Part shown: piece after piece, positions 1-32,306 of the stretch
Numbering within the stretch: the first letter of the stretch is position 1
How the letters are laid out: every line of letters starts with the position of its first letter
Assembly: GCA_030431615.1 (NCBI GenBank)
Contig: JAUIID010000034.1
Location: 1-32,306, forward strand
Length of the DNA stretch: 32,306 nt
Origin: Alphaproteobacteria bacterium
Lineage (GTDB): Bacteria > Pseudomonadota > Alphaproteobacteria > Geminicoccales > Geminicoccaceae
Direction: 5' to 3'
Program-made: the position numbers and the translations under genes
The notes under the pieces: model-generated
The model's database searches: none
What the model was told of the DNA's origin: nothing
Seen by the model: only the letters and a program-made list of their open reading frames with translations

Positions 1-701
1 TGGTCAGGGCGGGGCGCGCCACGCTGCGCACCAAGAGGCTCCCTCTGCACGCCGCGCGCGGCCTGCTCAACGCGGTGGCGATGCTCTCGTTCTTCTACGC
101 GGTGACGATCACGCCGCTCGCCACCATCGCGGCCCTGGCCTTCACCGCCCCGCTTTTCGCCGCCCTCCTCGCCATCCCGTTCCTCGGCGAGCGGCCGGGC
201 TGGCGGCGCTGGGCCGGGCTCTTCACCGGCTTTGCGGGGGCGTTGATCATCATCCGCCCGGGCTTCGCCGATGTGGGCCCCGGCGTGCTCCTGATCCTTC
301 TCTCCTCGCTGGTCTGGTCGGGTGCACTCATCATCATCAAGATCCTGGCCCGCACCGAGACGAGCCTGACGATCACCACCTATGCCGGGCTCTTCCTGAC
401 GCCAATCACCGGGGTCGCCGCCTGGTTCTTCTGGACCTGGCCCGATGCCACCGGCTGGCTCATGATGATCGCCATCGGCATCTTCGGCAGCATCACCCAG
501 TGGTCGGTCGCCCAGGCCTTCCACGAGGCCGACGCCACGGTCGTCCTGCCCTTCGACTTCACCAAGCTCATCTGGGCCTCGGCCATCGGCTACGTCTTCT
601 TCGGTGAGCGGCCGGACCCCATGACGCTCATCGGCGGCTTCGTGATCCTCGCCTCGATCACCTATGTCGCCTATCGCGAGCGCGAGGCGCGCACCACCTG
701 A
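1..701 (+). CDS. DMT-superfamily (EamA) transporter, 5' end cut by window
   Basis: Inner-membrane transporter of the drug/metabolite superfamily; the substrate cannot be read from the sequence. The frame is open to the left edge (first full codon at base 3), so the start lies outside; the GTG at 75 is internal. About 232 residues are visible. They are almost entirely hydrophobic helices and include the EamA-type stretch YAVTITPLATIAAL followed by a GER turn and IIIRPG, which ends the first EamA repeat. The second repeat follows and also ends in a FGERP turn before the last helix. The tail is short and basic (YREREARTT). The gene ends 13 bp before the stop of the opposite-strand phosphodiesterase gene, so the two are convergent. 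Family assignment is firm; substrate is unknown. Confidence 0.85.
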   Translation, partial: VRAGRATLRTKRLPLHAARGLLNAVAMLSFFYAVTITPLATIAALAFTAPLFAALLAIPFLGERPGWRRWAGLFTGFAGALIIIRPGFADVGPGVLLILLSSLVWSGALIIIKILARTETSLTITTYAGLFLTPITGVAAWFFWTWPDATGWLMMIAIGIFGSITQWSVAQAFHEADATVVLPFDFTKLIWASAIGYVFFGERPDPMTLIGGFVILASITYVAYREREARTT

Positions 702-714
702 GAGGAAGAGCGCT

Positions 715-2523
715 CTAGAAGCGCAGCCAGCTGCGCAGCTTGACCACCAGCCGCTCGTCCGGGCGAAGCGCTGCCCGCTCGGCCAGGAGCGTCCTGAGCT
801 CGGCCGGCCGGTCGGTGATGATCGCGTCCACGCCCATGTCGATCAGCCGCGACATCTCGCGCCGGTCGTTGACCGTCCAGGCGTGGACCTCGTAGCCGAG
901 CCGGTGGGCCCGGACCACCTGCTCGGGCGTGATGGCGCTGGCCCGGATCGACAGGATGTCATAGTCGCGCCGATCCGGCTGGCCGATGCTGGTATGGACG
1001 AGGAGCGCTCGCCGCAGGCCAGGTTCGAGCTTGCCCACGTCGTCCAGCACCGTTCGGTTGAACGAGGCGACGACGGTTCCCTCGATCGCATCCATCGCCT
1101 GCAGGCGTTCCACCACATTGGCGACGAGGTCCGGCATCTGGGGAGCGGTCTTGATCTCGATGTAGAGCCTGGCCTCGCTGCCGACGGCCACGATCGCCGC
1201 ATCTAGGGTAGGGGCCGGAACACCCTCGAAGCTCGCATCGAACCAGCCGCCCACGTCGATGGCGCTCAGCTCGGCCGCCGGTACGTCCCAGATGCGCCGA
1301 TCGAGGCTCGCCACCCGGCGAAGATCCCGGTCGTGCAGCAGGACCGGCACGCCGTCGATCGTCTCCTGCACATCGATCTCGACATAGTCGGCGCCGTCCT
1401 CGACGGCCTGGCGGATCGCCGGCAGGGTATTCTCGGGTGCCGCCTCGGAGCTGCCACGGTGTGCCGCGATGCGCACGTCGTCGGTGAGGTCGAAGCCGGC
1501 CAGCACGATTCCGGCCTGGACGAAGGCGAAGCCGAGCAGGGCCAGCTCCACGGCCCAGAGCGCGAGCCGCCCGCCGCCCTGGGGCGCCGCCGCGAGGACC
1601 GGCCGGACCGTGCCGGTGAGCCGGCGGTGCAGCGCCTGCAGGACAAGTGCATTGGAAGCGATGCCGAGATAGGTGGCGCCAATGGCGCCGATGATGGCCA
1701 GCGCAATGACGAAGAGGGTCGCCGGAATGATCAGGTCGAGGCGGTGCGGCAGGTTGCCGAGGAGGAGGGCGGCCGTCCGGTCGACGATGAACGTCGAGAG
1801 CAACGGCAGGAGCAGGGCGATCACCGATACCGGCAGGACAGTGAGCGTCGTTCGCGCCAGCTGATGTCGCGTCAGCGCCGCACTGCGGCGCAGGGCGGCG
1901 AAGGCACCGAGATCCTCCAGAAGTGCTGCCGGCGGGGCTAGGGACCAGCGGAGGTAGACGAACGCATTGGCCAGGACCAGCGCTGCCGCCAGGGGAGCGG
2001 CCATGGCGATGAACGGCCAGATCGCGGGCGGGCGGGTGGTCCAGAGGAAATAGATGTCATACTGGCCGAGCTGCCAGTTGAAGAGCCAGGCGATGCCCGT
2101 ACCGAGGGGCAGGCTCAGCGCGGCATGCACCGCCACGCGGACGAAGGTGAGGCCGAGCAGCCGGGGTGCCAGCCGGCCGACATGCCAGAGTGCTGCGGTC
2201 GCCGCCCGATAGCGCCCGCGCGGCGCCACTGCCGCAATCACCATCATGCCCGCCTCGTCGAGCGTGATCAGCGTGACCGTCACGGTGGCGGCGGTGAGCG
2301 CCCAGACCAGCCCCCAGGGCGACAGCAGGAAATCGAGGATCTCCGCATTGGTCATCGCCGGCTCGCCGCTCGTCGTCAGCAGGGCGGTGAGCATCGACGA
2401 GGTCAGCGGCACGAGGGCGACGACCGTCAGGATCGAGAAGAAGAGGTGATAGAGCAGGAGCGAGCGGCCGTAGCGTACGAAGCCGACCGACGCCTCGCCG
2501 AGAACCTTGGGGACCTTCCTCAT
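715..2523 (-). CDS. Glycerophosphodiester phosphodiesterase with N-terminal membrane domain
   Basis: Predicted 602-residue membrane-anchored glycerophosphodiester phosphodiesterase, which would hydrolyse glycerophosphodiesters to glycerol 3-phosphate and an alcohol. Residues 1-345 form a multi-helix membrane domain. The catalytic GDPD domain follows from about 350: HRG at 355-357, EN at 364-365, E382/D384 in VEIDV, HD at 397-398, and EIK at 456-458. These are the expected catalytic and metal-binding positions of the family. The frame stays open upstream, but the ATG at 2523 is chosen because it overlaps the aroE stop as ATGA (2520-2523), which implies translational coupling. The pairing with aroE has no obvious metabolic logic. 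The side of the membrane on which the catalytic domain lies is not certain. Confidence 0.88.
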   Translation of the reverse strand: MRKVPKVLGEASVGFVRYGRSLLLYHLFFSILTVVALVPLTSSMLTALLTTSGEPAMTNAEILDFLLSPWGLVWALTAATVTVTLITLDEAGMMVIAAVAPRGRYRAATAALWHVGRLAPRLLGLTFVRVAVHAALSLPLGTGIAWLFNWQLGQYDIYFLWTTRPPAIWPFIAMAAPLAAALVLANAFVYLRWSLAPPAALLEDLGAFAALRRSAALTRHQLARTTLTVLPVSVIALLLPLLSTFIVDRTAALLLGNLPHRLDLIIPATLFVIALAIIGAIGATYLGIASNALVLQALHRRLTGTVRPVLAAAPQGGGRLALWAVELALLGFAFVQAGIVLAGFDLTDDVRIAAHRGSSEAAPENTLPAIRQAVEDGADYVEIDVQETIDGVPVLLHDRDLRRVASLDRRIWDVPAAELSAIDVGGWFDASFEGVPAPTLDAAIVAVGSEARLYIEIKTAPQMPDLVANVVERLQAMDAIEGTVVASFNRTVLDDVGKLEPGLRRALLVHTSIGQPDRRDYDILSIRASAITPEQVVRAHRLGYEVHAWTVNDRREMSRLIDMGVDAIITDRPAELRTLLAERAALRPDERLVVKLRSWLRF

Positions 2524-3398
2524 CCCGTATTCGGCTCGGCCACAGGCGGGGCCAGCATCAGGCGGCGGGTTGCCTCGTCGACCACGGGCCGCGTGCCACC
2601 CCAATGCGTGAAGCCCGGCACCGCCTGGTGCAGCAGCATGCCGAGCCCGTCCACCGTCCGATGACCCCGGCGCTCCGCCTCGGCGAGCAGCGGCGTGGTG
2701 AGCGGCGTGTAGACGATGTCGGCGACCACGGCGGCAGGAGGCAGGGGCGCGAGATCGAGATCGAGCGCCGGCTGGCCGACCATGCCGAGGCTCGTGGTAT
2801 TGACCAGGAGATCGGCACCTTCGAGGGCACGATGCCGCTCCGCCCAGGGCAGTGCCGAGACGGCGGCACCAGCGCTGTCGCTGAGGCGCCCGACCAGCGT
2901 CGCCGCCCGCTCCGGTGTCCGGTTGACGAGTGCCAGCTCGTTGATCCCGTTGGCGAGGAAGGTGAAGGCGAGGGCCCGGGCGGCACCCCCGGCACCGACC
3001 AGCACCACGCGCTGCGTGGAGGCGCGCCAGTCCGGCACGCTGGCATCGAGATGGGCGAGAAAGCCGAGCCCGTCGGTGTTGTGGCCATTGAGCTCGCCCG
3101 ACTTGCCGACCAGCACGGTGTTGACGGCGCCGATCGCGGCTGCCAGTGGGTCGACCGTGTCCACCAGATCGAGCATTGCCGCCTTGTGCGGCAGGGTGAC
3201 GTTGCAGCCGAGAAAGCCCATTCGCGGCAGGGCACGAACCACCGAGGCGAGATCGGTCGGTGCCACCGGCAAGGGCACGTATACGCCATCGAGCCCGTGA
3301 CGCTCGAACCAGAAGTTGTGCAGGAGCGGGGATTTCGAATGACTCACCGGCCAGCCGAGAACGCCGGCGAGCCTCGCCTTGCCGCTGATGGTCACCAC
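2520..3398 (-). CDS. aroE: Shikimate dehydrogenase
   Basis: Shikimate:NADP oxidoreductase of the chorismate (aromatic amino acid) pathway, cytoplasmic, 292 residues, a normal length. Visible motifs in order: the shikimate-binding SKSP at 21-24, NVTLPHK at 66-72 with the catalytic lysine K72, NTDG at 107-110 with the catalytic aspartate D109, the Rossmann loop GAGGAAR at 135-141, and NRT at 159-161 typical of NADPH binding. The start is one of two adjacent GTG codons (3398 or 3395). A Shine-Dalgarno-like AAGGA lies about 10 bases upstream. The gene is divergent from the Nudix gene, with only 17 bp between the two starts, and overlaps the next gene by ATGA. Confidence 0.95.
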   Translation of the reverse strand: MVTISGKARLAGVLGWPVSHSKSPLLHNFWFERHGLDGVYVPLPVAPTDLASVVRALPRMGFLGCNVTLPHKAAMLDLVDTVDPLAAAIGAVNTVLVGKSGELNGHNTDGLGFLAHLDASVPDWRASTQRVVLVGAGGAARALAFTFLANGINELALVNRTPERAATLVGRLSDSAGAAVSALPWAERHRALEGADLLVNTTSLGMVGQPALDLDLAPLPPAAVVADIVYTPLTTPLLAEAERRGHRTVDGLGMLLHQAVPGFTHWGGTRPVVDEATRRLMLAPPVAEPNTG

Positions 3399-3415
3399 CG
3401 TGCGGAAATCCTTTC

Positions 3416-3895
3416 GTGAGCTTCGGCCGGCTCGCGGACGCCTTCTGGCGCAATGTCTACCGTTGCGGCTATCCCTGCGCCCGTCTCGTCTGGCACCTCA
3501 CCAATCCAGACGCACGAGGTGTCAGCGTAGCTGTCCGGCATGGCGATCGCCTGCTCTGCATTCGCGAGTCGTACCGGTCCGGTCTCAGCCTGCCCGGCGG
3601 CGGGACGAACCGGGGCGAGACCCCGCTCGATGCCGCGCAGCGCGAATTGCGCGAGGAAGTCGGGCTCGACTTCCCGGCAGAAGCGTTCGTCGAGCTCGGC
3701 GAGCTCGACTTCAGCGCGGACGGCCGGACCCACTTCGTCACCTTCTTCGCGCTCGATCTGCCGTCGATGCCTGCCCCAACCGTCGACCGGCGCGAGATCG
3801 TCTGGGCGGGCTGGCTGACCCGGCAGGAATTCGCCGGGGCGGACTGCCAGCACGCCATCGATCTCTATGTCAGGCACTTCGCCAGCGACCTCTGA
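3416..3895 (+). CDS. Nudix hydrolase
   Basis: Cytoplasmic Nudix-family pyrophosphohydrolase of 159 residues; the nucleotide or other diphosphate substrate is not predictable. The Nudix box is complete and matches GX5EX7REUXEEXGU: G62, E68, R76-E77-L78, E80-E81, G83-L84. The N-terminus (FWRNVYRCGYPCARLVWHLT) is an aromatic, basic helix seen in several small proteobacterial Nudix proteins. The GTG start at 3416 has only a weak ribosome-binding site and lies 17 bp from the divergent aroE start, so both genes must share a very compact promoter region. The stop directly abuts the stop of the convergent allA gene. Confidence 0.88.
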   Translation: MSFGRLADAFWRNVYRCGYPCARLVWHLTNPDARGVSVAVRHGDRLLCIRESYRSGLSLPGGGTNRGETPLDAAQRELREEVGLDFPAEAFVELGELDFSADGRTHFVTFFALDLPSMPAPTVDRREIVWAGWLTRQEFAGADCQHAIDLYVRHFASDL

Positions 3896-4372
3896 TCAGG
3901 CAGGACCGACGTCGAGCGGTGTCGCCAGCTCGGCCCAGGCGGTATCGACCGCAGCGTCGCCCGTCGCCGCCATCATCATGAGAAACGTGCTGGCGTGGTC
4001 GAGGATGGTGATCGGCAGGTGCCAGACCCCGCGCCGGTAGCAGATGCCGGTGCCGCCGCTGACGAGAAAGCCCTTGAGCGTGGTGAGATCGGGGGCGCCG
4101 TCCGGTCCGGGCAGGGCGGCGCCGATGGCATAGCGGGCGGGCCCGATCGGCAGGAAGAGCTGCTCGGTCAGCGGATGGCTCTCCATCTTCGGCGCCTGCA
4201 GCGGCAGCGATCCGGCGGGATGCGTGTCGAGCTTGACGCAGATGGCCGTGCCGGGCCCGCCTTCGCCGAGATGCGCCAGGAGATCGGCATTGCCCTTCGG
4301 CGCCGGCGGCTCGACCACGCTGCCGAAGGCCGCGAAGGCCGCCGGGTCGAACGCCTGCAGTGCGAGCTTCAT
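3896..4372 (-). CDS. allA: Ureidoglycolate lyase
   Basis: Predicted ureidoglycolate lyase, which splits ureidoglycolate into glyoxylate and urea in the last step of allantoin/purine-ureide breakdown. At 158 residues it is close to the usual AllA length of about 160. Cupin-like family signatures are visible: E64-x-H66-P-x-T-x-Q (MESHPLTEQLFLPIG) and RRGVWHLPITIL with H118. The ATG at 4372 overlaps the stop of the upstream DapA-like gene as ATGA (4369-4372), which decides the start although the frame is open far upstream. No other allantoin genes are in the window, so the pathway link rests on this family alone. The partner gene suggests the pair may instead handle a related 2-hydroxy- or 2-oxo-acid ureide. 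Confidence 0.82.
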   Translation of the reverse strand: MKLALQAFDPAAFAAFGSVVEPPAPKGNADLLAHLGEGGPGTAICVKLDTHPAGSLPLQAPKMESHPLTEQLFLPIGPARYAIGAALPGPDGAPDLTTLKGFLVSGGTGICYRRGVWHLPITILDHASTFLMMMAATGDAAVDTAWAELATPLDVGPA

Positions 4373-5322
4373 GCCACGCTTTCCTTCCGTTGATGATCCA
4401 GTGCGTCGTCGAGCCGCCGCATCAGCCAGTCGAGCTCGGCCCTCGAGGCTGCCGTGAGTTTCGGCGCCGGGTCGCGGGTCGCCGGGCAGGCGAGGGCACC
4501 ACGCCGCCAGAGCAGGTATTTGCGTGCCGCGAGGCCCAGGCCCGGCTGCTGCTCGTAGCGGACCAGCGGCAGGTAGCAATCGAAGAGATCGAGCATTGCC
4601 TCGCGCTCGCCCTGCGCGAAGAGGCGACAGACCTCGACCAGCATCTCGGGATAGGCGAAGCCGGTCATTGCGCCGTCGGCACCCCGCTCGAGCTCGAACG
4701 GCAGGAAGACGCCGCCATTGCCGGTGAGGATCGAGATCCGCCGGGCGCCATCTGCCTCGGCGGCGCGCACTGCAGCGAGCTTGTCGAGCCCGGGCCAGTC
4801 CTCGTGCTTGAGCATCACCGCATTCGGGCAGTCGTCCATGATCCGCCGGATCAGCCCGGCGCTCATCGGCACCGATGCCAGAAGCGGGAAGTCCTGCAGC
4901 ACCCAGGGCGTGGCCGCGCCCAGCGTCTCCGCCGCCTTGCGGCAATAGCCCAGCACCGCGTCGTCGCCTCTGGCCGAGCTCGCCGGCGGCTGCACCATCA
5001 CGCCGGCAGCGCCATCATCCATCACCGCCAGGGTGAGCGAGCGCATCGCCGCGAAGCCCGGGGCCGAGACGCCGACCACCACCGGCACCCGGCCGGCGAC
5101 CCGGCCGAGCACATGCCGCGCGAACGTCTTCGCCTCCTCGTCGGTCAGCTTTGGCGCTTCGCCCATGACGCCCAGGATCGTCATGCCGTGCACGCCCTTC
5201 TCGAGATAGAACTCGATCAGGCGGTCGGTGGCAGCGAGATCGAGCCGGCCGTCCTCGGTGAACGGCGTGGCGGCGATGATGAAGACCCCCCTGGCGGAGG
5301 TGTCGAGGCGTGGCATGACCAT
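4369..5322 (-). CDS. Dihydrodipicolinate synthase/N-acetylneuraminate lyase family protein (copy 1)
   Basis: Class I (Schiff-base) aldolase or lyase of the DapA/NanA superfamily, 317 residues, TIM barrel. The Schiff-base lysine is K172 in VMLKHED. The substrate loop reads GVMGEAPKLT at 51-60, matching the family GExxxLT pattern. The catalytic tyrosine of true DapA/NanA (in a YN-P context) is absent: the matching strand reads PWVLQDFP. It is therefore probably not a lysine-pathway DapA but one of the diverged catabolic lyases or dehydratases. The start may be the ATG at 5322 or the one at 5316; the second has better spacing to an ACGGAA ribosome-binding site. It is coupled by ATGA to allA downstream, suggesting a shared pathway. 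Confidence 0.82.
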   Translation of the reverse strand: MVMPRLDTSARGVFIIAATPFTEDGRLDLAATDRLIEFYLEKGVHGMTILGVMGEAPKLTDEEAKTFARHVLGRVAGRVPVVVGVSAPGFAAMRSLTLAVMDDGAAGVMVQPPASSARGDDAVLGYCRKAAETLGAATPWVLQDFPLLASVPMSAGLIRRIMDDCPNAVMLKHEDWPGLDKLAAVRAAEADGARRISILTGNGGVFLPFELERGADGAMTGFAYPEMLVEVCRLFAQGEREAMLDLFDCYLPLVRYEQQPGLGLAARKYLLWRRGALACPATRDPAPKLTAASRAELDWLMRRLDDALDHQRKESVA

Positions 5323-5382
5323 TTCCGTTGGCTGGTGCGCGGCTTTCTAGCGCCTCGCGCCGGAGCTGGCCATAATGGCGGC

Positions 5383-5889
5383 ATGGCCGAGAGCACCGAA
5401 GCCCGCCTGACCTTCGAGCGCGTGACTTCGCCGATCGGCGATGTCGTGCTGGCCCATGACGGCCGGGCGCTGCACCGTCTCGAGTTCGACGACCGGCTGG
5501 CCGGTCGCTGGCCCGAAGCGTCGACCTTGCCAAGCGCCACCGCGCCGACGTCGCCTTTCGGCCGCGCCGTTGCCGCCTATTTCGCGGGCGAGATCACCGC
5601 CCTGGACGGACTTGCGGTGCATGTCGCCGGCCGCGACTTCGAGACGACCGTCTGGCAGGCGCTGCGCCAGATCGACTGTGGCACCACCTGGTCCTATGCC
5701 CGGCTCGCCGCGTCCATCGGCCGGCCGAAGGCGGTGCGTGCGGTCGGCGCCGCCAATGGTCGCAACCCGATCTCGCTGGTTTTGCCCTGCCACCGGGTGA
5801 TCGGCGCCGATGGCCGGCTGGTCGGCTATGGCGGCGGGCTCGAGCGCAAGGCCTGGCTCCTGCGTCACGAAGGCGTGCTGGTCGCCTGA
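5383..5889 (+). CDS. ogt: Methylated-DNA--protein-cysteine methyltransferase (Ogt type)
   Basis: Suicide DNA-repair protein that moves the alkyl group from O6-alkylguanine or O4-alkylthymine to its own cysteine; 168 residues. The active-site motif PCHRV is at 135-139 with acceptor C136. The DNA-binding helix-turn-helix region (TTWSYARLAASIGRPKAVRAVGAANGRNP) comes before it, with the arginine-finger segment typical of the family, and the C-terminal GYGGGLERKAWLLRHEG is also standard. The short N-terminal domain and absence of an Ada domain favour Ogt. The ATG at 5383 was chosen from homology, because the frame is open much further upstream across the antisense of the lyase gene. The end overlaps the convergent MFS gene by 25 bp. 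Confidence 0.92.
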   Translation: MAESTEARLTFERVTSPIGDVVLAHDGRALHRLEFDDRLAGRWPEASTLPSATAPTSPFGRAVAAYFAGEITALDGLAVHVAGRDFETTVWQALRQIDCGTTWSYARLAASIGRPKAVRAVGAANGRNPISLVLPCHRVIGADGRLVGYGGGLERKAWLLRHEGVLVA

Positions 5890-7073
5890 GCGGCCGGCCG
5901 GTGCGCCAGCCAGAGGCCGATGAGGGCGAGTGCCAGCATGGTCAGGATCGCCGGCCGCGCCGTGCCGTCGTGAACTGTCGCCACGAAGGTGCCGACGATC
6001 GCCGGGATGACGCTCTGCGCCACACCCAGGACCGAGGTCGCGGCACCGGCGATGCGGGCGTGCGGCCGCATCGCGAGGGCCGTGGCATTGGGCACGATCA
6101 CACTGAAGCAGAGGAAGAAGAGCCCGAAGAGCGGCACCAGCGCAAAAGCGCCGCCGACACCGGCCTGGGCCACGCCGAAGGCCACCGCCATGGCGATCAC
6201 GGCCCCGGCGAAGGCGAGGCGGATGATCGCTTCGAGCGGGTAGCGCCGGACCAGCCTGGTATTGAGCAGGCTGCCGATTGCCGAGCAGACGGCGATCGCC
6301 GCGAAGACCACGCCGAAGGCGGAGGGCGTCAGGCCATAGGTTGTCATGAAGATGGGTGCTGCACTGATCAGGTAGCTGATCAGCATGGCGAGGCCGAGCA
6401 CGGAGAGGGCGCCGAAGCGGCGGGAAACGGGGTCGCCGAGGACAGCCCGATAGGCGCCGACGATGCGCCCCGGCCGAAGCGCCTGGAGATCCGGCTTGGC
6501 CAGGCTCTCGTCGAGCCTCGTGACCACGAGCACCAGCAGCACCGTGCCGTAGCAGGCGAGGAAGCCGAAGATCCAGCGCCACGAGGCGAAGCCGAGGATC
6601 AGGGCGCCGATCGATGGCCCGATGGTCGGTGCCAGGACGAAGGCCGCCATGACGAACGACATGACCCGCGCCATCTCCGCGCCCTCGAAGCGGTCGCGGA
6701 TGACGGCCCGGCCGAGGATCGGCCCGGACGCCGCCGCCAGGCCCTGCACCAGCCGTGCTGCCAGCAGCATCTCGATGCTGGGTGCGAGCGCACAGGCGAG
6801 CGTCGCCACCAGATAGGCGAGAATGCCACCGATCAGCAGCGGCCGCCGGCCGAAGCGGTCGGCGAGCGGCCCGAAGAAGGCCTGGCCAACGGCGAAGCCG
6901 AGGAAGAAGAGCGAGACGGTGAGCTGCGCCTGCGTCTGCGACGTGTTGAAGGCCTGTGCGGTCACCGGGATGGCCGGGAGGTTGATGTCGATCGTCATCG
7001 CCGACATGGTGAGGACCGCGGCGATCAGTGCCACAAAGGCGGCGGATCCCGGCACAAGGGGGTTCTTCGGCAT
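5865..7073 (-). CDS. MFS drug efflux transporter, Bcr/CflA family
   Basis: Inner-membrane proton-driven efflux protein of 402 residues with about 12 predicted helices. The helix 1 motif TIDINLPAIP and the loop 2-3 motif A (GPLADRFGRRPLLIGG) are typical of Bcr/CflA drug transporters, as is the PTIGPSIGALI stretch in the middle (motif C region). The ATG at 7073 (MPKNPLVPG) is preferred to an in-frame ATG at 7091, which lies in the divergent leader. The gene is divergent from the second DapA-like gene, with about 30 bp between starts, and overlaps ogt at its 3' end. Actual substrates cannot be inferred. Confidence 0.9.
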   Translation of the reverse strand: MPKNPLVPGSAAFVALIAAVLTMSAMTIDINLPAIPVTAQAFNTSQTQAQLTVSLFFLGFAVGQAFFGPLADRFGRRPLLIGGILAYLVATLACALAPSIEMLLAARLVQGLAAASGPILGRAVIRDRFEGAEMARVMSFVMAAFVLAPTIGPSIGALILGFASWRWIFGFLACYGTVLLVLVVTRLDESLAKPDLQALRPGRIVGAYRAVLGDPVSRRFGALSVLGLAMLISYLISAAPIFMTTYGLTPSAFGVVFAAIAVCSAIGSLLNTRLVRRYPLEAIIRLAFAGAVIAMAVAFGVAQAGVGGAFALVPLFGLFFLCFSVIVPNATALAMRPHARIAGAATSVLGVAQSVIPAIVGTFVATVHDGTARPAILTMLALALIGLWLAHRPAAQATSTPS

Positions 7074-7105
7074 AGGTGCCCAGGGTGGCATCGGGGGGAG
7101 AGGAA

Positions 7106-8017
7106 GTGTCTGCAGGCGAGGCTGTAGGGGGTATCTACCCCATCGTCTATGCGTTCTTCGACGGGCGTGGCCGGATCGATCGGGCGCTGATGCAGCGCCA
7201 GGTCGAGGTCTGCCTCAGGGGCGGTGCCCATGGCCTGGCCTGTCTCGGCCTCGCCACCGAGGTCGGCAAGCTGACACCGGAGGAGCGTCAGGAGGTGCTG
7301 GACGTGGTGGCAACCACGCTCCGCGGCCGCGTGCCGCTCGCCGTCACCGTCTTCGGTCGCACGGTGGAGGAGCAGTCCGCCTTCGTGCGCGAGGCGGCCG
7401 CTGCCGGGGCCGGCTGGGTGATCCTCCAGCCGCCGGCCATCGCCGACCTCGACGAGGCGGCGCTGCTGCGCTTCTTCGGCCGGGTCGCGGACGCGGCCCC
7501 GGTGCCGGTCGCCATCCAGAATGCGCCGCAATATCTGGGCGTCGGCCTCTCGCCCGGGAGCCTCGCCGAGCTCGGCCGCCTGCATCCGAACGTCACCCTT
7601 CTCAAGGGGGAGGCGTCGGCGGTCGAGATCGAGGCCATGGTGCGCACCACCGAAGGCCGGTTTCGTATCTTGAACGGCCGGGGCGGGCTCGAGCTCACCG
7701 ACAATCTCCGCGCTGGCTGCGTCGGCATGATCCCGGCACCCGACTGTTTCGACGTCCAGGTCCGGATCCTCGAGGCCATGCGTGATGGCCGGGAGGCCGA
7801 GGCGGAAGCGCTCTACCGGGAGATCCTGCCGGCCATCACCTTCGTCATGCAGTCGATCGCCTCGCTGCTGTGCTACGGCAAGCGACTGGTCGCCGCTCGC
7901 CTCGGGCTCGATCCGGCGTCGGTCGTCGACCGCGACCCGGCTATGCTGCCCTCGGAATTCGGGCTCGCCGTCACCCGGCGGTTGGCGGCTGAGCTCGGAG
8001 CATACCGCGGCGGTTGA
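7106..8017 (+). CDS. Dihydrodipicolinate synthase/N-acetylneuraminate lyase family protein (copy 2)
   Basis: Second DapA/NanA-fold Schiff-base lyase of the window, 303 residues and distinct from copy 1. Schiff-base lysine is K167 (VTLLKGEA). The substrate loop reads ATEVGKLTPEE at 50-60, altered from GExxxLT. As in copy 1, the position of the catalytic tyrosine is occupied by glutamine (VAIQNAP), which argues against a biosynthetic DapA function and for a sugar-acid or keto-acid lyase or dehydratase. The GTG at 7106 follows GGGGGGAGAGGAA with good spacing; an in-frame GTG at 7076 would make the protein 10 residues longer and nearly touch the divergent MFS start. Function beyond the fold is unknown. 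Confidence 0.8.
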   Translation: MSAGEAVGGIYPIVYAFFDGRGRIDRALMQRQVEVCLRGGAHGLACLGLATEVGKLTPEERQEVLDVVATTLRGRVPLAVTVFGRTVEEQSAFVREAAAAGAGWVILQPPAIADLDEAALLRFFGRVADAAPVPVAIQNAPQYLGVGLSPGSLAELGRLHPNVTLLKGEASAVEIEAMVRTTEGRFRILNGRGGLELTDNLRAGCVGMIPAPDCFDVQVRILEAMRDGREAEAEALYREILPAITFVMQSIASLLCYGKRLVAARLGLDPASVVDRDPAMLPSEFGLAVTRRLAAELGAYRGG

Positions 8018-8118
8018 CCATCTGGCCGGGTTGCCGCACGGAGGTTGGTATCTCCGCGGCCAGTTGATACAAGGGCTGTGCACAGCCGGCATCACCACCC
8101 TCGGGGAGACCCCGTCCC

Positions 8119-8643
8119 ATGTTCCGCAAGAAAGACGACGAGCCTATTCCGCCCTTGCCTTCGCGCGGCGCCATGCCCGCACCCCCGCCCCCGCCGGCGG
8201 CCAAGTCACCCCCGCCACCGGCAAGGGCACCTGCGGCCGCTCCCGCGGAGCAGGTCGGCAAGCGCCTGATCGTCGGCCAGGGCCTGAGCCTGAGCGGCGA
8301 CATCACGTCGTGCGACCTGCTCGTCGTCGAGGGCAACGTTCAGGTCACGCTCAACGACACGCGCGCCATCGAGATCGCCGAGAGCGGCCGCTTCACCAAC
8401 GGCAAGGCCTCCGTCGAGGATGCCGTGATCAGCGGTGTCTACGAAGGCGAGCTGACCGTCAGCGGCCGCCTCCTCGTGCGCGGCACCGGCCGGGTCGACG
8501 GCTCGATCCGCTACGGCGAGCTCGAGGTCGAGCGCGGCGGCCGACTCACCGGCTCGATCGCCATGCTCGATGGACCGGCGGCGAAGCCGTCCGCTCCCCG
8601 GCCGGCCGAGCCGCCGAAGATGGACAACCCGACCGGCTCCTGA
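8119..8643 (+). CDS. Bactofilin (polymer-forming cytoskeletal protein)
   Basis: Bactofilin of 174 residues. These proteins self-assemble without nucleotide into filaments that organise cell-shape or envelope enzymes. Residues 1-45 are a proline/alanine-rich disordered tail (runs of P and A around 20-40). Residues about 46-150 form the DUF583 beta-helix, with regular short repeats such as LIVGQGLSLSGDI, LLVVEGNV, GRLLVRGTGRVDGSI and LEVERGGRLTGSI. The C-terminus is again proline-rich. An ATG at 8119 follows GGGGAG with slightly long spacing. No peptidoglycan hydrolase neighbour is present, so its client is unknown. The gene stands alone between a lyase gene and the long glutaminase leader. Confidence 0.92.
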   Translation: MFRKKDDEPIPPLPSRGAMPAPPPPPAAKSPPPPARAPAAAPAEQVGKRLIVGQGLSLSGDITSCDLLVVEGNVQVTLNDTRAIEIAESGRFTNGKASVEDAVISGVYEGELTVSGRLLVRGTGRVDGSIRYGELEVERGGRLTGSIAMLDGPAAKPSAPRPAEPPKMDNPTGS

Positions 8644-8973
8644 GCCGACGGGAACGCCGCCGGTCCAGGGGGAGGGGCTTCCAGGACCGGCGGCTCATGA
8701 CATCGTCCCGCGGGTGATGATTCGGGTCGCGCCCGAAGCATTGCCCGCGAGCGATTCCCGTTGACACGCACGACTTGCAACTTGATGCTGATATCGGTGC
8801 GATCCGACTATCTGAAGACTGGGTCGGCGCATTTTCTGATTGGATGAGAGAACGGTAGTTCAGTTGCGCATTTTGCGGGCTTGTCTGGCGGGTTACTACC
8901 GGTGCAACGGACAATGAACGTCGAAAGTGGAAATCGACCGGTAGGCTAGTGCTTGCGCGGCGGAGAGAGCTTG
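8644..8973 (+). promoter_or_regulatory. 330-nt gene-free leader upstream of glutaminase with candidate promoter and alternative helices
   Basis: No convincing gene is seen here. From about 8760 the base composition is more AT-rich than in neighbouring genes. TTGACA at 8761-8766 is a possible -35 box, but the -10 sequence at the proper distance (GATGCT, 8784-8789) is weak. Three segments near the glutaminase start are mutually complementary. CGGTAGT (8853-8859) can pair with ACTACCG (8895-8901), while CTACCGG (8896-8902) can instead pair with CCGGTAG (8938-8944). GTTGC (8863-8867) can also pair with GCAAC (8904-8908), giving a pseudoknot-like order. A few 7-bp matches are expected by chance in such a length, so the structure is only a candidate. 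Confidence 0.35.
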
Positions 8974-9978
8974 ATGTTCCTGCCAGTGGACGTCGACGAG
9001 ACCACCGCCACCGAAGCCGTCTCGACCGGACATCTGCCCGACCCGGAGCTGGTCGCTCGACTCCTGGGCGAGGCCTATGAGCGCTATCGCACGCTCGACG
9101 AGGGCAGGGTCGCCGACTACATCCCCGCCCTGGCCCGTACCCCGCGCGACCTCTTCGGCCTCTGCATCGTTGGCGTGAACGGTGCCGTCCACCAGATCGG
9201 CGACGCGGCGCACGGGTTCTCCATCCAGAGCATCTCCAAGCCCTTCGTCTTCGCCCTGGTGAGCGAGGCGATCGGCTGCGAGCCGGCGCGCGAGAAGATC
9301 GGCGTGAACGCCACCGGCCTGCCGTTCAACTCGGTCATGGCGGTCGAACTCAACGGTGACCGCACCATGAACCCGATGGTCAATGCCGGTGCCATCGCCA
9401 CCACCAGCCTCGCCCCGGGCGACACGTCCGAGGCGAAATGGCAGTGGATCAAGGACGGGCTCTCCCGCTTCGCTGGCCGTACCCTCGAGATCGACGAGGA
9501 GGTCTACCGCTCCGAGGCCGAGACCAACCAGAGGAACCGCGGCATCGCCAAGCTGCTCGAGGGTTACGGGCGCATGTATGCCGACGCCCTGGAGGCGACG
9601 GACATCTACACTAGGCAGTGCTCGCTCGTGGTCACCGCCCGGGATCTCGCCGTGATGGCGGCGACGCTCGCCGATGGCGGCGTCAATCCGGTGACCGGCG
9701 ATCGGGTCATTGGCCACAACACCACCAAGCGCGTGCTCGCCGCCCTCGCCACGGCAGGGCTCTACGAGCGCTCCGGCGACTGGCTCTACGAGATCGGCCT
9801 GCCGGGCAAGAGCGGGGTCAGCGGCGGCATCGTCACCATCGCACCCGGCAAGGGCGGGCTCGGCACCTTCGCCCCGCCGCTCGACGAAGCCGGCAACAGC
9901 ATCAAGGGGCAGCGTGCCACCAAATACCTCTCGGAGCGCATGGGGCTGAACCTGTTCGCCTCCCGCCCCGCGACCTGA
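8974..9978 (+). CDS. glsA: Glutaminase A
   Basis: Serine-dependent beta-lactamase-fold glutaminase, which hydrolyses L-glutamine to glutamate and ammonia; 334 residues, slightly longer than the usual 300-310. The catalytic SxxK is S86-I-S-K89 in FSIQSISKPF. Other family landmarks are NVTGLPFNS-like NATGLPFNSV, NPMVNAGAI, the ETNQRNRGIA segment, and GKSGVSGGI near the C-terminus that completes the active site. The ATG at 8974 follows GGAG (8962-8965) at good spacing; an in-frame start at 8953 is less likely. It opens a probable three-gene operon with an MFS transporter (34 bp downstream) and asparaginase, so it most likely serves amide-nitrogen use. Confidence 0.95.
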   Translation: MFLPVDVDETTATEAVSTGHLPDPELVARLLGEAYERYRTLDEGRVADYIPALARTPRDLFGLCIVGVNGAVHQIGDAAHGFSIQSISKPFVFALVSEAIGCEPAREKIGVNATGLPFNSVMAVELNGDRTMNPMVNAGAIATTSLAPGDTSEAKWQWIKDGLSRFAGRTLEIDEEVYRSEAETNQRNRGIAKLLEGYGRMYADALEATDIYTRQCSLVVTARDLAVMAATLADGGVNPVTGDRVIGHNTTKRVLAALATAGLYERSGDWLYEIGLPGKSGVSGGIVTIAPGKGGLGTFAPPLDEAGNSIKGQRATKYLSERMGLNLFASRPAT

Positions 9979-10012
9979 TCAGGCAAGAAGAACGAGTCAG
10001 GGAGACCATCCC

Positions 10013-11689
10013 ATGAACGCCGCGACCGCCGACCCGGGACAACGCGAATCCTGGGTGCCGATGATCGCCATCGCCCTCGGTCAGGTGATCATGTCGTTCA
10101 ACGTCGCGGCATTGCCGGTCTCGATGAGTGGCATGATCGCGAGCTTTGGCGTGCCGCCGACCACCGTGGCCACCGGCATCGTCATGTACTCGCTCGCCGT
10201 CGCCGGCCTCGTCATGCTGGGTGCCAAGCTCCTGCAGTGCTATGGCGCCACCCGGGTCTTTCGCGTGGTCGTCGCCATCTTCGCCATCGGCCAGGTGGTG
10301 ATGACCTTCAGCCCTTCGGCCACGCTGATGATCGTGGCGCAGGGCCTGATCGGCGCCTCGGCGGCAGTGATCGTTCCCTCGCTCGTCGCCCTCATCGCCA
10401 ACCACTACAAGGGCGCGCAGCAGGCGACCGCGGTGGGGGCGCTCGGCTCGGCCCGCGCCGGTGCGGGGGTCGCCGCCTTCACCATTGGCGGGCTGCTCGC
10501 CACCTTCGTCGGCTGGCGCCCGATCTTCGGCCTGCTCATCGTCCTCGCTGGCATCGTCTTCCTCCTCAGCTTCAGGCTCAAGGAGGACGAGAGGCGGCCG
10601 GAGGTGCAGATCGACCCGATCGGCGTGGTCCTCGCCGCCGTCGGCGTGATCTTCATCAGCTTCGGCTTCAACAACCTGAACCGCTGGGGCCTCGGCTTCG
10701 CCACGCCCAACGCGCCCTTCGATCTCGCCGGCATGTCGCCGGCGCCCTTCATGATCCTCGTCGGCATCGTCGTCCTGCAGCTCTTCGTGCGCCGTTGCCG
10801 GCAGGTGGCGGCGGCCGGCAACACCCCGTTGCTCGATCTCCGCGTCGTGCTGTCGCCGACCGAGCGGGCGGCGGTGATCACCATGTTCGCGGTGGTCGCC
10901 ATGGAGGCGATGCTCAACTTCACGGTCCCGCTCTATATCCAGATCGTCCAGGGCCAGTCGCCGCTCAGGACGGCGGTCGCCATGATGCCGTTCAACCTCA
11001 CGGTCTTCTTCACGGCGATCCTCGTGGTGCGCCTCTACGGCAGGATGGCGCCACGGCAGATCGGCCGGCTCGGCTTCGCCATCTGCACCGTTGCCCTCCT
11101 CTGGCTCGCCTTCGTCGTCAGGAACGACTGGAGCGCCGGTCCGGTGCTCATCGGCCTCGTCGCCTTCGGCATCGGCCAGGGTGCCCTCGTCACTCTCGTC
11201 TTCAATGTGCTGGTGACGGCCGCCCCCAAGGACCTCGCCGGCGACGTCGGCTCGCTCCGCGGCACGACGCAGAACCTCGCCGCCGCCGTCGGCACGGCGG
11301 TCGCTGGTGCCCTCATGGTGGGGCTCCTCAGCGTCGGCGTCATGCGCAACCTCGTCGAGAATCCCTACATCCCGCCCGAGGTGCAGGAGCGGCTCGACCT
11401 CGACAGCATCAACTTCGTCAGCAACGACCAGCTCACCGCCATCATGGAACGGATCGAGGCGACGCCAGCGCAAAAGGCGGAGGCGTTCCGCATCAACACC
11501 GAGATGCGGCTCAACGCGCTCAAGATCGGCCTCCTGCTCATGGCCGCGATCGCCGCCCTCGCCATCCTGCCTGCCGGCCGGCTGCCCGGCTATCGCCCCG
11601 GCGAAATTCCGGCCAACCCGCCCGAGCCGTCGGCCGAGGAGGAGCGCCGGATCGCCCGCGAGTACGAGGCGAAGGAAACGGCAGCATGA
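10013..11689 (+). CDS. MFS transporter, DHA2/EmrB-like, in glutaminase-asparaginase operon
   Basis: Inner-membrane major-facilitator protein of 558 residues with about 14 predicted helices, the DHA2 (EmrB-like) topology. Helix 1 and the following loop read VIMSFNVAALPVSMSGMIASFGV, and a motif C-like glycine-rich stretch (GSARAGAGVAAFTIGG) follows helix 4-5. Between the last two helices lies an unusually long hydrophilic loop (about residues 445-505, ENPYIPPEVQERL onwards), and the tail is acidic and charged. DHA2 members usually export drugs, but its place between glutaminase and asparaginase suggests transport of glutamine, asparagine or their acids. The ATG at 10013 has an AGGGAG site 8 bases upstream. 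It overlaps the asparaginase start as ATGA. Confidence 0.85.
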   Translation: MNAATADPGQRESWVPMIAIALGQVIMSFNVAALPVSMSGMIASFGVPPTTVATGIVMYSLAVAGLVMLGAKLLQCYGATRVFRVVVAIFAIGQVVMTFSPSATLMIVAQGLIGASAAVIVPSLVALIANHYKGAQQATAVGALGSARAGAGVAAFTIGGLLATFVGWRPIFGLLIVLAGIVFLLSFRLKEDERRPEVQIDPIGVVLAAVGVIFISFGFNNLNRWGLGFATPNAPFDLAGMSPAPFMILVGIVVLQLFVRRCRQVAAAGNTPLLDLRVVLSPTERAAVITMFAVVAMEAMLNFTVPLYIQIVQGQSPLRTAVAMMPFNLTVFFTAILVVRLYGRMAPRQIGRLGFAICTVALLWLAFVVRNDWSAGPVLIGLVAFGIGQGALVTLVFNVLVTAAPKDLAGDVGSLRGTTQNLAAAVGTAVAGALMVGLLSVGVMRNLVENPYIPPEVQERLDLDSINFVSNDQLTAIMERIEATPAQKAEAFRINTEMRLNALKIGLLLMAAIAALAILPAGRLPGYRPGEIPANPPEPSAEEERRIAREYEAKETAA

Positions 11690-12666
11690 AACCGCGCCTG
11701 CTCGTCCTCTCGCTCGGTGGCACGATCACCATGGTGCCAACCGCCAAAGGTGGGATCGCCCCCAGTCTCGGTGCGGAGGAGCTGGTCGCCTCCGTGCCGG
11801 CCCTGGCCGATGCGGCCCTGATCGAGGCACGCTCGCCCCTGCGCCTGCCGAGCCCGTCCCTGACGCCAGAGGATCTGGTCGCCGTGGCCGGCGAGCTCCG
11901 CGCGGCCTTCGCAGCCGGCTTCGACGGTGCCGTGGTCATCCAAGGCACCGACACGATCGAGGAATCCGCTTTCATCCTCGACCTCCTGGTGGATGGCGAC
12001 CAGCCGGTCGTCGTCACGGGTGCCATGCGCGGCGCCGACGCGCCGGGCGCCGACGGGCCCGCGAACCTGCTCTCCGCTGTCCGGGTCGCGGCCTCGCCCG
12101 CGGCGCGAGGCCTCGGCACGCTCGCCGTGCTGAACTACGACATCCACGCCGCCCGCTTCGTCCAGAAGTCGCACACGGCGCTGCCTTCGGCCTTCCTCTC
12201 GCCGCTCGCCGGCCCGCTCGGCACGATGATCGAAGGCCGCCCGCAATTCTATGTCCGGCTGGCGCCCAATCCCTGCCTGCCGGTCGCGGCCGGACCACTG
12301 CCACCGGTGGCCCTCCTCAAGTGCCCGATGGGCAATGACACGAGGATGCTCGAGGCGCTCGGCGGGCTCGGTTATGCGGGCGTGGTGATCGAAGGCATGG
12401 GCGCCGGCCACGTCCACGCCGACGCGGCACCCGTGGTCGGCGAGCTGGCCCGGTCCATGCCGGTCGTCCTCGCCTCGCGCGCCATGACGGGGCCGGTCTT
12501 CACGCACACCTACGGCTACCCCGGCGCGGAGATCGATCTGCTCGGGCGCGGCGTGCTGGCGGCGGGCTACCTCTCCGGGCTCAAGGCCCGCCTCCTCCTG
12601 TCGCTCGCCCTGCGCGCCGGGGCGGACCGCCGGGCGATCGAGGAGGCTTTCGCCGTCTATGCCTGA
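11686..12666 (+). CDS. L-asparaginase (type I/II threonine amidohydrolase family)
   Basis: Hydrolyses L-asparagine to aspartate and ammonia, possibly with glutaminase side activity; 326 residues, normal length. First active-site signature is LGGTIT with nucleophile T13; second is GTDT at 87-90 giving T88-D89; the supporting lysine lies in RFVQKSHT. No signal peptide is visible (MKPRLLVLSLGGT begins directly with the first beta strand), so the enzyme is probably cytoplasmic. The frame is open far upstream, but the ATG at 11686 overlapping the transporter stop (ATGA, 11686-11689) and the start of homology fix the start. The substrate preference between asparagine and glutamine cannot be decided here. 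Confidence 0.92.
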   Translation: MKPRLLVLSLGGTITMVPTAKGGIAPSLGAEELVASVPALADAALIEARSPLRLPSPSLTPEDLVAVAGELRAAFAAGFDGAVVIQGTDTIEESAFILDLLVDGDQPVVVTGAMRGADAPGADGPANLLSAVRVAASPAARGLGTLAVLNYDIHAARFVQKSHTALPSAFLSPLAGPLGTMIEGRPQFYVRLAPNPCLPVAAGPLPPVALLKCPMGNDTRMLEALGGLGYAGVVIEGMGAGHVHADAAPVVGELARSMPVVLASRAMTGPVFTHTYGYPGAEIDLLGRGVLAAGYLSGLKARLLLSLALRAGADRRAIEEAFAVYA

Positions 12667-12747
12667 GATGGCGAAACGCTCACTCGCGGTCGTCATGCTG
12701 CGGTGGTATCAGCACACCAGTCTCACACAAGAAGGGAACAGGACGCC

Positions 12748-13272
12748 ATGGCGGATCTGCTGGTCATCGAGTACCCGACCGAAGAGCGGGCCGAGGAGGT
12801 GCGGCAGCGGCTCCTCAGCCTACAGACGGAGTACCTGATCGAGCTCGGCGACGCTGTCGTCGCGATCAAGAAGCCGGACGGGACGGTCAAGCTCAAGCAG
12901 CTCATCAGCCCGGTCAAGTCGGGGGCGCTCGGCGGCGTGCTCTGGGGGTCGCTCATCGGCCTCCTCTTCATGATGCCGCTCGCCGGAGCTGCCATCGGCG
13001 CCGCAGGTGGGGCGCTTGGCGGCAAGCTCACCGATTTCGGCATCAACGACCAGTTCATGAAGGAAGCGGCGCAGACGCTGCATTCGGGCAATGCCGCCCT
13101 CTTCCTCCTGATCCGCAAGATGACCACCGACAAGGTGATGGCCGAGCTCAAGGGCAGCGGCGGCAAGATCATGCGCAGCTCCTTCGACGACGCGAAGGAA
13201 GCAGAGCTCCGTGCCGCTCTGCAGGAGGCCCAGACCGCCATCCACGAGGCGACGCCGCAGACGCAGGGCTGA
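12748..13272 (+). CDS. DUF1269 family membrane protein
   Basis: Conserved protein of unknown function, 174 residues. The N-terminal 50 residues form a small alpha/beta domain (MADLLVIEYPTEERAEEV). A glycine/alanine-rich hydrophobic stretch at about 57-92 (SGALGGVLWGSLIGLLFMMP and AGAAIGAAGGALGG) looks like one or two membrane helices or a glycine-zipper, followed by a soluble part with LIRKMTTDKVMAEL. The pattern is that of DUF1269, often annotated as membrane protein of unknown function and found in stress or polyphosphate-related contexts. ATG 12748 follows AAGGGAACAGG; a longer in-frame start at 12703 is unlikely. It is probably monocistronic, with a hairpin downstream at 13314-13331. Confidence 0.85.
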   Translation: MADLLVIEYPTEERAEEVRQRLLSLQTEYLIELGDAVVAIKKPDGTVKLKQLISPVKSGALGGVLWGSLIGLLFMMPLAGAAIGAAGGALGGKLTDFGINDQFMKEAAQTLHSGNAALFLLIRKMTTDKVMAELKGSGGKIMRSSFDDAKEAELRAALQEAQTAIHEATPQTQG

Positions 13273-13313
13273 CCTGCGGCGGCTTCTGTCGAGCACCTTT
13301 TCCCGGTCGCGAG

Positions 13314-13331
13314 CCGGGCATGGATGCCCGG
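13314..13331 (+). terminator. Candidate transcription terminator hairpin
   Basis: Perfect 7-bp GC-rich stem CCGGGCA/TGCCCGG with a TGGA tetraloop, 41 bp after the DUF1269 stop and 38 bp before the RND adaptor start. It is followed by GTTCGGTT rather than a clear T tract, so termination would be partial or assisted. Confidence 0.4.
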
Positions 13332-13369
13332 GTTCGGTTGGTCCATCTGAGACAGTCGTGAGGCACGGC

Positions 13370-14488
13370 ATGGCTTTGCTCGGCGCAGTCTTCGGTTCAA
13401 CCGACCAGTCCATCGGCGGTCGGCGGTGGCCTCTGCTGATGGTTCTCCTTACTGCCCTCGTCGCCTGCGACAGCGAGCCCGAGGCGGTCGAGCCGGCGCT
13501 CCGCCCGGTCCGCACCGTGACCGTCGAGGAACGCGAGGCGTCGGGTGCGGTGGTGCTCACCGGCACCGTCGAGGCCGCCGACGAGGCGGCGCTCGCCTTC
13601 CGCCTCGGCGGGCGGCTGGTCGAGCGGCTGGTCGAGCGGGGCGATGTCGTCGAGCCCGGCCAGATCGTCGCCCGGCTCGAGGCGCGGAACGAGCAGAACT
13701 CGCTCCGCGCCGCGGAGGCCAATCTCGTCGCCGCCGAGGGCCAGCTCACCCAGGTCCGCAACCACTTCCAGCGCCAGCAGCATCTGATGGACCGGGGGTT
13801 CGCCGCGCGGGCGGTCTATGACGACGCGCGGCAGGCCTACCAGACCGCCCGCTCGCAGGTCGAGGCGGCCGAGGCCCAGCTGCGCTTCGCCGAGGACCAG
13901 GTGGGCTTCACCGAGTTGGCAGCCGACGCCGCGGGCGTCGTGACCGACATCGGTGCCGAGCCCGGCGAGGTGGTCCATGTCGGCCAGATGATCGTCCGCC
14001 TCGCCCGCGAGGGCGGGCGCGACGCGGTCTTCGACGTGCCGGCCCAGGTGCTGCGCACGTCACCGGGCGATCCTGTCGTCGCGGTCACCCTGACCGACGA
14101 TCCGACGGTTACTGCCACAGGGCGAGTCCGCGAGGTGGCACCGCGCGCCAACCCGGTGACCCGCACCTTCGAGGTCAAGGTCGGCATCATCGATCCGCCT
14201 GAGGCGATGCGCCTCGGCGCCACGGTGACCGGGCGCATGGACCTCGAGGCCGGTGCGGTGATCCAGATCCCGGCGGCCGCCCTCACCAGCCAGGGCGGCG
14301 AGGCGGCGGTCTGGGTGGTCGATCCGGCGAGTCTCACCGTGAATCTTCGGGCCATCGAGGTGGCGTCGTTCGGCCCGGCCAAGGTCGGCATCGCGAGCGG
14401 CCTCGAGCCCGGCGAGGTGGTCGTCGTCGCCGGCGTCCAGGCCTTGCACCCGGGGCAGGAGGTCCGCCTCCTCGAAGCCGTGCCTTGA
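13370..14488 (+). CDS. RND efflux periplasmic adaptor (membrane fusion lipoprotein)
   Basis: Membrane-fusion protein (HlyD/AcrA family), 372 residues, linking an inner-membrane RND pump to an outer-membrane channel in the periplasm. The N-terminus has a hydrophobic segment PLLMVLLTALVAC with lipobox LVAC; C33 would be lipidated. Then come the first biotinyl-lipoyl half (AFRLGGRLVERLVERGDVVEPGQIVARL), an alpha-hairpin coiled coil (about 105-160), the second half (LAADAAGVVTDIGAEPGEVV), a beta-barrel and the membrane-proximal domain. The ATG at 13370 has a GAGG site; frames extending upstream have no signal sequence. It overlaps the permease start as TTGA. No outer-membrane factor gene is nearby, so it must borrow one encoded elsewhere. 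Confidence 0.92.
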   Translation: MALLGAVFGSTDQSIGGRRWPLLMVLLTALVACDSEPEAVEPALRPVRTVTVEEREASGAVVLTGTVEAADEAALAFRLGGRLVERLVERGDVVEPGQIVARLEARNEQNSLRAAEANLVAAEGQLTQVRNHFQRQQHLMDRGFAARAVYDDARQAYQTARSQVEAAEAQLRFAEDQVGFTELAADAAGVVTDIGAEPGEVVHVGQMIVRLAREGGRDAVFDVPAQVLRTSPGDPVVAVTLTDDPTVTATGRVREVAPRANPVTRTFEVKVGIIDPPEAMRLGATVTGRMDLEAGAVIQIPAAALTSQGGEAAVWVVDPASLTVNLRAIEVASFGPAKVGIASGLEPGEVVVVAGVQALHPGQEVRLLEAVP

Positions 14489-17400
14489 ACGGCTTCAACC
14501 TCTCGGGCTGGGCGCTGAGGAACCGCTCGCTCGTCGTCTTCCTGATGATTCTCTCGGTCGTCGGCGGGCTCTTCGCCTTCGTCGAGCTCGGCCGCAACGA
14601 GGATCCGCCCTTCACCATCCGCACCATGGTCGTCCAGGCCCATTGGCCAGGCGCCACGCTCGACGAGACACTCCAGCAGGTGACGGAGCGGATCGAGCGC
14701 AAGCTGCAGGAGAAGGCGGGCGTCGACACGCTCCGCAGCTACACGCGCGACGGCGTGGCGACCGTCTTCGTCGACCTGCTGGATACCGTCTCCGCCGACC
14801 AGGTGCCGGCCGCCTGGCAACAGGTGCGCAACGACGTCGCCGATATCTGGCGAACCATGCCGCAAGGGGTGCGCGGCCCGTTCTTCAACGACCGGTTCGG
14901 CGACGTCTTCGGCATCATCTACGGCTTCACCGCCGACGGCTTCTCGCATCGCGAGCTGCGCGACCGTGTCGAGGACATCCGCTCGGAGCTCCTGCAGGTG
15001 CCGGACGTCTCCATGATCGAGATCCTGGGTGCTCAGGACGAGCGGATTTTCGTCGAGTTCTCGATGCAGCAGCTGGCGACGCTCGGCATCGATCGGCGTT
15101 CCCTGCTGGCGGCTCTCGCGGCCCAGAATGCGGTCCGCCCCGCCGGTGCTATCGTCACCGGCGACGAGACCATTACGCTCCGGGTCTCCGGCGCCTTCGC
15201 CACCGTCCAGGACATCCTCGACGTCAACTTCGTCGCCAGCGACGGGCGCGTGCTGCCGCTGCGCGAGGTCGCCGAGGTGCGGCGCGGCTTTGCCGATCCG
15301 CCGCAGCCGATGTTCCGCGTCGGCGGCGAGCCGGCCATCGGCCTCGCCATCGCCATGCACGACGGCGGCGACATCCTGGCGCTCGGCGAGAACATCCGCG
15401 CCACCATGACGCGACTCACCGCCGATCTGCCGCTCGGCATCGAGCCGCATCTCGTCGCCGACCAGCCGGTGGTGGTCGACCAGGCGATCGCCGAGTTCAT
15501 GGAATCGCTCTGGCAGGCCATCGCCATCATCCTCGCCATGAGTTTCATCAGCCTCGGCGTGCGGCCGGGTCTGGTCGTCGCCCTCGCCATCCCGATCACC
15601 CTCGCCGTGGCGCTGGCGATCATGCTGGCCGCCGGCATCGACATGCAGCGGATCTCGCTGGGTGCCCTGATCATCGCGCTGGCGCTGCTGGTCGACGACG
15701 CCATGACCACGACCGACGCTACACTGAACCGGCTGAACGCCGGCGACGACAAGGCGACCGCCGCGGCCTACCCCTTCGTCCAGTACGCCTTCCCGATGCT
15801 GGCCGGGACCCTCGTCACCATCGCCGGCTTCGTGCCCGTGGGCTTCGCCCAGAGCTCGGCCGGCGAATACACCTTCTCGCTCTTCGCCGTCGTCACCATC
15901 GCCCTTCTCGTCTCGTGGTTCGTGGCCCTGGTCTTCACCCCGATCCTCAACACGGCGATCCTGAAGACCCCGAAACCCCGCGCCGCCGACGCCCGCGAGC
16001 CCTTCGTCGCCCGCATGTTCCGTTCGCTGCTGGGTGGAGCGTTGCGCGCCCGCTGGCTGACGCTGGGGGCCACGATCGGCGCCTTCGTCCTTGCCGTGCT
16101 CGCCTTACCCCTGATCCCGCAGCAGTTCTTCCCGTCCTCCGACCGGCCGGAGTTGCTGGTCGATCTGCGCCTGCCGCAGGCGGCCTCGATCTACGCCACC
16201 GAAGACGTCGCCGAGCGCTTCGACCAGGTCTTGCGCGAGGATCCTGACGTCGCCCGCTGGAGCACCTATGTCGGCCGCGGCGCGATTCGCTTCTACCTGC
16301 CGCTCGATGTCCAGCTCGCCAACGAGTTTTTCGCCCAGTCGGTGATCGTGGCGACCGACATCGAGGCTCGCGAGCGCCTGCAGGAGCGCCTCGAGCAGGT
16401 GCTGACCGAGGAATTTCCGGACCTCGTCGCCCGCCTCTCGCCGCTCGAACTCGGGCCGCCGGTCGGCTGGCCCCTGCAGTACCGGGTGATGGGTCCGGAG
16501 CCGGAGGAGCTGCGGCGGATCGCGTTCGAGCTCGCCCGGGTGATCTCGGCCGACCCGCAGACGCTGCAGACCAACTTTGACTGGATCGAGCCGGTTCGCC
16601 AGCTGCAGATCGACATCGACCAGGACGAGGCCCGACGGCTTGGCCTGAGCTCGGCTGATGTCGCCGAGATCCTCGACACCATGATCACCGGCACCACCGT
16701 CACCCAGCTCCGCGATGGCATCTACCTGATCGACGTCGTCGCGCGGGCGACCAGCGACGAGCGGGTTTCGCTGGACGCGCTCAACACCGTCCAGGTCGGC
16801 CTGCCGTCCGGCCGCACCGTGCCGCTCGGCCAGTTCGCCCGGTTCACCTACGCCCAGGACCTGCCGCTGGTCTGGCGCCGCGACCGCGTACCGACGCTGA
16901 CCGTGCAGGCCGATCTGGTGGATGGCATCCTGCCGGCGGCCGCCGTGGCCGATCTCGAGCCGGCGATTGCCGAGCTGGCTGCAGGCCTGCCCCGCGGTTA
17001 TCGCATCGAGGTTGGCGGCACGGTCGAGGAGAGCGCCGAATCTCAGGCATCCGTCGCCGCCGTGGTGCCGGCCATGATTCTCATCACGCTCGCCGTGCTG
17101 ATGTTCCAGCTCCGCAGCTTCCAGCGCCTCGTCCTGGCGCTCAGCGTGGCCCCGCTGGGCCTGATCGGCGTGGTCGCAGCTCTCCTCGGCACCGGCCGGC
17201 CGATGGGTTTCGTCGCCATCCTCGGCATCCTCGCCCTCTTCGGCATCATCACCAAGAACGCGGTCATCCTCATCGGCCAGATCGAATCCGAGCGCGCCGC
17301 CGGCAAGTCGATCCGCGACGCCGTCCTCGATGCCAGCAGCTCGCGCTTCCGCCCGATCATGCTGACAGCGCTCTCGACCGTCCTGGGCATGCTGCCCATC

Positions 17401-17571
17401 GCCTTCACCGTCTTCTGGGGCCCGATGGCCGTCGCCATCATGGGCGGCCTCATGGTCGGCACCGTCCTCACCCTGATCTTCCTGCCGACCCTCTACTGCA
17501 CCTGGTTCGAGCTGCGCGAGGGCAGGTCGGGGCGTACGGCGTCTGAAGGGACGGCCGCCACGGCGACTTGA
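14485..17571 (+). CDS. RND efflux permease (AcrB/HAE1-type)
   Basis: Inner-membrane resistance-nodulation-division proton antiporter of 1028 residues, the full family length. Large periplasmic loops follow helix 1 and helix 7. Proton-relay residues are present: D404-D405 in LLVDDAMTTTDATL (helix 4) and K924 in FGIITKNAVILIG (helix 10). The start is a TTG (14485) embedded in the adaptor stop (TTGA), a rarer codon but homology begins there (MNGFNLSGWALRNRSLVVF). The sequence pattern (helix 4 with TTTDATL instead of the AcrB VENVERV) places it in the group of smaller-substrate or uncharacterised HAE pumps rather than classic AcrB. Substrates are unknown. Confidence 0.93.
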   Translation: MNGFNLSGWALRNRSLVVFLMILSVVGGLFAFVELGRNEDPPFTIRTMVVQAHWPGATLDETLQQVTERIERKLQEKAGVDTLRSYTRDGVATVFVDLLDTVSADQVPAAWQQVRNDVADIWRTMPQGVRGPFFNDRFGDVFGIIYGFTADGFSHRELRDRVEDIRSELLQVPDVSMIEILGAQDERIFVEFSMQQLATLGIDRRSLLAALAAQNAVRPAGAIVTGDETITLRVSGAFATVQDILDVNFVASDGRVLPLREVAEVRRGFADPPQPMFRVGGEPAIGLAIAMHDGGDILALGENIRATMTRLTADLPLGIEPHLVADQPVVVDQAIAEFMESLWQAIAIILAMSFISLGVRPGLVVALAIPITLAVALAIMLAAGIDMQRISLGALIIALALLVDDAMTTTDATLNRLNAGDDKATAAAYPFVQYAFPMLAGTLVTIAGFVPVGFAQSSAGEYTFSLFAVVTIALLVSWFVALVFTPILNTAILKTPKPRAADAREPFVARMFRSLLGGALRARWLTLGATIGAFVLAVLALPLIPQQFFPSSDRPELLVDLRLPQAASIYATEDVAERFDQVLREDPDVARWSTYVGRGAIRFYLPLDVQLANEFFAQSVIVATDIEARERLQERLEQVLTEEFPDLVARLSPLELGPPVGWPLQYRVMGPEPEELRRIAFELARVISADPQTLQTNFDWIEPVRQLQIDIDQDEARRLGLSSADVAEILDTMITGTTVTQLRDGIYLIDVVARATSDERVSLDALNTVQVGLPSGRTVPLGQFARFTYAQDLPLVWRRDRVPTLTVQADLVDGILPAAAVADLEPAIAELAAGLPRGYRIEVGGTVEESAESQASVAAVVPAMILITLAVLMFQLRSFQRLVLALSVAPLGLIGVVAALLGTGRPMGFVAILGILALFGIITKNAVILIGQIESERAAGKSIRDAVLDASSSRFRPIMLTALSTVLGMLPIAFTVFWGPMAVAIMGGLMVGTVLTLIFLPTLYCTWFELREGRSGRTASEGTAATAT

Positions 17572-17595
17572 GGGGCTGCTTTCGCCGCGGCAGGG

Positions 17596-17612
17596 ATTGA
17601 TATCAATGATAT
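17596..17612. promoter_or_regulatory. Candidate toxin-antitoxin operator
   Basis: A perfect 12-bp palindrome ATTGATATCAAT (17596-17607) lies in a short AT-rich island, with the direct repeat TGATAT at 17598-17603 and 17607-17612. It sits about 50 bp before the antitoxin ATG, where a ribbon-helix-helix antitoxin of this type would be expected to bind and repress its own promoter. The binding role is inferred from position and symmetry. Confidence 0.5.
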
Positions 17613-17660
17613 TATCGCTTACAGTGATCTCAGGTTTCGAATGGTCAAGGAAGGCCACTC

Positions 17661-17909
17661 ATGGCAACATTGCTCGTACGTCAGCTGGAGCAGGGCCTAA
17701 AGGAACGCCTGCGGGTGCGTGCAGCCTCGCATGGCCGTTCGATGGAGGCGGAAGCGCGAGCGATCCTGAAGGCGGCGCTCGATCAGGCGGAGCAGCAGAC
17801 CGGCGCTGACCTGTTTGCCGACATACGGCGACGTTTCGCGCCGCTCGGCGGCGTCGAGCTGGAGCTGCCGCCCCGGGAGCCCGGTCGGGAGCCGCCGGTC
17901 TTCGAATGA
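17661..17909 (+). CDS. FitA/VapB-like ribbon-helix-helix antitoxin
   Basis: Antitoxin of a type II toxin-antitoxin pair, 82 residues. The N-terminal 40 residues are a ribbon-helix-helix DNA-binding domain (ATLLVRQLEQGLKERLRVRAASHGRSMEAEAR), as in FitA-like proteins; residues about 41-82 are the acidic and proline-rich tail that wraps the toxin. An excellent ribosome-binding site AAGGAAGG (17647-17654) lies 6 bases before the ATG. The stop overlaps the toxin start as ATGA, which is usual for co-produced antitoxin and toxin. The palindrome upstream suggests autoregulation together with the toxin. Confidence 0.88.
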   Translation: MATLLVRQLEQGLKERLRVRAASHGRSMEAEARAILKAALDQAEQQTGADLFADIRRRFAPLGGVELELPPREPGREPPVFE

Positions 17910-18325
17910 TCATCCTCGACACCAACGTCCTCTCGGAGCTGATGCGGCCCGAGCCGACGGCCCAGGTGGTCGAGTGGTTGTCCGGCCAGCCACGGGCTTC
18001 GCTTCATGTGACGAGCCTGTCCTGTGCCGAGATTCTCTTCGGTCTCGCCCTCATGCCCGAGAGCAAAAGGCGGGCCGCGTTGAGTGCGCAGGCAACCGGT
18101 CTCTTCGACGAAGACTTCGCCGGACGTGTGCTGAGCTTCGATGCCGGTGCTGCTGCGGCCTATGCCGTCATCGCTGCCCGGCGCCAGCATTCCGGCAACC
18201 GGATCGGGCCGATAGACGGAATGATCGCCGCGATTGCCCGGACGTATGGCGCATCGCTCGCGACACGCGACCGGGATTTCTCGGGCTGTGGGATCACCGT
18301 CATCAACCCCTGGCTCGAGACCTGA
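17906..18325 (+). CDS. vapC: PIN-domain toxin, FitB/VapC family
   Basis: PIN-domain ribonuclease toxin of 139 residues, metal-dependent, expected to cut RNA and stop growth when the antitoxin is lost. The four acidic positions are visible: D5 (ILDTNVLSEL), E42 (SCAEILFGL), D104 (GPIDGMIAAIA) and D122/D124 (LATRDRDFSGCGI). The sequence NVLSELMRPEP and the C-terminal ITVINPW are typical of the FitB branch. All catalytic residues are present, so the toxin is probably active. Such modules are often mobile; here it sits between the RND pump and the sulfotransferase region, with an inverted-repeat terminator after it. Confidence 0.92.
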   Translation: MIILDTNVLSELMRPEPTAQVVEWLSGQPRASLHVTSLSCAEILFGLALMPESKRRAALSAQATGLFDEDFAGRVLSFDAGAAAAYAVIAARRQHSGNRIGPIDGMIAAIARTYGASLATRDRDFSGCGITVINPWLET

Positions 18326-18373
18326 GGGCAAATCCCGCCCGCAAAGCGTCCCGCCTGAAAGACGGAAGGGGCC

Positions 18374-18394
18374 CGGGGGAACTCAGTTCCCCCG
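18374..18394. terminator. Bidirectional terminator candidate between convergent genes
   Basis: Perfect 9-bp stem CGGGGGAAC/GTTCCCCCG with a TCA loop, in the 98-bp gap between the toxin gene (+) and the glycosyltransferase gene (-). It could end transcription from both sides. Pyrimidine-rich sequence follows on both strands, though no pure T run. Confidence 0.55.
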
Positions 18395-18423
18395 TCGCCT
18401 TCCTTGCTTTCGGCGTCGCCGGC

Positions 18424-19401
18424 TCAGGCGGCTGCGCGCTCCGGCGCCCTGAGGCCCTGCGGAAACCAGCTCTTCAGGTCCGGCACCCTGGCCACGACCT
18501 CGAGCGCGTCGTGGCGAATGTGGTTCTTCGCCATTTCCTCGCGCAGCAGCGCCTCGTCGAAGACGCCGGTCTCGAGGCACTCCTTGACCAGGCCGAAGAA
18601 GAAGTTCTCCTGGTTCGGGTCGGGGTGCTTCACGTAGGCGCCGCCGTAATCGTGGTAGCCGAAGAGCAGCTGGCGGCCGCGGCGCAGCCAGCCCTTGGGC
18701 GGGAACCAGCGGAACTTGTCGGCCATGACGAAGTCCTGCGGCAGCCCGGTCTTCCACGGCTGCGTCTGTCGCTTGGTGTTGTGCAGGAGCTTGGTCTCGG
18801 CGGTCAGCCGGTCGAAATCGTTCCACTCGTTCTCGAAAAAGCCGATCGTCTCCTCCGGCTCGAGCTTGAGGGCGATCCACTTGGCGTAGTCGCGCTCTTT
18901 GGTGAAGAGCTCGCCGAAATCCTTCTCCAGCTGCCAGTGGGTCAGCCTGGTGCAGTCCATCAGCATGACGCTGGTGGCGAGGTCGCCGACCTTGCCGTCT
19001 CGGCGGAGCGGGCGCGGCCGGCACATCAGCGCCTTGCCCTGCATGTCACGGGTCAGAAGCTCGAGGACGTCGCCGACAGCGAAGACATCGGGGTCGATCA
19101 GCAACGCCCGGTTGCGATAGCCCATCACCTCCGGCGGGGCGAAGCGGAGCGGTGTGAATGACTGCAGGTCGTCATTGTGCCAGGGCACCTCGCGGCCACC
19201 CCGGAGATAGGGCTGGCCCTCGCGGCCCAGCAGCGCCGGAAAGTCCTTCGTGTGCAGGTAGCGGACATCGAACGCCTCCGGGTCGGCGGCGTTGCGCTTG
19301 AGCGAGTAGGCCGATACCAAGGCCCCCACCCACTGGCGATGGTTGGTGTGGATGAAGACGGTGGGCTTGGTCGCTTCCGACGCGGCGCTGGGCGTGGTCA
19401 A
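18424..19401 (-). CDS. GT8-like glycosyltransferase
   Basis: Putative nucleotide-sugar-dependent glycosyltransferase of 325 residues, cytoplasmic. Starts with FIHTNHRQWVGALVSAYSLKRN, as in glycogenin/GT8-fold enzymes. It has a DxD metal/nucleotide-sugar motif D103-P-D105 after a hydrophobic strand (ALLIDPDVF), the strand SVMLMDCTRL at 144-153, and HNTKRQTQPWK at 207-217 resembling the GT8 HxxGxxKPW signature. Donor and acceptor are unknown. The start is a TTG at 19401 with GGGGA upstream; no better codon is seen. It is divergent from sulfotransferase 1 with a 117-bp gap, hinting that the two modify the same product. A relic of its 5' end lies at 21490-21540. Confidence 0.65.
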   Translation of the reverse strand: MTTPSAASEATKPTVFIHTNHRQWVGALVSAYSLKRNAADPEAFDVRYLHTKDFPALLGREGQPYLRGGREVPWHNDDLQSFTPLRFAPPEVMGYRNRALLIDPDVFAVGDVLELLTRDMQGKALMCRPRPLRRDGKVGDLATSVMLMDCTRLTHWQLEKDFGELFTKERDYAKWIALKLEPEETIGFFENEWNDFDRLTAETKLLHNTKRQTQPWKTGLPQDFVMADKFRWFPPKGWLRRGRQLLFGYHDYGGAYVKHPDPNQENFFFGLVKECLETGVFDEALLREEMAKNHIRHDALEVVARVPDLKSWFPQGLRAPERAAA

Positions 19402-19518
19402 GGGTCGTCCCCGCTACTGGTCTTGCCCGGCTTGGCATGGCCCGGGCGATGATCGCCGATAGCAGACAAGGCACCCGGGCGGCAAGCGACACCCCGGCGC
19501 AGGAATGATGGGCGAGTG

Positions 19519-20367
19519 ATGCTGGAGGCTTTGCGCGGCTGGTGGCTGGACCGCAAGGATGCTCGCCTGGTGGCCGAGCGGGTGGCGCGCTTTGCGGCGG
19601 CGGAGGTGCTCTTCGTCTCCTTCACCAAGAGCGGGCGAACCTGGCTTCGGGTCCTCCTCTCGAACGTCTACGCCCGCCGCTTCGACCTCTCGGATCGCGA
19701 GCTGCTCAACGGCGACAATCTGCACCGCCTCGATCCACGTGTACCGCGGGTCCACTTCGCCCCCGACACCTGTCTGCCCTATCCGGAGCTCGGGCCGCCT
19801 CAGGTTCGGGCCAGCCCGGCGCAGAAGGTGGTCTTCCTTGTGCGCGATCCGCGCGACATTGCCGTCTCGCTCTACTTCCATGTCCTGCACCGTGCCGGCG
19901 AGCGCGAGCTCAGGCGCAAGAAGATCCCGCTGGCCGCCCGCGACACCGATCTCGACAGCTTCGTCCTCGACGAAAGCCACGGCGCGCCCAGGGTCATCCG
20001 CTACCTGAATCGCTGGGTGGCGGACGCGGCGACCCTGCCGGCGAGCCTGCGCATACGCTACGAGGACCTGCGTGCCGACACCCGGGGCGAGCTCGGCCGC
20101 CTCGTCCGCTTCGTCGACCTCGATGCCACGCCGGAGATGCTGGACGAGGCGGTCGCCTTCGCCGCCTTCAGGAACATGCAGGAGAAGGAGCGCGAGGGCT
20201 ATTTCAACTCGGACCGGCTGGGGCGGGCCAATCCTGATGATGTCGCGACCGGCAAGGTCCGCGAGGGCCGGGTCGGCGGCTATCGCGAGAGCCTCCGGCC
20301 AGCGACCGTGGAAGCGCTCGACCGGCTGGTCGAGACGCGCCTCGATCCGACCTACGGCTACCGCTGA
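19519..20367 (+). CDS. Sulfotransferase 1 (PAPS-dependent)
   Basis: Sulfotransferase-family protein of 282 residues that would move sulfate from PAPS to a hydroxyl group of a glycan or small molecule. The 5'-phosphosulfate loop is TKSGRTWL at 36-43; the 3'-phosphate-binding region is FLVRDPRDIAVSLYFH with R109 and S117. It is a close paralog of sulfotransferase 3: lengths are equal, motifs fall at identical residue numbers, and long stretches match (RAGERELRRKKIP, KEREGYFNSDRLG, GRVGGYR). The ATG at 19519 is chosen over the preceding GTG because the length then equals the paralog. The last 10 bp overlap the convergent sulfotransferase 2 gene. The acceptor is unknown. Confidence 0.85.
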   Translation: MLEALRGWWLDRKDARLVAERVARFAAAEVLFVSFTKSGRTWLRVLLSNVYARRFDLSDRELLNGDNLHRLDPRVPRVHFAPDTCLPYPELGPPQVRASPAQKVVFLVRDPRDIAVSLYFHVLHRAGERELRRKKIPLAARDTDLDSFVLDESHGAPRVIRYLNRWVADAATLPASLRIRYEDLRADTRGELGRLVRFVDLDATPEMLDEAVAFAAFRNMQEKEREGYFNSDRLGRANPDDVATGKVREGRVGGYRESLRPATVEALDRLVETRLDPTYGYR

Positions 20368-21320
20368 ACCTCGGCTGCCGGGCCGCCTGGCAGGCTGTAG
20401 CCCCAGTGTGCGAGATCAAGACCGCGACGCCGTGCCAGCTCGGCATTGTCCGCAGCCACGAGGTCATGGATATGCGTGCGGACCGCGTCCGGCATCACGA
20501 TCCGTGCCCGCGCCCCGCCCTTGAGCGTGAGCTTGCGTGACCAGTTGCGGACGAAGCGGCGCGGCAGGACGTGGCTGGCATGCCGCCAGAAGGCGAGATA
20601 GCGATTCGACATGGCCGAGTTCTCGCGCTTGCCCGCGACCATCGCCGCGAACCCGTCGGCATCCATGTCGAGGTAGGCGGATAGCCGTCGCAGGAAGGTG
20701 TTCGGCTCGCGAATGAACTCCTCGAAGGTCAGGACGCTGACCCGTTCCGGCCCGAACAGCGCCTCGTAGCGCCGGATCATGCGGTCGAAGCACAAATCGT
20801 CGAGGATCGAGTTCCAGGGCTCGCGCGCCTCCATCCAGTACCATTCGTCGAAGGGGATGTAGGCCTTGCGCTTGATGCGCACGCGCAGCTTGGTCAGGTA
20901 CCAGGAGGTGACCAGATCTTCCTGCCGGCGGATGGTGAAGAGGACGCGGGCATTGGGAAAGAGTGCTGCCAGGCGATCGGCGACGAGGCCCTTGTCCTTC
21001 GATTCATGCAGCGCGAAGTTCTCGTAGGAGATGAGCGGTCGGGCATCGGCCGCGGTGCCGGCGAGGCTGCCGGCAAGCACTTCCTGCAGCCGCTCGGTCT
21101 CGAAATGGGTCGAGTCCGCCTGGCAGATATGGCGGATCGCCCATTCGAGCTGCGGGGTCGGCGAGGGCAGGCCGAGATAGTGGATCTTAGGGTGGTGGCT
21201 GAAGACGTGGCGCTGCAGCGTCGAGGTCGCGGTCTTGACCATGCCCGGATGCAGCCAGACCGCCGCATCCGTGACCGGCCGCAGGGCACTCGGTCGAAGC
21301 GGGAGCGGGGCGCCGGTCAC
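20358..21320 (-). CDS. Sulfotransferase 2 with atypical PAPS loop
   Basis: Sulfotransferase-like protein of about 320 residues, related to sulfotransferase 4 rather than 1 and 3. The N-terminal strand and loop read VWLHPGMVKTATSTLQ (residues 21-36), aligning with HIGYPKTGSTWLQ of sulfotransferase 4; the usual P and G of PKTGST are V and A here. The 3'-phosphate segment is VLFTIRRQEDLVTSWY. A conserved ERVSVLTFEEFIREP segment follows. The start is uncertain: the frame is open far upstream, and GTG 21320 is the nearest plausible start before the homology, with AAGGGGGG upstream. The altered loop could reduce PAPS binding or change specificity. Confidence 0.72.
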   Translation of the reverse strand: MTGAPLPLRPSALRPVTDAAVWLHPGMVKTATSTLQRHVFSHHPKIHYLGLPSPTPQLEWAIRHICQADSTHFETERLQEVLAGSLAGTAADARPLISYENFALHESKDKGLVADRLAALFPNARVLFTIRRQEDLVTSWYLTKLRVRIKRKAYIPFDEWYWMEAREPWNSILDDLCFDRMIRRYEALFGPERVSVLTFEEFIREPNTFLRRLSAYLDMDADGFAAMVAGKRENSAMSNRYLAFWRHASHVLPRRFVRNWSRKLTLKGGARARIVMPDAVRTHIHDLVAADNAELARRRGLDLAHWGYSLPGGPAAEVQR

Positions 21321-21642
21321 CCTGCCGCCCCCCTTCGGCAAGGCACGGGCGCAGCATCCGGTCCATGCACCCGAGGCGGTTTCACCCGGTCGCTGTGGGA
21401 GTCCACTCAGCCTTCCCTCGGTCACGCGGGTCGAATTCGGGAGACATGCCGGGCCCACGCGACGGTGTCCTCGAATTGACCCGACTCGCCGTTGCGCTTC
21501 GGCAAGGAGGGCGATACCAACACTCGCACTCACTGGCAATGACCGGCATGAAACGGCCCGGTCGGTGCCCGGCGGTTGGGGCCGGGGGCAAGGCCCCTCT
21601 TCGCCTTTCAGTCGCACAGTCTCGTGCGGGAGAATCCCCCAG
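21321..21642. other. 322-bp divergent gene-free gap with relic and hairpin
   Basis: Lies between the divergent sulfotransferase 2 and methyltransferase genes. No plausible gene is seen. It contains the glycosyltransferase relic at 21490-21540 and, 46 bp before the methyltransferase ATG, an imperfectly loaded hairpin GGGGCC (21578-21583)/GGCCCC (21592-21597) with an 8-nt loop followed by TCTTCGCCTTTC. The hairpin may be a terminator or attenuator. Confidence 0.5.
21490..21540 (-). pseudogene. Degraded fragment of the GT8-like glycosyltransferase gene
   Basis: This stretch matches bases 19290-19340 of the intact glycosyltransferase gene (its codons about 21-37) at 40 of 51 positions with no gap, on the same strand. 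The shared blocks include GTTGCGCTT, CGATACCAA and CACTGGC. In the matching frame it contains a TGA stop, and similarity fades on both sides, so it is a remnant and not a gene. It suggests that a block including the glycosyltransferase was duplicated and one copy decayed. Confidence 0.6.
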
Positions 21643-22572
21643 ATGCAGCTCACTCCGGCAGCCGCAAGCCCACTCGCGGCCGATGATGCATGGGTGTGGC
21701 GGCTCTTCGAGCCATTCACCGATCGGGGCGTCGACCCCGCCGCCTGGCTGCGCGAGGCCAGGCGGCGCAAGTTCATGCTGGTCAAGCGGTATCTGCGCCG
21801 CAAGCTGCTCGGTCGGCTGACCGGTGACGAGCGCAACGAGCGGACGGTCCTGAACGAGTACGAGAGATCCTGGTCGGGCACCACGTATGATCGCTACAGC
21901 CTCGACCGGTTTCCCAGGAACGATTTCATTCCCTGGGTCTGGCGGGACCGACGCTTCTTCGCCACCGATGTCGGCGGCACCCGCATTCGCCAGCTCCTGC
22001 TGGTCCGCGCCATCGAGCTGGCGAAGCCCCGCTCCGTCCTCGAGATCGGCTGCGGCAACGGCATCAACCTAATCCTCCTGGCCTGCCGCTTCCCGGAGGT
22101 CGCCTTCACCGGGCTCGAGCTGACCGAGGCCGGCCAGCGCGCGGCCAGACGCTTTCAGGATCACCACGCGACCCTGCCGGACTTCCTCCGCGACTTCGCA
22201 CCGGAGCCTCTGCCGGACCCCACGGGCTTCAAGCGCATCCGCTTCGAGCGCGGCTCTGCCGCCGAATTGCCCTTCGCCAATGGCAGCTTCGATTTCGTCC
22301 AGTCGGTGCTGGCGCTCGAGCAGATGGAGCAGATCCGCACGAAGGCGCTGTCCGAGATGGCTCGCGTCACCGCCCGCCACAGCTTCAACATCGAGCCCTT
22401 CCGCGACGTCAACATCGGCTGGTCGCGGCTGTACGTGGAGCGGCGCGACTATTTTCGGGGCAGCATCGACGAACTCGGCGGCTACGGTCTCGCACCCCAA
22501 TGGGCCGTCGCCGACTTCCCCCAGGAGCTCTTCCTCAGGGCAGCCGCGGTCCTCTCGAAGAAGAACGGCTGA
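21643..22572 (+). CDS. SAM-dependent class I methyltransferase
   Basis: Predicted S-adenosylmethionine methyltransferase of 309 residues. Motif I is SVLEIGCGNG at 131-140; the following acidic residue is in FTGLELTEAG; the post-II segment GSFDFVQSVLALEQM and the RVTARHSFNIEPF strand fit the Rossmann methyltransferase fold. Residues 1-110 form an extra basic N-terminal domain (AWLREARRRKFMLVKRYLRRKLLGRL) of unknown role. The ATG at 21643 has GGGAGAA upstream. The stop is only 12 bp before the sulfotransferase 3 start, so the two are probably co-transcribed and may decorate the same molecule with methyl and sulfate groups. The substrate is unknown. Confidence 0.85.
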   Translation: MQLTPAAASPLAADDAWVWRLFEPFTDRGVDPAAWLREARRRKFMLVKRYLRRKLLGRLTGDERNERTVLNEYERSWSGTTYDRYSLDRFPRNDFIPWVWRDRRFFATDVGGTRIRQLLLVRAIELAKPRSVLEIGCGNGINLILLACRFPEVAFTGLELTEAGQRAARRFQDHHATLPDFLRDFAPEPLPDPTGFKRIRFERGSAAELPFANGSFDFVQSVLALEQMEQIRTKALSEMARVTARHSFNIEPFRDVNIGWSRLYVERRDYFRGSIDELGGYGLAPQWAVADFPQELFLRAAAVLSKKNG

Positions 22573-22584
22573 GCCGGCCGGCCG

Positions 22585-23433
22585 ATGCGGGCGCTGTTGC
22601 GCGACTGGTGGCTGACCTTCCGGGACCGCGGGCTGACCGCCGAGCGGGTCAGGAGCTTCGCCGCCGCCGACGTGCTCGTGGTCTCCTACACCAAGAGCGG
22701 CCGCACCTGGCTGCGCGTGCTGCTCTCGAACTACTACAGCCGGCGCTTCGGCTTCTCCGACAAGGAGCTGATCGACGGTGACAATCTTCACCGTCAACAG
22801 GCTGAAATTCCAAGGATCTTCTTCGCGCCCGATACGCGGTTCCCCTACCCGGAGCTGGGCGCGCCCAAGGTCCATGCCGCACCGCACCAGAAGATCGTCT
22901 TCCTGGTGCGCGACCCGCGCGACGTTGCCGTCTCGCTCTATTTCCACGTCAGGAACCGGGCCGGCGAGCGGGAACTGCGCCGCAAGAAGATCCCGCAATC
23001 CGCCCGCGAACTCGATATCGACAGCTTCGTGCTCGATCCCTCGTTCGGCGCCGTCCGGATGATCGGCTACCTCAATCGCTGGGCCGAGGAGCGGCACACG
23101 CTCCGCCAGGCCCGTCTCCTGCGCTACGAGGACCTGCGCGCCGACACCGAGGCCGCCTTCACCGACCTCCTCGCCTTCATCGGCGAGACCGTCGATCCCG
23201 TCCAGGTCGCCGAGACCGTCCGTTTCGCCTCCTTCCAGAGCCTGCAGCAGAAGGAGCGCGAGGGATACTTCAACTCCGACCGCCTCGGCCAGAGGCGCGC
23301 CGGCGACGTCGAGACCGCGAAGGTGCGCAAGGGCCGCGTCGGCGGCTATCGCGCCGCGCTCAGGCCGGAGACAGCCGAACGGCTGGACCGGCTGGTCAGG
23401 GAGCGCCTCGATCCCGGCTTCGGCTACCACTGA
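22585..23433 (+). CDS. Sulfotransferase 3 (PAPS-dependent), paralog of sulfotransferase 1
   Basis: Sulfotransferase of 282 residues. PAPS loop TKSGRTWL is at 36-43 and FLVRDPRDVAVSLYFH begins near 106 with R109, the same numbering as sulfotransferase 1, with well over half of all residues shared. The C-terminal KEREGYFNSDRLG, GRVGGYR and DPGFGYH are shared as well. Both paralogs keep all recognisable cofactor motifs, so both may be active on different positions or acceptors. It follows the methyltransferase gene by 12 bp. The region after its stop holds the leader of the guanidinium exporter, which is likely transcribed separately or by read-through. Confidence 0.87.
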   Translation: MRALLRDWWLTFRDRGLTAERVRSFAAADVLVVSYTKSGRTWLRVLLSNYYSRRFGFSDKELIDGDNLHRQQAEIPRIFFAPDTRFPYPELGAPKVHAAPHQKIVFLVRDPRDVAVSLYFHVRNRAGERELRRKKIPQSARELDIDSFVLDPSFGAVRMIGYLNRWAEERHTLRQARLLRYEDLRADTEAAFTDLLAFIGETVDPVQVAETVRFASFQSLQQKEREGYFNSDRLGQRRAGDVETAKVRKGRVGGYRAALRPETAERLDRLVRERLDPGFGYH

Positions 23434-23484
23434 GCGCCACCCGGCCGCCGCTTGACCCGCCGGCTCCAGGCACCCAGATAGGGC

Positions 23485-23536
23485 GGGCGAGGCCACGACC
23501 TCCCCCATCATGGGCAGCAAATCCGGGACGGCCCGG
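23485..23536 (+). promoter_or_regulatory. Guanidine-II (mini-ykkC) riboswitch candidate
   Basis: Two hairpins stand just before the exporter gene. The second is a textbook element: stem CCGGG/CCCGG (23523-23527, 23532-23536) closing the tetraloop ACGG. The first pairs GGG-c-GAGG with CCTC-c-CCC (23485-23492, 23499-23506) around CCACGA, which contains ACGA but in a six-base loop with one C-C mismatch in the stem. Guanidine-II RNAs consist of two hairpins with ACGR loops. CCTCC at 23499-23503, in the first hairpin's 3' arm, is complementary to the ribosome-binding site GGAGG at 23544-23548, so guanidinium binding could free the site. The gene controlled is exactly the expected type. Confidence 0.72.
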
Positions 23537-23558
23537 TCCTTCAGGAGGAGGGCCGCTC

Positions 23559-23879
23559 GTGCCCTGGATCATGTTGTTCATCGCCGGCCTGCTCGAGGTC
23601 GTCTGGGCCTACTTCATGAAGCAGTCGGAAGGCTTCAGCCGGCTCGGGCCCACCATCATCACCCTCGTCGCCATGCTCGGCAGCTTCGGCCTTCTGGCGC
23701 TCGCCATGCGCGCCCTGCCGCTCGGCACCGCCTACATGATCTGGACCGGCATCGGTGCCGTCGGCGCATTCATCGTAGGCATCATCGTCCTGGGCGAGCA
23801 GGTGACAGTGATGCGCCTCATCGCCGCCGCGATGATCACCGGCGGCCTCGTGCTCATGAAGCTGGCCTCGGACGCCTGA
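23559..23879 (+). CDS. gdx: Guanidinium exporter, small multidrug resistance family (Gdx/SugE)
   Basis: Inner-membrane, proton-coupled guanidinium exporter of 106 residues with four helices, working as a dual-topology dimer. The Gdx branch signature is clear: MPWIMLFIAGLLEVVWA with the essential E13 and W16, GFSRL, LPLGTAYMIWTGIGAVGAF, and LGEQVTVMRL, all close to the E. coli SugE pattern rather than EmrE. Start is GTG with a strong AGGAGG site (23543-23548) 10 bases upstream. The leader carries a guanidine-II riboswitch candidate, supporting the substrate. It has no obvious tie to the surrounding sulfotransferase genes and is convergent with the secreted-protein gene. Confidence 0.93.
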   Translation: MPWIMLFIAGLLEVVWAYFMKQSEGFSRLGPTIITLVAMLGSFGLLALAMRALPLGTAYMIWTGIGAVGAFIVGIIVLGEQVTVMRLIAAAMITGGLVLMKLASDA

Positions 23880-23900
23880 GAGAGACGAGTTCCCGGACTG

Positions 23901-24827
23901 CTACCGGGGCAGCAGTTCGGCGTAGTAGGGAACGAGCCTTTCCGAGATCGCGAGCACTTCCGGCACATCCTTGCGCAGGGCGATCCGGCCACCTTCGAAG
24001 ACCTCCCAGCTTGCCGAGGCGTGGCTAACCGGTCCATGGGCATCGACGAGGGCCCGCCGGATCCGCTCCTCTTCCGGTTTCGCGGTCAGGATCCAGACCA
24101 GTTCCAGCACACCGTCACCGAATACCGCCTCCAGCTTGCGCGGGCCGCCGGCGAAATCGATGCCGAGACAGTCGATCTGCGTTTGCGTCTCTGGTTCATG
24201 CGGCAGCCAGATATCCTCGATCTCCCGGATCGCCATCGTCGGGCAGGCCGCCGCGAAGAGTGGCGTCGAGCTCTCCAGGTCCGCGCCGAACGCGATGAAG
24301 CTCGGCAGCGCCGCGGAGGAGGCGGCGCTCGGCGGCGTATCGGTCGACCGGTACGGAAACGGGGTGGGCCAGAGGAACAGATGCGGATGCAGGGCCTCCT
24401 CGCTCAGCAGCCAGACAGTGTCGCTCGCGGGATCGGCAATGAGCTGTCCGTCGTCGAACACGAGCCAGCTCAGGTAAGGTGAGGAATCGGTGCGCTCGCC
24501 AAGCAGGGTCCGCAAGGCACCACCCTGCGCCTCGATCATCTTCAGCCTGTCGTCGGCGAGCACGAAAACGGCGGACGCCAGCTCCTCTTCTGCCAGTCGC
24601 AGACCGACGCAGACCGCATGCTGTTCGGTGTGCCGCGCCAGCGGGAAGCGGACCTGCGCCGCCCTCCTGATGTGCAGGTCGCGGCAAACCTCCTGCAACT
24701 TCGCGACCACCAGCGAGCCTGGGTCATCCCACGCCAGGCCGGCAATGACGCTACGGTCGTTTGCCGCCTTGCCGGGCCCGCTCAAGGCACCGATCAGCAA
24801 CACGACAAGAAGGGTCGACCTGCCCAT
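23901..24827 (-). CDS. Secreted protein of unknown function
   Basis: I do not recognise this family. The 308-residue product starts with a clear signal peptide (MGRSTLLVVLLIGALSGPGKA, likely cleaved near residue 21) and should be periplasmic or secreted. The rest is soluble and mixed acidic, with four cysteines (about 48, 73, 195, 220) that could form disulphides, a proline/serine-rich stretch near 153-172 (LWPTPFPYRSTDTPPS), and an EELVWILTAKPEEERIRRAL-like helical end. ATG at 24827 is preferred because only it gives a signal peptide; the ribosome-binding site is weak. It follows the dioxygenase gene by 56 bp on the same strand and converges with gdx. Confidence 0.6.
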   Translation of the reverse strand: MGRSTLLVVLLIGALSGPGKAANDRSVIAGLAWDDPGSLVVAKLQEVCRDLHIRRAAQVRFPLARHTEQHAVCVGLRLAEEELASAVFVLADDRLKMIEAQGGALRTLLGERTDSSPYLSWLVFDDGQLIADPASDTVWLLSEEALHPHLFLWPTPFPYRSTDTPPSAASSAALPSFIAFGADLESSTPLFAAACPTMAIREIEDIWLPHEPETQTQIDCLGIDFAGGPRKLEAVFGDGVLELVWILTAKPEEERIRRALVDAHGPVSHASASWEVFEGGRIALRKDVPEVLAISERLVPYYAELLPR

Positions 24828-24883
24828 CACGATCTGCCGAGTGCCCGCCCGCCGCCTCCGGACAGGCCGTCGACCGCCACTCC

Positions 24884-25708
24884 CTAGTTGTCGTAGCTCT
24901 CGATATTGATCGTCAGCGTCCGGCGCATGGCGTCCGAGCCCTTGCCGGTCATCGGCCGGACGGAATGCCAGGAGTTGAACGTCTTGACGAAGATCACGCC
25001 CTGGTTCGGCGTGAACTCGAAGGTGTCGATGACGTCCATCTCGTCGAAGCGTGCCTGCCGGTTCAGCTCGTTGTAGGTGAGCGTCGGGTCCTTCGGCTTG
25101 TTGATGTCGGTGCCACCGCCGAGCGCCGGGTCCCATTCGCCGTCATCGACGATCGAGACCACCATGGTGATGAGCTTGCCCGGCGAATCCGAGTGCGGGA
25201 TCACATAGCCGCCGTCCGCCGGCAGCATCGAGTACTCGAACCGCGCGGAGAGCGGCGACCGGCCGGCATCCAGCCTGCCGCGCAGAAGGTTGCGCACGAA
25301 TTTCTTGGTCCGCCGCGCCGGGGTCGGCAGCTTGCCGTAGCCGAGGTCGACATGCCGTTCCGACAGCGCATCGACCACGCCTTTGATGAAGGCGTCGCTC
25401 TTGACCATGGCATGGAAGTCGCGCCAGATCGGTTTCGACTGGACGAAGTCGTGATAGGCCTTGGGGTTGCTCTTCTCCGAGAGCGAGTACTTGTGCCCGA
25501 CCTTGGCGAGATAGGCGAACATGTCGCGATCGGGATAGTTCGCCAGCATCTCGGCATAGCGATCGGCATCCACCAGCGGCTTGGCCAGACCGATCGGGAA
25601 GGGGTCATAGCGCAGCTCGAGGTGATCGTAGTTGAACATGCCCGTGTCCTTGCGGGAACCGCCGGCCGGGGCGGCAGGGGCGGGGGCTGGTTCGACGGCT
25701 GTGGCCAT
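24884..25708 (-). CDS. Fe(II)/2-oxoglutarate-dependent dioxygenase-like protein
   Basis: Predicted non-haem iron oxygenase, 274 residues from ATG 25708. Counting from the second ATG (25639, 251 residues), the iron triad is H149-x-D151 (GYVIPHSDSPGK) and H225 (NSWHSVRPM), with R239/R240 near the end for 2-oxoglutarate (MRRTLTINIESYD). The first 23 residues are alanine/proline-rich and may not be translated: the internal ATG has AAGGAC at ideal spacing, while the upstream ATG lies only 4 bp after the previous stop, with its AAGGAG 12 bases away. It probably hydroxylates a product or acceptor of the cluster, since it sits with genes for glycan-type modification. Substrate unknown. Confidence 0.78.
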   Translation of the reverse strand: MATAVEPAPAPAAPAGGSRKDTGMFNYDHLELRYDPFPIGLAKPLVDADRYAEMLANYPDRDMFAYLAKVGHKYSLSEKSNPKAYHDFVQSKPIWRDFHAMVKSDAFIKGVVDALSERHVDLGYGKLPTPARRTKKFVRNLLRGRLDAGRSPLSARFEYSMLPADGGYVIPHSDSPGKLITMVVSIVDDGEWDPALGGGTDINKPKDPTLTYNELNRQARFDEMDVIDTFEFTPNQGVIFVKTFNSWHSVRPMTGKGSDAMRRTLTINIESYDN

Positions 25709-25712
25709 GGCT

Positions 25713-26474
25713 TCAGGAGGCTCCTTGGGCGGCCAGGGGCGCTGCGTCGCGGCGGCCGCCCTGTCTTGCCGGCGATGCCGGAAGGAAGGGCAGGCCGGCG
25801 CGCTCATGCACCGCGGGCTCGGTGGTGAAGATGCCGGCATGCCGGTCTGCGAGGCAGCGCAGGATGGCGATATCGGTCTCGGTGTGCTTGCTGCGGGTCG
25901 ATCCCGCCTCGTCGATCAGGGGGTTGTGGGCGTAGGCGTGCGTGATCTCGAAGGAGAACCCGCTCATCACGAACCGGTCGAAACGACCGTCGGCGAGGCC
26001 GATGGCGAGCGCCATCACGCCGGTCGAGGGCTGCTTGCGCACCATCAGCGCGGCGATGTCGGGGTCGCTGCCGGTCAGCTCCCGCATCACCGCATCGTAC
26101 CGCTCGCGCGACCAGGCGATGGCCTCGTCGAAACCGTAGTCCAGCGCCCTCAGCCGTCGCTTGAAGTACCAGGGATGCATCCGGTAGCGCCGCAGCTCAC
26201 GCCACGCCCGCTTCAGCGCCGAGCCGTTCACTTCCGGTCGCGGGTAGATGTAGAGCTGGCCGGTGCGCAGGCCGCGCAGCGCCTCGAGCGCCAGGTCGTT
26301 GGCCGCCTTGTGACCGGAGGTCAGGACCGCGGACATGACCGTGACCACCGGGTCCGGCAGGCCGTGACGCAGGGCCGACCGGCCCGAGGCATTGGCGCAG
26401 GCGACAGCATCGATCAGGGCCGGCGGCGGCAATACCGGCTCCGGCTTCGAGCCCAGGATCAGAAGTGTCGACAT
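25713..26474 (-). CDS. Conserved protein, possibly glycosyltransferase-like
   Basis: Soluble protein of 253 residues that I cannot assign firmly. It begins with a Rossmann-like strand (MSTLLILGSKPEPVLPPPALIDAVACANASG) and includes TSGHKAANDLALEALRGLRTGQLY, a basic RRYRMHPWYFKRRLRAL stretch, PSTGVMALAIGLADGRFDRFVMSGFSFEITHAYAH, then H-x3-D in SKHTETDIAILRCLA. The last two blocks recall bacterial GT29/GT42-type sialyltransferase-like proteins, but this is a weak resemblance read by eye. It ends with a low-complexity alanine/glycine tail. It lies 4 bp upstream of the dioxygenase gene on the same strand, so the two are probably co-transcribed. The ribosome-binding site at 26474 is weak. Confidence 0.5.
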   Translation of the reverse strand: MSTLLILGSKPEPVLPPPALIDAVACANASGRSALRHGLPDPVVTVMSAVLTSGHKAANDLALEALRGLRTGQLYIYPRPEVNGSALKRAWRELRRYRMHPWYFKRRLRALDYGFDEAIAWSRERYDAVMRELTGSDPDIAALMVRKQPSTGVMALAIGLADGRFDRFVMSGFSFEITHAYAHNPLIDEAGSTRSKHTETDIAILRCLADRHAGIFTTEPAVHERAGLPFLPASPARQGGRRDAAPLAAQGAS

Positions 26475-26524
26475 GGTCCGGTCGTTCAACCCGCGGCAGG
26501 CACATCCCGTCAGATAGCATGTGG

Positions 26525-26549
26525 GCCGCCACCCGCAACCGGGTGCGGC
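26525..26549 (-). terminator. Candidate terminator after ABC gene 1
   Basis: Hairpin with CACCCG/CGGGTG around a CAAC loop, extended by GCCG/CGGC across one bulged C, giving about 10 bp. It lies 43 bp after the ABC transporter 1 stop and 50 bp before the next gene. No T tract follows on the minus strand, so it may be a weak terminator only. Confidence 0.35.
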
Positions 26550-26592
26550 AACCGGCCCGGCGATCCGGCGGCCGGTGTGCCCCAAACGGCGC

Positions 26593-28296
26593 TCAAGCCA
26601 TGGCCCGCGCTACCTCTCTGGTCCTGACACCGGTCGGCCCGACCTCGTAGACCCGGTCGGCCAGCTTCACCCAGATCGGCCGATGGGTGATGGCGACGAT
26701 GGAGACCCGACCTCTCAGCTGGCGCACATTGGCGCAGATCGCGGCCTCCGTCTCGGGATCGAGCGCACTCGTCACCTCGTCGAGGATCAAGAGCTTGGGC
26801 TTGACCACGAGTGCCCGGGCGAGGGCGATACGCTGGCGCTGGCCGCCGGAGAGCATCGTGCCGCGCTCGCCGACCACCTGCTCGATGCCGTTCGGCAGGG
26901 CGGCGACGAACTCCCAGGCGCCGGCGAGGCGCAGCGCCTCCTCGGCCGCCGCCGCGTCGAAGGCGGGATCGCCCAGGGTCACGTTGGCCAGCACGCTGTC
27001 GTGGAAAAGGGCCAGTTCCTGCGGGACGTAGCCGAGCATGGACCGCCAGGCGATGACATCCAGCTCGTCGAGCGGCACGCCATCGACCCGCACCGTCCCG
27101 CTCTGCGGCGTGAGCAGGCCAAGGAGAAGGTCGGTGATGGTGGTCTTGCCGACGCCGGACGGACCGGTGATGACGGTGAGCCGGCCCGCCGGGATGGTCA
27201 GGCTGGCATTCTTGATGACCGGCTTCTCGCCATAACCGAAGGTCACCTTGTCAAGCGAGCAGCCCTCGTTGAAGGTCGGCTGGCGGGTGCCGGTGAACTG
27301 CTCGCTCTCGGCCTCGGCTTCGGCCACCAGTTGGTGCACCGACCAGTAGGAAGCCTGCAGGATCTGGGCGCGCTGCTCCAGCTCCTGCACCTTGCCGAGC
27401 GTGCTGATGATCCGGGCGAGAAGCACGCCCATGACCAGGAGCTCGGGCAGGGCGATGACCTCGCTCGTATAGACGAAGAAGAAGGCACCGGCCGCCGCCA
27501 GGGCGACGATCGGCTCCCGCAGGCTCTTCATCAGGTGCCGGCTCATCGCCTCCTGCTGCAGGGCAACGCGCAGCTTGCCGGTGCGTCTCGAGAAGAACTC
27601 GGCGAACTGCGCCTGCCGCGACATCGCCTTCAGGGGCTTGATGTTCGAGAGCGTGTCCGAGAGGAGCGTGACGATATCCTCGGTGCGCTGGCGCTGCTTG
27701 ATGCCCGCACGCTTCGCCATTTTCACCAGCGGCAGGAGGATGACGGCGATGAGCGCACCCACCAGCAGCCCGATCAGGGCCACCTTCCAGGAGACGAGCA
27801 GCGCCACCACGAGCGTAATCGCCGCCTGGAAGACGGTCGCCAGATAGGTCGTGGCGACCAGATAGGCGTCGCCGGCGCGGGTCGAATCGAGGCTCACCGA
27901 GTTCGCCAGCCGGCCGACCGGGTGGCGGGTGAAGTAGGGCCAGCGGACGTTGAGCAGCGCCGTGACCAGCGCGATCCGCACGCGGGAGGCGACGGTGGCG
28001 ACCACGGCGCTCACATGGTACATCGCGAGGATCACCATAAGTGCCTTCACCAGCATGCCGATGACGATGACCGCGAGCAGCATCGGCAGGCTGGCGGGCA
28101 GGCCGAGCCAGGCAAGCCCGTCCGTGACGGCCTGGCCGATGCCGGTCGTGTCGTTCTCGCCGAAGGCGAGCGTCACGGCGGGCAGCATGCTGGCGAGGCC
28201 GATGCCCTCGGCCATGGTGGCGAGGATGAGCGCCGCCAGTACGGTCCATTTGACCATGCCCGAGGAGCTCATGAAGATGCGAAAGACGTCGCGCAT
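26593..28296 (-). CDS. ABC half-exporter 1 (membrane domain plus ATPase)
   Basis: Type IV-fold ABC exporter half-transporter, 567 residues, working as a dimer in the inner membrane. Six helices (about 15-310) precede the nucleotide-binding domain. Walker A GPSGVGKT 378-385, Q426, signature LSGGQ 482-486, Walker B LLILDE 502-507 with the catalytic glutamate, D-loop SALD, and switch H538 (ITHRP). All sites are intact. Motif positions agree residue by residue with ABC 2, so the two are gene duplicates and may form homodimers or a heterodimer. MsbA-like flippases and exporters of glycolipids or sulfated products share this architecture. The ATG at 28296 lies 22 bp after the duplicated leader element at 28319-28394. 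Confidence 0.9.
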   Translation of the reverse strand: MRDVFRIFMSSSGMVKWTVLAALILATMAEGIGLASMLPAVTLAFGENDTTGIGQAVTDGLAWLGLPASLPMLLAVIVIGMLVKALMVILAMYHVSAVVATVASRVRIALVTALLNVRWPYFTRHPVGRLANSVSLDSTRAGDAYLVATTYLATVFQAAITLVVALLVSWKVALIGLLVGALIAVILLPLVKMAKRAGIKQRQRTEDIVTLLSDTLSNIKPLKAMSRQAQFAEFFSRRTGKLRVALQQEAMSRHLMKSLREPIVALAAAGAFFFVYTSEVIALPELLVMGVLLARIISTLGKVQELEQRAQILQASYWSVHQLVAEAEAESEQFTGTRQPTFNEGCSLDKVTFGYGEKPVIKNASLTIPAGRLTVITGPSGVGKTTITDLLLGLLTPQSGTVRVDGVPLDELDVIAWRSMLGYVPQELALFHDSVLANVTLGDPAFDAAAAEEALRLAGAWEFVAALPNGIEQVVGERGTMLSGGQRQRIALARALVVKPKLLILDEVTSALDPETEAAICANVRQLRGRVSIVAITHRPIWVKLADRVYEVGPTGVRTREVARAMA

Positions 28297-28318
28297 GGGA
28301 TCCGGCTGCTAAGAGTGC

Positions 28319-28394
28319 GGCGCGCAGATGCGTGACGCGCGTTCTAGGCGATGTGGCCACCCCGTGCCAATTTCGCCATGCGGCGCAATTGCCT
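28319..28394 (-). repeat. Duplicated leader element, copy upstream of ABC 1
   Basis: The 24 bp at 28371-28394 match 31409-31432 at 23 positions, with the core TTTCGCCATGCGGCGCAAT identical. Similarity continues for about 50 bp more toward each ABC start (shared CCACAT, GCGCG, GCATC, GCGCC blocks). The end of this copy overlaps the sulfotransferase 4 stop codon. Each copy lies upstream of one of the two paralogous ABC genes. Confidence 0.65.
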
Positions 28395-29395
28395 TATCCG
28401 CAGTCGTACCCGAGTTGCGCCAGCGGCAGGCCGGTAAGTTGCGCCAGGCGTTGATTGCTCTCGGCGTAGCTGCCTTCGACCGTTGCCGCGATCTGGCGCT
28501 GCCAGCGCCGGCGAACGCGACGGCTGAGCGGGTCGAACAATCGGCCCTGCAAGCGCGCGCAGAAATTGTCGATCAGGCGCCTGCCGAAATTCGTCGCAAG
28601 GGGGCTGAGGCCGTTCAGGGGATCGGCGCGGCGCAGGTAGTTGAGGTGACGCATCACCACCAGTGCCACGGCATCGCGCGACGCGTTCAGCACCTCCTTG
28701 CCCGGCTCGGCGATCTCGCCTTCGATCCCGAGGAAACGACGCAGCTCCGCGAGCAAGCGGACCGGATCGTTCACGATCCACTCGTAGGGCAGCACCTGGA
28801 CATGGTCCGCGCCGAACAGGCCTTGATAGTGCGCGACCAGTCGATCGTACTTGAACTGCCGCAGGTTGAAGAATGGCATCCGCATGCTGCGTGAGCCCGC
28901 CAGGAAGGCGTCGAGCCGAAGCAGTCCGCCCTTCTTCACGTACTGGCCATAGGCGGAGAGGATGATCGAGCGCTGCTCCCGCACGACGAGCAGAATGCGG
29001 GCGTCGGGGAAGAGCCCATGCAGCAACTCGGCATTCCACGCGCTGTTGTGCCCGCCAGAGAAGAGACTGCCCGAAAGGCTCTCGCCCGACAGTGCCACCC
29101 AGGCATCCGCCGGCAGGTCCGGCTGCAGGCGTGCGAGGTAGGCTTCGCGAGGGCCTGCGAGGTCCGGCGCCAACGGATCGACGTGGTTCAGCGCGTGCGC
29201 ACCTTGCTCCGAACCGTCCTGGCCCCAGGGCAGTATGCCGTAGCGGCCACTGTCGAAGACCACCCGTTGCAGCCAGGTGCTGCCGGTCTTCGGATAGCCG
29301 ATATGGATGAGCAGTTGTCGGGGTATCGATCCCGCCATTGCACCGACCGTTTCGGCGGGAGAACAGTCCGGTGCGGGCGAGCTGGACGCAGTCAC
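28394..29395 (-). CDS. Sulfotransferase 4
   Basis: Sulfotransferase of 333 residues from GTG 29395, whose start overlaps the stop of ABC transporter 2 as GTGA (29392-29395), so translation is probably coupled. The PAPS loop is YPKTGSTWLQ at 34-43, complete and canonical; the 3'-phosphate region reads ILLVVREQRSIILSAYGQYVKKGG. DHVQVLPYEWIVNDP matches the corresponding block of sulfotransferase 2, so both belong to the same branch. An ATG at 29338 would give a shorter protein (MAGSIPRQLL) and is the alternative start. The tight link with an exporter gene is the best local evidence that a sulfated product is exported. Confidence 0.82.
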   Translation of the reverse strand: MTASSSPAPDCSPAETVGAMAGSIPRQLLIHIGYPKTGSTWLQRVVFDSGRYGILPWGQDGSEQGAHALNHVDPLAPDLAGPREAYLARLQPDLPADAWVALSGESLSGSLFSGGHNSAWNAELLHGLFPDARILLVVREQRSIILSAYGQYVKKGGLLRLDAFLAGSRSMRMPFFNLRQFKYDRLVAHYQGLFGADHVQVLPYEWIVNDPVRLLAELRRFLGIEGEIAEPGKEVLNASRDAVALVVMRHLNYLRRADPLNGLSPLATNFGRRLIDNFCARLQGRLFDPLSRRVRRRWQRQIAATVEGSYAESNQRLAQLTGLPLAQLGYDCG

Positions 29396-31191
29396 AATGC
29401 TGGCGCGATGGAGGCTCGGGAAGAACCGCCACCCGATTCCGGCTTGTCACCCGGGTTGGGCCTGGATCCATCGGCGGCGAAATCACCACCGTCAGCGTGC
29501 GCCATGTCCGACGTCTCGACGATGCGGCCGGACTCGATCCTGATCAGCTGGTCGGCGATGTCGAGGAACTCGCCGCGATGCGTTATCACGATGATCGTCA
29601 CCAATCCCTTCAGTCGCTCGACTTCGGCCTGGATCGCCTGCGCCGTCGCCCTGTCCAGGGCACTAGTCGCTTCATCGAAGATCAAAAGATCGGGCCGGCG
29701 GGCGAGCGCTCGCGCCAGAGCGATACGCTGTCGCTGTCCGCCAGAGAGCTTGGCGCCGCCTGAACCGACCTCGGTGGCGATGCCCTTCGGCAGGGAAGCA
29801 ACGAACTCGGCAGCACCCGCCAGCTCCAGCGCCCGTGTAACGTCCTCCTCGGTGATCGACGGATCACCGAAGGTGACGTTGTTGTAGATGGTGTCATGCA
29901 GGAGCATGAGTTCCTGGGCGACATAACCCACCCGATTGCGCCAGGCGCTGATGTCGAGATCCCCAAGCTCGACGCCGTCGATCGTGATCGAGCCGGAAGA
30001 GGGCTCGTACAGACGCAGGGTCAGATCGATGATGCTGGTCTTGCCGGCACCCGATGGACCGACGATGACCGTCAGGTCCTTTGCCTTGATCTTGAACGAC
30101 ACGTCCTGCAACGCCTGAACATCACCATGCAGCAGCGACACGTGATCGAACCGGATTCCGTCACTCAGCTCCGCCTGCTTGCCGCCGGTCCGCTCTTCCG
30201 CGGCCAGATTGAGATCCTCCAGCAAACGGCCGGTGACGATGTAGGCGCTCTCGAGCATGGCCACACGCTGATAGGTCTTCTGGAGCTTGCCGATGTTGTT
30301 CGCGGTCCGCGCCAGAGCCACTGCCATGATGGCCAGCGTCTCGAAGCCGACGTCCATGAAGGCGGGTGCGGCAAGGATGATCGCCGCGAATCCGATCGCG
30401 ATGAGGATCTCGTTCAGGCCGGTCAGCCCTTCGCGATACAGGATCTGGCGGCGCATCGCCCGCCGCACCTTCTCCACCTGCGCCCGCAGGACCTGCTCGT
30501 ACGCAGTCTCGCGACCCATCGCCCTGAGCGGCTTCAGATTGTGGAGAGCGTCCGTGAGCTCGCTGATCAATGCTCTTCTGGTAAAGGTCTCGCGCTTGCC
30601 AGCCTTCTTGGCCAGCGGGACGAGAAAGCCCAGTGCAGCCGCTACGACCAGCCCCAGGGCAACACCGGCGATCGCCAGTTTCCAGGACAGATAGAGGGCG
30701 ACCAGAAGATTGATTGCCGTCTGGGCCACAAGGGCAATGAACGTCGTGCTCGTCAGATAGGCGTCGGCCGCCCGGTTGGACTCGCCGGACACGATGAAAG
30801 GGAACTGCCCCTTGGCGCTGTCGATGATGTATTGCCAGCGAGCCCGCATGATGCCGGAAATCACCCGCCGGCGGATGACGGTTGCGACTTCTGCGGCAGT
30901 GTTGCTGATGAACTGGGTGGCCAGGAACGTTATCGATGCCTTCAGGATCATCATGATGATGAAGACACCGATGAGCGAATGCAGGTTGGGCTGAATGCCG
31001 AACTCTGCCAGCTTGTCGAGAATGACCTTCGACGTGCCCGAGGGATCCGAATCGCCACCGACGATCGCGATCACCGGCAGAAGTGTAACGAGTCCGATAC
31101 CTTCCGTCAGGCTCGCCAGAAAGAAGGCGAGCACGACCAGCCATGGTCGCCCGCCCGGCGCCGAATTGAAGATCCTGAAGAGCGTCCGCAT
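29392..31191 (-). CDS. ABC half-exporter 2, paralog of ABC 1
   Basis: ABC exporter half-transporter of 599 residues. It aligns with ABC 1 with no net gap over about 520 residues: both start with MR-x-x-FRIF, both keep SWK at 169-171, and Walker A GPSGAGKT (378-385), Q426, LSGGQ (482-486), LLIFDE (502-507) and SALD fall at identical positions. The TEGIGL motif at the end of helix 1 is also shared. It has a 30-residue disordered, glycine/serine-rich C-terminal tail that ABC 1 lacks. The glutamate of Walker B is present in both, so neither ATP site is degenerate. Gene order is ABC 2 - sulfotransferase 4 - ABC 1, all on the minus strand. Confidence 0.9.
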   Translation of the reverse strand: MRTLFRIFNSAPGGRPWLVVLAFFLASLTEGIGLVTLLPVIAIVGGDSDPSGTSKVILDKLAEFGIQPNLHSLIGVFIIMMILKASITFLATQFISNTAAEVATVIRRRVISGIMRARWQYIIDSAKGQFPFIVSGESNRAADAYLTSTTFIALVAQTAINLLVALYLSWKLAIAGVALGLVVAAALGFLVPLAKKAGKRETFTRRALISELTDALHNLKPLRAMGRETAYEQVLRAQVEKVRRAMRRQILYREGLTGLNEILIAIGFAAIILAAPAFMDVGFETLAIMAVALARTANNIGKLQKTYQRVAMLESAYIVTGRLLEDLNLAAEERTGGKQAELSDGIRFDHVSLLHGDVQALQDVSFKIKAKDLTVIVGPSGAGKTSIIDLTLRLYEPSSGSITIDGVELGDLDISAWRNRVGYVAQELMLLHDTIYNNVTFGDPSITEEDVTRALELAGAAEFVASLPKGIATEVGSGGAKLSGGQRQRIALARALARRPDLLIFDEATSALDRATAQAIQAEVERLKGLVTIIVITHRGEFLDIADQLIRIESGRIVETSDMAHADGGDFAADGSRPNPGDKPESGGGSSRASIAPAL

Positions 31192-31300
31192 CTAGGTGTC
31201 AATCAGGCAATCAGAACACATTCGCATTGGCCGGCCCCATCGCATGGTCCGGTGGCGCGAACTTGACTGAACGAGTTGTCGATAACGGCAGCCATCGCCT

Positions 31301-31318
31301 AGCCGCGTGACCGCGGCT
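31301..31318. other. Perfect inverted repeat upstream of ABC 2
   Basis: AGCCGCG (31301-31307) and CGCGGCT (31312-31318) form a 7-bp stem with a TGAC loop in the 253-bp gap between the dehydratase end and ABC 2. It may terminate dehydratase transcription or serve as an operator for ABC 2. It lacks a T tract. Confidence 0.3.
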
Positions 31319-31357
31319 TGTCCAGCGGGCGAGGCTGAGCCCTTCCGCCATGATGAA

Positions 31358-31432
31358 GGCGCACGGATGCCTGCGCGCATTGCAGCGAATGTGGTGAGCC
31401 GGCGCCCGTTTCGCCATGCGGCGCAATCGCCT
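31358..31432 (-). repeat. Duplicated leader element, copy upstream of ABC 2
   Basis: Second copy of the element described at 28319-28394, best conserved at 31409-31432. It lies 166 bp before the ABC 2 ATG, further than the other copy, so sequence has been gained or lost between element and gene. The region could also encode a short open frame, but the reading is not kept in the other copy. Confidence 0.65.
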
Positions 31433-31444
31433 CCCGGACTTCAC

Positions 31445-32306
31445 TCAGGCCGGCAGGCAGGCCGGGCCGAGCGGCGCGAAGCTCTTGTAGGTCAGGACGA
31501 ATTCCTGATGCCCGAGTGCCTCCGACTTCGTCGGCTCGCCTCCTGCCACCCGCTCGACGAGGTCCACGATCTCCCGGCCCACCTCGTCCAGCGTGCCGCG
31601 GCCTTCGAGGATCCTGCCGGCATCGACATCCATGTCGTCGGTCAGCCGCCGGTAGGTCTCGGGATTGGCGCAGATCTTGACCACGGGCGAGATGGCCGAG
31701 CCCACGACCGAGCCGCGGCCGGTCGAGAAGAGGGAGAGATGCGCACCCGAGGCGATCATCTCGGTGATCTCGGCATTGTCGTTGATGTTTGGGAACCCCC
31801 AGCGCACCGGGCCGTCGCCGATCATGTCGAGGAGATAGAGCCCGGGTGCCGTGGGCTTCACGCCCGGTTTGATCATCCCGACGATCGGCCGGGTCCCGCT
31901 CTTGGTGTAGGCGCCGATCGACTTCTCCTCGATCGTGCTGAGCCCCCCTGTGATGTTGCCGCCGCCGAAGCTCGACTGGTCCAGCATGCCGTAGACCCGG
32001 CGGCTCTTGTCCATGGCGTCCATGATCGCCTGGCCGAGCTCCGGCGTTGCCGCGCGGCCCGCCATGTGCGCCTCGCAGCCGAAGAGCTCGCCCAGCTCCT
32101 CGAACATCACCCGGGCCCCGGCATCCACCAGGATGTCGGCCGCCTTGCCGATGGCCGGGTTGGCGGTGAGCCCGCTGGTTCCGTCCGAGCCGCCGCAGAT
32201 CGTGCCGACGATCAGCTCGTCGAGGCCCATGGGCACCCTGGGTGCCCGGTCGAGCGCCGCGACCTGGTCTCTGACCCAGGCCCGCCCCGCCTCCACCGTG
32301 CTGCGC
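31445..32306 (-). CDS. UxaA-family sugar-acid dehydratase (altronate/galactarate dehydratase C-terminal part), 5' end cut by window
   Basis: C-terminal part of a UxaA-type dehydratase, which removes water from aldonic or aldaric acids such as altronate or galactarate to give a 2-keto-3-deoxy acid. About 286 residues are visible and the frame stays open to the right edge, so the start is outside; the GTG at 32296 is internal. Family marks: TICGGSDGTSGLTANPAIG with the metal-type cysteine, ARVMFEELGELFGCEAHMAGRA, and the glycine-rich GGGNITGGLSTIEEKSIGA and HLSLFSTGRGSVVGSAISPVVKIC. The stop at 31445 is followed by the 253-bp gap before ABC 2. The exact substrate is not determinable. A DapA-fold lyase elsewhere in the window could act on such keto-deoxy acids, but there is no linkage. 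Confidence 0.85.
   Translation of the reverse strand, partial: RSTVEAGRAWVRDQVAALDRAPRVPMGLDELIVGTICGGSDGTSGLTANPAIGKAADILVDAGARVMFEELGELFGCEAHMAGRAATPELGQAIMDAMDKSRRVYGMLDQSSFGGGNITGGLSTIEEKSIGAYTKSGTRPIVGMIKPGVKPTAPGLYLLDMIGDGPVRWGFPNINDNAEITEMIASGAHLSLFSTGRGSVVGSAISPVVKICANPETYRRLTDDMDVDAGRILEGRGTLDEVGREIVDLVERVAGGEPTKSEALGHQEFVLTYKSFAPLGPACLPA

Follow-up and report, generated by a model that had tools for sequence, protein, structure and literature searches.

A predicted guanidine-II-type leader with a six-base P1 loop upstream of a Gdx-type exporter gene in an alphaproteobacterium

We present here a leader upstream of a Gdx-type SMR exporter gene that, judging from sequence comparison and folding models, is probably a translational ON switch for guanidinium of the guanidine-II type. 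It belongs to a conserved subclass with a six-base loop in the first hairpin (P1), in which P1 probably acts as a kissing partner and the second hairpin (P2) would hold the ligand, probably a single guanidinium. Guanidine-II riboswitches are tiny RNAs with two equal hairpins that cooperatively bind two guanidinium ions via a loop-loop contact. The leader lies in a 32,306-nucleotide stretch of DNA from a member of the Geminicoccaceae (contig JAUIID010000034.1, positions 1 to 32,306; here called the window), and all positions without a locus number refer to this stretch.

All features of the leader are on the forward strand. P1 spans 23485 to 23506, as determined from the sequence, the alignment to Rfam family RF01068, and folding. 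Its inner part (23489 to 23502) reads GAGG-CCACGA-CCTC, with the 5′ arm at 23489 to 23492 and the 3′ arm at 23499 to 23502; a C23488-C23503 mismatch flanks this inner stem, and GGG/CCC pairs are possible beyond the mismatch. Relative to the known ACGR loop, the P1 loop CCACGA (23493 to 23498) has two extra C residues between the closing G and ACG, and its last base is A, where U or C is the norm in the class (consensus CCACGU/C by sequence comparison). A preliminary description of this DNA had likewise read P1 as ACGA within a six-base loop beside a mismatch, a reading that stands; P1 is not an ACGR tetraloop hairpin. A linker hairpin, CCCA-TCA-TGGG (23504 to 23514), was identified by folding and permutations and is weak in the window and stronger in relatives. 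It is followed by AAAT (23519 to 23522; class consensus AAGU) immediately 5′ of P2. P2 (23523 to 23536; sequence and RF01068 alignment) is CCGGG-ACGG-CCCGG, and its GC stem and ACGR tetraloop make it the canonical guanidine-II hairpin that had been proposed. A third hairpin, P3 (GGTCCTTC-AGGA-GGAGGGCC; 23535 to 23554), was identified by folding and arm covariation and contains the ribosome-binding site AGGAGGAGG (23543 to 23551), with GTG 7 to 10 bases downstream. The exporter gene (23559 to 23879; 106 amino acids; GTG start), called from its open reading frame and from profile and structure matches, begins 23 bases downstream of P2.

A putative promoter (23452 to 23480), picked out by eye, consists of TTGACC (23452 to 23457), a 17-base spacer, and CAGATA (23475 to 23480) and would have transcription begin roughly at the 5′ end of P1; a sigma-70 consensus scan made no promoter call at the window leader. 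Five relatives (L055, L080, L090, L120, and L121) carry TTGAC-N17/18-TAGATA about 40 to 47 bases upstream of the P1 inner stem, and from these promoter-like sites, too, transcription would begin close to the 5′ end of P1.

The exporter protein matches PF00893 (SMR) with 96 bits, and its closest solved structures include Gdx-Clo (PDB 6wk5; E value, 1.2e-26). The full Gdx residue set (E13, W16, S42, Y59, and W62) is present. All five residues are alike in the window protein and in Gdx (SugE) exporters including Gdx-Clo, with no notable difference, and the SugE model NF008512 gives 121.2 bits (cutoff, 126). W16 is conserved in Gdx guanidinium exporters, and G or A stands in its place in the Qac multidrug subtype (PMC7695847). 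By its sequence, then, the exporter belongs to the Gdx subtype, in agreement with the preliminary description, and guanidinium export is predicted. The genome encodes one further SMR protein, which starts MVYLQLVVAIACEVAGTT and has a Qac-type glycine replacing W16; the leader of its gene contains no comparable hairpin pair. Elsewhere in the window are sulfotransferase-like genes at 19516 to 20367, 22585 to 23433, and 28394 to 29395 (PF00685 confirmed for 22585 to 23433, the others assigned by eye) and ABC-transporter-like genes at 26593 to 28296 and 29392 to 31191, which may form a sulfated-polysaccharide cluster with the Gdx gene set inside it.

Relatives of the leader were sampled from 80 loci encoding close relatives of the exporter and from loci in whole genomes. 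A six-base P1 loop was found in 48 leaders upstream of Gdx homologues, the window included, as CCACGT (38 leaders), CCACGC (6), CAACGT (2), CGACGT (1), and CCACGA (1, the window). The class arrangement is GAGG-CCACGY-CCTC, a linker hairpin, and then P2 with ACGG. The usual four-base ACGR loop of P1 is present in 34 leaders, a few borderline ones, such as L111 from Asaia, being assigned by hand. The P2 loop is ACGG in 46 of the 48 six-base leaders and ACGA in L035 and L104; the four-base group has ACGA in 24 leaders and ACGG in 10. Hosts of the six-base group are Sphingomonadales, Caulobacterales (Caulobacteraceae), some Rhizobiales, Methylobacteriaceae, Acetobacteraceae, Roseobacteraceae, and one betaproteobacterium (Pigmentiphaga). 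In the protein tree, six-base and four-base members are partly intermixed, and the window groups with two six-base Phenylobacterium members. On this comparison, which the preliminary description had proposed, the six-base P1 is a conserved subclass, with about 66 leaders found here. The term "unusual variant" given to P1 in that description holds against the guanidine-II consensus and not in the sense of an oddity confined to the window.

Several leaders of close homologues fall outside these two groups or between them. The P1 loops of L109 and L111 (both Asaia), AGACGACGT and GCGACGACGC, are intermediate between the four-base and six-base types. The 130 bases upstream of nine close Gdx homologues (L043, L045, L069, L070, L081, L089, L094, L107, and L113) contain no recognizable guanidine-II hairpin. 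The Gdx leader of a Rhodospirillales metagenome-assembled genome (L063; 130 bases upstream of position 1501) reads GAGG-CAAGGT-CCTC plus CCGG-GATGTT-CCGG, with both loops altered, and would be either another divergent form or a product of decay. Locus L030, a relative from the window's family, has an Alphaproteobacterial SAM riboswitch (RF00521; positions 237 to 315; 73.4 bits) some 1.1 kb before its guanidine leader.

The default Rfam scan of the window, a check put forward in the preliminary description, is silent on the leader because RF01068 scores it at 27.3 bits, below the gathering score of 32. At a lax threshold, the match covers 23485 to 23536 on the forward strand (E value, 7e-4 on 241 bases) and is the top RF01068 match of the whole 5.3-Mb genome (E value, 0.0038). 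No match to guanidine-I, -III, or -IV was found in the window by Rfam scans. The 27.3-bit score alone proves little, because similar scores occur away from SMR genes: RF01068 matches of 22 to 29 bits in other genomes of the window's family mostly fall within coding sequence or have no SMR gene nearby and were set aside as chance, and those of 24 to 29 bits at L002 and L010 to L013 adjoin no SMR gene and resemble chance ACGR hairpins. The RF01068 cutoff was reached by 17 of 20 four-base-loop leaders and by none of the 20 six-base leaders tested, the best of which scored 28.2 bits; most were unlisted even at an E value of 5.

A covariance model of the class was trained on 38 six-base leaders from other species and not on the window leader itself. 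On the window's genome it gave the leader 51.6 bits (E value, 1.6e-6) and the runner-up place 21.2 bits; E values from this model are rough by construction, and the reliable measure is the gap in bit score. Other six-base leaders scored 36 to 67 bits and four-base leaders 18 to 36 bits, with the Asaia leaders at 48.3 (L109, in the training set) and 46.5 (L111, not in the set). The identification of the window leader is firm because a model built without it finds it, and the assignment first made from the sequence, a guanidine-II type before a Gdx exporter, is borne out by this score together with the best genome match of RF01068.

Searches by DNA pattern or class model, with no gene criterion, were also made. 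They returned 11 motif-bearing places in the class and phylum samples, 17 places (15 of them new) in 119 genomes of a Sphingomonad-like family (f13; family inferred from the sequences), and 6 places (3 new) in another family (f64; 70 genomes; taken as Caulobacteraceae from the sequences). An SMR gene lies directly downstream at 29 of the 29 distinct places with the full motif. The sixth base of the P1 loop, a position left free in the search, is U in 17 of the 17 places in f13. Pattern matches at L116, L117, L122, and L129 to L133 had no adjoining SMR match and lacked the full motif and were discarded as chance.

The five pairs of the P2 stem are identical in all 42 aligned relatives, its closing G-C pair is invariant in 48 of 48, and ACG is invariant in the loops of both P1 and P2. 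Being without variation, P2 gives no evidence of covariation, but it is under strong constraint. The P1 stem shows compensatory changes in relatives, A-U/G-C at one inner pair and G-C/A-U at the closing pair. The closing pair is A-U in 4 of the 48 six-base leaders and in 6 of 15 further leaders, and an A-U closing pair was found in no P2 and in none of 30 four-base P1 hairpins. In the six-base group, linker halves match their native partners better than partners swapped in from other species (0 of 5,000 permutations), which does not hold for the four-base group (409 of 3,000); significance is overstated here and in the P3 test below because the permutations ignore relatedness. The six-base class mostly retains AAGU just 5′ of P2 (23519 to 23522 in the window), at four positions that vary in the four-base class and for which no role was found. 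These patterns bear on the idea that P1 is a decayed relic and that only the ribosome-binding-site hairpin matters. A score under the Rfam cutoff and a window loop off the class consensus would suit a relic, but the conservation of CCACGY across families, the compensatory changes in P1, and the unvarying P2 stem make it very improbable.

In the crystal structure of a guanidine-II riboswitch, C8 of each loop pairs with G9 of the partner loop. The guanidine is bonded to G9 and to the phosphates of A7 and C8 and lies stacked on the closing-pair base G6; base 10 flips out, and one side of the pocket is open (PMC5486947). By comparison with that structure, P2 of the six-base class retains all pocket features. 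P1 departs from it in that the G directly before A is gone, the tight turn is gone, and the last-loop purine is usually gone. The ACG that P1 keeps would let it serve as a kissing partner; with CC inserted, position 10 usually occupied by a pyrimidine, and the closing pair variable, a change or loss of the P1 pocket is probable. The lack of three pocket features suggests that each RNA probably binds one guanidinium and not two. A study of vertebrate guanidine aptamers made a similar suggestion, that an odd hairpin might join a consensus hairpin into a single pocket (PMC12335538). An extended pairing of P1 CC..GU with the P2 ACGG loop, attractive in view of ACGG in 46 of the 48 P2 loops, was considered and is not claimed; L035 and L104, with ACGA, are uncompensated, and the CAACGT members break the pairing.

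The main rival to single-site binding is that the extra CC is bulged out and merely caps the open side of the pocket, so that the ACG pocket of P1 stays intact and two guanidinium ions bind cooperatively. This would explain the invariant ACG of P1 and agrees with the RF01068 alignment, which takes CC as a plain insertion with ACGA in register, and with the open side of the published pocket (PMC5486947). A merely bulged CC fits poorly with its conservation, however, and the change from G-C to A-U at the closing pair is confined to P1 of the six-base class, and the P1 loop of nearly all members ends in U or C, so that we regard binding of two ions as rather unlikely. Mutation of one hairpin impairs the function of canonical guanidine-II RNA (PMC9481103; PMC5486947), which counts against a functional single-site form unless P1 has adapted. 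We tentatively suggest, as a possibility that falls somewhat short of an even chance, that the class is a widespread guanidine-II subclass in which the P1 pocket has been given up, CCACGY is a docking loop only, the linker hairpin helps, and sensing is single site and noncooperative.

A change of ligand, with the subclass sensing another guanidino compound or another SMR substrate, would account for a conserved loop that departs from the consensus. It would also gain if the class were one of the GGAM-2 to -6 motifs, which occur before sugE genes and for which preliminary tests reportedly showed no guanidine binding (PMC7736828). Such a change is quite improbable in our view, given an intact, invariant P2 pocket and an exporter with the Gdx residue set.

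P3, which would close the ribosome-binding site, folds at −13.1 kcal/mol in the window and is predicted in nearly all class members (e.g., GGCTCTC/GAGAGCC, GGCAGCC/GGCTGCC, and GGCCCTTT/AAGGAGGGCC), and arms from the same leader match each other better than arms swapped between leaders (0 of 2,000 permutations). Because P3 starts on the GG that ends P2, the full P3 and P2 are mutually exclusive. In the predicted ligand-free ensemble of the window, P1 is folded (1.00) and P2 is not, and the ribosome-binding site pairs with a probability of 0.83 to the P3 arm and of 0.00 to CCTCC; the medians for 48 relatives are 0.64 and 0.00, respectively. The preliminary description had instead taken CCTCC (23499 to 23503), in the 3′ arm of P1, as an anti-ribosome-binding site that is released when guanidinium folds P1. 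CCTCC is exactly complementary to GGAGG in the ribosome-binding site, as stated there, it is the predicted partner of that site in about one-quarter of relatives (e.g., L062, L109, L125, L126, and L128), where it may act in this way, and published models place an anti-SD sequence in the linker (PMC9094411). The absence of predicted CCTCC pairing in the window and in the class median, the folding of P1 without ligand, and the covariation of P3, which points to P3 as the closing element, tell against this switch, and any P1 of the window sequence must contain CCTCC anyway. We consider it improbable and favor closure by P3.

When P1 and P2 are forced in the window, modeled openness rises from 0.07 to 0.34 at the ribosome-binding site and from 0.10 to 0.41 at the start codon, in keeping with an ON switch in which P2 and P3 compete. 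The predicted cost of holding both hairpins is 6.6 kcal/mol in the window (median, 7.5), and the class-wide opening of the ribosome-binding site is slight (median, 0.14 to 0.22), so that switching would have to be kinetic, while the RNA is transcribed, or depend on contacts missing from the model. The P2 5′ arm can also pair with codons 2 to 4 (UCCGGG/CCUGGA); this long-range pairing reaches 0.8 to 0.97 in some relatives, with a median of 0.04 and a value of 0.25 in the window, and was rejected as a class feature. In the mechanism that we propose, P3 and further pairing of the P2 arms would shut the ribosome-binding site when guanidinium is absent. When it is present, the ACG of P1 and the ACG of P2 would pair loop to loop, with the ligand in the P2 pocket and the P1 ACG sufficing as a kissing partner; P2 would stay folded during transcription, P3 would weaken, and the ribosome would load.

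The riboswitch type is known, and the six-base subclass is apparently undescribed, no account of a six-base P1 loop in guanidine-II having been found in the literature readable here. A subclass with unequal hairpins would provide a direct test of whether two pockets are needed in guanidine-II. The standard Rfam model overlooks many predicted guanidine switches in Sphingomonadales and Caulobacterales, and a second model, or a lower cutoff beside Gdx genes, would be a simple database fix.

Among known systems, the guanidine-I, -III, and -IV riboswitches also control Gdx genes, and their folds differ from that of the window leader. GGAM-5 has 328 examples in Alpha- and Betaproteobacteria, with sugE as the commonest downstream gene, and preliminary tests of it reportedly showed no guanidine binding (Lenkeit et al. 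2020, PMC7736828). As described there, it resembles the six-base class in being a conserved RNA, in its hosts, and in its commonest gene. It precedes varied genes, whereas the gene-blind matches of the six-base class precede SMR genes only; because of this variety, GGAM-5 is probably different, the comparison covering its hosts and downstream genes. With guanidine-II (mini-ykkC; RF01068), the class shares two GC-rich hairpins with ACG in both loops, a canonical P2, a short linker, an SMR exporter gene, and a translational context. It differs in having CCACG(U/C/A) instead of ACGR as the P1 loop, a P1 closing pair that can be A-U, a covarying hairpin as the linker, a P2 loop that is almost always ACGG, and a score below the Rfam cutoff.
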